Of a stretch of DNA of 64,000 bases, positions 1 to 64,000 are shown piece after piece. Made by a program: the position numbers and the translations under genes. The stretch lies in NCBI RefSeq assembly GCF_024498195.1, contig NZ_CP101824.1, positions 3,720,001 to 3,784,000 on the forward strand. Reading direction: 5' to 3'. The notes under the pieces were generated by a model that saw only the letters and a list, made by a program, of their open reading frames with translations, ran no database searches and was not told where the DNA came from. Source of the stretch: Halovivax cerinus. GTDB taxonomy: Archaea > Halobacteriota > Halobacteria > Halobacteriales > Natrialbaceae. The number at the start of each line of letters is the position of its first letter. The first letter of the stretch is position 1.

Positions 1-232
1 AAGGAAAGGACGAATTCAATCCAGTTTTATTATCATTTCCGATAGTTTCGGGACTATCCGACCACGTCGGTCACGAATCCAGCAACCCCGGCCCAACGGG
101 CCTGGACCCATCGTCACCGACCCCAACGACTCCCGACCCAGTCCCCGATCACACCTGCGCCGATCGCATCGTCACCGACCACACTCGCCCGAAACCCCAT
201 CGCTAAGTGTCGCGGCCGCGGAGGCGACGCCA
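1..232. other. Leader region upstream of aroC, no gene seen
   Basis: No reading frame with haloarchaeal protein character is visible. The first 60 bases are AT-rich for this genome. A 14-base direct repeat (CATCGTCACCGACC) occurs at 109-122 and 167-180. A GGAGG at 220-224 sits eight bases before the aroC ATG and looks like a genuine Shine-Dalgarno sequence, so aroC is probably read from a leadered message. Confidence 0.5.
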
Positions 233-1387
233 ATGAACGGCAATCGCTTCGGCCGGCTCTTCCAGGTGACGACCTACGGGGAGAGTCACGGGCCGTCGAT
301 GGGCTGTACCGTCTCGGGCTGTCCCGCCGGCCTCGAACTCTCGGAAGACGACATCCAGCGCGAACTCGACCGGCGAAAGCCGGGCCAATCGCAGATCACG
401 ACGAGTCGCGGGGAGCCGGACGCGGTCTCCATCGAGTCGGGGATCCAGGACGGCTACACGACGGGGACGCCGATCGGGCTCACGATCGAGAACAAGGACG
501 CCCGCTCGGGCAAGTACGAGCCGTTCATCACGGCGCCGCGGCCCTCCCACGGGGACTTCACCTACTCCGCGAAGTTCGGCACGCGCAACTGGGGCGGCGG
601 CGGGCGTTCGTCGGCCCGCGAGACGGTCAACTGGGTCGCCGCGGGCGCCATCGCGAAGACGCTCCTTTCGCGCGAGGGCATCGAGATCGCGGCCCACGTC
701 TGCCAGATCGGCGACGTCGAGGCGTCCGAGGTCTCGTTCGACGAGATCCGCGAGCGCGTCGACGAGACCGACGTCCGCTGTGCGGATCTCGACGCCGCCG
801 AGCGGATGCAAGAGCTGGTCGAGGAGTACCAGCGCGAGGGCGACTCGATCGGCGGCGGCATCTACTTCGAGGCCCGTGGTGTTCCGGTGGGGCTCGGTGC
901 GCCTCGATTCGACTCGCTGTCGGCCCGCCTCGGGCAGGCGATGATGGCCGTCCCGGCGGCGACGGCATTCGAGTTCGGTCTCGGTCGCGAAGCCAGGGAG
1001 TACGCGGGGACGGAGCGCAACGATGAGTGGGAATTCAGTGAAGACGGGGCGCCCGCTCCCACCGAGAACGACCACGGCGGGATCCAGGGGGGCATCTCCT
1101 CGGGCGAGCCGATCTACGGCGAGGTGACGCTCCACGCGCCGACGTCGATTCCCGCCGAACAGCAGACGGTCGATTGGGAGACGGGCGAGGTGATCGAGGA
1201 TGCCCAGGTGATCGGCCGTCACGATCCTGTCTTGCCGCCACGGGGCGTCCCGGTCGTCGAAGCGATGCTCGCGCTCACACTGGCGGACTTCATGCTCCTC
1301 TCTGGACGCATCACGCCCGACCGTGTCGACGGTCGGCCCGGAGAGTACGACACCGACTACCATCCGGAAAATCCGCGAAACGAGTAG
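233..1387 (+). CDS. aroC: Chorismate synthase
   Basis: Converts 5-enolpyruvylshikimate 3-phosphate to chorismate with reduced FMN, the last common step to aromatic amino acids; cytosolic. At 384 residues it has the usual family length. The N-terminus carries the flavin-site motif GESHG (residues 16-20), and the family blocks RSSARET and HGGIQGGISSG are present. The ATG at 233 follows a GGAGG eight bases upstream. No other aromatic pathway gene is adjacent. The protein is complete, with no odd features. Confidence 0.97.
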   Translation: MNGNRFGRLFQVTTYGESHGPSMGCTVSGCPAGLELSEDDIQRELDRRKPGQSQITTSRGEPDAVSIESGIQDGYTTGTPIGLTIENKDARSGKYEPFITAPRPSHGDFTYSAKFGTRNWGGGGRSSARETVNWVAAGAIAKTLLSREGIEIAAHVCQIGDVEASEVSFDEIRERVDETDVRCADLDAAERMQELVEEYQREGDSIGGGIYFEARGVPVGLGAPRFDSLSARLGQAMMAVPAATAFEFGLGREAREYAGTERNDEWEFSEDGAPAPTENDHGGIQGGISSGEPIYGEVTLHAPTSIPAEQQTVDWETGEVIEDAQVIGRHDPVLPPRGVPVVEAMLALTLADFMLLSGRITPDRVDGRPGEYDTDYHPENPRNE

Positions 1388-1577
1388 TCAGCGTCGGCCG
1401 ATGGGTCGTAGACGGGCATCAAACGAGCGACCCTGAAACGTCCAACGGGGACTCACAGGGGTCGATTCGGCTACGATCTGACGGAGAAACCGATTCGGTT
1501 ACGATCCGACGGGACGGACGGTGTGAACCTCGCTGCCTACCGACTCGACCGCCAGCCTGCCCTGCGGAGCGGGGTTG

Positions 1578-3272
1578 CTACGCCGATACGGATTCCTGTT
1601 CGGTCGATCGGTCTCGTGCTGTCACACCGGATACCTCGAACCGGGCACCGCCGGCCTCGCTCTCGGTCACCTCGATCGACCACCCGTGAGCGGCCACGAT
1701 CTCCGAGACGATCGCCAACCCGAATCCGGTTCCGTCGGGATCCGTCGACACGCCCTCCTCGAAGACCTCGTCTCGGTCGGCCGGCGGGATCCCGGGGCCG
1801 TCGTCCGCGACGAAGAATCCCGACCCGTCGGCGAGGGCACCGACGCGGATCGACACGTCGTCACCCGCGTGATCGACTGCGTTCCGGAACAGGTTCTCGA
1901 AGAGGCGCTTGAGTCGGTCGGGATCCGCGGCGAACACGCCGTCGGACTCGACGGAGAGGTCGGCGTTCGGACCGTCGACCATGTCCCAGCACTCGAGTGC
2001 CATCGTAGACAGCGTCACCGTGGTTCGCGATTCGACCGGGGTTCCCTCTCTCGCGAGCGCGAGAACGTCGTCGATCAACGAATCCATTCGATCGAGCGCG
2101 GCCGCAACCTCTGAAAGCGTCTCATCGTCCGGATCTGTCTCACCCGCGTCCGATTTCGTCTCCAGGGCGATGTCCAGCCGCCCCTTCGCGACGTTCAGTG
2201 GGTTCCGAAGGTCGTGGCTCACCATACCGGCGAACCTGTCGAGTCGCTCGTTCTGGCGTTCCAGTTCGCGTCGGTACTCCTCGCGCTCGGTCACGTCGGT
2301 GAATACCAGTGTCCCGCCGAGGTCGGCCCTGTCGCTTCCGATGGGACTCTCGGTCACTCTGTAAAAGCGGCGGGAGGTAGCGGTCTGAACCGCCACGATC
2401 GGCTCGTCACTCTGGAGGCGGTCCGCCACTGTCGGGAGGACCTCTCCGATCGATCGCCCCCGAGCGCCCATCAGTTCGGGGAAGAGATCCCTGGCCGCGA
2501 GGTTCGTCTCGCGGATCGTCCCGTCGCTCCCCAGCGAGACGAGCGGCGTCTCGCGTTCGCCGGCGACCCTGATCGCCTCGAACCGATCGAGATAGACGAA
2601 CGCGACGCCGACCGCGAACGCGGCCACGCCGAGCGGTTCGTAGGTCATGTCCACGAGGTGGGGAGTCGTGTATCCGGCGACGTCGGCGGCGACGGGGAGG
2701 CCGGTCAGCCCGACCAGGACCAGGAGGGGTCGCGAGTCGTGGTCGACCGCGGTAAAGAGTTCGAAGAGCATGAAGAAGCCGACGAAGGTAACCGCGTAGG
2801 CGAGACCCATCGCGGTCCAGTGGAGCGGCCCCGTCTGGATGGCGAGGTGCGGAAACGGGGTCGTCGCTTCGACGGTCGAGAAGTAGCCCTGGTGGATCGG
2901 ATTCGTGACCTTCAGACCGACGACGGCCACGATGACGCCGGCTCCAAGGCGGCGATACGTCGGGTTGCGGTGGTAACTGCGTCCGGTGTAGGCCGAACAG
3001 AAGTACAACCAGGCGCCGACCGCGCTGAATCCGAGGACGAGTCCGCCGACGTAACTCACGAGTGTGAGGCGAGCGGTGGGTGCGACGAGATACCCGACCT
3101 GCGAGGCAGCCCAGCCACCGCTTGTCGCCAAGAGCGCAACGAGACCGCGTCGGGTGTCGGTATCGTCGATGGTCCTGAACTGACCCAGACTCACGAAGCA
3201 AGCGATCGCGGCGAGCGAAAACGCGGCCACGTACAGCCAGAAGACCGGGTCACCCGACAGAATACTGCTCAC
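1578..3272 (-). CDS. Membrane sensor histidine kinase with 7TM N-terminus
   Basis: A 564-residue sensor kinase. Residues 1-230 form about seven hydrophobic helices, in the style of the haloarchaeal HisKA_7TM sensor region. Residues 235-330 form a PAS-like domain ending FTDVTER. The dimerisation/phosphoacceptor helix contains MVSHDLRNPL with the phosphorylated His at 353, followed by the N box (ENLFRNAVDHAG), DDGPGIP and GTGFGLAI of the ATPase domain. There is no receiver domain and no response regulator next door, so the partner is encoded elsewhere. The signal is unknown. It is divergent from porA across a 240-base AT-rich gap. Confidence 0.9.
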   Translation of the reverse strand: MSSILSGDPVFWLYVAAFSLAAIACFVSLGQFRTIDDTDTRRGLVALLATSGGWAASQVGYLVAPTARLTLVSYVGGLVLGFSAVGAWLYFCSAYTGRSYHRNPTYRRLGAGVIVAVVGLKVTNPIHQGYFSTVEATTPFPHLAIQTGPLHWTAMGLAYAVTFVGFFMLFELFTAVDHDSRPLLVLVGLTGLPVAADVAGYTTPHLVDMTYEPLGVAAFAVGVAFVYLDRFEAIRVAGERETPLVSLGSDGTIRETNLAARDLFPELMGARGRSIGEVLPTVADRLQSDEPIVAVQTATSRRFYRVTESPIGSDRADLGGTLVFTDVTEREEYRRELERQNERLDRFAGMVSHDLRNPLNVAKGRLDIALETKSDAGETDPDDETLSEVAAALDRMDSLIDDVLALAREGTPVESRTTVTLSTMALECWDMVDGPNADLSVESDGVFAADPDRLKRLFENLFRNAVDHAGDDVSIRVGALADGSGFFVADDGPGIPPADRDEVFEEGVSTDPDGTGFGLAIVSEIVAAHGWSIEVTESEAGGARFEVSGVTARDRSTEQESVSA

Positions 3273-3514
3273 GGTAAACCTCTCGTGGGAGTCTGATCAT
3301 ATTACTCTTGTAGCCGATTCCCGACACGTACCCCGTTCCGATGCGCGCCGGGTAGAGGCGCGGTTCTTTCCCTCCCGTCGTCGCGAGGGTGAAAGTTCGT
3401 CGTAATCCTACATTCTTCACGATAAATGTATGGCAATCTATAGCAAAGGCTTTAGGCCGTCTGTGGCAAAATTCGCGTACGGACCAGCGGGGCACCGGTC
3501 CCAGTTTCATACAC

Positions 3515-5410
3515 ATGACTACCGACGAACTCATCTGGCGAATCGCGGGCGGTTCCGGCGACGGGATCGACTCGACGAGCCAGAACTTCGCGACGGCCCT
3601 GATGCGCTCGGGCCTCGACGTCTTCACCCACCGCCACTATCCCTCGCGGATTCGCGGCGGTCACACGTACGTCGAGATTCGGGCGGCGGGCCACGAGGTA
3701 CAGTCACGGGGCGACGGGTACAACTTCCTGCTCGCGCTTGGCGACTCGTTCGCGCGAAACCCACAGGACGACGCCTACTACGGCAACGAGGAGTTGAAGC
3801 CGCTGTCGGAGAATCTCGACGAGCTCAACGAAGGCGGCGTCATCGTCTACGACGAGGGGCTGCTGGACGACGAGGACGTCGCCGAAATCGACCTGGAGGA
3901 GCGTGCCGAGGAGAACGGCTGGCACGTCTACCCCGTCGACCTTCGCGGCCTGGCGAAAGAGCACGGTCGAGAGGTCATGCGCAACACCGCCGGCGTCGGG
4001 ATCACGGCCGGCCTCATCGACATGGACATCGAGCACATCGAGGACCTGATGGAGGATGCCATGTCGGGCGACGTACTGGAGGCCAACCTGGAGATCCTCC
4101 GCGAGGCCTACGGGATGGTCGACGAGTTCGACACCACACACGAACTCACCGTCCCCACAGGAGCGCACGACACCGGGCAGGCGCTGCTGTCGGGCTCGAA
4201 CGCCATCGCGTACGGCGCCATCGACGCCGGCTGTCGCTTCATCTCCGGCTACCCGATGACGCCCTGGACGGACGTCTTCACCATCCTCAGCCAGAACTTC
4301 CCCGATATGGGCGGCGTCGCCGAACAGGTCGAAGACGAGATCGCCGCGGCAGCACTCGCCGTGGGCGCCAGTCACGCGGGCGCGAAAGCCATGTCCGGCT
4401 CCTCGGGGGGCGGCTTCGCCCTCATGAGCGAGCCGCTCGGCCTCGCCGAGATGACCGAGACGCCGATCGTCCTGCTCGAATCCATGCGCGCCGGCCCGTC
4501 GACAGGGATGCCGACGAAACCCGAACAGGGCGACCTAGAGCACGTCCTCTATACGAGCCAGGGCGACTCCTCGCGGGTCGTCTTCGCACCCGGCAACGTC
4601 GAGGAAGCGTACGAACAGACCCGCCTCGCCTTCGAGATCGCCTACGACTACCAGATCCCGACGATCCTGATCTACGACCAGAAGCTCTCGGGCGAGAACA
4701 CCAACGTCGACGTCGAGTTCTTCGACCGCGAACCCGCGCCGGACCTCGGCTCGACGCTCACCGAAGACGAGCTCAAAGAAGCGGCACACGACGCCTCGGG
4801 CAAGTTCGAACGGTTCAGCTACGACGGCGAAGACGGCGTCAGTCCGCGATCGATCCCCGGCCAGAAGGGCGGGCGCTTCCTCGCGACGGGCAACGAGCAC
4901 ACCCCGAGCGGTCACATCAGCGAGGACGCGGACAATCGCGTCCTGCAGATGAACCGCCGACTCGAGAAACTAGACGTCATCCGCGAGGAGTTAGACGAGG
5001 GCGAAACCAACCAGACCTACGTCGGACCAGACGACGCCGACTACGGTCTCATCACCTGGGGCTCCAGTCAGGGTGCCGTCTTCGAGGCCGTCGATCGCAT
5101 GAACGACGCTGGTCACTCGATCAAGGCGGTAAGCGTCTCCGACATGATGCCGCTGGCCGAGAGCGAACTCGTCGCGTTCATCGAGAGCGTCGACGAGGCG
5201 ATGGTGATCGAGATGAACGCCACCGCACAGTTCCGCGGGTTGATCCAGAAGGAGCTCGGCCGCTACGGCGAGAAGCTCACCAGCCTGCTGAAGTACAACG
5301 GTAACCCGTTCGAACCCGCCGAGATCGTCGAGTCGTGCGAGATTCGGCTCGACGGTGGCGCGGGCGAACCCTCCGCACAGGTCCGGATCGAACCGGCCGC
5401 AGGTGATTGA
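3515..5410 (+). CDS. porA: Pyruvate (2-oxoacid):ferredoxin oxidoreductase, gamma-alpha fused subunit
   Basis: Large subunit of the two-subunit haloarchaeal 2-oxoacid:ferredoxin oxidoreductase, which decarboxylates pyruvate to acetyl-CoA and reduces ferredoxin. The first ~190 residues are the gamma domain (WRIAGGSGDGIDSTSQN, THRHYPSRIRGGHTY); the rest is the alpha domain (GYPMTPWTD, SGSSGGGFALMSEPLG). The 631-residue length and sequence style fit the pyruvate enzyme better than the shorter 2-oxoglutarate paralogue, but substrate choice is inferred. The ATG at 3515 is preferred because the upstream extension is not conserved-looking and reads through AT-rich DNA. porB begins four bases after the stop. 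Confidence 0.88.
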   Translation: MTTDELIWRIAGGSGDGIDSTSQNFATALMRSGLDVFTHRHYPSRIRGGHTYVEIRAAGHEVQSRGDGYNFLLALGDSFARNPQDDAYYGNEELKPLSENLDELNEGGVIVYDEGLLDDEDVAEIDLEERAEENGWHVYPVDLRGLAKEHGREVMRNTAGVGITAGLIDMDIEHIEDLMEDAMSGDVLEANLEILREAYGMVDEFDTTHELTVPTGAHDTGQALLSGSNAIAYGAIDAGCRFISGYPMTPWTDVFTILSQNFPDMGGVAEQVEDEIAAAALAVGASHAGAKAMSGSSGGGFALMSEPLGLAEMTETPIVLLESMRAGPSTGMPTKPEQGDLEHVLYTSQGDSSRVVFAPGNVEEAYEQTRLAFEIAYDYQIPTILIYDQKLSGENTNVDVEFFDREPAPDLGSTLTEDELKEAAHDASGKFERFSYDGEDGVSPRSIPGQKGGRFLATGNEHTPSGHISEDADNRVLQMNRRLEKLDVIREELDEGETNQTYVGPDDADYGLITWGSSQGAVFEAVDRMNDAGHSIKAVSVSDMMPLAESELVAFIESVDEAMVIEMNATAQFRGLIQKELGRYGEKLTSLLKYNGNPFEPAEIVESCEIRLDGGAGEPSAQVRIEPAAGD

Positions 5411-5413
5411 TCC

Positions 5414-6349
5414 ATGAGCGCGTTCAACGCAATCGGCGACGACCGCGAGATCGACCGCGACGAGTACACCCCCGAAGTCGAACCACAGCCGACCTGGTGT
5501 CCGGGCTGTGGCGACTTCAGCGTCCTCAAAGCGCTGAAACAGGCGCTCCCCGAAGTCGGACGCACTCCCGACGAGACCCTGCTGGTGACGGGGATCGGCT
5601 GTTCGGGCAAGCTGAGTAGCTACCTCGACTCCTACGGCTTTCACTCCATCCACGGCCGCTCACTGCCGGTCGCCCGCGCCGCGAAGCTGGCCAACCCCGA
5701 GCTGCAGGTCATCGCCGCCGGCGGCGACGGTGACGGCTACGGCATCGGCGGCAACCACTTCATCCACTCGGCGCGCGAGAACCACGACATCACGTACATC
5801 GTGTTCAACAACGAGGTGTTCGGACTGACGAAGGGCCAGACATCGCCAACGAGCCCGAAGGGACACAAGTCGAAGACCCAGCCATCCGGAAGCGCGAAAG
5901 ACCCGCTCCGACCGCTCTCGCTGGGGCTCAACGCCGGTGCGAGCTACGTCGCCCGCACGGCCGCCGTCAACCCGAACCAGGCCAAGGAGATCCTCGTCGA
6001 AGCCATGGAGCACGACGGGTTCTCCCACGTGGACTTCCTGACCCAGTGTCCCACCTGGAACAAAGACGCCCGTCAGTACGTCCCCTACGTCGACGTCCAG
6101 GAGTCCGACGACTACGACTTCGACGTCACCGACCGGCGCGAAGCCGCCGACATGATGTACGAGACCGAGAGCGCCCTCTACGAGGGGACCGTCCTCACCG
6201 GTCGGTACTACGTCGACGAGGAGCGTCCGTCCTACCAGGAGGAAAAACGCGCCGTCGGCGAACTGCCCGACGAACCCGTCGCGGAGCGCTACTTCGACGA
6301 GGACGCCGAGTGGGAGCGCAGCTACGACCTGCTCGAACGCCACACGTAG
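5414..6349 (+). CDS. porB: Pyruvate (2-oxoacid):ferredoxin oxidoreductase, beta subunit
   Basis: The 311-residue thiamine diphosphate-binding subunit partnering the preceding gene. It contains the ThDP/metal motif GDGDGYGIGGNHF followed by FNNEVFGLTKGQ. Four conserved cysteines for one [4Fe-4S] cluster are visible: two in WCPGCG, one in GIGCSG and one in QCPTWN. That matches the ferredoxin-linked beta subunits that hold a single cluster. Tight spacing to porA indicates one transcript. Assignment to pyruvate rather than 2-oxoglutarate rests on subunit size and resemblance to known haloarchaeal enzymes. Confidence 0.88.
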   Translation: MSAFNAIGDDREIDRDEYTPEVEPQPTWCPGCGDFSVLKALKQALPEVGRTPDETLLVTGIGCSGKLSSYLDSYGFHSIHGRSLPVARAAKLANPELQVIAAGGDGDGYGIGGNHFIHSARENHDITYIVFNNEVFGLTKGQTSPTSPKGHKSKTQPSGSAKDPLRPLSLGLNAGASYVARTAAVNPNQAKEILVEAMEHDGFSHVDFLTQCPTWNKDARQYVPYVDVQESDDYDFDVTDRREAADMMYETESALYEGTVLTGRYYVDEERPSYQEEKRAVGELPDEPVAERYFDEDAEWERSYDLLERHT

Positions 6350-6570
6350 GCACGGAGTCGACGACCCCCGGCCGCCCCCAGTTCGTCGTGTTCCGGGTAC
6401 GAAGGTTCACACCGGACCTGTATCTGACGAACCGGTTCTGTGTCGAACGATCGAGTGAGCCGGCCACGGCAGCGAGACGGAAGTCGATCTGATCGGTCGA
6501 ACCCTGGCACTGGAGGAGTGACGCTTTACGATACAAAAGATATTTTTCCGCTGGCGCAAATTTTCCTCCT

Positions 6571-6999
6571 ATGAGTACCCAGTCGACCCGGGACCGTATC
6601 CTCGCAGTCCTGGAGTCGGACGCGCAAGCATCCTACGCGGACATCGCCGAGCGGGCGGACGTCTCGAAGCCGACGGTTCGAAAGTACATCGACGAGCTCG
6701 AATCGGAGGGCGTCATCGTCGGCTACTCCGCCGATCTCGACCCGAAAAAACTCTCGAACCAGCTGATCTCGCTGGTCGGAATGGACGTCGCCAGCGAATC
6801 GTACATCGAGGCGACGCAGGCGCTAAAAGAACTGGAGGTCGTCGAAACGCTGTACAGCTGTACCGGCGACCACATGCTCCTGGCCGAAGTTCGCGCCCCC
6901 GACGGGGACGAGCTCGGGACGATCATCAACGAGACCATCCTCGAAGTGGACGGCATCACGGCGGCCCACCCGTGTTTTCTCCAGGAGCGGCTGAAATGA
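6571..6999 (+). CDS. Lrp/AsnC family transcriptional regulator
   Basis: A 142-residue regulator. The N-terminal winged HTH reads TRDRILAVLESDAQASYADI then DVSKPTVRKYIDELE (residues ~6-45); the remainder is the RAM/ligand-binding half (VGMDVASESYIEAT, VVETLYSCTGDHMLLAEV). An AT-rich TATA-like stretch (AGATATTTTT, about 6537-6546) lies 25-35 bases before the ATG, consistent with a leaderless transcript. The stop overlaps the start of the NosL-like gene by four bases (ATGA), so the two are co-translated. It may also act on porAB, 220 bases upstream, but nothing in the sequence proves this. Confidence 0.92.
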   Translation: MSTQSTRDRILAVLESDAQASYADIAERADVSKPTVRKYIDELESEGVIVGYSADLDPKKLSNQLISLVGMDVASESYIEATQALKELEVVETLYSCTGDHMLLAEVRAPDGDELGTIINETILEVDGITAAHPCFLQERLK

Positions 7000-7652
7000 C
7001 TCGACGGGCGAGCACACCGACACGGCGTCGTCGGCCCGGGGACCGAGTCGACGGACCGCCGACGCGGCGTCATGTCCTCGCGGCGGTTGGCGTCGCTGGC
7101 GGCAGTGCGCTCGCCGGCTGTCTGTCTGATCCGGAACCCGAGGCGTCGGCGACCGAGGATCGGATCCCCTACAGCGCGGCGGCGGTTGCCATCGACGACC
7201 ACCCGCTCTCGGAACCGCTCAGGTTCTCCGGAGAGAATAGCTGTCCGGTCTGTACCATGACGCCGGCAGACTACCTCCCGTGGAGCTGTCAACTCGCCCA
7301 CGCCGACGGCACCGGTCTGTTCTTCGAGTCGCCGGGGTGTCTGCTCGCCTACCGCGCCGTCACCCGGGCACACCCCACGGACGCGCCGATCGAACGTATC
7401 TGGTTCATCGATCAGGACACCCGTGAGATGTTCGACGCCGCGGACGGCTTCCTGGTGAAAGAAACCGCACTGGAGTCGCAGGCCTCACCGATGAGCGGGA
7501 GTCCGGTCCCGTTCGCGACCGAAGAACGCGCGATGGCCTACGTCGACGACGCCGACCATCTAGACGCCGACGACGTACTCACGATCGACGACGTCGACCG
7601 CGAGCTCGCGGCGTTCTATCGAGGAGGCCGGATGCCCGACTCGGACGATTGA
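6996..7652 (+). CDS. nosL: NosL-like Tat-exported lipoprotein
   Basis: A 218-residue protein with twin arginines at 24-25 (RRHVLAAVG) followed by a hydrophobic stretch and lipobox LAGC with the lipidated Cys at 42, so it should be Tat-exported and membrane-anchored outside the cell. The mature part has the NosL signature CPVCTMTPADYLPW and ESPGCLLAYR. NosL proteins bind Cu(I) and help assemble the copper site of nitrous oxide reductase, but haloarchaea carry NosL paralogues away from nos genes, and no nosZ, nosD or nosF is present here. The start at 6996 gives the ATGA overlap with the regulator. Copper binding is likely; a nitrous oxide role is not supported. Confidence 0.82.
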   Translation: MTRRASTPTRRRRPGDRVDGPPTRRHVLAAVGVAGGSALAGCLSDPEPEASATEDRIPYSAAAVAIDDHPLSEPLRFSGENSCPVCTMTPADYLPWSCQLAHADGTGLFFESPGCLLAYRAVTRAHPTDAPIERIWFIDQDTREMFDAADGFLVKETALESQASPMSGSPVPFATEERAMAYVDDADHLDADDVLTIDDVDRELAAFYRGGRMPDSDD

Positions 7653-7691
7653 CCCGGTCGTTTAAGTGGGAAGGGGCGCCCAGCCAGGGCC

Positions 7692-9791
7692 GTGTCCCGG
7701 TTGACCGTCCACGAATGCACCACCCGATCGGACCCGCCAGCCCGCGCGTTCGTCAGACTGGGGCTCGTCCTGCTCGTCTGTCTCGCACCCTGTGCCACTG
7801 CGTCGCTCGCCATCGCGGATGTCTCCGAACCCGGGCCGGCGACGTTCGTCGATCGATCCGACGGGGATTCCATCGAACCCGAGCCGGAGCCGTCGATCGA
7901 ACGATCCGACGCGGCAACCGGACACGAGTCGTCCGCCGACCGATCGATACCGGTTCGGTGGTCCGAATTCGAGGATCCGACTCGCGACAGTGCATCCACG
8001 TCTGACGAGAAACCCTGCGCGAACGACGGCAGCGGCCCTGCCGGCCACCCGTCGACGCCGCGGATCGTCGAACTCTATCCGAATCCGCCGACGCACGGCA
8101 ACGTCGGCGAGTACCTGGTGGTCGAGAGTCCGCCGAACGGGACGTCGGAATTGACCGTCTCCGACGGCTACGCCACGGCGACGATCCCGGCCGATCGTCC
8201 CCCCGGTCGGGTCGCGGTCAGTCTGGATCCGAACGCGACCCGAGCGCTCACCGAACACCCCGTCGTGGCGTTCGACGGCCACCTCAGACTGGCCGCGGAC
8301 GGCGAGAGACTCACCTTGTCGACGCCCACCGGACCGGTCGACACCGTCACCTACGAGCGTGCCCCCGAGGGCGAACGCTGGTATCGATCGATCGACGGGA
8401 ACGTGACTGCCCGTTCGCCACCGGCCTCCGCCCGGGGGTCGTGGTGGCCGCACGGGCGGACCTGCCTGCCGGTCGCGACGTTCGACGGAGACGAGGCAAC
8501 CGCGTTCGTCCTCCCGGACTCGCCCACCGCCGTAACCGACGTCCTCGCGAGCGCCGACGATCGAATTCGACTGGCCGGGTACACGATCACCGACGAATCC
8601 GTCGGGCGAACCCTCCTGTCCGCGCTGGACCGCGGCGTCGCGGTCGAGGTGCTCGTCGAGGCGAGTCCGGTCGGAGGGCTCCCCGCGGCGACGCGACCGC
8701 TCCTCGATGACCTCGACGCGGCGGGGGCCACCGTCCGGATCATCGGCGGGCCGGGCGATCGATACGCCTTCCACCACCCGAAGTACGCAGTGGTCGACGA
8801 CCAGGTCCTCGTGACGACCGAAAACTGGAAGGCGGCTGGCGTCGGTGGCGAATCGAGTCGTGGCTGGGGCGTCGTCGTGACGGACGCCGAACTCGCCGCG
8901 AGGCTCGGTGACGTGTTCGACGCCGACGCGTCCGGTCGGGACGTGGAAACCTGGTCCACTCGTCTCCCGACGCTCGATTTCGTCACTGACGGAGACGCCG
9001 GTTTCGACGACTCCGGCGCAGGTCCCGGTCGCTTCCCGGAGACGCACGCACCGGCCACCGTCGACGTGAATTCGATCGAGCTCCTGCTCGCCCCCGACAA
9101 CGCCGGCGATCGACTGATCGAACTCATCGAGACCGCCGACGAGTCCATCCGGATCGTACAGGTGCAGGTCGGCGGGCCGAACTTCGACTTGCTCCGGGCG
9201 GCCCTCGACGCCGCGCGCGACGGCGTCGCGGTCGACCTGCTGCTCGACGGGTCGTGGTACGTCGCCGAAGAGAACCGAGACCTGGCCGAGCGACTCGAAG
9301 CCGCCGACGCGAACGAGGGGGTATCACTCGACGTACGGATCACCGACGGCGGCGAGCGATTCGAAAAGATCCACGCGAAGGGCCTCATCATCGACGACGA
9401 GATCACCGTCCTCGGCAGTCTCAACTGGAACGACAACGCCCTGACGGAGAATCGCGAGGTCGTCCTCGTCCTCCATGGGCGAGACGCCGCACACTACTAC
9501 GGAGCGGTCTTCGACGGCGACTGGCGCGAGTCCCGTGACTGGTCGGTGCCCGTCTCTATCGCGCTGATCGTGCTGGCGGGGCTGGCCGGGTCGATACTCC
9601 TCGGCAAGCGGTACCTCCGATTCGAGCGACGTCCGAGCGTGGCGCTGACGTCGAAGCGGGACGGTCGCCCGACGACGAGACCGGTGACGATCGACCGTGG
9701 TACACCGGCTTCGACTGAACGAAACGGCGCGGGGGATCGAAGCGGTGACGACGGTCGCACTCGCGGGCACGACGATGAACTGATCGGTTAA
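7692..9791 (+). CDS. Secreted/membrane-anchored phospholipase D-fold protein
   Basis: A 699-residue protein with an N-terminal signal-like segment (LGLVLLVCLAPCATAS, ~24-40), an acidic low-complexity linker, a beta-rich region at ~120-225 (IVELYPNPP...) resembling a lamin-tail-like domain, two phospholipase D domains and a C-terminal transmembrane helix (VPVSIALIVLAGLAG) with a basic cytoplasmic tail. Both HxK catalytic motifs are intact: HPK at 362-364 (HHPKYAVVDD) and HAK at 561-563 (HAKGLIIDD, then GSLNWNDN). The active domains would therefore face outside. The family includes nucleases and lipid hydrolases; the substrate is unknown. The start is a GTG giving a sensible signal sequence. 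Confidence 0.8.
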   Translation: MSRLTVHECTTRSDPPARAFVRLGLVLLVCLAPCATASLAIADVSEPGPATFVDRSDGDSIEPEPEPSIERSDAATGHESSADRSIPVRWSEFEDPTRDSASTSDEKPCANDGSGPAGHPSTPRIVELYPNPPTHGNVGEYLVVESPPNGTSELTVSDGYATATIPADRPPGRVAVSLDPNATRALTEHPVVAFDGHLRLAADGERLTLSTPTGPVDTVTYERAPEGERWYRSIDGNVTARSPPASARGSWWPHGRTCLPVATFDGDEATAFVLPDSPTAVTDVLASADDRIRLAGYTITDESVGRTLLSALDRGVAVEVLVEASPVGGLPAATRPLLDDLDAAGATVRIIGGPGDRYAFHHPKYAVVDDQVLVTTENWKAAGVGGESSRGWGVVVTDAELAARLGDVFDADASGRDVETWSTRLPTLDFVTDGDAGFDDSGAGPGRFPETHAPATVDVNSIELLLAPDNAGDRLIELIETADESIRIVQVQVGGPNFDLLRAALDAARDGVAVDLLLDGSWYVAEENRDLAERLEAADANEGVSLDVRITDGGERFEKIHAKGLIIDDEITVLGSLNWNDNALTENREVVLVLHGRDAAHYYGAVFDGDWRESRDWSVPVSIALIVLAGLAGSILLGKRYLRFERRPSVALTSKRDGRPTTRPVTIDRGTPASTERNGAGDRSGDDGRTRGHDDELIG

Positions 9792-10055
9792 CGCGGAGAC
9801 GACACGAGTACAGAGCGGACCGGAGCGAGCGCGGATCGCGACGCCATCGACGGTACCGACGAGACCTGTGGGGGGCAACACCGATCCGAACCGGCCGCAC
9901 GTGCAGACGTGCGTCGAGGACGACGAGGCAGAGTACACCGATGGTTCGGGGGCACCGGAGCGACGGCGCCAGGTTCCCGGCGGCGTCCGGACGAGTACGT
10001 AACTGCCGAACAACGACAGGGAGCAGCCTACGTTCGGTCCCCACGACGTGGACCC

Positions 10056-10541
10056 ATGGGTACGGACCAATCGACAGGCGAGTGGGACGGTTCCGTTCCG
10101 CGTTCGGTCGACGTTCGCGTGCTCGGACTCGCGATCGGTCTCTCCGCGGTTGCGGCGTCGGTGAACGTCCCGTTTGGCGGCGGTGCTCTCGCGATCGTCG
10201 CCTTCGGGATCCTCTCGGGCGGAGCGATCCTCGCACACCTCCATGGACAGTGCCGTCTCCGTCGAATCACGGCCGGGCTCGCGACACGGTGGGACGACGG
10301 TGGCCGCGTCGCAACCGTCGAACACGCGTCTGGCTGGACGCGGACGACCTGGGTGGTCCACACGGCTGCGGGCCCCGTGACGATCTCCGGGCTCGCCCTC
10401 ACACCGTTCTCGAAGGTCTCGATCGAGTGGGATGGGACGAGCGACGTGCTCGGCGCAACCACCGCGGAGCAGCGACTCGACGCGCTCGCGACCGAGTGGT
10501 TCCAGGAGGTCGCCGACGGGCCTGCGCGCCCGACGGCCTGA
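10056..10541 (+). CDS. Hypothetical membrane protein
   Basis: A 161-residue protein of unknown function. Residues ~20-60 form two closely spaced hydrophobic helices (VLGLAIGLSAVAASV and ALAIVAFGILSGGAI), and the rest is a soluble, probably beta-rich domain (WTRTTWVVHTAAGPVTISGL). The ATG at 10056 was chosen because the longer upstream reading is arginine-rich and non-halophilic in composition. A 16-base direct repeat (10514-10529 and 10553-10568) straddles the stop codon. No recognised family. Confidence 0.6.
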   Translation: MGTDQSTGEWDGSVPRSVDVRVLGLAIGLSAVAASVNVPFGGGALAIVAFGILSGGAILAHLHGQCRLRRITAGLATRWDDGGRVATVEHASGWTRTTWVVHTAAGPVTISGLALTPFSKVSIEWDGTSDVLGATTAEQRLDALATEWFQEVADGPARPTA

Positions 10542-10580
10542 CCAGGGCGCCACGACGGGCCTGCGCGCGACGGGGTCGCG

Positions 10581-11771
10581 CTACTCCTCGCGAAGGATGC
10601 GGTCCACGATCGCCGAGGAGTCGCCGTCGAGCGCCGAGCGGACGAGGAGGTGCCCCCCGAGCTGTGACGGGCTGATGACCGCGTCGGCGCCGGCGCGATG
10701 CAACTTCCGGGTACTCTCTCGGTCGGTCGCCGAGGCGACGATCCGGACGTCAGGACGAAGTTCGCGTGCGGTCAGGATCGCCAGTGCGTCGGTGGCGTCG
10801 TCGTTCGTCGCGACGACGACGGCACGCGCCCGGTCGATTCGTGCGCGGCGCAACGGCTCCTCGTCGCTCGGATCCGCTGCGACGACGGGAACGTCGGCGG
10901 CGACGAACGGCTCTGTCGCTTCCTCGTCTCGGGTGACGACGGCGAACGTGAGTCCCGCTTCGACGAGTTCTTCGATGATCGGTTCCGTCAGGTCCCCGTA
11001 GCCGAGGACGAGCACGTGGTCGTCTAGGGTCTGGAGCTGTGAGTCTGACATCTTTCCGAGTGTTTTCGAGATTCGCGCCTGAATCGCCGGCCCGACGAGG
11101 GCGCCGACGGCGATACCGAAGCTGGCGACACCGAGGACGAGCACCGACATGGTGAACAGGACCGCGGCCTCGGAGGACTGGTTCGGTGTGATGTCGCCGT
11201 AACCGACGGTACTCGACGTGATCAGGGTGAAGTAAAACGCGTCGAGGATCGTGTCGATACCGTCGAACTGCTCGCGGAGATGGTAGCCACCGATCGTCCC
11301 GTAGAGCTGGACGCCGGCGAGGGCCGCGCCGGCTGCGAGCTGTGTCGTCGTCAACGAGAGCTGGGCGTCGAACCGGTGGCGAGAGAGGATCAACACCGGA
11401 ACAGAGACCAGCGAGAGGACGACCAGCGGCATCGAGTAGGGACTCGCCTGTAACAGCCCCTGCACAGCCGAAAGCGGCATGAGCAGGAGCGTCGCCCACC
11501 AGCCGGCGCGTAACCCGCGACGGAGTGCGAAGGCGCTCGCGACGGTCGCGAACCCGGTGAGAGCGCCCGTAAAGCCGGCTGCTTCCGTAACGACGGTCGG
11601 TACGGCGGACGCGAGCGGGCCGTACGGATCGCTGGGTCCGGTGAAGATCGCGACGACGGCCGTCGCTACCGACAGGAGCGCGACGGTCATTGCGAGTCCG
11701 ACGGTCCCGCGGGTCGTCAGGAGGTATCGCCAGTCGGTCGCGCTGTCGGGCCGACCGGCAGCCTCGCTCAT
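10581..11771 (-). CDS. Potassium channel with C-terminal TrkA-N (RCK) domain
   Basis: A 396-residue K+ channel-type protein. The N-terminal half holds roughly six hydrophobic helices; the pore loop carries the complete selectivity filter TVGYGD (residues 188-193). After the last helix a TrkA-N/RCK nucleotide-binding domain begins at ~251 (HVLVLGYGDLTEPIIEEL) and runs to the end (HRAGADAVISPSQLGG). RCK domains gate such channels through ligand or nucleotide binding. It is the last gene of a minus-strand run with HalOD1, pfkB and DUF63 genes, though gaps of about 90-170 bases make a single operon uncertain. Confidence 0.9.
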   Translation of the reverse strand: MSEAAGRPDSATDWRYLLTTRGTVGLAMTVALLSVATAVVAIFTGPSDPYGPLASAVPTVVTEAAGFTGALTGFATVASAFALRRGLRAGWWATLLLMPLSAVQGLLQASPYSMPLVVLSLVSVPVLILSRHRFDAQLSLTTTQLAAGAALAGVQLYGTIGGYHLREQFDGIDTILDAFYFTLITSSTVGYGDITPNQSSEAAVLFTMSVLVLGVASFGIAVGALVGPAIQARISKTLGKMSDSQLQTLDDHVLVLGYGDLTEPIIEELVEAGLTFAVVTRDEEATEPFVAADVPVVAADPSDEEPLRRARIDRARAVVVATNDDATDALAILTARELRPDVRIVASATDRESTRKLHRAGADAVISPSQLGGHLLVRSALDGDSSAIVDRILREE

Positions 11772-11858
11772 AGCACCCTGTCGAACTGGTACGGTGATAA
11801 ATCCAGCCGATAACGGGTGGCGTTGGCGCGTGCAGTCACCCGTCTGATGGACGCCTCC

Positions 11859-12173
11859 TCAACGCGTCACCCGTTCGAAGACGCGGACCGTCTCGTTTCC
11901 GACGACTACCGTCGCGGTGTCCGTGACGAAACGAACCTCTCCCTGGGCGCGCGCGGTTTCGTCGGGTCTGGACGCGAACAGGGCGTCGAGTGCTTCAGGA
12001 TCGATATACTCGTAGAGGGGCGTCTCCATCGCCGTCGGCGCCGTCCCTTCGAACTGGGCGAGCGCGTTCACCACGGCGACACTCGCCGGTTCGCCGGTCG
12101 ATCGACTGTACTCCACCCACCCACGGCGCATCCCCAGATCTGGGCCGCAGTCAGTAGCGTTGGCCTCTGTCAT
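11859..12173 (-). CDS. HalOD1 output domain protein
   Basis: A 104-residue stand-alone HalOD1 domain, a haloarchaea-specific output domain usually linked to sensory modules. The diagnostic segment is TPLYEYIDPEALDALF at about residues 51-66. No sensor domain is attached, and no kinase or regulator is adjacent. The ATG at 12173 is chosen over an upstream methionine because the extra 42 residues are basic and lack family resemblance. A small dyad (CCGTC, five-base loop, GACGG) lies at 12183-12197 just before the start. Confidence 0.8.
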   Translation of the reverse strand: MTEANATDCGPDLGMRRGWVEYSRSTGEPASVAVVNALAQFEGTAPTAMETPLYEYIDPEALDALFASRPDETARAQGEVRFVTDTATVVVGNETVRVFERVTR

Positions 12174-12327
12174 GTCTCTCTGCCGTCTGGCTGACGGACT
12201 AGGTGCACCACCAACGGGTGCCCCCTTATCGGTTCCGTCAGACACCGGGCGGTGAGAACTGCGTGCGTGACAGTCACGGGCACGCTGTGAAACACGCACA
12301 GGACGCCCGAATGCGCCCGGTCAGGGG

Positions 12328-13212
12328 TTACGGCAGGTGTTCGGAGCACACAGACCGAACGCGCGACCAGGTGAGGGAGGGCTGGGCACCGAGCTGGCTC
12401 GCAGCGATCGCGCCACACGCGTTCCCGACGCGGAGCGCGCGATCACAGTCCTCGTCTCGATGCCACGCGGTGAGAAAGCCCGCCGCGAACGCGTCGCCGG
12501 CGCCCGTGGTGTCGGTCGTCGGGACGGTGTATCCGGCGTGATGGCGCGTCGCATCGGGTGCGTGGACGACGGCACCGTCGGAGCCAGCCGTAACGACGAC
12601 CGTTCGTTCCCCGAACGACAGTTCACCCGACTCCGTCCCCCGGATCGTCTCGGCCTCGCGGCCGGACAGAAAGAGCACGTCGACGTGTGGGAGGGTCGCC
12701 TCGATCGACCGATCGGCGATTCGGCGGCCGGGATCGAAGCTGACCGGAACGTCCGCGGAGGTCGCCACCGACGCGGCATGCGCCGTCGTCTCCGACCGAT
12801 TGCTCGTGAGGTGGACGTGGTCCGCCCGCCTGATCGGACTCGGATCGACAGCCGCCGGTTCGAGCGCTTCGTTGGCGCCGTCGGCACCGACCACTGCGAC
12901 CGCACCCGCGTCGTCGACCAGGATGTACTTTCGCGTCGTCTCGCGACCGGGTATCCGCCGTACCCCCGAGCAGTCGACACCGGACTCCTCGAGGGACTGG
13001 ACGACGCTGTCGCCGCAGTCGCCACTCCCGACGCTGCCGACGAGCGAAACGTCGACGTCTAGCGCCGCCAGCGCCGACGCGACGTTCGCGGCGCTCCCGC
13101 CACAGCCACAGCGGCGCTCTCTGATCGTCGCCTCACCGTCGACACTGGGGAGCGAATCGACGCGGAGAGTGACGTCCCAGTTGACGTGACCGGCGACCAC
13201 GCAGCGATCCAT
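12328..13212 (-). CDS. PfkB-family sugar/nucleoside kinase
   Basis: A 294-residue ribokinase-superfamily protein. The N-terminal glycine motif is CGCGGSAANVASALAALD (residues 35-52). The C-terminal signature DTTGAGDAFAAGFL places the catalytic base at Asp240, with the anion hole formed by GAGD. It phosphorylates a sugar or nucleoside with ATP. Substrate cannot be read from sequence: candidates include ribose, fructose derivatives and nucleosides. The neighbouring deoC, 1.2 kb away on the other strand, makes a pentose or nucleoside salvage role possible but weakly supported. Confidence 0.88.
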   Translation of the reverse strand: MDRCVVAGHVNWDVTLRVDSLPSVDGEATIRERRCGCGGSAANVASALAALDVDVSLVGSVGSGDCGDSVVQSLEESGVDCSGVRRIPGRETTRKYILVDDAGAVAVVGADGANEALEPAAVDPSPIRRADHVHLTSNRSETTAHAASVATSADVPVSFDPGRRIADRSIEATLPHVDVLFLSGREAETIRGTESGELSFGERTVVVTAGSDGAVVHAPDATRHHAGYTVPTTDTTGAGDAFAAGFLTAWHRDEDCDRALRVGNACGAIAASQLGAQPSLTWSRVRSVCSEHLP

Positions 13213-13378
13213 TCGTCGACGGTGATGCTGGCTCCACCCTTAGGTGTCTCGGCGTTTCACATCGCGTGGGAGGCTCCGGCACGACGCGGCGGCGATCCGT
13301 ACACGCCGTGCGAACGGGAATCGTCCACGGCGAACCGACGATGATCGTCGTTCCTCCCTTCGAGCAGGCCATATGGCG

Positions 13379-14209
13379 TCAGCCCGTGATCGTGAACAAA
13401 AGCAGGTTGTGAAAGCCAGGACCGAGACCGACGGCGGCGACCAGACCGAGGGCCACCCGACCCGCACGCGGGCGGTCACGAATCAGGTCGGCGAACAGGC
13501 CGACGACGGCCATCGCGAGCAGCAGTTTGACGAGGACGAACAGCCAACCCGCACCGATGTACTCGGCGGTCGGAAGCCCCGCCGCGACGTCGAGGATCGC
13601 GAGTGAGAGTGGGACGTCTTCGCCCGCACCGAGGACGTCGTACCCGATCGCCGTCGAGACACCGTCCAGGACCTGTGCGAAGCAGACGAACGCGCCCGTC
13701 AGGCCGGTGATAGCGGCGACGTCGGTAAACCACAGGCTCAGCGCGAGCCAGGCGATGGCCGTAACGATGCCGGTGACGACGACGGCGATCACCGGCCAGA
13801 ACGGCGCGAACGACTCGGCGTTCAGGCCCACCATCAGCGCCGCCGTCGTGAAGACGGAGAGAAACGCTGTCCCAGTGATACCGACGAATCGCGGGATCGA
13901 CCGGTAGAGGCCGCCGGCGTGTAAGAAGTTCGCGATAACCCAGACGAGCCCGGCCGCGATCGCGGTCGTCGCGTACACGCTCGGCATCTCGAACAGCGGT
14001 GCGATCGCGTCCGGAAACGCCGTAATCGGCTCGCGTCCGAGTACGTACAGCGTCGACCCGAACATCATCCACGGCGCGAAGGCGACGACCGTCCGGTCCG
14101 TCACCGGCGGGTCGATCGCCCAGAGTATCGCTCCGACGCCGGCCAGGCCCAGCACCAGCACCACGAGGAAGTACCAGGGCGGTATCGCAAATCCTTCCGG
14201 CAGTACCAT
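13379..14209 (-). CDS. DUF63 family integral membrane protein
   Basis: A 276-residue protein with about seven or eight hydrophobic helices. The family's landmarks are visible: the N-terminal [10 protein letters not shown] segment, the charged loop [23 protein letters not shown], and the C-terminal [13 protein letters not shown]63 proteins are widespread in Euryarchaeota and uncharacterised. It is divergent from deoC across 180 bases and heads the minus-strand run leading to pfkB. Confidence 0.85.
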
Positions 14210-14389
14210 GCACTATCACGCTCACAGCAGGGTCAAACAAGTTGCGATTGGAATCCCTCGATAGTCGTGACCGACACGGTACCCCGCCCGCCGGGGCAGG
14301 GGCCGCGCCAGAGTCCACCCGAACGCGTCGCCAACGGCTCGTTCGACCGAACCCAATCGGCTTTTGTCCTCGCCGCGAGAGCGACACGT

Positions 14390-15031
14390 ATGAACCGAGA
14401 CGCGCTCGCGTCGCGCATCGATCACACCGTCCTCGGCCCGGGGACGACGCCAGCCGACGTCCGCGAGTGCTGCACGGCTGCGGCCGATTACGGCATGAAC
14501 GCCTGCGTTCCTCCGTGTTACGTCGACGACGTTCGCGAGGAGGTCCCCGAGCTCACGATCGCGACGGTCGTGGGCTTCCCGCACGGTCAGCACGAGCCGG
14601 ACGTGAAGGTCGAAGAGGCCGTCACCGCCTGGCGTTCGGGCGCGGACGAACTCGACGTCGTCTGCAACGTCGGCCGACTGCGCGCCGGTGACGGGGACGC
14701 GGTCGCCGCGGAACTCGCCGAGCTCGTCGCCGCCGTTCCGATTCCCGTGAAGGTGATCGTCGAAGCCCCGCTGCTCACCCCGGATCAGCTCGACGCCGCC
14801 TGCGCGGCCGCCGTCGAAGCCGACGCCGCGATGGTGAAGACGGCGACCGGTTTCGGTGGGGGCGGCGCCATCGTCGAGGACGTCCGCCGGATGGCCGAGT
14901 TCTTGCCGGTGAAGGCCAGCGGCGGTATCGGCAGTTACGACGAAGCGATGGCCATGCTCGACGCCGGCGCGGACCGGATCGGTGCCTCTACCGGGGTGGG
15001 CATCCTGGAGGAGGCGCCGACGTCTCCCTGA
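14390..15031 (+). CDS. deoC: Deoxyribose-phosphate aldolase
   Basis: Class I aldolase that interconverts 2-deoxyribose 5-phosphate with acetaldehyde and glyceraldehyde 3-phosphate in deoxynucleoside breakdown. The Schiff-base lysine is K150 in MVKTATGF, with the proton-relay residues D89 (ELDVVCNVG) and K175 (VKASGGI) in place. At 213 residues it matches the short archaeal form. ATG 14390 is chosen over a longer upstream frame; a CTTTTG element about 30 bases before it fits a leaderless promoter. Confidence 0.94.
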
Positions 15032-15096
15032 TCGAGCGGGCGAACGACGACGGACCACGACGTGATGAGACCCCTGCTACGGCGGACGACGACAGA

Positions 15097-17787
15097 TCAC
15101 CCCGTGTTCTTCATTCCGGCCGCGATTCCGGTGATGGTCAGCCGCAACGTGCGCTCTTCGACCGCGTTCCGATCCGACTGAGAGAGCAACGCGACCTGGA
15201 GGAGGTTGAGCGGATCGACGTACGGATTTCGTCGCCGCGTCGACTCGGCGAGCCACTCGCGAGTGTGGAGGTCGTCCCGCCGGGCGATCGTCGTGACGAG
15301 GTCGACCGCGCGGTCGTACTCGTCCGAGAGTCGGGGGAAGAACGCCTCGCGAAGCTCCTCGTCCGCGAGCGCGGCGTACTCGGCGGCGACCTCGAGGTCG
15401 GTTCTGGCGAGCGAGAGCGCGGCGTTGTCGAGCGTCGTCCGGAAGAACGGCCACTCGTCGTACATCGTCCGGAGGACAGAGACGTCCCCACCGGCCTCGA
15501 GGTACGCGTCGATCCCCGTCGCCAGGCCGTACCAGCCGGGCAAGATGCACCGCGACTGGGTCCACGAGAAGACCCAGGGAATCGCCCGCAGGTCCTCGAC
15601 CGAACGCTCGTCGCTGCGGGAGGCCGGGCGCGAACCGAGGTGTAAGTCTTCGATGACCGAAATCGGCGTGACTTGCTCGAAGTACCGGACGAATCCCTCT
15701 CGTTCGAGCAGGTCGCGGTAGGCCGCCCGCGCCCCGTCCGCCATCACCTCCATCGCGTCGAGCCAGTCGTCGTCGATGGACTCGCGCGACGTCTCGATCG
15801 CCCGCTTTCGGGCGCGCAGTTGGGCGTTCACCATCTGTTCGACGTTGCGCGCCGCGATGTCCGGGTGACCGTACTTCTCCGCGATCGCCTCACCCTGTTC
15901 GGTGAACTTGACCTGGCCGGTGACGGTCGGATTGGGCAGCGCGAGCAACGCTTCGTTCATCGGTCCGCCCCCGCGGGAGATAGAGCCGCCACGACCGTGA
16001 AAGAGCCGCAGGGTCACGTCGTGGTCTTCGCAGATGCGTGCGAGGCGACGCTGGGTCCGGTACAAGGACCAGTTTGCGGCGAGAAAGCCGTTTTCCTTGT
16101 TCGAGTCGGAGTAGCCGAGCATGATCTCCTGCGTCCCGTCGCGGGCGGCGAGCGCCTGCGCGTACGCCTCGTTCTCGAACAGCGTCCCCATGATACGACG
16201 TGCCCCCGAGAGTGCGGATTCCGTCTCGAGAAGCGGCACGACGTCGAGCCCGCAGTGATCTGGCAGCGAGACGACGTCGGCCTGATCGGCGAGGAAGAGC
16301 ACCTCCAGGACGTGACTCGGTTCCTCCGTCATCGAGATGCAGTAGGTGTCGATCGCGTCGACGCCGTACTCGCGCTGCCAGTCGGCGAGGCGGTCGAAGA
16401 GGTCGAGAACCCGCGCCGTCGACTCCGAGAGCCCGTCCGCGTCGCCGACGTCGATAACTGCCTCGTCCTGCGTGATCGCGTCGGTCAACAGGGAGACGCG
16501 TTCGTCCTCGCTCAGATCGCGGTAGGCGATTCCCTCCCGTTCGAGGACCTCGGCGATGGCGTCGGTGTGCTTCTCTCGGTGATCGCGGAGGTCGAGACTG
16601 GCCAGCGAAAAGCCGAACGTCTCGACCTGTCTGCGGAGCGGATCGACGTGGACCGACGCGACCGACGACGCGTCGTTGGCCCGTAGACTGTCGGCGATGA
16701 CCGTCAGGTCGTCGTGTAGTTCGTCGGCGTCGGCGTATCCGCCCGGACGGACGTCCGTCACCCGATCGAGACGCTCGCGCACGAGCGCGACCTTCTGTCT
16801 GTACGGCTCGTCGGGGTAGCGCTCCTCGTACCGCCGCACGCACCGGGGCAAGCGGTCGCGATCGGCCGCGATCGACGCTTCGAACGCGCTCCCGACCGAG
16901 AGGCGCCGTCCCTCCTGACTCAGTGCGCTGAGAAGGCGGTCCAGAGACGAGCGGTAGCGCCCGAGGATCGCCTCGCGCTGGCGTTCGAGGGTGTTCGCGG
17001 TCACGTCGGGCGTGACGTACGGGTTGCCGTCGCGGTCGCTCCCCGCCCACGATCGAAACTCGAAGACCGTCGGGACGTCGACGGTGCCGTCGGTCGCCTC
17101 GTCGACGACTCGCTCCAGTTCGTCGTACACGTCGCCGACGACGTCGAACAGGGAGTTTTCGACGTACCACTGGACGTTCCGTGCCTCGTCCGCTACCTCC
17201 GGCTGTCGCCGTCTGACCTGGGGCGTCCCCCAGAGACTCGTCACTTCGGCGTCGATGGCCCGCCAGATGCGATCGGCCTCGGCGTCGGTCAGCAGGCGTT
17301 CGTCGAGCGTCTCGAGAGACGTCGCGATGGTCCGAAGTTTCGCCTTGACCGTCTTCCGGCGGGCCTCCGTCGGGTGTGCGGTGAACGTGGGTTCGATCGA
17401 GACGTCGTCGAGGATGCGCGCGACGGTTTCGTCATCGAGCGCCGCGAGGTCGTCACCCGCCGCGGCCAGACTGTCCGCGAGCTGGCCCTCCTGACCGCGC
17501 CGGCGAACCGACCGGATCCGCTCGCGTTCCTCGGCGAGGTTGACGAGTTCGAAGTACGTCGCGAACGCGCGGGCGACCGTTCGCTGACGCGACGGCGACA
17601 GTGCTTCCAGTTCGTCCTGGATCGGATCGCGGCTGTCGCGGTCGCCAGATCGATACTCGATCGCCGCCGTCCGCACGGATTCGACGCTCTCGAAGGCTTC
17701 ATCGGACGTCTGGCGTTGCAAGACGTCGCCCAGGACCGTCCCGAGTTCGCGGACGTCCGCGGACAGGTCCCTGTTGAACAGTTGCAT
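15097..17787 (-). CDS. ppc: Phosphoenolpyruvate carboxylase
   Basis: An 896-residue bacterial-type PEP carboxylase that makes oxaloacetate from PEP and bicarbonate, an anaplerotic step. Visible signatures are the catalytic histidine segment FTAHPTEARRKTV, the glycine-rich loop FHGRGGSISRGGGP, and the C-terminal GMKNTG (usually QNTG). The start at 17787 (MQLFNRDLSADV) gives the normal family N-terminus; the longer frame adds 22 non-conserved residues. It lies downstream of the S1-DHH gene, separated by a tandem repeat. Confidence 0.97.
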   Translation of the reverse strand: MQLFNRDLSADVRELGTVLGDVLQRQTSDEAFESVESVRTAAIEYRSGDRDSRDPIQDELEALSPSRQRTVARAFATYFELVNLAEERERIRSVRRRGQEGQLADSLAAAGDDLAALDDETVARILDDVSIEPTFTAHPTEARRKTVKAKLRTIATSLETLDERLLTDAEADRIWRAIDAEVTSLWGTPQVRRRQPEVADEARNVQWYVENSLFDVVGDVYDELERVVDEATDGTVDVPTVFEFRSWAGSDRDGNPYVTPDVTANTLERQREAILGRYRSSLDRLLSALSQEGRRLSVGSAFEASIAADRDRLPRCVRRYEERYPDEPYRQKVALVRERLDRVTDVRPGGYADADELHDDLTVIADSLRANDASSVASVHVDPLRRQVETFGFSLASLDLRDHREKHTDAIAEVLEREGIAYRDLSEDERVSLLTDAITQDEAVIDVGDADGLSESTARVLDLFDRLADWQREYGVDAIDTYCISMTEEPSHVLEVLFLADQADVVSLPDHCGLDVVPLLETESALSGARRIMGTLFENEAYAQALAARDGTQEIMLGYSDSNKENGFLAANWSLYRTQRRLARICEDHDVTLRLFHGRGGSISRGGGPMNEALLALPNPTVTGQVKFTEQGEAIAEKYGHPDIAARNVEQMVNAQLRARKRAIETSRESIDDDWLDAMEVMADGARAAYRDLLEREGFVRYFEQVTPISVIEDLHLGSRPASRSDERSVEDLRAIPWVFSWTQSRCILPGWYGLATGIDAYLEAGGDVSVLRTMYDEWPFFRTTLDNAALSLARTDLEVAAEYAALADEELREAFFPRLSDEYDRAVDLVTTIARRDDLHTREWLAESTRRRNPYVDPLNLLQVALLSQSDRNAVEERTLRLTITGIAAGMKNTG

Positions 17788-17880
17788 ACTACGGTCCACT
17801 GCAGAGGGCGTCAAAAAACGACCCCGTCGCGCAGGTATTGCCTGATCGGTCACGCACGAGTGTGGCCCGGCTAGTCGGCA

Positions 17881-17960
17881 CTCGCTGGAACCAGTCTGTC
17901 CTCGCTGGAACCGGTCAGTCGTCGCTGGAACCGGTCAGTCGTCGCTGGAACCGGTCAGTC
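17881..17960. repeat. Four-copy 20-bp tandem repeat across the 3' end of the DHH gene
   Basis: Four head-to-tail 20-base units begin at 17881, 17901, 17921 and 17941 (core GCTGGAACCGGTCAGTC). The last three share that core exactly, differing only in the first base of the unit; the first unit has three changes in the core (CAGTCTGTC). The stop codon of the minus-strand DHH gene (17955-17957) lies inside the last copy, so the array extends from that gene's end towards ppc. The core contains the palindrome ACCGGT. Near-identity suggests recent expansion by slippage. Confidence 0.9.
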
Positions 17961-19853
17961 GTCGAGTGGAGCGGTGCTCGACAGTTCCTCGTCGATCGGC
18001 GCGTCGGCCATCTTCTCGACGAGGGCGTCGATCACGTCTTCGCGCTTGCCGCGGACGAACTTGATCGAACCGACGACGAGGTGACCGCCGCCGGAGATCC
18101 CCGCACCGGGGACCTCGTCTTTGAGTTCCGCCACCATCTCGGGGATGTCGAGGCGGACGCCGTCGCTCCGGAGGACAGCGAAGTCTGGACCGTAGCCGAC
18201 CGTGATGACTGGATCGCCGGTCTCCGTGACCTGCTCGTCGTGGATCTCGCCGGTGGTCTTGCCCGGCGCAGGGTAAGTAAATCGGTGCGTGTGGTTCTCG
18301 ACGTCGATTCGGTAGAGATGGGCGCCGTTGTCGAGCGACTCGTGTTCTAAGTGTGGCGACGCGTCGTCGAGTTGCGTCTGGATCGCCTCGCTGGCGCTTG
18401 ATTCGAACATCGAGACGACGGCCTCGTGGTGGGCGGGGTCGCACTCGACACCGAGGACGTCCGTGATAAGGGGCGTCCCGGCACTGTATCGCAGCCAGTG
18501 GGCCGCGTAATCGAGCGCCTCGCTGACGTCGCGAAGGTGGGCCTCGTCGTAGCCCGCGTCGGCGGCGAGGTCGATGTAGTCGGCCATGGCATCGGCCTTC
18601 GACCGGTCCGCAAGACCCGCGACTGCGGGCAGGTGACTGATCTCGTCGGCCAGGTCGGGGTAGATCATCCGGGCGAGTTCGACGCAGAGCATCCCGGTGG
18701 TGATGCGGTAGTCTTCGTCGTGGAGGTACGGGTTGACGTGGGCGTCCAGCAGGTCCCCGACTGCGTCGGGGTCGGGGTGGTGGTGGTCGATCGCGAGGAT
18801 CGGAATGTCGTAGTGAGCGAGCGTCTCGTAGGACGGAACGTCCTCGGCGGTCGAGCCGTTGTCGAGCATCACCAGCATGGGGAGTTGCTGGCCGTGCTTC
18901 GCGCGATCCTCGAGCGCGAACGTGAGGTCGCGCGTCGAGTCCTCCAGTTCGTAGTACGGGGCCTTGCTCGGCAGACGCTTGAAGAGGTGACGCGGCGCCT
19001 CGGGTGATTCGTGCACGTCGGCGATGAATCGCTCCAGCGCCAGTTGCAGTGGGACCGCAGCGCACATCCCGTCACCGTCTGCGTGGTGACGGACCCGGAT
19101 CGGGCGGCCCTCGAGGACGGTGCGCCGGAGGGTTCGGGCGACCTCGGCCAGTTCCTCGCGGAGCGGTTCGAGCGCCGGCCAGTCGATGAGCGAGGAGACG
19201 TCGTGCGGTTCGGCGCGCTCGTCGCGGGCGGTCGCAAGTCGCTCGCGCGCGGCCGTCGCGTCGTCGCCGTCCAGTGCGCTCAGCCCGTCGACTTCCAGCT
19301 GAATCGCGTCGTTGCGCCGTTCGACCGTCGCGTTGAGGCGGACGACGTCGCCGACGTCGATCGAGGGGAAGGCGCGCACGCCGGCTTCTTCGAACGCGGC
19401 GGCCGGGACGACCCCGTACTCGTCGGCGACGTGGAAGATGGTCGGGCCGCCGGTCTGTTTGATCTGGACGATCTCCCCTTCGACGTGAACTTGCTCGCCG
19501 AGGTTCGCCTCGAGTCGATCCGTTCCGGTCAGTGAAACCTCGTGTTCGACGGAGACGAGGTCGTACTCCTCGACGTCGGCCGGTGTGAACGAGAGGTCAC
19601 CGTCCTCGCGAACGGCCTCCAGTTCGACGACGAGTTCGTCGCCGACGCGATAGGTGCCTTCGAGAACGGACTCGTGGACGAGTCCGGAAACGTTGTCGGA
19701 GAGATCGACGAAGATACCGTAATCGACAATACCGTTGATCTCCGCGAGATAGGGCGTCTCCGGCTCGACCTCGTCGGGAGGACACGACGGGTCGAGGTCG
19801 TAGACGACCGTCTCGCGTGTCTCACCGATGTCGCCGGCGGTCTCACGTGTCAT
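17955..19853 (-). CDS. DHH-family phosphoesterase/nuclease with S1 RNA-binding domain
   Basis: A 632-residue RecJ-related protein. Residues ~34-90 are an S1 domain (LAEINGIVDYGIFVDLSDNV), ~115-195 an OB-fold nucleic-acid domain (VHVEGEIVQIKQTGG), and ~250-590 the DHH/DHHA1 core. Metal-site motifs are intact: HHADGDGM (256-263), VMLDNGS, AIDHHHPDPD (354-363), and the terminal GISGGGHLVVGSIKF. The family acts as single-strand nucleases, some tied to the archaeal replisome. Start 19853 is chosen because a TATA-like element lies ~27 bases upstream. Tandem repeats flank both ends of the gene. Confidence 0.88.
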   Translation of the reverse strand: MTRETAGDIGETRETVVYDLDPSCPPDEVEPETPYLAEINGIVDYGIFVDLSDNVSGLVHESVLEGTYRVGDELVVELEAVREDGDLSFTPADVEEYDLVSVEHEVSLTGTDRLEANLGEQVHVEGEIVQIKQTGGPTIFHVADEYGVVPAAAFEEAGVRAFPSIDVGDVVRLNATVERRNDAIQLEVDGLSALDGDDATAARERLATARDERAEPHDVSSLIDWPALEPLREELAEVARTLRRTVLEGRPIRVRHHADGDGMCAAVPLQLALERFIADVHESPEAPRHLFKRLPSKAPYYELEDSTRDLTFALEDRAKHGQQLPMLVMLDNGSTAEDVPSYETLAHYDIPILAIDHHHPDPDAVGDLLDAHVNPYLHDEDYRITTGMLCVELARMIYPDLADEISHLPAVAGLADRSKADAMADYIDLAADAGYDEAHLRDVSEALDYAAHWLRYSAGTPLITDVLGVECDPAHHEAVVSMFESSASEAIQTQLDDASPHLEHESLDNGAHLYRIDVENHTHRFTYPAPGKTTGEIHDEQVTETGDPVITVGYGPDFAVLRSDGVRLDIPEMVAELKDEVPGAGISGGGHLVVGSIKFVRGKREDVIDALVEKMADAPIDEELSSTAPLDD

Positions 19854-19870
19854 CGTTGCCGGTGGTTTGC

Positions 19871-19954
19871 GACCGGCGCGTATAACCCTTATCAAGCCGA
19901 CCGACACGTATAGCCCGTATCAAGCCGACCGGTGCGTGTACCCCGTATCGAACC
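19871..19954. repeat. Three-copy 28-bp tandem repeat over the DHH promoter
   Basis: Three 28-base units run 19871-19898, 19899-19926 and 19927-19954. All keep GACCG at the start and a TATCAAGCC/TATCGAACC end, with variable bases between. The copy nearest the DHH start contains TATAACCC, which on the minus strand reads as a TTATA box about 27 bases before the ATG at 19853. The array is therefore a triplicated promoter-like segment. It also forms part of the 250-base divergent gap to the PAS kinase. Confidence 0.85.
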
Positions 19955-20107
19955 GACCGGGGCTCGGTACCGTGATCGAAGTCACTTCGATACCCGTGTC
20001 GGGATCGCCCTCTCGGGGCTCGGCGTGGGACTTCGTCGCGCCGAACGGGGAGAGAGGGTTGCACAACCGCCACTACACTTTTACCTGGAAGCGACGAACC
20101 TCGGGTC

Positions 20108-21745
20108 ATGCGCCGTCGTTCCGGGGAAGACCCAGTGTCGGACCGGGACGGGGGAGACCATCGGCCGATTCGGGTTTGCGTCTACGGCGTCGGATCGGTC
20201 GACGGCGAGGAGTTTGCCGCCGCGCTCGCCCGCAAGCGAGACCGATTTCTCGTCGACGTCGTCGACCGACCCGACAGGAAACGGACCGTCGAGTCGGCCG
20301 ATTGCGGCCTTCTCGTGGCCGACGGAGCGGACGACGCGGTGGACGCTGAATCGCTCGAGATGGCCGCCGCAGCGTTCCGTACTGACCCACCTCGTGCGAC
20401 GACGAGTGCGGCGGCATCCGAACGTACCCCACCGAACGACGAACTGACAGCTCGTTCGGAATCGACGGCTGTAGCGCCCGGCGACCCGTCGGCGGTTCCG
20501 GTCGTCCTCGTCGGGCACGGGATCCGGAGCGACCTCGCGGTGCGGGCGTACGAATCGGGAATCGACGACGTCCATCGTCTCGCGAACCGTGATGGGGTCG
20601 CAGACGGTCATCCGCCGACGGAATCTCCAGACGGGGGCCGGGAGACGCTCTCAACCGTAGCGACGGAACTCGCTCACGAAATCGAACGCCTCGTGAGCGA
20701 ACGACGGCGCACAGCCGCACTGTGCGAAGAACGCGACCGGCTCGAGACGATCGTCGATCGGTTTCCCGGCGTCGTCTACCGGTGTCTGGCGGTCCCCGAC
20801 TGGCCGATGGAGTACGTCACCGGAGCGGTCGAAGCGCTCACCGGCTACACGGCCGCCGACCTAGAGCGAAACCGATACAGTTGGGGGCGAGACGTCGTCC
20901 ATCCAGCGGATCGCGAGCGCGTCGCGGACCTCGTGTTCGACGGGCTCGAATCGGCCGGTTCGTTCGAACTCACGTATCGAATCCAGCCCAGAGACGGGAC
21001 GACGAAGTGGGTCTGGGAGCGAGGCACTCGGGTCGAACCGACACCCGACGGGACGCCGCGAATCGAGGGCTACGTCGCCGACGTAACTGACCGGCGCGAG
21101 CGGGCCGAGCAGTTGCAAGTTATCAGCCACCTGCTCCGGCACAACGTCCGCAACGATATGACGGTCGTCCGCGGGTACACGAGCCTGCTCGCCGAGGAAA
21201 CGGATGAATTCGACGACGAGACGACCGTCATGCTCGATCGCATCGACGACCTGTTGACGACGGTCGACAAGACGCAGCCGATCGTCGACGTGTTGACCAC
21301 CCCGCACGAACGCGGCACCGTCGCTGTCGACGAGGCGATCGAACGAGCCGTCGAGACCGTCGAGACGCGCCACGAGGTGGCGCCGAGTCGCGTGTCGGTC
21401 GTCTCGAAACGGGTCCGCGCGATCCCGGAACTCGAACGCGCGTTCGTCGAGGTCGTAGAAAACGCCGTCGTCCACAGCGATGGCGACGAGCCCGAGATCG
21501 AAATTCGGGCGGCGACCGACGACGAGACGGTCGCCGTCTCCGTCGTCGACGACGGCCCGGTGATCCCAGACATGGAGCGAGACATCCTGACTGGTGATCG
21601 AACGCCCGAGCCGCTGTTTCACGGCACCGGCCTCGGCCTCTGGCTCGTCGAGTGGATCGTCAGGCGCTCCGGCGGGTCGCTCTCGTTCGACGAGACCGAC
21701 GAGGGTGGGAACGTCGTGACGCTTACCCTCCCACGCCTCGAGTGA
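20108..21745 (+). CDS. PAS-domain histidine kinase
   Basis: A 545-residue cytosolic kinase with no transmembrane segments. Residues ~20-160 look like a degenerate receiver-type domain broken by an insert (VCVYGVGSVDGEEF ... VPVVLVGHGIRSDLAVRAYESG). A PAS fold follows at ~210-335 (YRCLAVPDWPMEYVTGAVEALTGY, ending YVADVTDR). The H-box is the haloarchaeal form LLRHNVRNDM with His345, then the ATPase motifs VVENAVVHS, VVDDGPVIP and GTGLGLWLVEWI. A CTTTTACC element about 30 bases before the ATG fits a leaderless promoter. Signal and partner are unknown. Confidence 0.88.
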   Translation: MRRRSGEDPVSDRDGGDHRPIRVCVYGVGSVDGEEFAAALARKRDRFLVDVVDRPDRKRTVESADCGLLVADGADDAVDAESLEMAAAAFRTDPPRATTSAAASERTPPNDELTARSESTAVAPGDPSAVPVVLVGHGIRSDLAVRAYESGIDDVHRLANRDGVADGHPPTESPDGGRETLSTVATELAHEIERLVSERRRTAALCEERDRLETIVDRFPGVVYRCLAVPDWPMEYVTGAVEALTGYTAADLERNRYSWGRDVVHPADRERVADLVFDGLESAGSFELTYRIQPRDGTTKWVWERGTRVEPTPDGTPRIEGYVADVTDRRERAEQLQVISHLLRHNVRNDMTVVRGYTSLLAEETDEFDDETTVMLDRIDDLLTTVDKTQPIVDVLTTPHERGTVAVDEAIERAVETVETRHEVAPSRVSVVSKRVRAIPELERAFVEVVENAVVHSDGDEPEIEIRAATDDETVAVSVVDDGPVIPDMERDILTGDRTPEPLFHGTGLGLWLVEWIVRRSGGSLSFDETDEGGNVVTLTLPRLE

Positions 21746-21841
21746 CGAGGCCGCGCGGACGATCGAACGGACCGAACACGGATGGTCGACCGCGACGCCG
21801 CTTCCGCAACGTTTAGCAACGGCAAGCACGGAGTTCCTGAC

Positions 21842-22342
21842 ATGGGCCTGCTCTCCGGGCTATTTCGCTCGAGCGAGATTCTCGGCATCGCCGAGGAGAC
21901 GCTCGAGTTCGTCCTCGAGTCCGCCGAGGCGACGCACCCGAACGAGTACATGGGCTTTCTCAGGGGGACCGAGGCCAGCCGGCTCGGACTCGACCGCGAG
22001 GGACTCGTCATCACCGACGTACTGGTGATGCCCGGAACGACCCAGAACAGCGTCAGCGCGACCGTCAAGACCCACACGATCCCGAACGATACGAAGGCGC
22101 TCGGGAGCGTACACTCCCACCCCAACGGCGTCATCCGGCCCAGCCAGGCCGACCTCGAGACGTTCACCCGCGGGTCGGTCCACGTCATCATCGGCGCGCC
22201 GTACGGACGCCACGACTGGCAGGCGTTCGACTCCGGTGGCGAGCCGACGACCCTGCACGTTATCGACGTCGAACTGCCGGACGAGGAGGACTTCTTTCAC
22301 TTCACGCAGCAGGACATCGACGAGGAGCTACAATGGAACTGA
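21842..22342 (+). CDS. JAMM/MPN+ metalloprotease (desampylase-like)
   Basis: A 166-residue JAB/MPN protein. The catalytic set is complete: Glu35 and the zinc motif H91-S-H93-x7-S101-x2-D104 ([14 protein letters not shown]). Archaeal JAMM enzymes can remove ubiquitin-like SAMP proteins, but this one, with N-terminal [13 protein letters not shown], is not the best-studied desampylase, so substrate is open. The start at 21842 is preferred over 21782. The gene overlaps ribL by ten bases. Confidence 0.87.
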
Positions 22343-22854
22343 GCGACGGCGACGAGACGGACGACGGGACGTCGACGCACGACCGGGACGACTCCCGGAC
22401 TACTGACAAGCACGACGACGGGCCAAACGGGACGCTCGTCGTCGCTCAGGGAACGTTCGACATCCTCCACCCCGGGCACGTCCACTACCTGCGGGAGGCG
22501 GCGTCGATGGGCGACGAACTCGTCGTCATCGTCGCGCGTCGATCGAACGTCGATCACAAGGCCCAGCCGATCTGTCCGGCCTCACAGCGACGGGACGTCG
22601 TCGACGCACTGAAGCCGGTCGATCGGGCCATCCTCGGCCACGAGTCCGACATCTTCGTGCCCATCGAGGAACTCGATCCCGACGTGATCGCACTCGGCCA
22701 CGACCAGCACCACGACGAGGACGCCCTCGCCGACGAACTCGAACGTCGCGGCCTCGGGTGCGAGGTCCGCCGGGCGAGCGGGGTCGAGCCGGCCGACGAC
22801 GAACGCTACTCCAGTCGGCGGATCGTCGAACGGATCGTAGAGCGTCGGGGCTGA
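22333..22854 (+). CDS. ribL: FAD synthase (archaeal cytidylyltransferase-type)
   Basis: Transfers AMP from ATP to FMN to make FAD. The nucleotidyltransferase motif [10 protein letters not shown] is at residues 40-49, followed by ARRSNVDHK and the C-terminal SSRRIVERI. The first ~30 residues are an acidic, probably disordered extension partly encoded inside the JAMM gene; no ATG or GTG closer to the fold is available, so the start at 22333 seems real. The ten-base overlap implies translational coupling with the JAMM gene. ribH lies 1.5 kb downstream on the other strand. Confidence 0.92.
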
Positions 22855-22887
22855 GCGTCGTCGACCACCGTCGGGAGACCGGGACCG

Positions 22888-23034
22888 TCACGTTCGGCGT
22901 ACGACCAGCACGACGACACCGACGAGGAGCAACCCGATACCCCACCACAGCGAGTCGCCTGGGAGGCCGATCAGTGCGAGGGTGACGAGTCCCGAGGAGA
23001 CGAGGGACCAGCCGATAGTCGTTCGGTAGGTCAT
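22888..23034 (-). CDS. Small two-helix membrane protein (48 aa)
   Basis: A short complete frame on the minus strand starting ATG at 23034 and ending TGA at 22888-22890. The 48-residue product has two hydrophobic helices, SLVSSGLVTLALIGL and WGIGLLLVGVVVLVV, separated by PGDSLWW, and ends RRT. The composition is that of a real membrane microprotein rather than a shadow frame. Function is unknown. It is convergent with ribL and 125 bases downstream of the aminotransferase end. Confidence 0.6.
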   Translation of the reverse strand: MTYRTTIGWSLVSSGLVTLALIGLPGDSLWWGIGLLLVGVVVLVVRRT

Positions 23035-23159
23035 TGTGCGCTCTTCACCGTCGAGCAAGGTAGAAGGCAGGGGGAGTTCGCAGGTACTGAGTCGGCATCG
23101 ACGGAAGACGGCGGTGAACGGAACCCGACTCGATTTTGCGTGTGAAAACGGCTGGGGCT

Positions 23160-24302
23160 TCAGAGGTAACCGGCGTCGACGAGTCGCTCGACGCCCTCGC
23201 GGAGGCGCTCCTCGCTGGCGGCGTAGGAGAGACGGGCGTAGCCGGGGGCGCCGAAGGCGCTGCCGGGGACGGTCGCGACGTGGGCGTCTTCGAGTGCGCC
23301 CTCACACCACTCGGTATCCGGTGACTCGACCGGTAGCATCATGTAGAACGCGCCGTCGGGCGTGGGCACGTCGACGCCCGCGTCGGCGAACAGGTCGAGC
23401 AGAAGATCGCGGCGATCTTCGAACGCGTCGACCATCTGGTCGACGGCGTCGTCGGTGTGTTCGAGCGCCTCGACGCCGGCGTGCTGGACGAAGTTGGTCG
23501 CACAGGAGACGGAGTGACTGTGGAGTTTTCCCGCCTGGTCGATCAGGTCCTCGGGCCCGGCGAAGTAGCCGAGCCGCCAGCCGGTCATCGAGTAGGCCTT
23601 CGAGAACCCGTTGACCGTGATCGTCCGATCGGCCATCCCGTCGAGTGAGCCGAGGCTGGTCGGGTCGGTGTCGTAGGTGATCTCGCCGTAGATCTCGTCG
23701 GCGACGACGGTGACGTCGTGATCGACGGCGAGGTCGCGAACGCCCTCCAGCGCGGCGTCGGAGTAGACCGCGCCCGTCGGGTTCGACGGCGAGTTGACGA
23801 TCAGCAGGTCCGTCGAGTCCGAGATCACGTTCTCGAGATCGGTGAGGGCGGGTTCGAGCCGGAAGTCGTACGGCGAGAGGTCGACGCGGACGAGCGACCC
23901 GCCGGCGAGTTTCACCATCGCTTCGTAGGAGACCCACGCCGGGTCGAGCAGGACGACCTCGTCGCCCTCGTCGACGAGCGTCTGGGTGACCTCGTACAGC
24001 GACTGCTTTGCGCCGGGCGTGACGATCACGTTCTCCGGACCGTGGTCGAGACCGTCGGCCCGTAGCTTCGCGGCGATCGCCTCGCGGAGTTTCTGAATCC
24101 CGTTCGAGGTGGTGTAGCCGGTGTGACCGGCGTCCATGGCGGCCTTGCCGGCCTCGACGACGTTCTCCGGCGTCGGGAAGTCGGGTTCACCGACGCTCAG
24201 GTCGACGACGTCGGCGCCCTCGGCCTCGAGTTCGGAGGCGAGCGCCGAGATGGCGAGCGTGGCGGACGGTTCGACTCTCGTAACGCGGTCTGCGTAGTGC
24301 AT
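23160..24302 (-). CDS. Class I/II pyridoxal-phosphate aminotransferase (aspartate-type)
   Basis: A 380-residue fold-type I aminotransferase. The PLP-lysine motif is NGFSKAYSMTGWRLGY; NSPSNPTGAVY, ADEIYGEITY and the C-terminal RLSYA (substrate carboxylate Arg) are in place. The closest family is the archaeal aspartate/aromatic aminotransferase Ib group, so transfer between aspartate or another amino acid and 2-oxoglutarate is expected; exact specificity is not readable. It follows ribH by 41 bases on the same strand. Confidence 0.9.
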   Translation of the reverse strand: MHYADRVTRVEPSATLAISALASELEAEGADVVDLSVGEPDFPTPENVVEAGKAAMDAGHTGYTTSNGIQKLREAIAAKLRADGLDHGPENVIVTPGAKQSLYEVTQTLVDEGDEVVLLDPAWVSYEAMVKLAGGSLVRVDLSPYDFRLEPALTDLENVISDSTDLLIVNSPSNPTGAVYSDAALEGVRDLAVDHDVTVVADEIYGEITYDTDPTSLGSLDGMADRTITVNGFSKAYSMTGWRLGYFAGPEDLIDQAGKLHSHSVSCATNFVQHAGVEALEHTDDAVDQMVDAFEDRRDLLLDLFADAGVDVPTPDGAFYMMLPVESPDTEWCEGALEDAHVATVPGSAFGAPGYARLSYAASEERLREGVERLVDAGYL

Positions 24303-24343
24303 GCTGAATGTATCTCGTGGTGTGATTGTGCGTGACGCTCCGC

Positions 24344-24754
24344 TCAGGCCGCCGGCAGCGCGTCGAGCAGGTCGAGCGCGCCGTCGACGGCCTTCTGGGC
24401 GTTCTCGACGCGCTCGCGCGCTTCGGCCGCGGACATCCCGGGCCCGGTCACGCCGAACGTGACCGGCGTGTCCCGGTCGAGGCTCACGTCGGACAGCCGC
24501 TGGGCGGTCGCGTCGCTGATCACCTGGTCGTGGTCCGTGTCGCCGGTGATGACGCTCCCGACGACCACCACGGCGTCGATTTCGTCGCGGCGGGCGAGGC
24601 GATCGGCCGCCAGCGGCGCGTCGTAGACGCCGGGGATCGGCACGACGGCGCCGATTTCGGCGCCCGCGTCGGCCGCCGCCTCGCGGGCCGCCACCTCCAT
24701 CTCCTCGGTGATCGGCCGGTTGAACTGCGCGACCACCAGTCCGAGCGTGGGCAT
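24344..24754 (-). CDS. ribH: 6,7-dimethyl-8-ribityllumazine synthase
   Basis: Condenses 5-amino-6-ribitylaminouracil with 3,4-dihydroxy-2-butanone 4-phosphate in riboflavin synthesis. The 136-residue protein has the family landmarks VAQFNRPITEEM, VPGVYDAPLAADRLA (as IPGVYDAP), VVVGSVITGDTDHDQVI and PVTFGV. The start at 24754 removes a non-conserved 30-residue extension. It complements ribL nearby, but the two are not in one operon. Confidence 0.94.
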   Translation of the reverse strand: MPTLGLVVAQFNRPITEEMEVAAREAAADAGAEIGAVVPIPGVYDAPLAADRLARRDEIDAVVVVGSVITGDTDHDQVISDATAQRLSDVSLDRDTPVTFGVTGPGMSAAEARERVENAQKAVDGALDLLDALPAA

Positions 24755-24884
24755 ACGCGAGGCGTCGCGTGGACGCCTAAAAGAGGTACCGTTCCTGGCG
24801 AGATCGGGCGCGGTCGAAACGACGGCGGAAGCCGAGAAACGCACGCGTGAACCGGTTCGGACGCCGCCGACGCACGACCTCGAC

Positions 24885-26306
24885 TCACTCGCCGGAATCG
24901 CCGGCGGACGGGTGCTCGTCCGCGGGCACCTGCTGGAGGTGGCAGGCCGCCCGCTCGCCGTCCGGGTGGCGGCGCTCGCAGACGCTCTCGTAGCGCTCCC
25001 GGAGCGTCGCCGCGGCGGCCTCCCACTCGCCGTCGACGAGCTCGGAGAGGGCCGCGTCGACGCGCTCGGCCTCGGCCGGCGGCAGGGCCTCCTCGAACAG
25101 TCGGTCGCGGAGACCGGCGACCGACACGCCCTCGTCTCCGTCGCCCTCGACCGGTTCGAGGCTCACCTCGTGATCCTCGATACGCGCCCGGACGTCCATC
25201 ACTGCGCGGTACTGGTTCTGCGAGAGCGGGAGGTCGTCCGGCGGGATGACCTTCGGACACCGCGTCCGGAACCGACAGCCAGAGGGCGGGTTTCGCGGCG
25301 ACGGCACGTCACCCGAAAGCGTCTCCAGTTCGCGGTCGGCCTCGGCAGTCGAAGCGCGCGGGACACTCTCTAGGAGCGCCTCGGTGTAGGGATGTTGCGG
25401 GTTCTCGAAGAGTTCGTCCGCGGGGGCGATCTCGACGATCTCGCCCAGGTACATGACCGCAATCCGGTCGCAGATGTGGCGGATGACCCCCAGGTCGTGG
25501 CTGATGAACAGGTACGTGAGGTCGAACTCGTCCTGGAGTTCCTCCAGCAGGTTCAGGACCTGGGCCTGCACCGAGACGTCGAGCGCGCTGGTCGGTTCGT
25601 CCAGCACTAGGAAGTCCGGGTCAAGCGCGAGCGCCCGTGCGATACCGACGCGCTGGCGCTGGCCGCCCGAGAACTCGTGTGGGTACCGATCGAACTGGTC
25701 GGCGGAGAGCCCGACCCGCTCTAACAGCTCCGCGACGCGCTCTCGGCGCTCGTCGGGCGTACCCACGCCGTGAACGTCGAGCGCCTGACGCACGCTCGCG
25801 CCGATCGTCATCCGCGGGTCCAGGCTCGAGAACGGGTCCTGGAAGATCACCTGGGCGCGACGACGGAACGGCGTGAGGTCGTCGAGGTTCTCGAGGTCCT
25901 GCCCGTCGAACTCGACGGTGCCGCCGGTCGGCTCCTGCAACCGCAGCAGCGTCTCGCCGGTGGTGGACTTCCCGCAACCGGACTCGCCGACCAGGCCGAG
26001 CGTTTCGCCCTCGCGGACGTCGAAGCTGACGCCGTCGACGGCTCGGATCGCCGTCGGCTCCTGCCCGAGCAGTCGATCGTACAGCGTGTCGTCCTCGTAG
26101 AAGTACTTCTGCAGGTTCCGAACGCGAACGAGCGGGCTCTCGCCAGGTTCGTCCGCCGTCGCGGGCGTCGGCCCCGTCGGCGCCGGTTCGTCGTCGGGTA
26201 CCTCGCCGACGGGAACGCCACCATAGCGCTCGTCGCCCGGGTGCTCGGTACCCCCACGATCGTCACCCGTTCGTTCGTCCCCGCGGATCGGTCGTTCGCT
26301 ACTCAT
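24885..26306 (-). CDS. Dipeptide/oligopeptide ABC transporter ATP-binding protein (DppF/OppF type)
   Basis: Second ATPase of the importer, 473 residues. Walker A is [14 protein letters not shown], signature [15 protein letters not shown], Walker B FLVLDEP, and the C-terminal oligopeptide-transporter extension contains [11 protein letters not shown]. It carries an acidic ~50-residue N-terminal extension and a ~100-residue C-terminal tail beyond the usual end, with a Cys/His pattern [15 protein letters not shown]. Its ATG overlaps the preceding ATPase gene by eight bases. It is the last gene of the operon. Confidence 0.92.
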
Positions 26307-27468
26307 CGAAGTATCCCTCCGGGAGCGCTCGGGTCGGATCGTAGTCGTGGTCGGCGAGGTAACACTTCGCGGCGTGGTCCTCGCTCCCCTCGGCGTCGAA
26401 GGATGGCGGCTTCTCGAGACACTCCTCCATGGCTTTCGGGCAGCGATCCGCGAAGTAACACCGGTCCTCCATCTCGTCGTCGAGCAGGCTCGGCACGTTG
26501 CCAGGGATGGGGTCGAGTTGCTTCCCGGGGTCGTCCACGTCGGGACTCGACCCGATGAGTCCGCGAGTGTACGGATGGACAGGGTCGTCGAACACGTCGG
26601 CGAGCGAGCCGCGCTCGACGAGTTCGCCGGCGTACATCACGAGGACGCGATCACTCATTCGGGCGATAACGCCGAGGTTGTGCGTGATCAGGACGATCGT
26701 CATTCCCGTCTCCGCCTGGAGTTCGTCCAGCAGTTCCAGAATTTGGGCCTGGATCGTGACGTCGAGGGCGGTCGTGGGCTCGTCGGCGATCAGCACGTCC
26801 GGCTCGCCGGCCAGCGCCTGGGCGACCATCGCCCGCTGGAGCATCCCGCCGGAGAACTGGTGAGGGTACTCCTCGGCTCGTTCGGCGGGATCCGGAATGC
26901 CCACGAGTTCCAGCAGTTCGATCGCCCGCGCCCGGCTCTCCTCGGTGAGGTACCCTTTCCCCGGCATCGCCCCGCCGATCAGGAACTTGCCGAGGCCGTA
27001 GCCCTGGGTCCGCGAGCGGGTCGAGCGCGGGTCCGCGGTCGCGCGACGCTGGACTTCGACCGCTTCTGCGATCTGCTCGCCGACCGGCAGCGACGGATTC
27101 AGACTGCTCGCGGGATCCTGGAAGATCGTCGCGAAGCTCTGGCCGCGAAGCGCCCGCCGGTGTCGTGCGGAGAGCCGGCGGACGTCGACGAAGTCGCCGT
27201 CGACGGCCGCCGGAACGTCGGACGCCGTCTCCTCGGCGAGGTCGGCGTTGCGGTACCAGATCTCCCCGTCGACGATCCGGCCGGGATCGTCGACCAGGTC
27301 GATCAGCGAGAGTGCGGTGACGCTCTTGCCCGACCCGGACTCCCCGACGATTCCGAGGACCTCACCCGCCTCGACGTCGAATGAGATGCCCTCGACGGCG
27401 TTTACCTGGCCCTCCTCGGTGAAGAAGCGCGTCGTCAGGTCGCGGACGCGAAGGAGATCGCGCGCCAT
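26299..27468 (-). CDS. Dipeptide/oligopeptide ABC transporter ATP-binding protein (DppD/OppD type)
   Basis: First ATPase of the importer, 389 residues. Walker [15 protein letters not shown], signature [16 protein letters not shown] and Walker B VLIADEP are intact; an insertion of ~40 residues after [22 protein letters not shown] ([17 protein letters not shown]) is typical of this subfamily. The C-terminus carries [16 protein letters not shown]. The start at 27468 shares one base with the permease stop (TGATG). It energises uptake by the two permeases upstream. Confidence 0.92.
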
Positions 27469-28487
27469 CAGACACCACCCTCCCCCTGGTCGATACCGGG
27501 GTCGAGTGCGTCCCGGAGCCAGTCGCCGATGAGGTTGACACCGACGACCGCGACGACGATACCGACGCCGGGGACGGTCGCGACCCACCACGCCGACGAG
27601 AGGTAGTTCCGGCCCTGGGCGATGTCGATCCCCCAGGAGAGGTTGGCCCCCGAGAACCCGAGGAAGGAGAGGGCGCTCTCTAAGAGGATGATCGCGGCGA
27701 CCTGAATCGTCGCGAGGACCAGGATCGGCGTCACGCTGTTGGGGAGCACGTGCTTGAGGAGGATCGTCCTGTCCGTGGCCCCCAGACTCCGGGCGGCTTT
27801 GACGTACTCCTCGTTGCGAACCGACAGTGCCTCGCCGCGGGCCACGCGGGCGAACCACACCCAGTTGACCAGCGCGACGACGACGATCACAGTCCCCGGT
27901 AACACGGTATCTGCCGGCATCTCGGGTGTGATTCCGAGCCAGTGGAACGGGTCGGGGATCGGGACGGCCTGCTGGCCCCAGAGCCCGATCAGCGCGATCG
28001 CCAGCACGAGCGACGGGAACGCCAGCATGACGTCCGCGGCCCGCATCAGGCCGTCGTCGAGGCGCCCGCCGTAGTAGCCAGCGACTAACCCAACGGTGAC
28101 GCCGAACCCGACCGCCAGGGCCGTGCCGAACAGGCCCACCAGCAGGGAGGTCCGCGCCCCGAACAAGACCCTGCTGAGGACGTCCCGGCCGACGGGATCC
28201 GTCCCGAGTGGATGGGATACGGTGGCGTCGATCTGGACGCGCTCTTGGACGATCTCGATGTCGCCGTCGTCGGTCATCTGGTTCGTCGTCTGGTTCTCGG
28301 TGGTGCTGAACCCAAGCGGTGGCAAGTTCGCGTCACCGGGGTTCGTGTCCGTCGGATCGTGCGGTGCCAGGATCGGTGCGAAGGTGGCCGCGAGCAGGAC
28401 GAACGCGACCAGAGCGATGCCGAGCTTCGCGAGGAAGCTCCGGCGTAATTCCGAGGAGAGACTCCGTCGTAATCGGTCAGAGATCAT
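27468..28487 (-). CDS. Dipeptide/oligopeptide ABC transporter permease (DppC type)
   Basis: A 339-residue inner-membrane permease with about six helices. The N-terminal helix is IALVAFVLLAATFAPILAP; an extracellular segment carries the family PLGTDPVGRDVLSRVLFGARTSL block, and the EAA loop is EYVKAARSLGATDRTILLKH. It starts at 28487, overlapping the DppB stop by one base (TAATG), and ends in a TGATG overlap with the ATPase, so this operon is tightly coupled. Confidence 0.92.
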   Translation of the reverse strand: MISDRLRRSLSSELRRSFLAKLGIALVAFVLLAATFAPILAPHDPTDTNPGDANLPPLGFSTTENQTTNQMTDDGDIEIVQERVQIDATVSHPLGTDPVGRDVLSRVLFGARTSLLVGLFGTALAVGFGVTVGLVAGYYGGRLDDGLMRAADVMLAFPSLVLAIALIGLWGQQAVPIPDPFHWLGITPEMPADTVLPGTVIVVVALVNWVWFARVARGEALSVRNEEYVKAARSLGATDRTILLKHVLPNSVTPILVLATIQVAAIILLESALSFLGFSGANLSWGIDIAQGRNYLSSAWWVATVPGVGIVVAVVGVNLIGDWLRDALDPGIDQGEGGV

Positions 28488-29521
28488 TATTCGTATCCCA
28501 CCTGTGGATTGAGATAGGCGTACAGCGCGTCGACTGCCGTGTTCAGAACGACGAAACTCGTACCGATGACGATCAGCGACCCCTGGATGATCGGCCAGTC
28601 GCGGACGTTGATCGACTCGATCAACAGCGTTCCCAGGCCCGGCCAAGCGAACACCGCTTCAGTGATGACGGCCCCGCCGATGAGCGTCCCGAGCTGGAGG
28701 CCGAGCACCGTGATGATCGGAATGAGGGTGTTTCGCAGCGCGTGACGGTACCGGACCAACGTCTCCGGCAAACCCTTGGCCCGCGCGGCGTCGACGTACT
28801 CTTTACCGAGTTCGTCGAGCATGCCGCTACGGGTCAACCGGGTTATCAGCGCCGTGAAGTACGTTCCGAGCGTCGTCGCGGGCAATGCGATGTACCAGAG
28901 CCACGTCCGGAGGGTCTCGACGAACGCGCCGACGTCGAGCGGCGCACCGACCGAGAGGCCACCCTCGAACCGCACCCACACGAGCTGGCCGAACGCGTCG
29001 GCGAACCCGACCGGCCGGGTACTCGTCGGAAAGAGGTCGAACTGGACGGAAAGTACCAGGATGAGCATGATCCCCAGCCAGAAGTTCGGGGTCGAGATGC
29101 CCAGCAGGGAAAAGAGCGTGGCACCGTAGTCTGCGGGCTCGTGACGGCGCGTGGCGGCGACGACACCGAGCGGAATCGACAGTACCATCGCGACCAGGCT
29201 CGAGGCGACGGCGAGTTCCACGGTCGCCGGGACGCGTCCGAAGACGATCTCGCTGGCCGGGAGTCCGCGTCGATACGAGTAGCCCATGTCTCCCTGGACC
29301 AGGCCCGCGAGGTACTCCCCGTACTGGACGTACAGCGGCTGGTCGAGACCCAGATCAGACGCGATGCGCCGCTTGAGCTCCGGACTCGCGTCCAGTGGAG
29401 CGATGAACGTGACCGGGTCGCCGGGAGAGATGACGCGGAGTACGAACACGACGGTTATGACTCCCCAGACGACCAGGACGCCCTGTAGCGTTCGTTTGAC
29501 GAGGAACCGTCCCAGGGACAT
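28487..29521 (-). CDS. Dipeptide/oligopeptide ABC transporter permease (DppB type)
   Basis: A 344-residue permease with about six helices, the first being LQGVLVVWGVITVVFVL. The EAA-type cytoplasmic loop is EYVDAARAKGLPETLVRYRH followed by ALRNTLIPIITVLGLQLG, standard for DppB. It pairs with the DppC protein to form the membrane channel. The gene begins nine bases after the binding-protein gene ends and overlaps dppC by one base. Confidence 0.92.
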   Translation of the reverse strand: MSLGRFLVKRTLQGVLVVWGVITVVFVLRVISPGDPVTFIAPLDASPELKRRIASDLGLDQPLYVQYGEYLAGLVQGDMGYSYRRGLPASEIVFGRVPATVELAVASSLVAMVLSIPLGVVAATRRHEPADYGATLFSLLGISTPNFWLGIMLILVLSVQFDLFPTSTRPVGFADAFGQLVWVRFEGGLSVGAPLDVGAFVETLRTWLWYIALPATTLGTYFTALITRLTRSGMLDELGKEYVDAARAKGLPETLVRYRHALRNTLIPIITVLGLQLGTLIGGAVITEAVFAWPGLGTLLIESINVRDWPIIQGSLIVIGTSFVVLNTAVDALYAYLNPQVGYE

Positions 29522-29530
29522 TGAACGGCG

Positions 29531-31144
29531 TTACTGGGACCCCGGCAGGCTCTGTGCCTCCTCGAGCAACTGGTCGAACGCTTCGTTCTTGTAGGAGGTC
29601 AGTGCGCCGTCACTGGTCAACAGGGGGATAATCGTCTGGGTCGCGTCGAACACTTCGTTGCCCCACCCGATCAGGTACCAGTCCGGGGCGGTCGTGATGT
29701 CACCATCGGTGAGTTCACCGGCGAGCGAGCCGAAGTCCCGTTGCTGGACGGACGCGGAGACGTTGTCGAGGTCGTCGATGTACCCGGCGGTGGCCTGGGC
29801 GATCTCGAGATCCTTCAGGTACCGGCCGACCGGCGTGTGGAGGGTGAGCTCCGCTCCCGAGTAACCGGACTCCTCGATAAGCTCTTCCGCCCGGTCCGGA
29901 TCGTAGGGATACGGATCGATGTCCTCGTTGTAGCCGACGAATCCCTCGAGGGTTGGCTGCCCCGTCTGGTCGGCGAAGCCCTGTAACGTGTCCTCGACGA
30001 TCGTCTCGAGGTCGATCGCGTAGTTCATCGCGCGACGGAACTCGACGCTATCGAACGGTTCGACGTCGTAGCGCATCCCGTTGTAGATGATCCGCGTACT
30101 CGGGACGGCCGCCATCTCCGTCGCCCCTTCGTCCTGGACACGAGAGACTTCCTGCGGAGGAACGTTGACGATGACGTCGGTCTCGCCCTGGATGAGCTGG
30201 TTGACGCGCGTGCTGTCCTCTGACGCCGCGCGGAACGTCAACGTGTCGACGTCGGGAGCGCCGTTCCAGTGATCCTGGTACGGTTCGAAGACGACCTCGA
30301 CGTCGGGTTCGTACGATGCGAGCTGGAATGGGCCGGTTCCGTTCATATCGCGGTTGAGCTCGCCACTCTCGCGAGACTCGATCCAGTCGCGCTGGACGAT
30401 GTCACAGTACGACGCGAACAGCGAGAAGACGATCGGATTCAGCCCGTCCGAGAAGACGTCGACCGCGTTCTCGCCGTCGACGACTTCCGCGCCCGTGACC
30501 CCCGCCAGCTGGTCGTTCTGCGGACTCTCGAGACCGCCAACGTCGGGGTCGACGATCCGGTTGACGCTGAACGCGACGTCTTCGGGCTGGAGCTCGTCCC
30601 CGTTGTGGAAGGTGACGCCGTCGCGAAGGTGGAATCGGACCTGCCCGTCCTCGATTCGTTCCCAGTCCTCCGCGAGACCGGCTTGTACCTCACCGTCCGA
30701 TGTGCGGTCTAGCAGTCGGTCGTACGCCTGGAGCGCGATGTTGGTCGTCGGCGTTTCACGGTGGTCGTGCGGGTCGAGGCCGCTGTCCATGTTCCCCTGG
30801 GTGACCACGACCTCGCTCAGACCCGACATCTCGGCGCCCTTGATCAGTTCGTCGTTGCGCGCCGCCCAGTCAAGATCCGCGGACTTTCCGTAGTTGCTGT
30901 ACTGCCGGTTGAGGAATATCCAGGGCGCCTCTTGGTGGGCTGCGAGGTTCGCCCGCTGAAGATACTCCTCTCTGGTCTCTGGCTCCGGAAGGTCCTCCCA
31001 CGGTTCCATGTCCGCGACGTAGTCGCCATCGCCACCGTCGCCGTTCTCGTCATCATCGCTATCGTCGCCGCCCAGGCAGCCGGCCAGAGCGAGTACAGCT
31101 GCGGCGGAACTCGTCTGGAGCAGTCGACGCCGGTCTATAGTCAT
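29531..31144 (-). CDS. Extracellular substrate-binding lipoprotein (family 5, dipeptide/oligopeptide)
   Basis: A 537-residue solute-binding protein. The N-terminus has RRR at 5-7, a hydrophobic stretch and lipobox LAGC with Cys23, so it is exported (probably by Tat) and lipid-anchored; an acidic linker follows. The body has the SBP_bac_5 features LAEDWERIEDGQVRFHLRDGV, FHNGDELQPEDVAFSVNRI and MNGTGPFQLASYEPD. It is the first gene of the importer operon, behind a strong TATA box. Peptide specificity is assumed from family; nickel or sugar transport cannot be excluded. Confidence 0.92.
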   Translation of the reverse strand: MTIDRRRLLQTSSAAAVLALAGCLGGDDSDDDENGDGGDGDYVADMEPWEDLPEPETREEYLQRANLAAHQEAPWIFLNRQYSNYGKSADLDWAARNDELIKGAEMSGLSEVVVTQGNMDSGLDPHDHRETPTTNIALQAYDRLLDRTSDGEVQAGLAEDWERIEDGQVRFHLRDGVTFHNGDELQPEDVAFSVNRIVDPDVGGLESPQNDQLAGVTGAEVVDGENAVDVFSDGLNPIVFSLFASYCDIVQRDWIESRESGELNRDMNGTGPFQLASYEPDVEVVFEPYQDHWNGAPDVDTLTFRAASEDSTRVNQLIQGETDVIVNVPPQEVSRVQDEGATEMAAVPSTRIIYNGMRYDVEPFDSVEFRRAMNYAIDLETIVEDTLQGFADQTGQPTLEGFVGYNEDIDPYPYDPDRAEELIEESGYSGAELTLHTPVGRYLKDLEIAQATAGYIDDLDNVSASVQQRDFGSLAGELTDGDITTAPDWYLIGWGNEVFDATQTIIPLLTSDGALTSYKNEAFDQLLEEAQSLPGSQ

Positions 31145-31165
31145 ATCCTCACAAAAGCAAGTACT

Positions 31166-31178
31166 CTTATTTATACTT
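31166..31178 (-). promoter_or_regulatory. TATA box of the peptide importer operon
   Basis: On the minus strand this AT-rich stretch reads GTATAAATAAGAG. Its centre is about 27 bases before the ATG at 31144, the spacing expected for a leaderless archaeal transcript. The rest of the 296-base gap to purK is unusually AT-rich near 31220-31265 and holds no gene that I can support. Confidence 0.75.
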
Positions 31179-31404
31179 CATGGTGGGATTCATCGGTCGC
31201 CGTAATACATCAACTTACCACCGGCAGCCACAAGCATAAATCACAAATTGTACGGTCGAAAATGGTTTCTTCCGGCCGAAGGTCCCAGACGGCTCACCGT
31301 CGGCCGCAAAAACGGCCCGCGGATCGACAGGGAGACGGTACGGTGAGCCACCAAGCCGACCAGCGGATCGATCGACGAGCGGACGAGCACCCGGACCGGG
31401 CGAG

Positions 31405-31417
31405 TGAGAATTCTTAA
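31405..31417 (+). promoter_or_regulatory. Promoter element of purK shared with nuoA
   Basis: The 13-base sequence TGAGAATTCTTAA lies 24-36 bases before the purK ATG (31441), where the TATA box and BRE belong. Exactly the same 13 bases occur upstream of nuoA at 34033-34045. The core AGAATTCT is a perfect palindrome. Confidence 0.6.
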
Positions 31418-31440
31418 GCGCCGACCCTGGCAACCACGGG

Positions 31441-32652
31441 ATGATGACGACGCTACGATCGCCAGGCCCGACACTCGGAGTCGTCGGCGGGGGACAGATC
31501 GGCCGAATGCTCGGCGAGGCGGCGGCTCCGCTCGGGGTCGAACTCGCCGTACTGGATCCGACGCCGGACTGTCCGGCCGCACCCGTCGCTCGTGAACAGC
31601 TCGTCGCCGACTTCGACGACGAGGATGCCATCCGTCGACTCGCGGAGCGCTCGGATTTCCTCACGTTCGAGATCGAACTGGCCGACCAGGACGCGATGGA
31701 ACGCGTGAGCGAGGCGACCGGAGTTTCGATCCACCCGAAGCCGTCCACGTTGCGGACGATCCACGACAAGCTGGTTCAGAAGCGCGAACTGGAAGGCGCA
31801 GGGATCCCCGTCCCGCCGTTCCGCGCCGTCGAAGACGCCGCGGACATACGCGACGCCATCGACGACTACGGTGCCCCGGTCATGCTGAAGGCCCGCACCG
31901 GCGGCTACGACGGCCGCGGCAACGTCCCCGTCGAGTCGAAAGCCGACGCCGAGGACGCTCTGGACGCCGTCGCCGGTCCCGCGATGGTCGAGTCATTCGT
32001 CGACTATGCGCGCGAAGTGAGCGTCATCGCCGTGAAAGGCGCGACCGACGGGGCGGCCGGTGTAACCGACGAAGGCGCGAGCGGATCCGGGGAAACCGAC
32101 GTCGCGACCTTCCCCGTCGGCGAGAACGTCCACCGCGACGAGATCCTTCGGGAAACGATCGTGCCGACGCGTTCGAGCGACGCTGCACGGGAACGCGCCA
32201 GAGAGGTCGCGCTGGACGTGCTCGACGTGATGGACGGCCGTGGCGTCTACGGGATCGAGTGCTTCGAAACGCACGACGAAGAGATACTCCTGAACGAGAT
32301 CGCCCCGCGCCCGCACAACTCCGGCCACTGGACCATCGAGGGGGCCGAGACCTCGCAGTTCGAACAGCACGTTCGAGCCGTGCTGGGCTGGCCGCTCGGG
32401 TCGACAAGACTCCGATCCCCCACTGTCATGGCAAATCTCCTCGCCGATGTCGAGGAGGCGAAACCCGCCGCGCTCGCGAACGTCGACCGGATCCACGAGA
32501 CCGCCGGCGCCCACCTCCACTGGTACGGCAAAGCCGAAGCCCGGCCGCTTCGAAAGATGGGCCACGTCACGATGACTGACACCGAAGGCGACGACGTCGA
32601 GACGCTGCTGTCGCGGGCGACCGGGCTCCGAGACGCCGTGACGTTCGAGTAG
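31441..32652 (+). CDS. purK: 5-(carboxyamino)imidazole ribonucleotide synthase
   Basis: ATP-grasp ligase that carboxylates aminoimidazole ribonucleotide to N5-CAIR in purine synthesis. The 403-residue protein has the N-terminal GVVGGGQIGRMLGEAA motif, central VMLKARTGGYDGRGN (ATP-grasp) and IAPRPHNSGHWTIEG near the metal site, with C-terminal HLHWYGKAEARPLRKMGHVT. Two or three alternative adjacent start codons exist (ATGATG); 31441 is the first. Together with purE 540 bases downstream it forms the two-step route, with a small membrane protein gene between. Confidence 0.96.
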   Translation: MMTTLRSPGPTLGVVGGGQIGRMLGEAAAPLGVELAVLDPTPDCPAAPVAREQLVADFDDEDAIRRLAERSDFLTFEIELADQDAMERVSEATGVSIHPKPSTLRTIHDKLVQKRELEGAGIPVPPFRAVEDAADIRDAIDDYGAPVMLKARTGGYDGRGNVPVESKADAEDALDAVAGPAMVESFVDYAREVSVIAVKGATDGAAGVTDEGASGSGETDVATFPVGENVHRDEILRETIVPTRSSDAARERAREVALDVLDVMDGRGVYGIECFETHDEEILLNEIAPRPHNSGHWTIEGAETSQFEQHVRAVLGWPLGSTRLRSPTVMANLLADVEEAKPAALANVDRIHETAGAHLHWYGKAEARPLRKMGHVTMTDTEGDDVETLLSRATGLRDAVTFE

Positions 32653-32823
32653 CGCTCTCCTGGAGAGAGGGTTGCTGAATGCCGTCGACTCGGCCCACGT
32701 CCTCACCAACCGTCCGGATTCGTACAGCGATCGTCGCTCTCAGTCGGGGGCGGCCGGTACGATCGAACCGATAGCAGGACGTGGCAGAGAAGATATTTAT
32801 GACAGACTGACGAAGGAGTTATC

Positions 32824-33057
32824 ATGTCCACCGCTACGAAACGCACGCGCTCACTGCCCCTCGTGACGGTACTCTACTTCGGGGCAGCCCTCCTCGTCGG
32901 CCTACCCGTCATGTACGTCGCGTACTCACTGCTGACGAGCCTGTTCTTCCCGGTCCCCTTCCCGGTCGACTTCGTCCTGCTGGCCGCGAGTTTCCTGATC
33001 GGGATGTGGGTCGCCGAACGCGTGAGTTCCGCCCTCCTCGAACGAATCGACCGCTAG
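32824..33057 (+). CDS. Small two-helix membrane protein (77 aa)
   Basis: A 77-residue protein with two hydrophobic helices (LPLVTVLYFGAALLVGLPVM and VDFVLLAASFLIGMWVAERV) and a charged C-terminus. It has its own TATA-like ATATTTATGA about 30 bases upstream and a weak Shine-Dalgarno AAGGAG 8-12 bases before the ATG. Function unknown. It lies between purK and purE but probably has its own promoter, so a purine role is not implied. Confidence 0.7.
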   Translation: MSTATKRTRSLPLVTVLYFGAALLVGLPVMYVAYSLLTSLFFPVPFPVDFVLLAASFLIGMWVAERVSSALLERIDR

Positions 33058-33189
33058 GTCGGCGACGGTCGCTCTCTCGTCGGATCCACCGGCCGGCTCG
33101 CCGCCGAACCGACGCAGAACGATGTCTCACCCGAAGCGACCGGACTCGAACCCGCTCCTTTCATTGCATCCCGTCGTCAACCCGGTCAC

Positions 33190-33834
33190 ATGAGCGAGTC
33201 CGCCGTTTCAACGCTGATCGATCGTCTCCACGACGAGGCCGCGCAGGATCGCCCGGCCGCCGAGACGCCCGACGTCGGGATCGTCATGGGGAGCGACTCC
33301 GACCTCGAGACGATGCTTTCGGGCGGCCGTCGCCGCGGCGCCTACGACGCGTTCGTCGACGAACTCGGCTTCGCCGAGCAGACCAGTTTCGAGAACTCAC
33401 CTGCCGAGCGCTTCACCTTCGAGACGTACGTCACGTCGGCCCATCGCACTCCCGATCTGATGGCGGCCTACGCCGAGACGGCCGAGGATCGGGGGATCGA
33501 GGTCATCATCGCAGGCGCGGGTGGCAAGTCGGCCGACCTGCCCAACATGACTGCCTCGATCGCCTACCCGCTGCCGGTGATCGGCGTCCCCGTCCAGGAG
33601 AAGTCCGTCGATTCGGTCATCGGGATGCCGACGGGTGCGCCGCTGGTCGCCGTCGACGCCGGCAAGTCGTTCAACGCGGCGCTCTCTGCGGCACAGATTC
33701 TCGCCCGTCAGCACGACGCGGTCCGCGAGCGACTGGTAGCGTACCACGACGACCTCCGCGAAGCCGTCGGTGGCGTCTCGCGCGACCTCCACGACCTGGG
33801 GACCGAGGCGTTCGCGGCAGCTCGTGACGAGTGA
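33190..33834 (+). CDS. purE: N5-carboxyaminoimidazole ribonucleotide mutase
   Basis: Isomerises N5-CAIR to CAIR after PurK. Active-site motifs are VGIVMGSDSDLETM (residues ~33-46), VTSAHRTPDLMAAYA, IIAGAGGKSADLPNMTAS and IGMPTGAPLVAV. At 214 residues it is about 45 longer than typical class I PurE: it has a ~30-residue N-terminal extension and an insert of ~25 residues after the first motif (SGGRRRGAYDAFVDELGF), which looks like a lineage feature, not a frameshift. Catalytic residues are intact. Confidence 0.94.
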   Translation: MSESAVSTLIDRLHDEAAQDRPAAETPDVGIVMGSDSDLETMLSGGRRRGAYDAFVDELGFAEQTSFENSPAERFTFETYVTSAHRTPDLMAAYAETAEDRGIEVIIAGAGGKSADLPNMTASIAYPLPVIGVPVQEKSVDSVIGMPTGAPLVAVDAGKSFNAALSAAQILARQHDAVRERLVAYHDDLREAVGGVSRDLHDLGTEAFAAARDE

Positions 33835-34032
33835 GCGGCGATACTGCGAGACGAAAACCGGGCCAGTTCTCGGAACGGGAGCGGACGTGATGACGAGACG
33901 AGCGTCGACGGGGCCGATTTCGAACCCGTCACCGACTGGTAGCAGAACCTGGGTGTTCGTCATCAGTTCCACTGCGTTCGAGGAGATCCACCAGCAGGTC
34001 GGCGCATTCGGCCGCACGGCCGTCTGAGGCTT

Positions 34033-34056
34033 TGAGAATTCTTAAATAGGGTTATA
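34033..34056 (+). promoter_or_regulatory. Promoter region of the complex I operon
   Basis: Contains TGAGAATTCTTAA (34033-34045) running into TTAAATA (34042-34048), then GTTATA at 34051-34056, 18-41 bases before the nuoA ATG at 34074. The 13-base motif is identical to one before purK. It is the only clear promoter before the eleven-gene operon. The 200 bases upstream, after purE, hold no gene that I can support. Confidence 0.6.
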
Positions 34057-34073
34057 CCCAAGCCAAACGCGAG

Positions 34074-34487
34074 ATGAGTACCGCGTGGATAGCGATTAGT
34101 GCGATGGCCATAGTCGGGGTCCTCATGCCGATAAGCCTGCTCACCCTCTCGAGCCTGCTCCGGCCGAGCGTCCCCGAGGACGGCAAGCGCCAGACCTACG
34201 AGAGCGGGGAGATCCCGACCGGCGGGACTCGGTTTCGATTCAACGTTCAGTACTACATGGTCGCGCTCTTGTTCGTCATCTTCGACGTCGAGACCGCGTT
34301 GATCTTCCCCTGGGTCGTCGTCTACCGCGACGCCCTCGACGCGGGCGTATCGGCAGCCGCCGTCCTGGCCCCGATGCTCTCGTTCCTCGGAATTCTCGTC
34401 GTCGGACTGGCCTGGGCCTGGCGCAACGGCGCCGTGAGCTGGGCGCGTAGTGGGACAACCGACTGGCGTTCGACACTAGACCAATGA
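34074..34487 (+). CDS. nuoA: Complex I subunit NuoA
   Basis: Small membrane subunit of respiratory complex I, 137 residues, with three helices. The conserved block YESGEIPTGGTRFRFNVQYYMVALLFVIFDVE-type sequence (about residues 42-72, with Glu72 in the FDVE motif) is complete. It heads the operon and overlaps nuoB by four bases (ATGA). Confidence 0.95.
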   Translation: MSTAWIAISAMAIVGVLMPISLLTLSSLLRPSVPEDGKRQTYESGEIPTGGTRFRFNVQYYMVALLFVIFDVETALIFPWVVVYRDALDAGVSAAAVLAPMLSFLGILVVGLAWAWRNGAVSWARSGTTDWRSTLDQ

Positions 34488-35185
34488 GTTCACACGACAC
34501 CTACGATACGACAGGGCCGAGAGACGTCGCCTCGAAGACGCAGGAGGCCCGGATGGGGGACGTCGACGAGCGCTTTAACTCCCGACTGCGAGAGCTGTTC
34601 GGGTCGACCCCGTTCATCCTCACCAAGTTCGACGCCTTCCTGAACTGGGCACGAAGCTCCTCTATGTTCGTCCTGCAGTTCGGGATCGCCTGTTGTTCCA
34701 TCGAGATGATGGGGACGTACATGCCGGGTCACGACCTGGACCGCTTCGGGACGGGCGTCCCGCGCGCCTCGCCCCGGCAAGCCGACCTGCTGATCGTCCC
34801 CGGGACGATCGTCTCGAAGTTCGGCCCGCGGATGAAGCGCCTCTACGACCAGATGCCGGAGCCGAAGTTCGTCGTCGGGATGGGCTCGTGTACGATCTCC
34901 GGCGGCCCGTTCCAGGAAGGGTACAACGTGGTGAAGGGCGCCGAGGAGATCATCCCGGTCGACATCCACGTCCCCGGCTGCCCGCCACGACCCGAAGCGT
35001 TGATCTACGGCATCCGAAAGCTCCAGGATCGCGTCCAGCACGGCGAATCCGCCCCCGTCACCGTCAAGCCGTACGAACTGGAACAGTTCGGGGACGTAGA
35101 ACGAGACGAGGTCGTCCGTGAGCTGGCGAACGAGATCGACGAGGAGACGCTGGTCATGCGCTACAACTGGGGTGACTCGCCGTGA
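34484..35185 (+). CDS. nuoB: Complex I subunit NuoB
   Basis: Carries the terminal iron-sulphur cluster N2 that reduces quinone. The 233-residue protein shows the ligand cysteines: the tandem pair in GIACCSIEMMG, one in GSCTISGG and one in VPGCPPRPEAL. The N-terminal ~35 residues are an acidic extension. It overlaps nuoA and nuoCD by four bases on each side. Confidence 0.96.
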   Translation: MSSHDTYDTTGPRDVASKTQEARMGDVDERFNSRLRELFGSTPFILTKFDAFLNWARSSSMFVLQFGIACCSIEMMGTYMPGHDLDRFGTGVPRASPRQADLLIVPGTIVSKFGPRMKRLYDQMPEPKFVVGMGSCTISGGPFQEGYNVVKGAEEIIPVDIHVPGCPPRPEALIYGIRKLQDRVQHGESAPVTVKPYELEQFGDVERDEVVRELANEIDEETLVMRYNWGDSP

Positions 35186-36846
35186 GTCTGGAGCCGCCCC
35201 GCCCCGAGGAAACGCTCGAACACACCGACGATCGGGAGACGCTCGAGGAAATCCTCGGCGACCACGCCATCGGCTGGGAGGACCACGTCAACGCCCAGGG
35301 CGTCGTGATCCGCCCGGACGAAGTCCAGTCCGCGCTGCGGGCGCTGCGAGACGAGGGCGGATTCGATCACCTCACGTGTCTCACCGCCCAGCAGTACGCG
35401 GATCGGTACGAGAGTATCTATCACCTGACCAAGTACGACGACCGGAGTCAGGAAGTGAGCGTCGTCGTCCCGACGAGTACGGACGAGCCCGTCAGCCAGA
35501 GCGCGGACGCCGTCTACCGGACCGCGGACTGGCACGAGCGCGAAGCCTACGACCTCGTCGGCATCGAGTACGAGGATCACCCCGACCTCCGGCGCATCCT
35601 CCTCCCGGAGACCTGGCAGGGCCACCCACTGGGCCTCGACTACGATCAGGACAAGCCCCAGCTCGTCAGCCTGTCTGAGCACGCGAACCCGATCGCCGAG
35701 CACCACCACGACGAGGAGCGAGACACGATGTTCCTGAACATCGGTCCGCACCACCCGGCTACCCACGGCGTCCTGCACCTGAAGACCGTTCTCGACGGCG
35801 AGACGGTCGCCGACGTGGAACCCGACATCGGCTACTTACACCGCTGTGAGGAGCAGATGTGCCAGTCGGGAACCTACCGACACCAGATCATGCCCTACCC
35901 GGACCGCTGGGACTACGTCTCGGCGGGCCTCCTGAACGAGTGGTCCTACGCGCGGGCGATCGAAGACATGGCCGATATCGAGGTTCCCGAGTACGCCCAG
36001 GTGATCCGGACGATGGGGTCGGAACTCTGTCGGATCGCCGCCCACCTGATCTCGATCGGCGCCTTCGCGCTTGACGTCGTCGGCGACTTCACGGTGAGTT
36101 TCCAGTACGCCTGGCAGGACCGCGAGGACGTCCTCAACATCTTAGAGGACCTCACCGGTCAGCGGATGATGTTCAACTACTTCCGGCTGGGCGGGGTCGT
36201 CTGGGATCTTCCGGAACCGCGCGAGGACTTCTTCGAGTCCATCCGGACGTTCCTCGACAGCTTCGAGGGGTCGGTCGACGAGTACCACGACCTGCTGACG
36301 AACAACGAGATCTTCCAGCAGCGGTGTATCGACACCGGGCACCTCGATCCGGAGACCGCGAAGAGCTACGGCGTCACCGGCCCCGTCGCCCGGGGCTCCG
36401 GTATCGACTACGACGTCAGGCGCGACGACCCCTACGGCTACTACGAGGAACTCGACTGGGACGTCGCCGTCTACGACGGCTGTGACAACTACGCGCGCGT
36501 CCTCGTCCGCATGCAGGAACTCGAGGAATCGGCGAAGATCGTCGAGCAGTGCGTCGACATCTTAGAAGACTGGCCGGAAGACGAGCGAGAGATCCAGTCG
36601 AACGTGCCGCGGACGCTCAAACCGGACGCCGACACGGAGGTCTACCGATCCGTCGAAGGCGCGAAGGGCGAACTCGGCATCTACATCCGCTCCGACGGCT
36701 CCGACAAGCCGGCTCGCTTCAAGATCCGAAGTCCGTGCTTCAGTAACTTGCAAGCGCTCGGTGAGGCGGCCAACGGCGAGTACGTCGCCGACCTCATCGC
36801 CACACTGGGCAGTATCGACGTCATCCTCGGGGAGGTGGATCGGTGA
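35182..36846 (+). CDS. nuoCD: Complex I fused subunit NuoCD
   Basis: A 554-residue fusion of NuoC (residues ~1-165, ending REAYDLVGIEYEDHPDLRRI and LPETWQGHPLGLDY) with NuoD (~180-554, NIGPHHPATHGVLHL, EPDIGYLHRCEEQMC). These peripheral-arm subunits form the quinone-binding cavity with NuoB. Quinone-site residues H and Y in the PHHPATHG region and the GYLHRG-like turn are present. The start is GTG (GTGA overlap with nuoB). The C-terminus IDVILGEVDR is the standard NuoD end. Confidence 0.96.
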   Translation: MSLEPPRPEETLEHTDDRETLEEILGDHAIGWEDHVNAQGVVIRPDEVQSALRALRDEGGFDHLTCLTAQQYADRYESIYHLTKYDDRSQEVSVVVPTSTDEPVSQSADAVYRTADWHEREAYDLVGIEYEDHPDLRRILLPETWQGHPLGLDYDQDKPQLVSLSEHANPIAEHHHDEERDTMFLNIGPHHPATHGVLHLKTVLDGETVADVEPDIGYLHRCEEQMCQSGTYRHQIMPYPDRWDYVSAGLLNEWSYARAIEDMADIEVPEYAQVIRTMGSELCRIAAHLISIGAFALDVVGDFTVSFQYAWQDREDVLNILEDLTGQRMMFNYFRLGGVVWDLPEPREDFFESIRTFLDSFEGSVDEYHDLLTNNEIFQQRCIDTGHLDPETAKSYGVTGPVARGSGIDYDVRRDDPYGYYEELDWDVAVYDGCDNYARVLVRMQELEESAKIVEQCVDILEDWPEDEREIQSNVPRTLKPDADTEVYRSVEGAKGELGIYIRSDGSDKPARFKIRSPCFSNLQALGEAANGEYVADLIATLGSIDVILGEVDR

Positions 36847-37925
36847 TGGCGCCCCCGACGGTGGCGACGGCCATGCCACTCCCCGACGCGATCGCGGACC
36901 TCCTCGGAATCGGCGACCTCGGCTTCGCCGGACAGGCGGCCACCGCGTTCGTCGCCGCGTTCCTCATCGCCAACCTGCTGCTGGTGATGTCGGCGTTCGC
37001 CGGCCCGTGGGGGAAACGAAAGATCTTCGCGGACTTTTCCGATCGGTACTCGATCACCGAGCACGGTCCCTGGGGACTGTTCATCATCCCCGCGGCCGCG
37101 ATCCAGCTCATGGCGAAAGAGTTGATCGTTCCGAAGGGGGTCGATCGACCGGCGTGGGATATCGCGCCGATCATCATGGTGTTCTCCGCGATCTTCGGCT
37201 TCGCCGTCATCCCGATGGGGAGTGGGATCCACCTCGCCGACCCCGAGGTCGGCCTGCTCTTTGCCTTCGCGATCGCCTCGCTGTCGACGCTCGGGATGAT
37301 GACCGCGGGCTACGCCTCGGACAACAAGTACGCCCTTATGGGCGGCCTGCGCGCGACCGCGCAGAACATCGCCTACGAGATCCCGCTGATCCTCACCGGC
37401 GCGTCGGTCATCCTCTACACCGGTTCGCTGCAGATGAGCGAGATCGTCGCGGTGCAAGCGGAGACCCTGGTACAACTCGGCCCCGTTTCGATCCCCGGCT
37501 GGTTCGCGTTCGTCAATCCGTTCGCGTTCGTGCTGTTTCTGGCGGCGGGGATGGCCGAGGTCGCACGGAACCCGTTCGACACGCCGGAAGCCCCGACCGA
37601 GATCGTGGCGGGCTACCAGACGGAGTACTCGAGCGTCTACTTCGTACTCGTCTACCTCTCGGAGTTCCTCCACATCTTCCTGGCCGGCGGGATCATGGCC
37701 ACGCTGTTCCTCGGTGGACCGGCCGGACCCGGTCCGGCCGCGCTCGGCATCGTCTGGTTCGTCCTCAAAGTCACGGCCTTCTTCCTGCTAACACAGTGGT
37801 TCCGGACCGCGATGCCCCGGGTCCGGATCGACCAGCTGATCGAGATCGGCTGGAAGGGACTGCTGGTGCTGTCGTTCGCGAACCTGCTGTTGACCGCGGG
37901 TATCGTGGGGGTGTTCTTCGTATGA
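36846..37925 (+). CDS. nuoH: Complex I subunit NuoH
   Basis: Membrane subunit linking the quinone site to the proton-pumping arm, 359 residues, about eight helices. Conserved loops include FADFSDRYSITEHGPWG and AEVARNPFDTPEAPTEIVAGYQTEYS. I take ATG 36846, which overlaps the nuoCD stop by one base (TGATG); a GTG immediately before it at 36843 would give a four-base overlap instead. Overlaps nuoI by four bases. Confidence 0.95.
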   Translation: MAPPTVATAMPLPDAIADLLGIGDLGFAGQAATAFVAAFLIANLLLVMSAFAGPWGKRKIFADFSDRYSITEHGPWGLFIIPAAAIQLMAKELIVPKGVDRPAWDIAPIIMVFSAIFGFAVIPMGSGIHLADPEVGLLFAFAIASLSTLGMMTAGYASDNKYALMGGLRATAQNIAYEIPLILTGASVILYTGSLQMSEIVAVQAETLVQLGPVSIPGWFAFVNPFAFVLFLAAGMAEVARNPFDTPEAPTEIVAGYQTEYSSVYFVLVYLSEFLHIFLAGGIMATLFLGGPAGPGPAALGIVWFVLKVTAFFLLTQWFRTAMPRVRIDQLIEIGWKGLLVLSFANLLLTAGIVGVFFV

Positions 37926-38383
37926 TCGGATTGCTCAAATCGCTGGCGACGACGATGAAACACGCACTGGACGGCGAAGTGTACACCGTGGCGTACCCCG
38001 ACGAGGTGCCGAAGGTGTCGCCGCGCTTTCGCGGCGTGCACAAGTTCAGCCAGGAGCGGTGCATCTGGTGTCGCCAGTGCGAGAAAGTCTGCCCGAACGA
38101 CACCATCCAGATCGTGATGGACGACCAGCGCAACGGCGAGCAGTACAACCTCCACGTCGGACAGTGCGTCTACTGCCGACTCTGCGAGGAGGTCTGTCCC
38201 ACCGACGCCATCCTGCTGACGCAGAACTTCGAGTTCACCGGCGACACCAAGTCCGAACTGGTCTACAACAAAGAACAGCTCAAGGCTGTCCCCTGGTACA
38301 AGGACATCGACCCGCTCGAGGTGCGCGAACCCGACCGCGGCGGCTGGGTCGGCGAGGGCGACGGGGAGGTGGACTACCAATGA
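37922..38383 (+). CDS. nuoI: Complex I subunit NuoI (2x[4Fe-4S])
   Basis: A 153-residue ferredoxin-like subunit carrying clusters N6a and N6b. The two motifs are CIWCRQCEKVCP and CVYCRLCEEVCP, both complete. In the absence of NuoEFG this subunit is the likely electron entry point from a soluble donor. The reading frame is in the +2 register relative to nuoH and begins with an ATGA overlap at 37922. Confidence 0.95.
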   Translation: MIGLLKSLATTMKHALDGEVYTVAYPDEVPKVSPRFRGVHKFSQERCIWCRQCEKVCPNDTIQIVMDDQRNGEQYNLHVGQCVYCRLCEEVCPTDAILLTQNFEFTGDTKSELVYNKEQLKAVPWYKDIDPLEVREPDRGGWVGEGDGEVDYQ

Positions 38384-38667
38384 TGGAGACCGTCGGCTTC
38401 GCTCTGTTCGCCGCCGTCACGCTCACCAGTGCGGCGGGCGTCGTCCTGCTGCGCGATCGCTGGCACTCGGCGCTGATGCTCGGCGTCTCGCTGCTCTCGG
38501 TGGCCGCCCACTACGTCATGCTCGCCGCCGAGTTCCTCGCGGTGATCCAGGTCCTCGTCTACGTCGGCGGCGTGCTCGTGCTGATCTCGTTCGCCGTCAT
38601 GCTCACACAGGCCGGCGAACGTCGGCCGGGCGAGCCGACCGACGACGCGGAGGTGGCGGCCCGATGA
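38380..38667 (+). CDS. nuoJ1: Complex I subunit NuoJ, N-terminal half (NuoJ1)
   Basis: A 95-residue membrane protein equal to the first three helices of NuoJ (VGFALFAAVTLTSAAGVVL, SALMLGVSLLSVAAHYVML, AVIQVLVYVGGVLVLISFAVML). The conserved helix with YVGGVLVLISFAVML is the NuoJ pi-bulge helix. The second half of NuoJ is a separate gene, as in other haloarchaea. It overlaps nuoI and nuoJ2 by four bases. Confidence 0.9.
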   Translation: MMETVGFALFAAVTLTSAAGVVLLRDRWHSALMLGVSLLSVAAHYVMLAAEFLAVIQVLVYVGGVLVLISFAVMLTQAGERRPGEPTDDAEVAAR

Positions 38668-39191
38668 GCCGCCCGCGGCTCGTTCCCCTGAGTACGCGAT
38701 TCGTCCCCGGCCTACTCGCCGTGGGGCTGTTCGGAATCTTCGCAGCCGTCGTCTTCGGGACGGACTTTGCCGGCTCCGTCGGGTATCCCGACGGCGTCTC
38801 GATAACGGCGGCGATCGGCTACTCGCTGTTCGATTTCGCGGGGTTGCAGGAGAGCCAGGGCGTCCCCGGTACGGAATCGTTCCTGGTTTCGTTCCTCTTG
38901 ATCGCGGTCGTCTTAGACGCGGCGTTAGACGCCTCGCTCGTCCTCGCGACGCGCGAGGGCCCGGACGAGTCGGTCCGGCCGAGCGCGTTCGACGGCCCCT
39001 CGACCGGCACGGCCGACCGCTCGGCCGAATCGGCCGGTGCGGACGCGACCGACGGCGGCCGGACGACGACCGACCAGGGCGAGACCCCAGACTCTGAAAG
39101 TGTCGTCGAGGACACGGCTCCGTCCGACGTCGATACCGAGGACACCAGCGACGGTCCCGTCGACGATGACGACGGAGGTGACGGTCGATGA
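38664..39191 (+). CDS. nuoJ2: Complex I subunit NuoJ, C-terminal half (NuoJ2) with acidic tail
   Basis: A 175-residue protein. Residues 1-95 hold two hydrophobic helices (FVPGLLAVGLFGIFAAVVF and SFLVSFLLIAVVLDAALDAS) matching the end of NuoJ; residues ~96-175 are a very acidic low-complexity tail rich in D, E, S and T with no family match. The tail may be cytoplasmic and act as a solubility or assembly element. Overlaps both neighbours by four bases. Confidence 0.88.
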   Translation: MSRPRLVPLSTRFVPGLLAVGLFGIFAAVVFGTDFAGSVGYPDGVSITAAIGYSLFDFAGLQESQGVPGTESFLVSFLLIAVVLDAALDASLVLATREGPDESVRPSAFDGPSTGTADRSAESAGADATDGGRTTTDQGETPDSESVVEDTAPSDVDTEDTSDGPVDDDDGGDGR

Positions 39192-39490
39192 TCGCCATCG
39201 AGTGGTACGTCCTGCTGTCGGCCGGCCTGTTCTGCATCGGGCTGTTCGGTATCCTGACCCGACGGAACGCGCTCATGTTCCTGATGGCGATCGAGCTGAT
39301 GGTGAACGCGGCGGCGATCAACCTGGTCGCCTTCGCGCTGTACCACGGCACGCTGTCCGGGCAGGTGTTCAGTCTGTTCGTCCTGGGGCTGGCCGCGGCC
39401 GAGGTCGCGGTCGGACTCGGCATCATCCTGGTCCTGTATCGAAACTTCGGGACGATCGACGTCTCGATACCGACGACGATGAGGTGGTAA
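39188..39490 (+). CDS. nuoK: Complex I subunit NuoK
   Basis: A 100-residue three-helix subunit. The conserved glutamates are in LMFLMAIELMVNAAAINL and LAAAEVAVGLGIILVLYR, which are the proton-channel residues. One base separates its TAA from the nuoL ATG. Confidence 0.95.
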   Translation: MIAIEWYVLLSAGLFCIGLFGILTRRNALMFLMAIELMVNAAAINLVAFALYHGTLSGQVFSLFVLGLAAAEVAVGLGIILVLYRNFGTIDVSIPTTMRW

Positions 39491-39491
39491 C

Positions 39492-41504
39492 ATGGAAGGA
39501 TTGTTTACATTCGCGCCCGCGATCGTGCTGTTCCCGCTGGTGGCGTTCGCGATCACGCTGCTCGTCGGCCGCCACCTGCCACTTTCGGGAGCGATCCCGG
39601 GCATCGCGGCCACTGGTGGATCGCTCGCCCTCTCGATCGTGATGGCGCTCACGCTCGTGGGGAACGACCCGGTGAACGAACTGGTGTACACGTGGTTCGA
39701 GACGCCCGAGATCACGTTCCACTTCGGCCTGCTGATCGATCCGCTGTCGGCGGCCATGCTGGTCGTGGTCTCGCTGATCGCATTCCTCGTCCACGTCTTC
39801 AGCCTGAGCTATATGAACGCCGAGGGCGAGACCGGCCTGCCGCGGTACTACGCCGGGCTCGGCCTCTTTACGTTCAGCATGCTCGCGTTCGTCGTCGCGG
39901 ACAACCTGCTGATGTCGTTCGTCTTCTTCGAACTGGTGGGACTGTGCTCGTTCCTCCTCATCGGCTTCTGGTACGAGACGAAATCGGCTCCCTCGGCAGC
40001 GAAGAAGGCGTTCCTCGTCACGCGCTTCGGGGACTTCTTCTTCCTCGTCGGCGTCGTCGCCATCGCGGCGACCTACGGCACGCTCTCGTTCGCGGGCGAC
40101 GCCTCGTTCGTCACCGCGGCGGAGGCGGCGATCGACTCGGAGACCTTCTTCGGCTTCGACGCCGAGACCTGGGTGACGATCACCGGGCTCCTCGTGCTGG
40201 GCGGCGTGATCGGCAAGTCCGCCCAGTTCCCGCTTCACACGTGGTTGCCCGACGCGATGGAGGGTCCGACGCCGGTGTCGGCGCTCATCCACGCGGCGAC
40301 GATGGTCGCCGCCGGCGTCTATCTCGTCGCCCGGATGTTCGGCTACTACGCGCTCTCGCCCACGGCGCTCGCGATCATCGCGTTCGTCGGTGGCTTCACC
40401 GCACTGTTCGCGGCGACGATGGGCTGTGTCAAAGACGACGTGAAACAGGTGCTCGCGTACTCCACCATCAGCCAGTACGGCTACATGATGCTCGCGCTGG
40501 GCGTCGGCGGCTACGTCGCCGGCGTCTTCCACCTGCTCAACCACGCCGTCTTCAAGGCGCTGCTCTTCCTCGGCGCCGGCGCGGTCATCATCGCCATGCA
40601 TCACGAACAGGACATGTGGGAGATGGGCGGGCTCAAAGACCGGATGCCCGTCACCTACTACTCGTTCCTCGCGGGCTCGCTCGCGCTCGCGGGAATCATC
40701 CCGTTCAGCGGCTTCTGGTCGAAAGACGAGGTGCTCTACGACGCGCTCGTCGTCGGCCTTGACCAACCGCTCATCCTCGCCGCGTACGCGATGGCGCTGC
40801 TCGCCGTGTTCTTCACCGGGTTCTACACGATCCGGATGGTTCGGTTGACCTTCCACGGTGAACCGCGCTCGGAGGCGGCCGAATCGCCGCATTCGATCGG
40901 CCTGCCGGCGAAGATTCCGCTGGCCGTACTCGGTGTCCTGGCACTCGTCGGCGGCGCGATGAACCTGAAACCGATCGAGGAGCTCGCCGGCCTCGACGTC
41001 GCGTTCCTCGAACGGTGGCTCGACGGCCAGGGCGTCGGCTCTGTCGACGGGGTCACGTACCACGCCTACAGCGAGACCGTCCAGTACGGTCACGAGTACG
41101 TCGGCGGCCCCGAGGGAACGGTGGTGCTGTCCGCCGTCCTCTCGCTCGGGCTGGCCCTCGGCGGCGCCGCGCTGGCCTGGACGCTGTATGGCGGCGCGGA
41201 ACCGCGACGGCACACCGAGCGCCTCGGCTCGCTTCGCGACCTCGCCGACGCCAACTACTACCAGGACGAGTACCAGGTCTGGCTGGCGCGCGGCCTGACG
41301 CTACCCCTTGCGCGGGCGACCGATCGGTTCGACCAGACGGCCATCGACGGCGTCGTCGACAGTGTCAGTAGCGTCAGCCGCTACGGCGGCGATCGACTCC
41401 GGCGGCTACAGACGGGGCAGGTGACCGACTACGCGGCGCTCGTGATACTCGGCGTGCTCGTGTTACTGGTCGTCCTCGGTATCAACGGAGGGTGGTTCCT
41501 GTGA
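39492..41504 (+). CDS. nuoL: Complex I subunit NuoL (antiporter-like)
   Basis: The distal proton-pumping subunit, 670 residues with about 16 helices. The antiporter-like core has VFFELVGLCSFLLIGFWY, LPDAMEGPTPVSALIHAATM and KDDVKQVLAYSTISQYGYM. The C-terminal helix VILGVLVLLVVLGINGG ends the protein, with a lateral-helix-like charged stretch before it. Overlaps nuoM by one base (TGATG). Confidence 0.95.
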   Translation: MEGLFTFAPAIVLFPLVAFAITLLVGRHLPLSGAIPGIAATGGSLALSIVMALTLVGNDPVNELVYTWFETPEITFHFGLLIDPLSAAMLVVVSLIAFLVHVFSLSYMNAEGETGLPRYYAGLGLFTFSMLAFVVADNLLMSFVFFELVGLCSFLLIGFWYETKSAPSAAKKAFLVTRFGDFFFLVGVVAIAATYGTLSFAGDASFVTAAEAAIDSETFFGFDAETWVTITGLLVLGGVIGKSAQFPLHTWLPDAMEGPTPVSALIHAATMVAAGVYLVARMFGYYALSPTALAIIAFVGGFTALFAATMGCVKDDVKQVLAYSTISQYGYMMLALGVGGYVAGVFHLLNHAVFKALLFLGAGAVIIAMHHEQDMWEMGGLKDRMPVTYYSFLAGSLALAGIIPFSGFWSKDEVLYDALVVGLDQPLILAAYAMALLAVFFTGFYTIRMVRLTFHGEPRSEAAESPHSIGLPAKIPLAVLGVLALVGGAMNLKPIEELAGLDVAFLERWLDGQGVGSVDGVTYHAYSETVQYGHEYVGGPEGTVVLSAVLSLGLALGGAALAWTLYGGAEPRRHTERLGSLRDLADANYYQDEYQVWLARGLTLPLARATDRFDQTAIDGVVDSVSSVSRYGGDRLRRLQTGQVTDYAALVILGVLVLLVVLGINGGWFL

Positions 41505-43060
41505 TGATCGAGCTGTTACTCGCGGTCGCGTTCATCGGCGCGGCCGTCACGTTCCTCGCACCGAATCGGATCGCCGGCAGGCTGGCGTTCGCGATCAGCT
41601 TGCTTCCCGCCGGCGTCTCGCTGTGGCTACTCTCGGCGTTCGACGGTAGCGGCAACGCACTGCTGGGCGGCGACCTCGCGTTCGAGACGCACGCGGAGTG
41701 GTTCCAGCTCGGAACGGGCGAATCGGCGTACACGGTGAGCTGGTTCGTCGGTCTCGACGGCATCAGCCTCCCGCTGGTCGTCCTGACGACCGTCCTCACC
41801 TCGCTCGCGATCCTCTCGTCGTGGACGCCGATCGACGACCGGGAGTCGCAGTTCTACGGCCTCGTGCTGTTCATCGAGGCCAACTTGCTCGGCGTCTTCG
41901 TCGCGCTCGACTTCCTGCTGTGGTTCATCTTCTGGGAGGCCGTCCTCATTCCGATGTACTTCCTTATCGGGATCTGGGGCGGTCCTCGCAGGAAGTACGC
42001 GGCGATCAAGTTCTTCGTCTACACGAACGTCGCCTCGCTCGTCATGTTCGGCTCGTTCGTCGCCCTGGTCTTCGGGCTCGGAGACGCCGTGTCGAGCTTC
42101 GCGCTCCCGGAGATCGCACAGGCGATGCGCGCCGGCGAACTCGGGTCGATGTTCGGTCTCGGGTCGTCCACGCTAGCCGCCGCGATCTTTGTCGGCCTGT
42201 TCCTCGGGTTCGCGGTGAAGGTGCCGGTCGTGCCGTTTCACACCTGGCTCCCGGACGCCCACGTCGAAGCGCCGACGCCCGCGTCGGTACTGCTGGCCGG
42301 CGTCCTGCTGAAGATGGGGACCTACGCCCTGCTGCGATTCAACTTCACCATGTTCCCGAACCAGGTCGCGGATTTCGCGATCCCGATCGCCGCGATCGCC
42401 GTCGTGAGCGTCATCTACGGCGCGATGCTCGCGCTGGCCCAGACGGACCTGAAACGGATCGTCGCGTACTCCTCCGTCTCGTCGATGGGCTACGTCATCC
42501 TGGGTCTCGTCGCCTACACGCAGTTCGGCATCGGCGGCGCGACCTTCCAGATGGTGAGCCACGGACTGATCTCCGGGCTCATGTTCATGGCCGTCGGCGT
42601 GGTCTACAACGCGACGCACACCCGGATGGTGACGGACATGTCCGGGATCACGGCGAAGATGCCGATCGCGAGCTGGATCTTCGTCGCCGGCGCGTTCGGC
42701 TACATGGGTCTGCCACTGATGAGCGGCTTCTACGCCGAGTTCACCATCTTCTACGGGGCGTTCGACTCGGGGATCCCCCACGCGCCGGTCTTCACCGGCG
42801 TGGCGATGTTCGGCATCGTCATCGTCGCGGGCTACCTGCTGTTCGCGATGCAGCGGACGTTCTTCGGACCGTTCTCGCTCGAGACCGACTACGAGCTAGA
42901 GCGGGCGCCAGTTCACGACCTCGCGCCGATGCTCGTGTTACTCGCGCTGATCGTGCTTCTGGGGGTCGCCCCGGAGACGATCTTCGGCATGATCACCGAC
43001 GCGACCGAGCCGATCATCGCCGGCGACGCCGTCGCACTCAGCGGGGGTGAGCTGGCGTGA
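41504..43060 (+). CDS. nuoM: Complex I subunit NuoM (antiporter-like)
   Basis: A 518-residue antiporter-like pump subunit with about 14 helices. Signature segments are LLWFIFWEAVLIPMYFLIGIWG, HTWLPDAHVEAPTPASVLLA and LKRIVAYSSVSSMGYVILG. ATG 41504 is taken; a GTG three bases earlier is possible. Four-base GTGA overlap with nuoN. Confidence 0.95.
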   Translation: MIELLLAVAFIGAAVTFLAPNRIAGRLAFAISLLPAGVSLWLLSAFDGSGNALLGGDLAFETHAEWFQLGTGESAYTVSWFVGLDGISLPLVVLTTVLTSLAILSSWTPIDDRESQFYGLVLFIEANLLGVFVALDFLLWFIFWEAVLIPMYFLIGIWGGPRRKYAAIKFFVYTNVASLVMFGSFVALVFGLGDAVSSFALPEIAQAMRAGELGSMFGLGSSTLAAAIFVGLFLGFAVKVPVVPFHTWLPDAHVEAPTPASVLLAGVLLKMGTYALLRFNFTMFPNQVADFAIPIAAIAVVSVIYGAMLALAQTDLKRIVAYSSVSSMGYVILGLVAYTQFGIGGATFQMVSHGLISGLMFMAVGVVYNATHTRMVTDMSGITAKMPIASWIFVAGAFGYMGLPLMSGFYAEFTIFYGAFDSGIPHAPVFTGVAMFGIVIVAGYLLFAMQRTFFGPFSLETDYELERAPVHDLAPMLVLLALIVLLGVAPETIFGMITDATEPIIAGDAVALSGGELA

Positions 43061-44610
43061 TCGAACCGATCCAGCTGCCGGACGCGGCCGCCCTGGGTCC
43101 GGCGCTCGTGCTCGCGGCGACCGCGCTCGTCGTCTTCGGGCTCGACAGTCTCCGACCGCACGAGCCTGATCGCGGCCTGCTCGCGGGGACGACCGCAGGC
43201 GGCGCACTCGCCGCCCTGGGCGTCGGCGTCTGGTTCATGATCGCCGGCGTCGGCGTCCCCGAACCCGACGGCCTCGGTGCGATCGGGCTCTTCGACGACC
43301 AGCTCGTCGTCGATCAGCTCGCACTGTTCTTCATGCTCGTGACGGCGATCGTCACGGCGCTGGTCGCGGTCGCGAGTTACGACTACATGGACGGCCACGC
43401 CCACCAGGGCGAGTACTACTCGCTCGTCCTGCTGGCGGCGACCGGCATGGCGACGATGGCGGCGGCCAACAGCCTCGTGACCGTCTTCCTCGCGCTCGAA
43501 CTGGCCAGCCTGCCCTCGTACGCCCTCGTCGCGATCCTGAAGGACAACCGGGGGAGCGTCGAGGCCGGTCTGAAGTACTTCCTGCTGGGCGCGCTCGCCT
43601 CCGCCATCTTCGTCTACGGCATCAGCCTGATCTACGGCGCGACGGGCGTCCTCCAACTCGATCTGGTCGCCGACGCGATCGCAGGCGAGACCGGTCAGAA
43701 TCCGCTCACTGGCGCCGACCACGACGTGTCCGGTCACGACGGGTTGCTGGGCGTCGGCATCGTCCTCCTGATCGCCGGGATCGCGTTCAAGACCGCGAGC
43801 GTTCCGCTTCACTTCTGGGCGCCCGAGGCCTACGAGGGCGCGCCCGCTCCGATCGCGGCCTTCCTCTCGTCGGCCTCGAAGGCGGCCGGATTCGTGGTCG
43901 CGTTCCGCGTCTTCGTAACCGCGTTCCCCGTCGAAGCGACGGCGGGCATCGTCGGCTTCGACTGGTCGCTCGCGTTCGCCGTCCTCGCGGTCCTGACGAT
44001 GACGATCGGCAACTTCGCCGCGGCCGTCCAGGAGAACGTAAAGCGGATGCTCGCGTACTCCTCGATCGGCCACGCGGGCTACGCGCTCATCGGCCTGGCG
44101 GGCGTCGGGACGAGCGCCGAGTCGCTCGTCCTCGGCGCGGCGTTCATGCACCTCTTCGTCTACGCGTTCATGAATACGGGCGCGTTCACGTTCGTCGCGC
44201 TCGCGGAGTACTGGGGCGTCGGCCGGACGTTCGCCGACTACAACGGGCTCGGCCGACGTGCACCGATCGCCTCCGTCGCGCTGACGGCGTTCATGTTCAG
44301 CCTCGCAGGGGTACCACCGCTCGGCGGATTCTTCAGCAAGTACTTCCTCTTCACGGGGGCGATCGACGCCGGCTTGCTCGTCGTCGCCGGCGCGCTGGTG
44401 ATAAACAGCGCGCTCTCGCTGTACTACTACTCGCGGCTGGTCAAGGCCGTCTGGTTCGAAGAGCCGATGACTGACCGCGGCTCGCTCGCCCAGCCCGTCG
44501 GACTCTACGCGGCGATCCTCGCGGCGGCCGTGATGACAGTCGCCGTCCTTCCCGGTTTCGGCCCGATCGCCGAATCGGCGATCGACGCGGCCAGTGCGAT
44601 TTTGGCCTGA
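43057..44610 (+). CDS. nuoN: Complex I subunit NuoN (antiporter-like)
   Basis: A 517-residue antiporter-like pump subunit with about 14 helices and last gene of the operon. Diagnostic parts are LALELASLPSYALVAI, HFWAPEAYEGAPAPIAAFL and VKRMLAYSSIGHAGYALIGL. Starts with GTG at 43057. The next gene begins 60 bases later behind its own TATA-like CTTTTACTT. Confidence 0.95.
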   Translation: MIEPIQLPDAAALGPALVLAATALVVFGLDSLRPHEPDRGLLAGTTAGGALAALGVGVWFMIAGVGVPEPDGLGAIGLFDDQLVVDQLALFFMLVTAIVTALVAVASYDYMDGHAHQGEYYSLVLLAATGMATMAAANSLVTVFLALELASLPSYALVAILKDNRGSVEAGLKYFLLGALASAIFVYGISLIYGATGVLQLDLVADAIAGETGQNPLTGADHDVSGHDGLLGVGIVLLIAGIAFKTASVPLHFWAPEAYEGAPAPIAAFLSSASKAAGFVVAFRVFVTAFPVEATAGIVGFDWSLAFAVLAVLTMTIGNFAAAVQENVKRMLAYSSIGHAGYALIGLAGVGTSAESLVLGAAFMHLFVYAFMNTGAFTFVALAEYWGVGRTFADYNGLGRRAPIASVALTAFMFSLAGVPPLGGFFSKYFLFTGAIDAGLLVVAGALVINSALSLYYYSRLVKAVWFEEPMTDRGSLAQPVGLYAAILAAAVMTVAVLPGFGPIAESAIDAASAILA

Positions 44611-44670
44611 TCGGCGGGATCGACCGACGTAACCCGGGTATCTTTTACTTCCAAAGCCCGAACGGTGTCC

Positions 44671-46206
44671 ATGGGTCGTCGACTCGTGCTCGGCTGTGGC
44701 GACGTCGGGGAGCGTCTCGTCGAGACGTTGCGGGCCGGGTCGGCGTCGATTCACTGTCTCACCGGCAATCGACGAACCGCAGAGCGCCTCAGGGACCGCG
44801 GCGTGCCGGCGACGGTGGCCGATCCGACGGATCCGGACGCGCTCGCGGGCCTGGACGTACCGACGTCGGTCGTCGTCGCCGGTGACCGCGGAGACGAAAA
44901 CCTGACGGCGACCGTGCTCGCTCGCGAACGCTTTCCGAACGCGCGTCTCGTCGCATACACCGGACCGGCGCCCACGAGGGAGGCGATCGACCGGTTTCGC
45001 GACGTCGCCGACGACGTGATCGAACCGACGGAGGCGATCGCAGACCGCGTCCTCGCGGCGGGTGCGAATCCCGAAGTGGCGCTCGCCAGGCGGCTACGCC
45101 GGACACTCACGGCGATCGACGGTCGCCTCGCCGTCGTGACGCACGACAATCCGGATCCGGACGCCATCGCGAGTGCGGTCGCCCTCGTCGACCTGGCGGC
45201 GTCGGTCGACGTCGAGGCCGACGCCTGTTACTACGGCGAGATCTCCCACCAGGAGAACCGGGCGATGATCAACGTTCTGGATCTCGATCTGACGCTGTGT
45301 GAGCGCCCCGAGGCGATCGAAAACTACGACGCGGTCGCGCTGGTCGATCACTCCCGACCCGGAATCAACGACGGGCTCCCCGTCGATATGGACGTAGACA
45401 TCGTCATCGACCACCACCCGCCACGCGGCCCGATCGCGGGTGCGTTCGTCGACATTCGTCACGAGGCGGGGGCGACGAGTACGGTCCTGACCGAGTACGT
45501 CGATCGGTTCGGTGTGCCGTTCGATCGGACGACCGCGACGGCGCTCCTGTTCGGCATCAGAATAGATACGAACGACTTCACGCGGGAGACCTCGGCCCTC
45601 GACTTTCGCGCGGCGGCGACGCTCAATCCACACGTCGACCGATCCCTGCTCGATCGAATCGAGCAGCCGACGGTCGACGGTGAGACGCTCGATACGGTCG
45701 CCCGCACGATCAAGAACCGCCACACGTACGGCGACGTCGTCGTCTCGAGTGCGGGGCAGATCGCGAGTCGTGACTCCTTACCCCAGGCCGCGGATCGGCT
45801 GCTCTCGATGGAGGGCATCGAGACGACGCTCGTCTACGGATTCATGGACGAGATGGTCTTCCTCTCGGCGCGCTCCCGGGACGACGAGCTTGACCTCGGC
45901 GAGGTCGTCAGGGACGCATTCGAACCCATCGGTAACGCCGGCGGGCACGCAGACATGGCCGGTGCGCAACTCGAGATCGGCGTCCTCGGAAGCGGCGATC
46001 CCGACGACGAAGACGATGGCGCACCGGATCACACGGCCGTCATCCTCTCGGCCGTCGAGGACGTCGTCGAGAACCGATTCATCGAGGCGATCGATTCGCT
46101 CCCGGACGCACCGACGGGCGGCTACACGCGCGAGAGTGAGTTGTTGTTCGACCCGGCCCGTACCGGCGTCGTGGCGGGACCCGACGAGGGTGAGGGGTCG
46201 ACCTGA
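44671..46206 (+). CDS. TrkA-N domain fused to DHH/DHHA1 phosphoesterase
   Basis: A 511-residue fusion. Residues 1-140 are a Rossmann TrkA-N domain (RRLVLGCGDVGERLVETL; LVAYTGPAPTREAI), the kind that binds nucleotides in K+ channels. Residues ~150-500 are a DHH phosphoesterase with intact metal motifs THDNPDPDAIASA (157-169), LVDHS (224-228), VIDHHPP (245-251) and the DHHA1 motif GNAGGHADMAGAQ. The DHH half resembles nanoRNase/pAp or cyclic-dinucleotide phosphodiesterases, so turnover of a small nucleotide is plausible. ATG 44671 is taken, 25-30 bases after a CTTTTACTT box. Confidence 0.85.
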   Translation: MGRRLVLGCGDVGERLVETLRAGSASIHCLTGNRRTAERLRDRGVPATVADPTDPDALAGLDVPTSVVVAGDRGDENLTATVLARERFPNARLVAYTGPAPTREAIDRFRDVADDVIEPTEAIADRVLAAGANPEVALARRLRRTLTAIDGRLAVVTHDNPDPDAIASAVALVDLAASVDVEADACYYGEISHQENRAMINVLDLDLTLCERPEAIENYDAVALVDHSRPGINDGLPVDMDVDIVIDHHPPRGPIAGAFVDIRHEAGATSTVLTEYVDRFGVPFDRTTATALLFGIRIDTNDFTRETSALDFRAAATLNPHVDRSLLDRIEQPTVDGETLDTVARTIKNRHTYGDVVVSSAGQIASRDSLPQAADRLLSMEGIETTLVYGFMDEMVFLSARSRDDELDLGEVVRDAFEPIGNAGGHADMAGAQLEIGVLGSGDPDDEDDGAPDHTAVILSAVEDVVENRFIEAIDSLPDAPTGGYTRESELLFDPARTGVVAGPDEGEGST

Positions 46207-46271
46207 GAGCGGGATCGTCCGACGATCGAGCGTCTGGGACGTGTCAGTCGGGGGACGACATTGGCACCTCG

Positions 46272-46360
46272 TCGGGCGGCAGACGGAGGAGACACCGTCT
46301 CGACACCCCGTCGGGCGGCAAACGGAGGAGACACCGTCTCGACACCCCGTCGGGCGGCCA
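46272..46360. repeat. 39-bp tandem repeat with internal dyad
   Basis: A 39-base unit occurs twice in full (46272-46310 and 46311-46349), with the first ~10 bases of a third copy following. The two full copies differ at one base. Each has an internal dyad GAGAC-ACC-GTCTC. The array lies in the 254-base gap between the TrkA-N/DHH gene and the CBS/ParB gene. Period 39 keeps a reading frame open in one minus-strand frame, but composition there is not haloarchaeal. Confidence 0.9.
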
Positions 46361-46460
46361 CGCGACGACGGATACACGGGAACCCGTCGTCGGCATGGGA
46401 TCTCGAGCGACGTCCGGGAGAGGAGCAGACTTTTGCGCACGCGACGCGAACGGGCGCCAC

Positions 46461-47270
46461 ATGGAGGAGGCGTGGCGAGGGACCAAGCCCCAGGTCGGCG
46501 ATTACATGACGCAGGACGTCGCGACGGTTCCCCCGGACGCGACGGTGGAGACGGTCGCCGTCCGCATCGCGGAGAGCGACAATCACAGCGGGTATCCGGT
46601 CTGCGATCGCCGTCGCGTCGAGGGGTTCGTCAGCGCGCGCGATCTGTTACTGGCGGATGACGACGAACCCATCTGGAAGGTGATGTCGACCGACCTCATC
46701 GTCGCCCACCCCGAGATGAAGGTGACCGACGCGGCCCGCGTCATCCTTCGATCGGGCATCCAGAAGCTGCCGGTGGTCGACGACGCGGGTACTCTCGTCG
46801 GCATCATCTCGAACGCCGACGTCATTCGCAGTCAGATCGAACGGGCGACGCCAGAGAAGGTGGGCAAACTCGTCAGAACACTCGAGAACATCCACGGTGT
46901 CGACTTCGAACGAACGCGACGGACGGTCTCGCTCGACGAACTCGTCCCTACGCAGGGGCGCGTCTACGCTGACGAACTAGAGGGGCGTCGCTACGAGCTG
47001 GAACACGGGCTGGCGGAACCACTCGTCGTCATCGACAACGCCGGCGCCACGCTGCTCGCCGACGGTCACCACCGCGTCCTGGCTGCGGATCGACAGGGTA
47101 TCGACGAGATGGACGCCTACGTCATCGAGACCGGCGAGCCGCTCGACCTCGGCATGGCCAGAACCGCCCAGAAGGAGGACCTCACCTCGATCGACGACAT
47201 CGAAGTCGTGGACTACGCCCGCCACCCGCTCGTCGAGACGACGAAGCGGCTGCAGTCCGAGAGCGAGTGA
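46461..47270 (+). CDS. CBS-pair protein fused to a ParB/SerK-like domain
   Basis: A 269-residue protein. Residues 14-64 and 71-125 are two CBS domains (YMTQDVATVPPDATVETVA; VMSTDLIVAHPEMKVTDAA), a pair that commonly binds adenylate ligands. Residues ~155-235 are a ParB/sulfiredoxin-fold domain with the nucleotide motif GHHRVLAAD (202-210). One archaeal branch of this fold is the free serine kinase SerK of Thermococcus; others are chromosome-partition ParB. No HTH DNA-binding domain is present, which disfavours a partitioning role. An adenylate-regulated enzyme is my inference. ATG 46461 is ~30 bases after a CTTTTG box. Confidence 0.83.
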   Translation: MEEAWRGTKPQVGDYMTQDVATVPPDATVETVAVRIAESDNHSGYPVCDRRRVEGFVSARDLLLADDDEPIWKVMSTDLIVAHPEMKVTDAARVILRSGIQKLPVVDDAGTLVGIISNADVIRSQIERATPEKVGKLVRTLENIHGVDFERTRRTVSLDELVPTQGRVYADELEGRRYELEHGLAEPLVVIDNAGATLLADGHHRVLAADRQGIDEMDAYVIETGEPLDLGMARTAQKEDLTSIDDIEVVDYARHPLVETTKRLQSESE

Positions 47271-47307
47271 GTGCGAAAACACCCGCCTCGTCGAACAAGA
47301 CTTCTGA

Positions 47308-48273
47308 TTACGACTCCAGGTGGGTGTCGAGGACGGACGCATCAGCTCGTAACCAGAGTCGCAGGGAGTCGTCCTCGGCGACCAGCTCGACGACCGCCCC
47401 TGCCCCCTCAGGCGGGTCGACCGCCGGTACGCCCGGACCGATCTCGGCAGCTGATGGCGACGGTGAATCCAGCGAACCGTCGGAGACGGGTATCCGCCAG
47501 CTGGTGACGCGCTCCAGTGACGTCCCGAGGTACGGCAGTCCGGACTGATCGTCACCGAGTTCGTGTCGGAACGCCACTGTTGCAGGATGATCGACGACGT
47601 AGACGGTCGCGGGCCAGGCGAAGTGAAACCCACAGTCGGTACAGTCGACGCCGACGAACGCCTCACTGCGTTCGAGATCGTCGAGGTCGCGGTTCGGGTA
47701 CGACGGCGGCTCGTCCAGGAGTGACGACACGGTCCGGCCGCGACAGTGCGGACAGAGTCCGGCTTTCGCGTCGTGGAGTTGCGACCGAACGGATCGACCG
47801 GCTACCTCGACGACCTCGTCGATCGGGCGGTCACGAACGGGCCGTTTCGACAGGATCGTCCCGACGAGGTCGTCGTGCGTCGGACACCTGAGTCGGACGT
47901 ACCCGTGTTCGTATATCGCGACGAGGGTCTCCTCACACCGCGGACAGACGTGCGACGTACTCTCTCTCCGCGTCACGGTGGCCGGGTCGTAGGCGCCCGA
48001 GAGAACGCGTCCAACGAGGGACAGTCCTTCGTTGGTGAGTACGTACTCGTCGTCGATCTTGTGGACGAACCGGTCGGTGAGCTTCGACAGGTGGTAGTTG
48101 AATAGACCAGCATCCCGTACGCCGATTGCCTTGCGAAGGTCCGCGAACCCGAGGCCGACCGGCCGCCAGGTGTCGCGACGGTGTTTCGCGAGTTCAGAGA
48201 CGATCTGCCACCGGGTGGGATCGGCGAGCACGTCGAACGCGTCGACCCCATCAGGCGACTCCATAGGACACAT
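47308..48273 (-). CDS. HTH transcriptional regulator with zinc-ribbon domains
   Basis: A 321-residue regulator typical of haloarchaea. Residues ~10-85 are an ArsR-like winged HTH (DAFDVLADPTRWQIVSELA; GLFNYHLSKLTDRFV). Two zinc-binding clusters follow: CPRCEETL...RLRCPTHD (~105-130) and CPHCRG...CTDCGFHFAWP (~165-210). It is divergently transcribed from the ABC exporter and the gap contains a strong inverted repeat, suggesting it controls itself and the exporter. Start may be ATG 48273 or 48264; the longer frame has poor composition. Confidence 0.85.
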   Translation of the reverse strand: MCPMESPDGVDAFDVLADPTRWQIVSELAKHRRDTWRPVGLGFADLRKAIGVRDAGLFNYHLSKLTDRFVHKIDDEYVLTNEGLSLVGRVLSGAYDPATVTRRESTSHVCPRCEETLVAIYEHGYVRLRCPTHDDLVGTILSKRPVRDRPIDEVVEVAGRSVRSQLHDAKAGLCPHCRGRTVSSLLDEPPSYPNRDLDDLERSEAFVGVDCTDCGFHFAWPATVYVVDHPATVAFRHELGDDQSGLPYLGTSLERVTSWRIPVSDGSLDSPSPSAAEIGPGVPAVDPPEGAGAVVELVAEDDSLRLWLRADASVLDTHLES

Positions 48274-48320
48274 TTCAGAGAGGGGCCCATGACGGTTTCG
48301 ACCGGGCCCACCTGTCACAT

Positions 48321-48355
48321 AGATAACCGAACGGCCGTTCAGGGAAGGGTTATCT
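48321..48355. promoter_or_regulatory. Operator-like inverted repeat between regulator and ABC exporter
   Basis: Perfect 8-base arms AGATAACC (48321-48328) and GGTTATCT (48348-48355) enclose a separate perfect 12-base palindrome, GAACGGCCGTTC (48329-48340). The right arm overlaps the position of the exporter's TATA box (about 27-33 bases before ATG 48381), and the left arm faces the regulator gene. Binding there would block both transcripts. Confidence 0.7.
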
Positions 48356-48380
48356 GTCAACCGGGGGTAGGGTGGATCGA

Positions 48381-49505
48381 ATGACCGAATCAGTGAAATT
48401 CGGGGGTGACACGGACCCGCCCACGGGCGGTCCACGCGACGCGCCGTCGGCGGAGCCGAGCGACGAGCAGTCCGACGAACGGCGCGGTCCGATCGATGAC
48501 GAAGTAAACTCGGCGACCGACGCTGAGACCGAACACGAATCAGCGCAGGCGAACACCATCGTCGAGGCCCGGAACCTCACCAAGACGTACGGGAGCGGCG
48601 CGGACGCGGTGACGGCAGTCGACGGGGTCGACCTCGACGTCGAGCCCGGGACCGCCGTCGGGGTGCTCGGACCGAACGGCGCGGGCAAGACCACGACGAT
48701 CAAACTCCTACTGGGACTGGTCCTGCCGGACTCTGGTGAGGCACTGATCGACGGCGTGAACGTCCTCGACTCCCCCAGGAGAGGGTATCGCGCTGTCGCG
48801 GCAATGCTCGAGGGTGCGAGGAACGTCTACTGGCGACTCACGGTGCGAGAGAACGTCCGGTACTTCGCTCGGCTCGGCGACCGGCCGGCCGACACGGACC
48901 GCATCGACGCGCTAATCGAGCAGGTCGGCCTGTCCGATAAGGCCGACACGACGGTCAACGAGCTCTCTCGCGGGATGAAGCAGAAGGCGTCGCTGGCCTG
49001 CACGCTCGTCCGCGACACCCCGGTCGTCTTTCTCGACGAGCCCACCCTCGGCCTGGACGTCGAGAGTTCGCTCGAACTGCGCCGGGAGCTTCGGACGCTC
49101 GTCGACGAGGAAGAGCGGACGGTGATCCTCTCGAGTCACGACATGGACGTCATCGAGGCCGTCTGCGATCGGGTCGTGATCATGAACGACGGACGGGTCG
49201 TGGCCGACGATCCGATCGACGAGCTCCTCTCGGTGTTTCGCACACAAGCGTACCGGGTCCGCCTCGACGGGACGCTCTCGGTCGAGACGAAAACCGCGCT
49301 CGAATCCGACGTCGGCGCGACCGACTGGGTCGAAGGAGGCGCAACGACGCGATTCGACGCACGTACCGTTCGCGGCGAGCAATTCCACGACTTGCTCGCG
49401 ACGATTCGTGACTCGCGGGCGACGTTTCGGTCGGTCGATCTGTTAGAACCCGATCTCGAGGAGATCTTTCTCGAAATTACCGATGGCGGTGGTGAGGATC
49501 GATGA
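48381..49505 (+). CDS. ABC-2 exporter ATP-binding protein
   Basis: A 374-residue ATPase with a ~60-residue acidic N-terminal extension. Walker A is GPNGAGKTTTIKLLLGL, signature LSRGMKQKASLACTL, Walker B VVFLDEPTLGLDVE and the switch His is in SSHDMDVIE. The DrrA/CcmA-like type normally exports drugs, lipids or polysaccharides. ATG 48381 is taken over a GTG nine bases earlier. It overlaps the permease gene by four bases. Cargo is unknown. Confidence 0.9.
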   Translation: MTESVKFGGDTDPPTGGPRDAPSAEPSDEQSDERRGPIDDEVNSATDAETEHESAQANTIVEARNLTKTYGSGADAVTAVDGVDLDVEPGTAVGVLGPNGAGKTTTIKLLLGLVLPDSGEALIDGVNVLDSPRRGYRAVAAMLEGARNVYWRLTVRENVRYFARLGDRPADTDRIDALIEQVGLSDKADTTVNELSRGMKQKASLACTLVRDTPVVFLDEPTLGLDVESSLELRRELRTLVDEEERTVILSSHDMDVIEAVCDRVVIMNDGRVVADDPIDELLSVFRTQAYRVRLDGTLSVETKTALESDVGATDWVEGGATTRFDARTVRGEQFHDLLATIRDSRATFRSVDLLEPDLEEIFLEITDGGGEDR

Positions 49506-50371
49506 GTGATGAGCCGATGAGTAGTGAGCCGATGCGAGGAGCGTCGACCGGTGAGAGGAGCCGACCCGTCCGCGGGACGAACGGCCGTTCGCGTGTCCGC
49601 TCCCTCCGGCGTCTCCTCGCGGCCGTCGTCGAGAAACAGGTGGCCCTCCTCACACGCTACTGGATCAACACCGTGACGATGCTCGTCACCACGTACGTCT
49701 TCTTCGCGCTCATCTTCTACGGCGGGCAGGCCGTGGCCGGACCGGCGATCGAGGACTCGCTCGACGGCATCGTCGTCGGCTTCTTCCTCTTTACGGCGAC
49801 GCTCGCGGCGTTCTTCGGAACGGCCCAGAACGTCCAGCGCGAGGCACAGTGGGGGACGCTCGAACAACTGTTCATGTCCCCACACGGCATCGGACGCGTG
49901 ATGGCGGTCAAGTCCGTCTGGAACGTGGGCTTCAGCATCGTCGTGGCGCTCGCGCTGCTGGTCGTCATGCTGGTGACGACCGGGCGAGACCTGACAGTGG
50001 ACGTCGTGACCGTCTCGGTCGTGACGACGCTGGCCGTCAGCTCGGTCCTCGGTATCGGCTTCGTCTTCGCCGGCCTCTCACTGCTCTACAAGCGCATCGA
50101 GAACGTCCAGCAGCTGATGCAATTCGCCTTCATCGGCCTCATCGCCGCCCCGGTCGCCGACCTGCCGTGGGTGGTCGGTCTCCTTCCCCTCTCGACGGGG
50201 AGCGGGATGTTGCAGACGGCCATGGGCGACGGCCGGACCCTGCTGGCGTTCTCGACCGGTGACCTCGCGATGCTCGTCGGTACGGGGATCGCGTACCCGC
50301 TCCTGGGCTACCTCGTCTTCCGGTTGTGCGTGCGCCGAGCGCGTCGACTCGGCGTGATGGGCCACTACTGA
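49502..50371 (+). CDS. ABC-2 type permease
   Basis: A 289-residue membrane protein with six predicted helices, partner of the preceding ATPase. The ~40-residue N-terminus is basic and serine-rich; helices include NTVTMLVTTYVFFALIFYGG, GIVVGFFLFTATLAAFFGTA and FSIVVALALLVVMLVTTG. The block FGTAQNVQREAQWGTLEQLFMSP is the ABC-2 signature region. Starts in an ATGA overlap and ends the small operon. Confidence 0.88.
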   Translation: MSDEPMSSEPMRGASTGERSRPVRGTNGRSRVRSLRRLLAAVVEKQVALLTRYWINTVTMLVTTYVFFALIFYGGQAVAGPAIEDSLDGIVVGFFLFTATLAAFFGTAQNVQREAQWGTLEQLFMSPHGIGRVMAVKSVWNVGFSIVVALALLVVMLVTTGRDLTVDVVTVSVVTTLAVSSVLGIGFVFAGLSLLYKRIENVQQLMQFAFIGLIAAPVADLPWVVGLLPLSTGSGMLQTAMGDGRTLLAFSTGDLAMLVGTGIAYPLLGYLVFRLCVRRARRLGVMGHY

Positions 50372-50449
50372 TCGTAGTTTCCGGCCGAACCCGGCGGATA
50401 CCAACGCCGTTCCCGAAGGCTAATGATCACTCCTGTGCAACCTCGACGC

Positions 50450-52153
50450 ATGTACGACGAGGAGGAGCTCTCGGAGATACGGGAGGCCGAGTCCCGGTGG
50501 GAATCCGAGACGCTAGAGCCCGTGCTCGATCGATTTGGCGAGCGAAAGGATCGCTTCGCGTCGGTCTCGAACCTCGAGGTCGATCGGCTCTACACGCCCG
50601 ACGACGTGGCCGATATCGACTTCGACGACGACCTCGGCTTTCCCGGCGAGGAGCCCTACACGCGCGGACCGTACCCGACGATGTACCGCGGGCGCACGTG
50701 GACGATGCGCCAGTTCGCCGGTTTCGGTACCGCAGAGGAGACCAACGAGCGCTTTCACTACCTGATCGAGCAAGGCCAGACCGGCCTCTCGACGGCGTTC
50801 GACATGCCGTCGCTGATGGGGATCGACTCCGACCACCGGATGAGCCAGGGCGAGGTCGGCAAGGAGGGCGTCGCGGTCGACACCCTGCGTGACATGGAGA
50901 TCCTCTTCGACGGGATCGACCTGGACGAGGTCTCCACGAGCTTTACGATCAACCCCTCCGCACCGGTCATCTACGCGATGTACGTCGCGCTGGCGGACCA
51001 GCAGGGCGTCCCGCGCGAGGAGATCCGTGGCACCCTCCAGAACGACATGTTCAAGGAGTTCATCGCCCAGAAGGAGTGGAAGATCCCCCCGGAACCCTCG
51101 CTCTCTCTCGTCACCGACGTCGTCGAGTTCAGCGCCCAGGAGACGCCGAAGTTCCACCCGATCTCCGTCTCGGGCTATCACATCCGCGAGGCCGGCTCGA
51201 CGGCGGTGCAGGAACTGGCCTTCACGTTGGCAGACGGCTTCGGATACGTCGAGGACGCGATGGATCGCGGGCTCGACGTCGACGACTTCGCGCCGCGACT
51301 CTCCTTCTTCTTCAACTGTCACAACTCCTTCTTCGAGGAGGTCGCGAAGTTCCGGGCCGCCCGGCGCATCTACGCCCGCGTGATGGACGAGTGGTACGAT
51401 GCCGAGAAAGCGGAGTCGAAGCGCCTGAAGTTCCACACCCAGACCGCGGGCCAGTCGCTGACCGCCCAGCAGCCGCTCAACAACGTCGTCCGCGTGACGA
51501 TCCAGGCCCTGGCCGGCGTCATGGGCGGCACGCAGAGCCTTCACACCAACAGCTTCGACGAGGCGCTGGCCCTGCCGAGCGAGGACGCCGTCCGCGTCGC
51601 GCTGCGCACCCAGCAGATCATCGCCGAGGAGTCCGGCGTCGCCGACATCGTCGACCCGCTCGGCGGCTCCTTCGCCGTCGAGAGCCTCACGAACGAGGTC
51701 GAGGAAGACGCGATGGCCTACATCGAGGAGATCAAAGACCTCGGCGACGGGTCGGTTCGCGACGGCATCCTTCGGGGCATCGACGACGGCTACTTCCTCC
51801 GAGAGATCCAGGAATCCTCATACGAGTACCAGGAACGCGTCGAACGCGGCGAGGAGGTCGTGGTCGGTGTCAACGAGTACACCCTCGAAGAGGACACCAG
51901 TCCCGATCTCCTCCACGTCGACGAAGCGGCCACCTCGGAGCGCCAGCTCGGCCGCCTCGCCGAGGTCAAAGACGAACGCGACGACGACGCCGTCGAGGAG
52001 ACGCTCGACGAACTTTGCGACGCCGTCGACCGCGGCGAGAACACGCTGCCGTACATCGTCGACGCCGTGAAAGCCTACGCGACGATGGGCGAGATCATGC
52101 AGATCTTCGAGGACGTCCACGGCTCCTACACCGAACAGATCGGCCTGGCCTGA
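50450..52153 (+). CDS. Methylmalonyl-CoA mutase, large (catalytic) subunit
   Basis: A 567-residue catalytic subunit interconverting methylmalonyl-CoA and succinyl-CoA. Substrate-site motifs RGPYPTMYRGRTWTMRQFAG (about 63-82), GQTGLSTAFDMP and TQSLHTNSFDEALALPSE are present. It lacks the C-terminal B12-binding domain, which in archaea is a separate small subunit; that gene and the MeaB chaperone are not in this window. I take ATG 50450 (MYDEEELSEI); 27 bases upstream, in frame, is another ATG (50423). Confidence 0.93.
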   Translation: MYDEEELSEIREAESRWESETLEPVLDRFGERKDRFASVSNLEVDRLYTPDDVADIDFDDDLGFPGEEPYTRGPYPTMYRGRTWTMRQFAGFGTAEETNERFHYLIEQGQTGLSTAFDMPSLMGIDSDHRMSQGEVGKEGVAVDTLRDMEILFDGIDLDEVSTSFTINPSAPVIYAMYVALADQQGVPREEIRGTLQNDMFKEFIAQKEWKIPPEPSLSLVTDVVEFSAQETPKFHPISVSGYHIREAGSTAVQELAFTLADGFGYVEDAMDRGLDVDDFAPRLSFFFNCHNSFFEEVAKFRAARRIYARVMDEWYDAEKAESKRLKFHTQTAGQSLTAQQPLNNVVRVTIQALAGVMGGTQSLHTNSFDEALALPSEDAVRVALRTQQIIAEESGVADIVDPLGGSFAVESLTNEVEEDAMAYIEEIKDLGDGSVRDGILRGIDDGYFLREIQESSYEYQERVERGEEVVVGVNEYTLEEDTSPDLLHVDEAATSERQLGRLAEVKDERDDDAVEETLDELCDAVDRGENTLPYIVDAVKAYATMGEIMQIFEDVHGSYTEQIGLA

Positions 52154-52186
52154 ACGCTCGTTGGACGGCCACGAAACCGAACGCGC

Positions 52187-52963
52187 CTACTCGACGATCA
52201 CGACCTCGTCGCCGACGTGGAGTGGCTCACCACGGTCCGACTCGGGAACGCGCGTGATCGTCATCAGCGAATAGAAGTGGTCGAACGCGGTCTCGTCGAC
52301 CCAGTCGGGGACCGTCTCCCGGCGCTTTCGGACGAATCGCTCGCGAAAGTCCGGCGTCTCCTCACCGGTGTCCGGATCGCGCTGTGGAACGACGCACCGG
52401 CCACAGGGTTCGACGCCCTCGAACGTGACGCCGCCGATTTCGAACGTCGGTGCGTCGTCGCCGACGAATCGATCCTCCCAGAAGGGTTCGACGCCAGCGA
52501 TCTCGATATTGGCACGCATTCGTCGCCGGACGCTCTCGACGGTGAGTTCGTCGAACCAGTCGGCGACAGTCTCGATCGTGGCCGTCGCGAGGACGGACGG
52601 ACCGCTCGAGCGTCGGTCGACGTAGCCGGTCTCGGCGTCCCGTTCTATCGAGATCTCGCGGTCGAAGTACGCGCCGAACCACGCCGCGGCGTCGCGACGA
52701 CCGACCGCGTCGTCGAGGTCGACCGTCTCTCCCCGTCCGTCCGGACACTCGACCGTGAGTTCGTACGTGTCGGGGTCGAAGGCCGTCCGGAGGTCGTGGA
52801 CGGCGGGCGTCCGTTTCCCGTTTACGACCGCGCCATCGGTATCGTACAACGCGAACTCCCGGTCCGCCTCGAGTGTCCCGCCGGGAGTCACTCGTGACGA
52901 CTCGACGTCGATCCCGTCCAGGGCTTTCACCGGGTAGACGCGGACGCGTTCGAGGCGAGCCAT
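52187..52963 (-). CDS. MOSC domain protein
   Basis: A 258-residue protein with an N-terminal MOSC_N beta-barrel (ARLERVRVYPVKALDGIDVES, FALYDTDGAVVNGKR) and a C-terminal MOSC domain (RMRANIEIAGVEPFWEDRF). The conserved cysteine is in EPCGRCVVPQRDPDTGEE. MOSC proteins bind molybdenum cofactor and handle sulphur or N-hydroxylated compounds; this architecture resembles mARC/YcbX-type proteins. No molybdenum enzyme is adjacent. Convergent with the mutase. Confidence 0.9.
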   Translation of the reverse strand: MARLERVRVYPVKALDGIDVESSRVTPGGTLEADREFALYDTDGAVVNGKRTPAVHDLRTAFDPDTYELTVECPDGRGETVDLDDAVGRRDAAAWFGAYFDREISIERDAETGYVDRRSSGPSVLATATIETVADWFDELTVESVRRRMRANIEIAGVEPFWEDRFVGDDAPTFEIGGVTFEGVEPCGRCVVPQRDPDTGEETPDFRERFVRKRRETVPDWVDETAFDHFYSLMTITRVPESDRGEPLHVGDEVVIVE

Positions 52964-53047
52964 TACGGGACCATATTCGTGGGAGCGGGTAAATCGTTCG
53001 CGTTCGGACGAGAGGATCGGTCACGCGGGTAGCGGCGTCCAGACGAA

Positions 53048-53596
53048 TCACTCCGAGGGGACGTGTGCGATCAGTTCGACGCGCCGATCGGCGAGATCCT
53101 CGTCGTAGTGGTCGACGACCAGGTCGTCCACCGCCGTGCGCAACTCCCCGGGTTGGAAGCGATACCGAGCCCCCGGACCAGCCCTCGCGTCACGCGTGAC
53201 CAGGTGGTGCTCGTAACAGAGAACCCCGCCGGGAGCGAGCGCATTCCGGATCGCCTCCAGTCGCTGACGGGTGTCGAAGAAACTGATCGTCACCAGGTCG
53301 TACGCCGACGGTCGAAAACAGTAGTCGTCGACGTCGGCGAGGATCCAGTTAACCGAGACGCCGCGGTCGTCCGCACGACGCCGGGCGGGATCCAGCATGG
53401 CCCGGGAGATGTCGATCGCGTCGACCGTCCAGCCCCGCCTGGCGAGGAAGATCGCGTTGCGACCTCGACCTGTCGCGACGTCGAGCGCACGTCCCGGCGA
53501 CCGCCTCCGAGCGGCGTCTCTGAGGATGGGAGTCGGATCCCGCCACCCGTACTCCTCGGTGCGGCCAGTCCGGGATTCGTTCACGTCGTACGTCAC
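53048..53596 (-). CDS. Class I SAM-dependent methyltransferase
   Basis: A 182-residue methyltransferase. Motif I is ALDVATGRGRNAIFLARRGW (the SAM-binding glycine loop), the acidic residue contacting ribose is in VDAIDISRAML, and motif IV is YDLVTISFFD, followed by LAPGGVLCYEHH. It resembles the TehB/UbiE-like small-molecule group; substrate unknown. The start is GTG at 53596, four bases overlapping the stop of a small upstream frame. Confidence 0.85.
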   Translation of the reverse strand: MTYDVNESRTGRTEEYGWRDPTPILRDAARRRSPGRALDVATGRGRNAIFLARRGWTVDAIDISRAMLDPARRRADDRGVSVNWILADVDDYCFRPSAYDLVTISFFDTRQRLEAIRNALAPGGVLCYEHHLVTRDARAGPGARYRFQPGELRTAVDDLVVDHYDEDLADRRVELIAHVPSE

Positions 53597-53817
53597 GGTG
53601 ATCCTTCGATCGGTAGGACCCTATAGCCAGTGTCGAGCGCAGATACCTCCGGGGATACGCCGATCGGCTGAACCGACAGGACGCCGTCGAACGACGAGCC
53701 GATCAGGACACTTCCACCAGGTAAACAGACGGCACCACTTCGAGCGACTGAACCGTCCAGGACCACATCGGCTGGCGAGTCGGGCAGACGGTCCTGCAGA
53801 GAGCTACGATGGGCCAT
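53593..53817 (-). CDS. Possible small protein coupled to the methyltransferase
   Basis: A 74-residue frame (MAHRSSLQDRLPDS start; a GTG at 53835 would add six residues) ending in a GTGA overlap with the methyltransferase start. The composition is moderately acidic and not arginine-rich, unlike shadow frames nearby. The overlap is the main support. No recognised family; it could also be untranslated leader, as it lies divergent from the acs promoter only 100 bases away. Confidence 0.4.
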   Translation of the reverse strand: MAHRSSLQDRLPDSPADVVLDGSVARSGAVCLPGGSVLIGSSFDGVLSVQPIGVSPEVSALDTGYRVLPIEGSP

Positions 53818-53917
53818 CGGCGTGCCAACAGACACCGACGTGGCGACATCGACGCGGACCGGAATTCGATCGGAGGGAGAATGTTTATCCGGTCCGTTGG
53901 TGACGTGTTACGTGACC

Positions 53918-55894
53918 ATGAGTGACCAAGCGGAGGTCGAACTCGAGGCCAGACTCGAGGAACAGGAGTCCTTCGAGCCCCCGGCATCGTTCGTCGAGCA
54001 GGCCAACGTCCACGACGAGGGGATCCGCGAACGCTTCGACGAGGAGTGGCCGGAGTGCTGGACGGAGGCGGCGGACCTCCTGACCTGGGACGAGCCCTAC
54101 GAGGACGTACTCGACGAGAGTGACGCGCCCTTCTACGAGTGGTTCACCGGCGGACGACTCAACGCGTCGGCGAACTGCCTCGATCGCCACGTCGAAGACG
54201 GCCGGAAGAACCAGGCGGCGATCAAGTGGGAGGGCGAACTCGGCGAGACGCGTACGTACACCTACGGCGACCTCCTGAACGAGGTCGAGGCGTTCGCCGC
54301 GAGCCTCCGGGAGCTGGGCGTCGAGGAAGACGACGTCGTCACGCTCTATCTGCCGATGATCCCCGAGTTGCCGATCGCCATGCTGGCGTGTGCGCGCATC
54401 GGTGCGCCCCACTCGGTCGTCTTCGCGGGCTTCTCCGCGGACGCGCTGGCGACGCGGATGACCGCTGCCGAGAGCGAGTACCTCGTCACCTGCGACGGCT
54501 ACTACCGCCGCGGCGACGCACTGAACCACAAAGAGAAGGCCGACAAGGGCCTCCGCGGCGTCGAGGGCGACGTCGAGACGGTCGTCGTCGACCGACTCGG
54601 CGACGAACTCAACCACTTCCTCGGTCAGCACGCCCACGACTACGGCGACCTCGTCGACGAACACGAGGGCACCACCGTCGAACCGGTCTCGCGCGACGCC
54701 GAGGACATGCTCTTCCTGATGTACACCTCGGGCACCACCGGAGAACCCAAGGGCGTCAAGCACACGACAGGGGGCTACCTGGCCTACACCGCCTGGACGA
54801 GTCGGGCCGTTCTCGACGTCGAGCCCGAGGACACCTACTGGTGCGCCGCGGACATCGGCTGGATCACCGGCCACTCCTACATCGTCTACGGCCCACTCGC
54901 CCTGGGAACGACCACGATGATGTACGAGGGGACGCCCGACTACCCCGAGCGCGACCGGCTGTGGGAACTGATCGAGAAAAATCGCGTCGACATCTTCTAC
55001 ACCGCCCCGACCGCAATCCGCTCGTTCATGAAGTGGGGAACCGAGTATCCCGAGCGCTACGACCTCTCCTCGCTCCGGCTGCTCGGCACCGTCGGCGAGC
55101 CGATCAACCCGCGCGCCTGGAAGTGGTACTACAAACACATCGGCGGAGAGTCCTGCCCAATCGTCGACACGTGGTGGCAGACCGAAACCGGCGGCATGAT
55201 GGTCACGACGCTCCCCGGCGTCGACACCATGAAACCCGGCTCGGCTGGACCGCCACTTCCAGGCGTCGACGCGACTGTCGTCGACACCGGGGGCGAACCG
55301 GTCGAGGCCGGCGAAGCGGGCTACCTCACCGTCCAGAAACCCTGGCCGGGCATGCTCCGAACGCTCTACCGGAACGACGAGCGGTTCCTCGACGAGTACT
55401 GGCGCGAATACTCCGATCCCGACGCTGACGAGTGGGTCTACTTCCCCGAAGACGGCGCCAAACTCGACGAGGACGGCTACATCACGGTCCTCGGCCGGGT
55501 CGACGACGTGATCAACGTCTCCGGCCACCGGCTGGGTACGATGGAGATCGAGAGCGCCATCGTCGGCGTGAGCGGCGTCGCCGAGGCCGCCGTCGTCGGC
55601 GGGACGCACGACGTGAAGGGCGAGGCCGTCTACACCTACGTCATCCTCGAAGACGGACAGGACCCGACCGAGTCGATGCGCGAGCGCGTGATCGAGGGCG
55701 TCGAGGACGCCATCGGCCCGATCGCCAGGCCCGAGGAAGTGATCTTCACGCCCGAACTCCCCAAGACCCGCTCTGGAAAGATCATGCGTCGACTCTTAGA
55801 AGACATCGCCTCCGGCGCGGAACTCGGCGACACCTCGACCCTGCGCAATCCCGAGGTCGTCGAAGACATCCAGGCGCAGGTGACCGAGGACTAG
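53918..55894 (+). CDS. acs: Acetyl-CoA synthetase (AMP-forming acetate--CoA ligase)
   Basis: Makes acetyl-CoA from acetate, ATP and CoA. The 658-residue protein carries the adenylation motifs YTSGTTGEPKGVKHTTGG, CAADIGWITGHSYIVYGPL, DTWWQTETGG and the C-terminal KTRSGKIMRRLLEDI holding the catalytic lysine. ATG 53918 is preferred; GTTTATCC at 53883-53889 sits about 30 bases upstream as a TATA box. Lets the cell grow on acetate together with the nearby methylmalonyl and PEP steps. Confidence 0.95.
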   Translation: MSDQAEVELEARLEEQESFEPPASFVEQANVHDEGIRERFDEEWPECWTEAADLLTWDEPYEDVLDESDAPFYEWFTGGRLNASANCLDRHVEDGRKNQAAIKWEGELGETRTYTYGDLLNEVEAFAASLRELGVEEDDVVTLYLPMIPELPIAMLACARIGAPHSVVFAGFSADALATRMTAAESEYLVTCDGYYRRGDALNHKEKADKGLRGVEGDVETVVVDRLGDELNHFLGQHAHDYGDLVDEHEGTTVEPVSRDAEDMLFLMYTSGTTGEPKGVKHTTGGYLAYTAWTSRAVLDVEPEDTYWCAADIGWITGHSYIVYGPLALGTTTMMYEGTPDYPERDRLWELIEKNRVDIFYTAPTAIRSFMKWGTEYPERYDLSSLRLLGTVGEPINPRAWKWYYKHIGGESCPIVDTWWQTETGGMMVTTLPGVDTMKPGSAGPPLPGVDATVVDTGGEPVEAGEAGYLTVQKPWPGMLRTLYRNDERFLDEYWREYSDPDADEWVYFPEDGAKLDEDGYITVLGRVDDVINVSGHRLGTMEIESAIVGVSGVAEAAVVGGTHDVKGEAVYTYVILEDGQDPTESMRERVIEGVEDAIGPIARPEEVIFTPELPKTRSGKIMRRLLEDIASGAELGDTSTLRNPEVVEDIQAQVTED

Positions 55895-55918
55895 TCTACA
55901 GCACCGTCAGCGACGTAT

Positions 55919-56212
55919 TCACCGGCGCACAGTTCCTGCGTTCGGCCGCCGTGGCAAGACGTCGAACGCCGCCGCAACCAGTACGCCGCCGACGAGGACG
56001 GCGACGAGGCCTCCGAGGGCATTCGGGACCGCGTTCGTGGCGTCGAACCCGACGGCGAGAAACGCCCGGGCCCCCGCGCCGAGGAAGACGAACCCTATCG
56101 CGAGCAGCAACACGTCGTATATCGCGTCCGTGATCGCGTCTTTCGTCGCCGCGTAGACGACGGTGTACAGGTCGGCGGTCTCGTCACTCACGTCGAGGTC
56201 GTCGACACTCAT
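55919..56212 (-). CDS. Hypothetical two-helix membrane protein (97 aa)
   Basis: A 97-residue protein: acidic N-terminus (MSVDDLDVSDETADLYTVV), then two helices (YDVLLLAIGFVFLGAGARAF and LGGLVAVLVGGVLVAAAF) and a short basic end. Function unknown. It is convergent with acs, 24 bases away. A perfect 16-base palindrome overlaps its TATA region, so it is probably regulated. Confidence 0.7.
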   Translation of the reverse strand: MSVDDLDVSDETADLYTVVYAATKDAITDAIYDVLLLAIGFVFLGAGARAFLAVGFDATNAVPNALGGLVAVLVGGVLVAAAFDVLPRRPNAGTVRR

Positions 56213-56228
56213 TGCGAGTGTTGACGGT

Positions 56229-56244
56229 GTTGAAATATTTCAAC
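56229..56244. promoter_or_regulatory. Perfect palindrome over promoter of the 97-aa gene
   Basis: GTTGAAATATTTCAAC is a perfect 16-base palindrome, 17-32 bases before the ATG at 56212. Its AAATATTT centre is at the place expected for the TATA box of a leaderless transcript, so a protein bound here would compete with the basal machinery. Confidence 0.65.
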
Positions 56245-56600
56245 GTCCCGATCGGAGAGACGGAACGCCGATCGCGTCGGCACCGATCGCAGTCGTGCAC
56301 AGAACGAGACCGTCCGTCCACAGTCGATCGAGGGACCAGTATCCGAGCGCGAGCGATACCGTCCCGACCCCACCATCCCACACGCTGTAGGTTCTATCGT
56401 TCGGAGCGTGTCCTTCTGAAGGGGTGTACCACGAATCGTATTCGTAGTACCCGACGAAAAGAGAGTGGGACAGGACAGTCGAGAATCGCACCAGCGAACG
56501 CGAGAGGGTCCAACGGTGAACTCCGATCGAGTTCCGGCGAATCGGCAATCCATTCACTCGTCACGGGGTAGCAGGTCACACGACGAACGTCATAGATTTC
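56245..56600. other. Gene-free region with an inverted repeat
   Basis: About 350 bases between two minus-strand genes. Frames of ~105-114 codons exist on both strands but have no family resemblance and, on one strand, high arginine, so I do not call them. A dyad lies at 56426-56450: arms GTACCACGAAT and ATTCGTAGTAC match at ten of eleven positions around a three-base centre. The region is locally AT-richer than its neighbours (56380-56470). Confidence 0.5.
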
Positions 56601-57665
56601 TCATACGTCCCGATCGACGACGAACTCCGCGAAGGAGCGCAACTGCTCGGCCGCGTGCGAATCGATGTCCAGCGCATCGACGTGAGCGAGTGCTTCGTCT
56701 GACAGTTCTCGCGCCCGTTCCCTCGCGTACTCGATGCCACCCGATTCCTCGATGATCCGCAGCGCGTCGGCGATCTCGTCGTCGGTGTTCTCCTCGGCGG
56801 CGACGATGTCGGCGAGTCGCTCTGCGTCCGCAGGATCGCTCTCCTCGATCGCGTGGAGGACGAGGAGCGTCTTCTTTCCCTCCCGGATATCGTTCCCGAA
56901 GGCCTTGCCGAAGTCGCCGGCGCGACCCAGCGAGTTTTCGACGTCCAGGACGTCGTCGCCGATCTGGAAGGCGACGGCGACCGTCTCCGCGTAGGCGGCG
57001 GCGTGGCGCTCGACGGTTTCCGATTGACCCGTGACGATGGCCGCCAGGCGGGCGACGATGCGGCCGAGACAGCCCGTCTTGCACGCGCACATCTCCAGGT
57101 ACTGCTCCCGGGTAGCCCGAACCTCGCGCTCGTTGTGCCAGCAGATGTCCATCCCCTGGCCGAGGTGCGTGCGGTTGAGCTCGTACATGAGCATCTCGTA
57201 GGCCGACAGCCGGCGGTCCGGCGGAAGGTCGGCGGGGTTGTTGGTGATGATCTTCAACGGGATGAAGTACATCGCGTTCCCCGCGTTGAGCGCGACGTCC
57301 TGCCCGAAGCGGTGGTGCAATGCCGGCTCGCTCCGACGCGTCTCCGCTTCGTCCTCGACGTCGTCGACGATGATCGTCCCGTTGTGGAGGATCTCGGGGA
57401 TCGTCGCGTACGGGAGGTAGTCCTCGGGATCCTCGCCGAAGGCTTCGACGAACACCAGAAAGAGGACGGCTCGCCACCGTTTTCCCCCGCGGTCGAGGAG
57501 GTCCCAGATCGGATCGGCGAGCGCGCGCTGGATCCCCTCGGGATCGTACTCGAACGTCGGCTCGCCGAAGAACGACTCGAGGTAGGCCGAATCGACCCGC
57601 CGCGGTAAGATTTCCGCGATAGCGTCGTCGATAGCCGGGCGCCACTCGGCAAGCGTCTCCTGCAT
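56601..57665 (-). CDS. idsA: Polyprenyl (geranylgeranyl-type) diphosphate synthase
   Basis: Trans-prenyltransferase that elongates isoprenoid chains for archaeal lipids. The first aspartate motif is DDVED at 101-105 (followed by ETRR), the second GDDVLD at 236-241, and the FQ-type motif AFQIGDD precedes it. At 354 residues it is typical. Chain length (C15, C20 or C25) depends on residues before DDVED, which are not bulky aromatics, favouring C20 or longer; this is an inference. The 5' leader contains a hairpin. Linked to mvaD 2.7 kb downstream. Confidence 0.92.
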   Translation of the reverse strand: MQETLAEWRPAIDDAIAEILPRRVDSAYLESFFGEPTFEYDPEGIQRALADPIWDLLDRGGKRWRAVLFLVFVEAFGEDPEDYLPYATIPEILHNGTIIVDDVEDEAETRRSEPALHHRFGQDVALNAGNAMYFIPLKIITNNPADLPPDRRLSAYEMLMYELNRTHLGQGMDICWHNEREVRATREQYLEMCACKTGCLGRIVARLAAIVTGQSETVERHAAAYAETVAVAFQIGDDVLDVENSLGRAGDFGKAFGNDIREGKKTLLVLHAIEESDPADAERLADIVAAEENTDDEIADALRIIEESGGIEYARERARELSDEALAHVDALDIDSHAAEQLRSFAEFVVDRDV

Positions 57666-57671
57666 ACCCCT

Positions 57672-57686
57672 CCGGTCACAGACCGG
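57672..57686. promoter_or_regulatory. Small inverted repeat in the idsA leader
   Basis: CCGGTC-ACA-GACCGG, six-base perfect arms around a three-base centre, lies 7-21 bases before the idsA ATG and between it and the AT-rich AAGCTTTTTC element. It could be an operator or a leader hairpin limiting translation. Confidence 0.45.
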
Positions 57687-57854
57687 CGTGAAAAAGCTTC
57701 AGTTCCCGCCACGAGCGTGTCGATTCGGTGACGAACGGTCGAATCGGATCGACGGCCGACGGCGCTGCCGGTCCAGAACACACGCTCGACGGAGCGTCCA
57801 CTGACTACGGCCGAGGTGAAACGAAACCGGGCACTCGCGCTGGAAGGGCGCCGC

Positions 57855-58091
57855 TCATCCGTTCTCGGGCGCCTCGTCCCGATGGTACTCGGTGTTCCCC
57901 CGTTCGAGCGCGTCGGTCTCTCGGTCCTTCGGCGCGTTCTCGACGTTCTGCCGGCATCGTTCGTCGCACCGGCGCTCCCTCGCTTCCGACTGTTCGGCCC
58001 GTAGTTCGTCGTTCTCGTCAGGGATATCCTCGTCCGAATCAGCTTCGACCGGGGGCTCGTCGAGACCGTGTTCGTACGTCTCGTCGACCAT
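57855..58091 (-). CDS. Small acidic hydrophilic protein (78 aa)
   Basis: A 78-residue, strongly charged protein (MVDETYEHGLDEPPVEADSD start; many D, E and R) with two cysteines in ERRCDERCRQN. The high acidic content fits a real haloarchaeal protein and is unlike shadow frames. A CxxxC-type pair hints at metal or redox binding, but no family is recognised. It lies between nth and idsA on the same strand. Confidence 0.55.
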   Translation of the reverse strand: MVDETYEHGLDEPPVEADSDEDIPDENDELRAEQSEARERRCDERCRQNVENAPKDRETDALERGNTEYHRDEAPENG

Positions 58092-58263
58092 GTGACTCAC
58101 CGGCGCGGGCTACTGCCGTCGCGTGAAACGGACGTGGGCCTGGGCGTGCGGGGCCATCGGCGAGAGCGGGCGAAGCGCCGTTTTGCGTAGGGTACTCGAA
58201 GCGACCGACAGTGAGTGCTTTTGACACACTTCCCGATCGTACCCCCCCGGACGGCCGACCGGG

Positions 58264-58950
58264 TCAGTCCCACCGATCACCCGACGCGAGGTCGATCTCG
58301 CCGTCGCCCTTCTCCGACGGGCAAACGTCGGCCAGCACGCACGCGCTGCAGTCCGGGTTGCGCGCCGTACACACAGCGCGCCCGTGATCGATGAGCAAGT
58401 GTGTGAACTGTACCCAGTAGCCTTCGGGGACGATGTCGAGCAGGTCCTGTTCGATCGCCTCCGGACGCTCTTCTGTCGTGATCCCCAGTCTGCGGGTCAA
58501 CCGCTGGACGTGCGTGTCGACGACGATTCCCTCCACGACGTCGTGGCCGTGCTGGAGGACGACGTTCGCCGTCTTGCGCCCGACGCCCGGCAAGTCGGTC
58601 AGGTCGTCCATCGTGTCGGGCACCTCGCCGTCGTGTTCCTCGACGATGATCTCGCAGGCCTCACGGATGTACGACGCCTTGTTGTTGTAGAAGTTGATCG
58701 AAGAGAGGGCCTCGGCGAGTTCCTCCTGCGGGGCGTTCGCGTAGTCGTGAGCCGACCGGTAGGTCTCGAAGAGGTGCTCCGTCTCGGCGTTGACGCGCGC
58801 GTCCGTACACTGCGCCGAGAGGATCACCGCGATCAGCAACTCGAGCCTGTTCGAGTACCGAAGCGAGATCGTCGAATCGGGATACTCCGTCTCCAGGCGC
58901 TCGATCACCGTCTCCGCCTGTTCGGCCGGATCCGTGTGCGGGTCACCCAT
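58264..58950 (-). CDS. nth: Endonuclease III (DNA glycosylase/AP lyase)
   Basis: Base-excision repair enzyme removing oxidised pyrimidines. The 228-residue protein has the helix-hairpin-helix LPGVGRKTANVV with catalytic Lys126, the aspartate Asp145 in VVDTHVQR, and the [4Fe-4S] loop C194-x6-C201-x2-C204-x5-C210. Start 58950 removes a non-conserved upstream stretch. Everything required for activity is present. Confidence 0.96.
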   Translation of the reverse strand: MGDPHTDPAEQAETVIERLETEYPDSTISLRYSNRLELLIAVILSAQCTDARVNAETEHLFETYRSAHDYANAPQEELAEALSSINFYNNKASYIREACEIIVEEHDGEVPDTMDDLTDLPGVGRKTANVVLQHGHDVVEGIVVDTHVQRLTRRLGITTEERPEAIEQDLLDIVPEGYWVQFTHLLIDHGRAVCTARNPDCSACVLADVCPSEKGDGEIDLASGDRWD

Positions 58951-59245
58951 CGACGCACCCTTTCGACAGCAGCCATTTGAGGAATTCGGTTGCCCAGACC
59001 GCACTCGGTTTCGCCAGACGGCGTGTTCGATACCGATACCGGAGTATTGTACAATCAAAATCTAAATAAATTGTTCGAACTGACACACACGCTTATTGTA
59101 TTCGAGTACACTGTGCCAGCAACGACACAGTGGGGCCGTCCGCACCGACGCGACGACCGGTCGTCCGCGTCGAGCGAGAGACGGGCGGATACAGGCGATC
59201 GCACGCAACCGCGATCGTCACGACACCGACAGTGGTGAGAACGCA

Positions 59246-60196
59246 ATGACAGTGACAAACGGACGGCAGGATCGCCGTGACGACGGATCCGATGGCACCG
59301 CAGATCTCCTCGACGAGCTGCTCGAATCACTCAGGGCGGATCAGGGCGGCGCCCGAACCCAGGCGCTCACCCGCGCGCTCGGTCAGGATCCGGCCGCGAG
59401 CGACGGCACCTCCCAGGGCGCACCAGCGGACGTAACTCGGCGCGTCGAGTCCCTCGAGTCGTCGGTCGAACGGCTCGAGCGGGCTCTCGACCAGGCCGAC
59501 GTCGAGCACGGGGAGACGCCGAGCGATCTGCGACGCGATCTCGAGTCCGTGGCCGACGACCTCCGGACCCTCGAAGCGACAGTGTCCGAACTCGAAACCA
59601 CTGCGGAAGGGATCGGATCGGACGGTGATGGCGATACCGTCGAGGTGAGCGACGAGCGCGTGGCCACGCTCGAGCGACGGCAGGAAACCGTGGAGGAGTC
59701 GATCGACCAACTCCGCGCCGACCTGGGGACGGTTCGAGAGCGAAGCGGCGCCGGGGAGACCACGGAGGCGGCCGACGAACCCGCCGAGTCGGCGACCAGT
59801 TCCGACCTGGCGGGTCGGATCGATCACGTAGAGCGGATACTCGATACGCGCACTTCGGCGCTCGCGTCGAAAGTCGCACGGATCGAGCGGCTCGAATCCC
59901 GCGTCGACGACCTCGAGACCGGGATCGACGACCGAGCCGCGGCTCTCGAGACCGAGATCGACGACGTCGCGGAGACGCTCGAGGAGGCGGCCACGATCCT
60001 CCAGTCCGAAACGCGGGACGAACTCGAACGCGTCGAGTCGACACTCGAGTCGCGCCTCGACGCGCTCGAAGCGGAGTTCCAGGCGGCAGTCGAGGCGCTG
60101 GAAGACGACATCGACACCCTCGAGTGGCACGCCGTGGACATGATCCAGTGGCGCAAGTCCTACGAGGACGAACGCCAACCGACCGACGCCTCGTAG
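59246..60196 (+). CDS. Coiled-coil protein
   Basis: A 316-residue soluble protein made almost entirely of predicted coiled coil (RVESLESSVERLERALDQ; RIERLESRVDDLETGID; TLESRLDALEAEFQAAVEAL), with an acidic linker at ~165-200 and a more ordered end, HAVDMIQWRKSYEDERQ. No enzyme motif. It may be a structural or scaffold protein. The 295-base region before it is AT-rich (59040-59100) and has a dyad CACTGTG/CACAGTG at 59109-59132. ATG 59246 is chosen because the longer frame begins with a TTG and is arginine-rich. Confidence 0.72.
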   Translation: MTVTNGRQDRRDDGSDGTADLLDELLESLRADQGGARTQALTRALGQDPAASDGTSQGAPADVTRRVESLESSVERLERALDQADVEHGETPSDLRRDLESVADDLRTLEATVSELETTAEGIGSDGDGDTVEVSDERVATLERRQETVEESIDQLRADLGTVRERSGAGETTEAADEPAESATSSDLAGRIDHVERILDTRTSALASKVARIERLESRVDDLETGIDDRAAALETEIDDVAETLEEAATILQSETRDELERVESTLESRLDALEAEFQAAVEALEDDIDTLEWHAVDMIQWRKSYEDERQPTDAS

Positions 60197-60333
60197 TCCG
60201 CGACGGGACCCTCGCCGCGCAGACTCACACCGACGAGGGTTCAGTCGCAACCGGATCGCACAGTGACAGCGCCGGTCCCAGACGTGTGGGTCGAGCCGTG
60301 ACCTTTATGCGACCGTCACCCTCCTGTCACGGT

Positions 60334-61320
60334 ATGAAAGCGACGGCAATGGCGCATCCCATCCAGGGACTCGTCAAGTATCACGGGCTCCGAGACGACC
60401 TGGAGCGCTATCCCTACCACGACAGCATCAGCGTCTGTACCGCGCCGAGCCACACGCGCACGACCGTCGAGTTCTCGATGGACTACGACGACGACACCTA
60501 CGTCGTCGACGGCGAGGAACTCGAAGGCGCCGGCTTCGACCGTCTCGAACGAGTAGTCGAGAAGGCCCGCGGCATGTCCGACGCCGCCCACACGGTCTAT
60601 CCCTGTCGGATCGAGTCCGAGAACAGCTTTCCCTCGAACGTCGGCCTCGGCTCCTCGTCCTCGGGCTTCGCCGCCGCCGCGATGGCGCTCGCCGAGGCGG
60701 CCGAACTCGACGCCTCCCGCGCCGAAATTTCGACCATCGCCCGCGTCGGCTCCTCCTCGGCCGCCCGCTCGGTCACCGGCGCCTTCTCCATCCTCACACA
60801 GGGACTCACCGACGAGGACTGCTACGCTCGCCGGCTCCAGACCTCCTTGCACGAGGACCTTCGCACCGTCGTCGCACTCGTCCCGTACCACAAGGACACC
60901 GACGACGCCCACAAAGAGGCAGCCGACAGTCACATGTTCGACGCGCGCCGCGCCCACGTCCAGGACCAGCTCGCCGAGATGAAGGCCGCCCTCCGCGAGG
61001 ACGACTTCGAGCGCACGTTCGAACTCGCCGAGAAGGACTCGCTTAGCCTCGCCGCCACCACCATGACCGGTCCCGAGGGCTGGGTCTACTGGCAACCCGC
61101 CACCCTCGCCGTCTTCAACAAAGTCCGCGAACTCCGCACCGAGGAGGACATCCCCGTCTACTTCTCGACCGACACCGGCGCGAGTGTCTACGTCAACACC
61201 ACCGAGGAACACGTCGATCGCGTCGAAGAGGCCGTCTCAGACACCGGCGTCTCGACGACCACCTGGAGCGTCGGCGGCCCCGCCACGCTCTTAGAAGACG
61301 AAGACGACCACCTGTTCTAG
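60334..61320 (+). CDS. mvaD: Phosphomevalonate decarboxylase (haloarchaeal mevalonate pathway)
   Basis: GHMP-superfamily decarboxylase, 328 residues. Its start, MKATAMAHPIQGLVKYHGLR, and the segment ENSFPSNVGLGSSSSGFAAAA are those of the haloarchaeal phosphomevalonate decarboxylase, which makes isopentenyl phosphate from mevalonate 5-phosphate, the step before isopentenyl phosphate kinase. GSSSAARSVTGAF and the C-terminal YFSTDTGASVYVNT are also present. ATG 60334 follows a CTTTATG box by about 30 bases. Upstream of the prenyl synthase step encoded nearby. Confidence 0.9.
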   Translation: MKATAMAHPIQGLVKYHGLRDDLERYPYHDSISVCTAPSHTRTTVEFSMDYDDDTYVVDGEELEGAGFDRLERVVEKARGMSDAAHTVYPCRIESENSFPSNVGLGSSSSGFAAAAMALAEAAELDASRAEISTIARVGSSSAARSVTGAFSILTQGLTDEDCYARRLQTSLHEDLRTVVALVPYHKDTDDAHKEAADSHMFDARRAHVQDQLAEMKAALREDDFERTFELAEKDSLSLAATTMTGPEGWVYWQPATLAVFNKVRELRTEEDIPVYFSTDTGASVYVNTTEEHVDRVEEAVSDTGVSTTTWSVGGPATLLEDEDDHLF

Positions 61321-61343
61321 AACCGAACTTTTGCGCTGTCGTT

Positions 61344-61693
61344 CGAGAGAGCGAAGCTCTCTCGTGACTGAGCGAATCGGAGATTCGCGAGGTCCGCGAG
61401 ACCTTCGGTCTCGCTTGATGACGAAAGGCGCGAAGCGCCTTTCGAACCACGGGCCGACTGCGTCGGCCCTCGGCAAAATCTTCAAAAGAGCGCGAGCGCT
61501 CTTTTGGACATCGTGAGATCTTCGATCCCGCTCAGCTTCGATGAAAAGAACTCCTCCCTCCCCGCCAGCCGCGCTTCGCGCGGCTTCTCGGTCGGTCGTC
61601 GGCCCGCTCGCTCCCTTCAGTCGCTCGCGGTACAATTCCAATTGACACCAGCCGTTCCCCGTTGGCGCGCGGATCGCTCCGCGACCGCGCGCC
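61344..61693. repeat. Array of short perfect hairpins
   Basis: At least eight inverted repeats with perfect stems: 61344-61364 (9 bp, loop GAA), 61372-61388 (7 bp, GGA), 61396-61414 (8 bp, TTC), 61422-61444 (10 bp, GAA), 61451-61469 (8 bp, TGC), 61484-61505 (10 bp), 61567-61585 (8 bp, TTC) and 61664-61693 (13 bp with one bulged base, loop TCC). Minor ones lie at 61517-61527 and 61705-61715. Most loops are three bases and four of the eight are GAA/TTC. The whole 61321-61887 gap holds no supported gene. Confidence 0.85.
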
Positions 61694-61887
61694 AGGCCAC
61701 CGCCTCCGGAACGGAAGCACCGATGGCCGTTCGTGAATCCTGTCGTGATTCCATCCCTCGAGTGATGTCCGTCGGTTGGGCTCCCCGGCAGCCGCCTCCG
61801 TCGAACCAATCAGCCCGTTGTCGGTATCGGCAGCCATAAGATCCAGTACCACGAACGATGATTCACAGAACGTCCCCGCTAATACCA

Positions 61888-62577
61888 ATGAACCCCTTCA
61901 ACAATACGCTCGACTGGAGTTTTCGCGGGAAGTACGTCCGCGTCCACGGGACGAACCGCGTCTACGAGGGGTGGGTCGATCGGATCCACCACAAGCGATC
62001 GAGCGTGGTACTCCACGACGCGACCGACGTCACCGGCGAGGAGGCTCGTGCGATCGGGTCGGTCTACATCCGCGTCGTGGAGACGATCGAGGTTCTCTCG
62101 CCGTCGAAGGTCATCGAACTCGTCCCGGTCGAAGAGATCGAAGCGTCCCCCGATCACGACTTCGACTTCGAGGCGTCGGACCGGGACATGCGAGCCGCCT
62201 ATCGTGACCGGTTCACCGGCGGATATCCCGTCGTTCGTCCGATCGACGACCCCGATCGAGCGTCCTACGAGTTGCTAAACGGGCACAAGCGGATCGAAGC
62301 GTGTCGCCGCGTCGGACTCGATTCGCACCCGGTCGAGATCGTCGAGGTGACCGACGAGGAGGCCAGAGAGCTGTTCGAACTCGCCCATCGCGAACAGACG
62401 GCCTGCGAGGACACCGAGTCGTCTGTCCGGACCGATCCCGGGGCATCCGACGAGTGCGACCTCGCCAACGAGACCGGCGCGAACGACGACTCCACCGGAG
62501 ACCCGGACACGGACGACGAAACGAACGACGGCCGAGACGACGGACGGACGACCCTCGAACACACCGACGGGGGCTGA
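61888..62577 (+). CDS. ParB-like nucleotide-binding fold protein with acidic tail
   Basis: A 229-residue protein. Residues 1-80 form an uncharacterised beta-rich domain (SFRGKYVRVHGTNRVYEGWVD). Residues ~80-165 have a ParB-fold region with the nucleotide motif NGHKRIEACRRVG (131-143). Residues ~170-229 are a disordered acidic tail. No HTH. It parallels the CBS/ParB gene at 46.5 kb in lacking a DNA-binding domain. ATG 61888 is taken; 61858 is an in-frame alternative 22 bases after a CATAAG box. Confidence 0.7.
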   Translation: MNPFNNTLDWSFRGKYVRVHGTNRVYEGWVDRIHHKRSSVVLHDATDVTGEEARAIGSVYIRVVETIEVLSPSKVIELVPVEEIEASPDHDFDFEASDRDMRAAYRDRFTGGYPVVRPIDDPDRASYELLNGHKRIEACRRVGLDSHPVEIVEVTDEEARELFELAHREQTACEDTESSVRTDPGASDECDLANETGANDDSTGDPDTDDETNDGRDDGRTTLEHTDGG

Positions 62578-62690
62578 TCGGAACACACCGACAGGCACCG
62601 AGACCGGACGGAACGGCGTCGAGACCGATCGGCGACAGGTACGAGCACCGCCGTGTCCCCCGGTTCCGAACCAGCATCACCCCGTCGCAC

Positions 62691-62876
62691 TCACCGCCAC
62701 TGAGCGTTCGCGAGGCAGTAGAGAATCGCGATCCACCCGACCACGAGGCCGGCAATCACGACGAGGAAGTCGGCCAGGCACGTCTCGAAGACCACGCAGT
62801 AGCCGATCCCGATCGTCAGTAAGACGAGCGAGACCAGGATCAACAGGTGACACCGTCGCTCGGCCGCGGGTTCCAT
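62691..62876 (-). CDS. Small two-helix membrane protein (61 aa)
   Basis: A 61-residue protein with two hydrophobic helices (LLILVSLVLLTIGIGYCVVF and FLVVIAGLVVGWIAILYCLA). ATG 62876 is chosen because a TATATA box (62902-62909, minus strand) lies about 30 bases upstream; the longer frame adds 115 basic residues. Three cysteines sit in or near the helices. Function unknown. Confidence 0.65.
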   Translation of the reverse strand: MEPAAERRCHLLILVSLVLLTIGIGYCVVFETCLADFLVVIAGLVVGWIAILYCLANAQWR

Positions 62877-63051
62877 GGACCGGTCCACCACGATCGAGCG
62901 CTTATATCCTCGTGTCGGATCGGATGACCGACATCGGTTCGTACGGTTTCGGTGGCGCCGCGGACGCCCGCGGGAACCACCTCGAACTGATGGACGCCCC
63001 CGCAGCGTGAACGCGGCTAACGCTATTGTCGTGGGGACCGTCCGTCGACGT

Positions 63052-64000
63052 ATGCACGTCGCGGTCCTCGGTGCGGGATACGCCGGCCTCGCGGTCGCCA
63101 GACGGCTCGAACACCTCCTGCCGACTGCGTGTGAGGTGACGATCGTCGCGGACTCGCCCGACCATATCGTCCGACACGAGCTCCACCGGGTGATCCGCCG
63201 ACCCACGGTCGCGAACGACATCGCGGTGTCGCTGCCATCGGTGTTGGATCGAGCGCGGGTTCGCGTCTCGACGGTCGAACGGGTCGACCGCGAGCAACGG
63301 GTCGTCCACCTCTCGAGGGGGTCGCTCGAGTACGACTACTGCGTGATCTGTCTGGGGACGGAGACGGCGTTTCACGGCCTCGACGACGTCCGCGAACGGG
63401 CGACGCCGCTGAAACGATTCTCCCACGCGTTCGTCATCCGGCGGGACGTTCTCGAGACGATCGATTCGACGACGGGAGCCGTCCGCGTCGTCGTCTGCGG
63501 TGCCGGACTGTCCGGAGTTCAGGTCGCCGGTGAACTCACAGCCCTCGCGGCGGAACGGGGTGTGGACGATCGGGTGGCCGTCACCCTCCTCGAACAGCGC
63601 GATCGCGTCGCTCCGGGGTTCCCCGAACCCTTCGGAGACGCCATCGAACGCGCCCTCACCGACGCCGGCGTCGACGTCGTGACGGGAACGAGGGTGACGG
63701 GAGCCGACGAGGCGTCGCTTCGGGTCTCAGGAACTGACGAGGCGTCGGTGACGGTCTCGGGAGACGACGCCGTTCGGTTCGATCAACTCGTCTGGACGGG
63801 CGGTATCCGCGGCCCCGACGCACTCGACGGCGACCGCACACCCGTCGGTCCCGACTTGCGACTCGACGCACACGCCTTCGGGTGTGGCGACGCCGTGACC
63901 GTGACGGACGCGAACGGAGCGACCGTCCCCGCGAGCGCGCAGTCGGCCCGCCGCGAGGCACGGGTCGCTGCAGCGAACGTTGCAACCCTCGTGGAACGAG
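63052..64000 (+). CDS. NAD(P)/FAD-dependent oxidoreductase, type II NADH dehydrogenase-like (truncated by window end)
   Basis: The frame opens at ATG 63052 and is still open at the window end, 316 codons in. FAD-binding motif VLGAGYAGLAVARRLE is at residues 4-19, the NAD(P)-binding motif VVCGAGLSGVQVAGEL follows at ~148, and GCGDAVTVTDANG is the second FAD segment. This matches alternative NADH:quinone reductases or sulfide:quinone reductase-like proteins. It could supply an NADH route to quinones for a cell whose complex I lacks the NADH module. Confidence 0.85.
   Translation, partial: MHVAVLGAGYAGLAVARRLEHLLPTACEVTIVADSPDHIVRHELHRVIRRPTVANDIAVSLPSVLDRARVRVSTVERVDREQRVVHLSRGSLEYDYCVICLGTETAFHGLDDVRERATPLKRFSHAFVIRRDVLETIDSTTGAVRVVVCGAGLSGVQVAGELTALAAERGVDDRVAVTLLEQRDRVAPGFPEPFGDAIERALTDAGVDVVTGTRVTGADEASLRVSGTDEASVTVSGDDAVRFDQLVWTGGIRGPDALDGDRTPVGPDLRLDAHAFGCGDAVTVTDANGATVPASAQSARREARVAAANVATLVER

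Follow-up and report, generated by a model that had tools for sequence, protein, structure and literature searches.

In Archaeoglobus fulgidus, MDR1 is reportedly a local wHTH repressor encoded adjacent to its ABC transporter. According to PMC4158304, repression of the MDR1 type acts downstream of BRE/TATA, and PMC4158304 and PMC5512572 have archaeal activators binding on the upstream side of the BRE, with repressors covering BRE/TATA or sitting downstream of it. Among the activators, TFB-RF1 (PF1088), which acts on pf1089, and EarA, which acts on fla, help TFB at weak BREs, as described in PMC5512572. Repressors of bacterial efflux pumps of the ArsR/MarR type, such as MepR, ArsR and CadC, have the wHTH domain and the efflux logic in common with the locus described here. 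The locus resembles that of MDR1 in that a local HTH regulator adjoins a transporter, control of the exporter being a prediction here, but differs in the position of the site, which lies between two divergent promoters and adjoins the BRE on its upstream side, and in the protein, a zinc-ribbon protein of the DUF7347-DUF7351 type. A site directly upstream of the BRE is also found with EarA, and TFB recruitment to one promoter, as by PF1088 at pf1089, is what an activating function would share; the near-consensus BRE of the window and the different protein families set the locus apart from both. Searches of the open-licence literature found no paper on DUF7351 or DUF7347, and in that on haloarchaeal ABC transporters, ArsR, operators or the BRE no title or abstract start described this system, which is most likely a new example of a familiar type of local gene switch.

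The window, that is the whole 64-kb stretch of Halovivax cerinus DNA analysed, carries around the site, in this order, a CBS-domain gene (46395-47270, plus strand), the regulator gene (47308-48273, minus strand), which encodes 321 aa with a DUF7347 wHTH and a DUF7351 part, the gene for an ABC exporter ATP-binding protein (48381-49505, plus strand), a gene for an ABC-2-type permease-like membrane protein (49502-50371, plus strand), which overlaps the ATPase stop as in an operon, and a methylmalonyl-CoA mutase gene (50423-52153, plus strand). With the regulator ATG at 48273 or 48264 and the exporter ATG at 48381, which is preferred over the alternative GTG at 48372, the start codons are about 107-116 nt apart, in agreement with the divergent gap of about 100 bases given in the initial annotation. 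The best NCBIfam match of the ATPase, the DrrA-type daunorubicin-resistance ABC ATPases (TIGR01188), reaches 216.6 bits against a curated cut-off of 312.45, so that the protein resembles this subfamily but is not a member of it. The permease-like protein matches no Pfam or NCBIfam family at E ≤ 0.001, and its assignment relies on its sharing an operon with the ATPase and on the conservation of the two as a pair.

The regulator combines a winged helix with a zinc ribbon and belongs to the DUF7347-DUF7351 family, scoring above the gathering cut-offs of both Pfam families (PF24038, 75.0 bits against 27.6; PF24042, 88.8 bits against 31.2). Its AlphaFold2 model has a mean pLDDT of 81.5; helices and a hairpin at the N terminus fit a wHTH, and the C-terminal part is β-rich. 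A Foldseek search against the PDB gave no match at E ≤ 0.001, the weak matches, all at E > 0.001, being wHTH domains of MepR (3eco), ArsR (6j0e), CadC (3f72) and MntR, and a sequence profile search of the PDB gave a best E of 0.046. Similarity to the ArsR/MarR-type repressors is weak and confined to the domain, whereas the long DUF7351 part has no counterpart in these matches. Two paired cysteine clusters are present in the C-terminal half, with C110, C130, C174, C177, C211 and C214 invariant in 24 of 24 aligned family members, some of which do not adjoin this exporter, and C113 nearly so. As this pattern is family-wide whatever the neighbouring gene, it suggests structural zinc ribbons, the cysteines probably holding structural zinc rather than a sensor metal, and it lends no support to the earlier idea that a metal is sensed through these clusters. 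A sensor metal site of the ArsR/CadC type, specific to efflux-linked members, was not singled out among the 24 sequences.

The divergent gap had been described as harbouring nested palindromes. The outer arms AGATAACC (48321-48328) and GGTTATCT (48348-48355), with a spacer of 19 nt, and the inner perfect 12-bp palindrome GAACGGCCGTTC (48329-48340) are indeed exact, but they are not concentric, the centres lying at 48338 and 48334.5 respectively. Perfect 8-bp inverted repeats with spacers of 3-30 nt number 143 in the 64 kb (0.24 expected per 107 nt) and perfect 12-bp palindromes 53 (0.09 expected per 107 nt), while for the two arms searched as one gapped pattern, which was picked post hoc, 0.01 is expected per window. 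Since a blind count shows that such repeats are not unusual here, the argument depends on comparison across genomes, where by alignment the inner palindrome is kept in position and sequence and the outer dyad is not. A scan of the genome (3.90 Mb, one contig) for further copies finds GAACGGCCGTTC at six places, whereas the full pattern has its only match at 0 mismatches at the window site, the next two having 3 mismatches. A second copy in the window (49579-49590) lies within the permease coding sequence and was judged coincidental, and the four copies outside the window all fall inside long ORFs, be it on one strand or on both; with five of the six places inside long ORFs, the 12-mer alone was ruled out as a genome-wide regulon marker. 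A search for sigma-70 promoters, the wrong promoter type here in any case, found none, and a terminator-like prediction on the minus strand (48342-48327), which corresponds to the palindrome plus left arm, was not taken as a terminator.

The permease of the exporter is present in 87 of 125 genomes of the family, and 40 permease loci from 39 genomes were compared: the regulator is divergent from the exporter in four (genus g2, L083-L086), and in the remaining 36 no regulator lies within the stretch examined. A search of genome contigs for relatives gave a single distant match. Orthologue candidates were obtained with a profile of five regulators searched across 392 genomes of the order, and among 20 further loci compared, 13, in other families, have the layout regulator (minus), ATPase (plus) and permease (plus), which there and in the four loci of genus g2 is often flanked outside by CBS and MCM genes. 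In L142 and L147 the regulator stands alongside different ABC genes, and L148, L153, L155, L156 and L157 have neither an ATPase nor a permease of this kind. Further syntenic loci were sought in the G130 and G263 genera and the G180 and G359 families, where none was new, and the G407 family contributed three.

Across the divergent gaps, a block of 31 nt aligns gap-free (consensus ACTGAAAGGCCGTTCTGGAAACCGTTAATGG; ACCGAACGGCCGTTCAGGGAAGGGTTATCTG at 48326-48356 in the window), in which columns 1-17 represent an operator of the CTGAA-N6-TTCTG type with 3 to 7 of 8 pairs symmetric; a BRE-like GGAAA comes directly after it, then a TATA-like element (GTTAAT or GTTAT). In the window, this operator is the 16-bp CCGAACGGCCGTTCAG (48327-48342), which contains the 12-mer as its core, and the consensus among orthologues is CTGAA-N6-TTCTG, or CTGAACGGCCGTTCAG-like. 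All 18 loci with a regulator orthologue divergent from this exporter, which span several haloarchaeal families, have the site at fixed, ungapped spacing before the exporter BRE/TATA. Since the 31-mers had initially been chosen by eye, they were tested with matrices that omitted the whole clade of each locus: the site was the top match in 19 of 19 gaps (the 18 loci plus L142, whose exporter differs) with scores of 14.9 to 35.5. In 2000 draws of random sequence, the highest score per 350 nt had its 99th percentile at 9.2 and peaked at 17.6. With a matrix built without the window, the window site ranks first of about 128,000 positions in the 64 kb, at 28.7 versus 13.1 for the next. Three of three held-out syntenic loci, L240, L241 and L243, which belong to the same genus as the training loci L143 and L144, have the site (36.8, 36.0 and 36.9); L244 reaches a contig edge and was left out of scoring. 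The site is absent from L147, where the regulator orthologue stands beside another ABC neighbour. Site and regulator thus occur together across families, which bears out the proposed palindromic site between a local wHTH zinc-ribbon regulator and a divergent ABC-type exporter, and on these alignments the palindrome at 48327-48342 very probably serves the adjacent DUF7347-DUF7351 regulator as its operator. In L138 (G180), the regulator orthologue has an in-frame stop (1 TGA; 221-aa ORF) and the operator is the least symmetric, with 3 of 8 pairs; regulator and operator are possibly decaying together.

The operator abuts the BRE-like GGGAAG of the exporter promoter (48342-48347, plus strand; GGAAA in orthologues), and the adjoining GGTTATCT (48348-48355, plus strand), the right arm of the reported dyad, is the exporter TATA element 31 nt before the ATG, its TTA at 48350-48352 being invariant in nine aligned sequences. 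In 17 of 19 loci the TATA element lies 28-32 nt before the ATG, the exceptions being L139, with the first ATG at 21, and L146, with none; these distances support ATG 48381 and a nearly leaderless exporter transcript. On the minus strand the left arm (48321-48328) also reads GGTTATCT and is the probable TATA element of the regulator gene. GTCA at 48314-48317 belongs to the partly conserved element rTCA-N8-ACTGAA, whose rTCA precedes the operator block by exactly 12 nt here and in orthologous gaps.

We infer that the regulator would bind the 16-bp palindrome as a symmetric dimer, so that the occupied operator, situated between two divergent core promoters and abutting the exporter BRE, would keep TFB/TBP off the exporter promoter as well as off the regulator's own promoter and both would be repressed, until a signal, perhaps the compound removed by the exporter, releases the regulator. 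A site abutting the BRE could serve the exclusion of TFB or its recruitment. Activation is a real rival, since the spot immediately before the BRE is often where archaeal activators bind: on sensing its signal, the regulator would recruit TFB/TBP to the exporter promoter from the same operator, in accord with the invariant spacing to BRE/TATA and with a location that is usual for archaeal activators (PMC4158304, PMC5512572). Activators go with weak BREs, however (PMC5512572), whereas most orthologous promoters have GGAAA with TTAAT or TTAT, near the published haloarchaeal consensus (BRE CGAAA, TATA TTWT; PMC4983044). The near-consensus BRE/TATA favours repression, as does the location of the operator between both promoters, where it abuts the regulator's probable promoter too, and as does the tolerated loss of the regulator in many relatives that retain the exporter; the same observations speak against activation, which appears possible but rather unlikely. 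Repression, given an operator, is reasonably probable, and the full proposal, an operator through which the adjacent regulator would repress the exporter and itself by occluding the BRE from TFB, is on balance slightly favoured.

The binder might instead be some other DUF7347-DUF7351 paralogue, or another kind of factor, with the neighbouring gene merely travelling along. The window's genome has eight DUF7351 genes, related palindromes occur at paralogous loci, four of which (L236-L239) score 7.7 to 22.1 with the operator matrix, and one exporter locus in the window's genus, L071 (G030:C1:2640500-2647500), keeps the operator CAGAAGCGGCCTTCGG at canonical spacing without an adjacent regulator gene. 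The best regulator match in G030 (E 9.3e-36) is far from the syntenic orthologues, and we read the G030 operator as one that outlived its gene or that is served by a paralogue. Against another binder, the site accompanies 18 of 18 exporters with an adjacent orthologue versus 4 of 36 without (L071 23.1, L079 19.4, L095 16.6 and L080 16.0), the other 32 scoring ≤ 9.2, the 99th percentile of random sequence, and thus lacking the site, and it is absent, with scores below 0, at regulator-like genes which are not divergent from this exporter (L242, L245, L246, L247). This makes a binder other than the adjacent regulator improbable.

A little less probable still is that the outer arms AGATAACC/GGTTATCT are the operator of a repressor covering the TATA element. 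The arms are perfect over 8 bp, and GGTTATCT has no occurrences on either strand of the window other than these two; yet 8-bp inverted repeats are common there, the dyad is missing from orthologous gaps, where the left arm is not conserved as a partner, and the right arm falls, in the alignment, on a TATA element that four same-genus relatives without regulator retain. The initial annotation was right that one arm overlaps the exporter TATA position, but a repressor does not follow from it, as the conserved site lies upstream of the TATA and stops at the BRE. A chance palindrome arising from base composition and codon-like words, for which the abundance of 12-bp palindromes and the remaining genomic copies inside long ORFs could be cited, is barely credible given the positional conservation across families and a matrix match far above every other window position.

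In a tree of 54 exporter rows, the presence of the regulator needs 5 changes. The window's row is nested in a clade of 19 rows, the other 18 of which have no regulator, so that the pair of regulator and exporter is not fixed in the closest relatives; within the window's genus, L068-L070 lack the operator but have retained the core promoter, which in L069 reads GGAAATGGTTATA. In a separate tree, the window regulator sits on a long branch, its kin there sharing no more than 40% identity with it, and has no close donor. The pattern fits ancestral presence of the regulator with repeated loss, and the G030 site supports its earlier presence in the genus; horizontal gain is a possible alternative.

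Other DUF7351 genes show blocks of their own. A second operator type, ACTTAA....CGTnCAG or CATACAG followed by an AT-rich promoter, lies upstream of DUF7351 genes in L027, L028 (ACTTAA....CGTTCAG in these two), L032, L034, L035, L131, L137, L155, L236 and L239, mostly divergent to a membrane-like protein of about 250 aa, L236 and L239 adjoining another ABC ATPase. In L012, L014, L017, L018, L133 and L135, DUF7351 genes divergent to a protein of about 430 aa have in common an ACCAAA/ACCGAA......TTCnCC-like block before a TATA-like element. In the window's genome, a paralogue divergent to another gene (L175, G000:C1:2853000-2858000) has GTGAAGTGTAGTTCAC at equal distance to AGAAACGTTAG. The architecture was tested across the family on 103 regulator-like loci grouped into 55 clusters. 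Perfect 5-bp arms with a 6-nt spacer occurred in 27 of 55 clusters versus 19.3 ± 3.5 in shuffled sequence, with a spacer of 11 nearly equal (26). Pairing was higher at the fixed offset (2.27) than elsewhere (1.27 ± 0.29) solely in the 15 of 55 clusters whose promoter score was 6 or more, an excess gone at stricter promoter thresholds (n = 5 and 4). As these systematic tests gave weak enrichment, a family-wide operator architecture is not claimed, its generality being suggestive only.

DUF7347-DUF7351 proteins may, as a tentative and rather doubtful proposal, form a large family of single-target switches, each with its own palindrome at a fixed distance to the BRE/TATA of a divergent exporter or membrane-protein gene, in which regulator subgroup and half-site would co-evolve (CTGAA..TTCTG here, ACTTAA....CAG in the other membrane/ABC group) and control would be exerted through access of TFB to the BRE. 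The site provides a specific candidate operator and partner gene for a haloarchaeal regulator family which so far carries DUF names only, and, as natural relatives with regulator and site, with neither and with the site only (G030) exist, the locus is a clean case for asking whether a BRE-abutting site represses or activates in archaea.

Follow-up and report, generated by a model that had tools for sequence, protein, structure and literature searches.

The dense array of hairpins at positions 61344-61693 of the window (the whole stretch of Halovivax cerinus DNA analysed here, 64,000 nucleotides long) represents a single copy of a mosaic hairpin element that is non-coding and dispersed within the haloarchaeal order. 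In this element, a frame of fixed linkers bears three to four hairpin arms, and optional twin-hairpin cassettes (A, B/C and D) are inserted, either way round, within these arms or within one another. The element constitutes a copied family and not a set of unrelated hairpins, nor is it a product of chance. For the complete reading, in which a mosaic element placed behind genes has its stems maintained at the DNA level and acts as a 3'-end element, we consider the chances to be about even.

Hairpins and layout of the copy behind mvaD

The preliminary description of this DNA had reported eight or more perfect inverted repeats, with stems of 7-13 bp, in a dense array. Our measurements bear out the density and the number. 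Perfect hairpins are located at 61344-61364 (9 bp stem, GAA loop), 61372-61388 (7 bp, GGA), 61396-61414 (8 bp, TTC), 61422-61444 (10 bp, GAA), 61451-61469 (8 bp, TGC), 61483-61506 (10 bp, with a four-base loop, CGAG) and 61567-61585 (8 bp, TTC); the eighth, with its arms at 61663-61672 and 61685-61694, is longer and imperfect, and the longest perfect stem measures 10 bp, not 13 bp. The proposed check against shuffled DNA was carried out with 2000 dinucleotide shuffles: perfect stems of at least 7 bp with a three-base loop number 6, against 0.07 expected and a maximum of 2 in any shuffle, and those of at least 8 bp number 5, against 0.02 expected in the same shuffles, which rules out a chance origin of the array. 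The fold z-score is -5.65 for the array as RNA and -5.85 for its other strand as DNA. Loops of GAA and TTC, previously described as preferred, are indeed present, but the true preference is for GNA or TNC, found in six of the six triloops here.

The complete copy extends over 61325-61698; its own genome has about a dozen, of which this is the most elaborate, and it owes its dense look to the presence of the optional twin-hairpin units A, B and C. Its TTTT lies 8-11 nt past the mvaD stop codon, and the same head is found in other copies. The parts are the following:

61318-61320 (+): stop codon TAG of mvaD (diphosphomevalonate decarboxylase), the gene preceding the element
61325-61338 (+): head GAACTTTTGCGCTG, made of the T-tract and the 5' strand of arm 1, recognised by covariation
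61537-61539 (+): TTC, pairing in arm 1 with GAA of the head, recognised by covariation
61473-61478 (+): GCAAAA, pairing in arm 1 with TTTTGC of the head, recognised by covariation; a nearly invariant C-C mismatch separates the two pairings
61339-61450 (+): cassette A, composed of TCGTT, the hairpin 61344-61364, TGA..TGA, the hairpin 61422-61444 and AACCAC; split here by cassette C
61368-61418 (+): cassette C, 51 nt, composed of CTGA, the hairpin 61372-61388, GAGGTCC, the hairpin 61396-61414 and TTGA; absent from the ilvE copy
61451-61469 (+): slot-1 hairpin of arm 1, GGGCCGAC tgc GTCGGCCC; its stem is different in the sister species
61470-61478 (+): TCG and the return strand GCAAAA, closing arm 1
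61479-61535 (+): cassette B, composed of TCTT, the hairpin 61483-61506, GACATC, a decayed hairpin at 61513-61531 and TCAG
61536-61566 (+): core linker CTTCGATGAAAAGAACTCCTCCCTCC..., the best conserved part of the element
61567-61585 (+): slot-2 hairpin of arm 2, AGCCGCGC ttc GCGCGGCT
61590-61604 (+): conserved linker GGTCGGTCGTCGGCC, closing arm 2
61602-61632 (+): arm 3, GCCCGCTCGCTCCCTTCAGTCGCTCGCGGTA, which reads as an imperfect hairpin with TC/TC mismatches
61649-61698 (+): tail CAGCCGTTCCCC and arm 4 (TTGGCGCGCGG...CCGCGCGCCA, then GGCC); gyrB copies have no comparable arm

A dispersed family behind genes and its cassettes

When the organism's own genome was searched with the array region, mosaic matches appeared at many loci. 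All copies have in common the fixed linkers GAACTTTT..C.CTGC, TCGGCAAAACTTCGATGAAAAGCACTCCTCC and GTCGTCGGCCCGCTC, and their frame runs in the order GAACTTTT..C.CTGC, hairpin, TCGG.AAAACTTCGATGAAAAGCACTCCTCC, hairpin, GTCGTCGGCCCGCTCGC, hairpin and, often, a fourth arm; in the hairpin slots between linkers, the stem sequences vary from copy to copy. A covariance model built from 25 simple copies identified 12 strong copies in the own genome and, in the survey of related haloarchaea that had been proposed, detected the element in 145 of the order's 293 sampled genomes (E <= 1e-6). Eight genomes of other families carry 9-19 copies each, a range that is not an average because these genomes were picked among the positives. 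Named matches to the core pattern belong nearly all to Natrialbaceae genera. A viral origin was rejected, the exact core pattern being absent from 2.9 million viral contigs. Matches of the window to known RNA families in Rfam 15 are weak and far below the gathering scores, and Rfam scans of 17 copy-bearing loci returned only tRNAs, confined to one locus. No matching description was found in the open literature, mostly outside subscription journals, on haloarchaeal REP/BIME sequences, mobile repeats, structured RNAs or the core sequences themselves. A short core subfamily of about 98 nt, without the slot-2 hairpin, was observed on plasmids NZ_CP084319.1, NZ_CP031307.1 and NZ_CP119800.1 (L267, L268 and L270, near base 2501); it lies upstream of small ORFs in two of these three cases, and one such ORF is a ribbon-helix-helix gene adjoining a RelE/ParE toxin gene.

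The position of the element relative to genes is distinctive. Among 118 collected copies, 85 start 0-20 nt past a same-strand stop codon, against 2.3% of random positions in the same loci, and the spacing is mostly 1-5 nt; the other 33 do not begin right after a recognised ORF, and some lie upstream of an oppositely oriented gene. One copy begins 3 nt past a tRNA gene (L227). In eight genomes, seven of seven pairs of copies less than 600 nt apart are arranged tail to tail, which is the expectation at convergent gene ends. The host genes are usually core genes, including those of gyrB, the thermosome, PAN, uL16, IF-2, aIF-1A, TFS, mvaD, IlvE, the DNA polymerase D large subunit, PstB, EngB and a geranylgeranyl reductase; the same core genes bear the element in many genera, and several are hosts in other families too. 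One own-genome copy (L030 1449-1587, minus strand; G000:C1:2655675-2655813) is not behind a recognised ORF and seems to stand upstream of a gene of opposite orientation; an unannotated RNA gene might come before it, although none was detected by tRNA and Rfam scans. The organism's own DNA polymerase D large subunit contains a LAGLIDADG-like segment upstream of the catalytic domain, a probable intein (L136 1602-3095, minus strand; G000 near C1:951485).

Copies at a given gene are patchy and yet persistent. In the sister species G002, the element is absent behind both mvaD and gyrB. The gyrB-gyrA spacing is about 18-49 nt or less in many genera, and in other genera the intergenic stretch measures 166-319 nt with the element included. 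The gyrB copies beyond the window's genus share the slot-2 stem GCGCGG-CCGCGC and the arm 3 AGCGTCCGC-GCGGACGCT, and they differ from one another in slot-1 stems and cassettes. Over ten genes, the likeness of copies is 0.714 at the same gene and 0.664 between different genes; none of 1000 permutations, which ignore genome relatedness, reached this excess. It is carried chiefly by gyrB, EngB, mvaD and IF-2, the core linker being alike at all genes. Same-gene likeness and shared sequence together indicate that the copies are old at their genes, yet have sequence in common.

The additional hairpins of the mvaD copy come from cassettes. Cassette A follows the pattern TCGTT, hairpin, TGATGA, hairpin, AACCAC, and cassette B the pattern TCT, hairpin, GACCTC, hairpin, TTAG; cassette D is nested within B, and cassette C, inside A, is an inverted B by sequence. 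Of 125 genomes of the family, 90 contain cassette A, and the reversed control pattern gave no match; the matched units are about 51-64 nt long, occur in both orientations and are also found in other host sequences. Their sites lie in arms 1 or 3 of the core or within other palindromes, in some cases beside tnpB-like ends, and their terminal inverted repeats read TCGTTCG at one end and, on the opposite strand, TGGTTCG at the other. In L246 and L249 (around base 1500, minus strand), as well as in L241, L247 and L262, cassette A lies in stems adjoining CCACCGCtttaGCGGTGG, which resembles the right end of an IS1341/tnpB-type element. In this group of loci cassette A is also seen at the tip of palindromes of the CCTCGGGGTC...GACCCCGAGG type, and both settings recall SMR insertion into IS605-type elements. 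In L237 and L239 it is found within another dispersed repeat that has CAGCCAGAAAGCCCC and CCCCTTTCAGTCCCAC motifs.

These results change several earlier readings of the array. From the differing stems, the preliminary description had concluded that this was not a copied repeat; on the contrary, it is a copied, dispersed element, and the mvaD copy is identical over 135 nt to the ilvE copy of its own genome except for one loop base and the 51-nt insert. This identity is the plainest evidence of recent sharing between loci; the mvaD copies of sister species lack the cassettes of the window's copy. Shape is not the only shared property, as had been supposed, because linkers, order of parts and position behind a gene are conserved too. 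The suggestion that remnants of small palindromic insertions are involved is nearly right as regards the extra hairpins, these being optional twin-hairpin cassettes in which nested insertion is seen. Finally, a reading frame through the array had been judged unconvincing, and rightly: that the region encodes a small basic protein is a negligible prospect. Open frames do exist at 61291-61809 on the minus strand (172 aa) and at 61504-61839 on the plus strand (111 aa), but the tested frames have no Pfam match, the structure covaries, and no reading frame would survive the gain and loss of cassettes and the stem changes of varied length between copies.

Covariation and the upkeep of the stems

The pairings were evaluated in two alignments. 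In the larger one (101 distinct sequences), which was fitted to the covariance model and is therefore biased towards it, 96% of the cells are paired and 383 cells have paired changes, where shuffles give 106 and slid controls no more than 54. The smaller one (25 sequences) does not have this bias; it contains 87 paired-change cells against 27 in shuffles, and 11 of its 20 pairs are changed on both sides. In the larger alignment the signal vanishes once the pairs are shifted by a few columns. Covariation also links the head triplet to the internal triplet (GAA-TTC, AAC-GTT, GAC-GTC and AAA-TTT) across the nearly invariant C-C mismatch, and one pair of arm 2 is C-G in 48 sequences and U-A in 43. 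In arm 3, as read from its letters, the TC/TC tandem mismatches recur.

The kinds of mismatches and loops are informative about the level at which the stems are kept. Among 2610 cells, G-T mismatches number 26 and A-C mismatches 24, and stems with a single mismatch are 11 with a wobble against 8 with its opposite-strand equivalent; RNA-level selection through wobble was rejected because G-T and A-C are equally rare. GNA or TNC triloops occur in 139 of 198 cases, divided into 72 GNA and 67 TNC. As both loops and mismatches are strand-symmetric, they lend no support to selection on RNA. In one locus (L064), arm 1 is fully self-complementary, which was the case in none of the 74 other arm 1 sequences counted.

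It has been reported that DNA template switching between arms leads to arm homogenisation and loop inversion (PMC8604942, PMC8794818). In our proposal, hairpin-templated synthesis of this kind, together with exchange between copies, would keep the stems perfect at the DNA level. Such upkeep would account for paired changes without wobble intermediates and for loops drawn equally from either strand; the rarity of G-U and the strand-even loops fit DNA template switching better than they fit wobble-tolerant RNA selection. The self-complementary arm 1 of L064 is likewise an outcome of the kind that template switching yields. We infer that the stems are probably maintained by both processes. Exchange between copies can by itself produce nearly the same outcome as template switching, and a strand-blind structural constraint behind stems and loops is possible as well.

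A possible role at transcript ends and its rivals

Considering its sense orientation, its start near a stop codon or tRNA end, its T-tract head and the tail-to-tail pairs, we propose that the element may work as a 3'-end element. It probably shapes where and how upstream transcripts end and, given its location directly past stop codons, could plausibly affect transcript ends or the stability of the RNA. With a T-tract head placed right behind the stop codon or tRNA and stacked hairpins next to it, the element would terminate or insulate transcription as well as protect the upstream transcript, at convergent genes from both sides. T-stretches terminate transcription in Haloferax, and in Haloferax volcanii they take the form of a T-tract and then C close behind the gene, with hairpins near part of the mapped transcript ends (PMC7237163). 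The element likewise has a T-tract shortly behind the gene; it differs in having a conserved frame of several arms, 120-370 nt long and with covarying stems, which is not part of the description of those terminators. Several observations count against a simple terminator: the element stands between gyrB and gyrA, where a complete terminator would split close genes, so that an operon need not end at it, and the T-tract lies before the hairpins, not after them. For this last reason a bacterial-type terminator, in which a G+C-rich hairpin is directly followed by a T-run, was discarded; no T-run could be read after any arm. Against any 3'-end reading stand the patchy presence at a given gene and the 33 of 118 copies not behind a recognised ORF.

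It is rather unlikely, although to be taken seriously as the main rival, that the whole structure is a selfish mosaic without host function. In this view the core would be a palindrome-bearing mobile element of the PATE/MITE kind with a preference for the ends of genes, and the cassettes would be smaller mobile repeats inserting into its hairpins. What is seen of the cassettes agrees with this, as they are found in several host sequences, in both orientations and nested in palindromes, and the palindromes of Haloquadratum walsbyi PATEs, haloarchaeal elements themselves, are entered by short mobile SMR-A repeats that have terminal inverted repeats and make no target duplication (PMC3119063). 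Cassette A is similar in kind and has such repeats, but at about 51-64 nt it is shorter than SMR-A, of about 110 nt. The recent copying between the mvaD and ilvE loci, the patchy presence at mvaD and gyrB and the tight gyrB-gyrA junctions of many genera also agree with mobility. The core, however, stays at the same core genes across genera, where its copies are closer to one another than to those at other genes; its strict sense orientation and its start a few nucleotides past a stop codon or tRNA are unusual among known PATEs; and no target duplication, precise empty site or linked transposase was found for it. Palindromes are present in the core; those of PATEs are near-terminal and related to IS605-type ends, to which no link of the core could be established, and PATEs have neither terminal inverted repeats nor target duplication.

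Improbable in our judgement is that the element is a DNA site, whose hairpins or cruciforms, extruded behind transcribed genes, would take up supercoiling or serve as binding sites of gyrase or of a chromosome protein. GNA triloops are very stable in DNA, which together with the strand symmetry of loops and mismatches and the occurrence at 3' ends, also where two genes face each other, would suit such a site; a supercoil or gyrase role has been proposed for bacterial BIMEs. The frame, by contrast, is strand-specific and always in gene sense, and about a dozen own copies, or 9-19 elsewhere, are few for a general supercoil buffer. The BIME/REP class, including REPINs, resembles the element in being dispersed and extragenic, often behind genes or between cistrons, and in forming mosaics of palindromes and conserved linkers. 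REP palindromes, however, are conserved sequences of 20-40 bp present in more than about 100 copies per genome, whereas in the element the linkers are conserved, the stems vary, the copies number about 10-20, and both the order and the sense orientation relative to the gene are fixed. A function as parS, or otherwise in partition, tied to the ParB-like gene next to mvaD was rejected: this gene matches ParB_N weakly, unrelated genes at dozens of loci have the element behind them, and the homologous gene of G002 comes after mvaD without it. Integron attC sites are also found directly behind ORFs with a conserved structure; this likeness was set aside because the hosts here are core chromosomal genes.

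A more ambitious form of the 3'-end reading, which we advance tentatively, is that of an order-wide family for 3'-end control, with a fixed linker frame, stems that renew themselves by template switching, staying perfect as their sequence drifts, and twin-hairpin cassettes that insert into hairpins either way, so that 3'-end strength would be tunable. If true, this strength could be adjusted by gaining or losing hairpins. For each slot the family provides dozens of natural hairpins that can be aligned, from the same genes of many species and with almost no wobble intermediates, which makes the origin and upkeep of hairpins by template switching directly testable. It also carries a warning that strong covariation by itself is no proof of RNA function. 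Haloarchaea are a group in which the control of transcript ends is poorly understood, and the element would be a recurrent 3'-end feature of their core genes, among them those of gyrase, polymerase D, the thermosome, the proteasome ATPase and initiation factors, that Rfam has missed.
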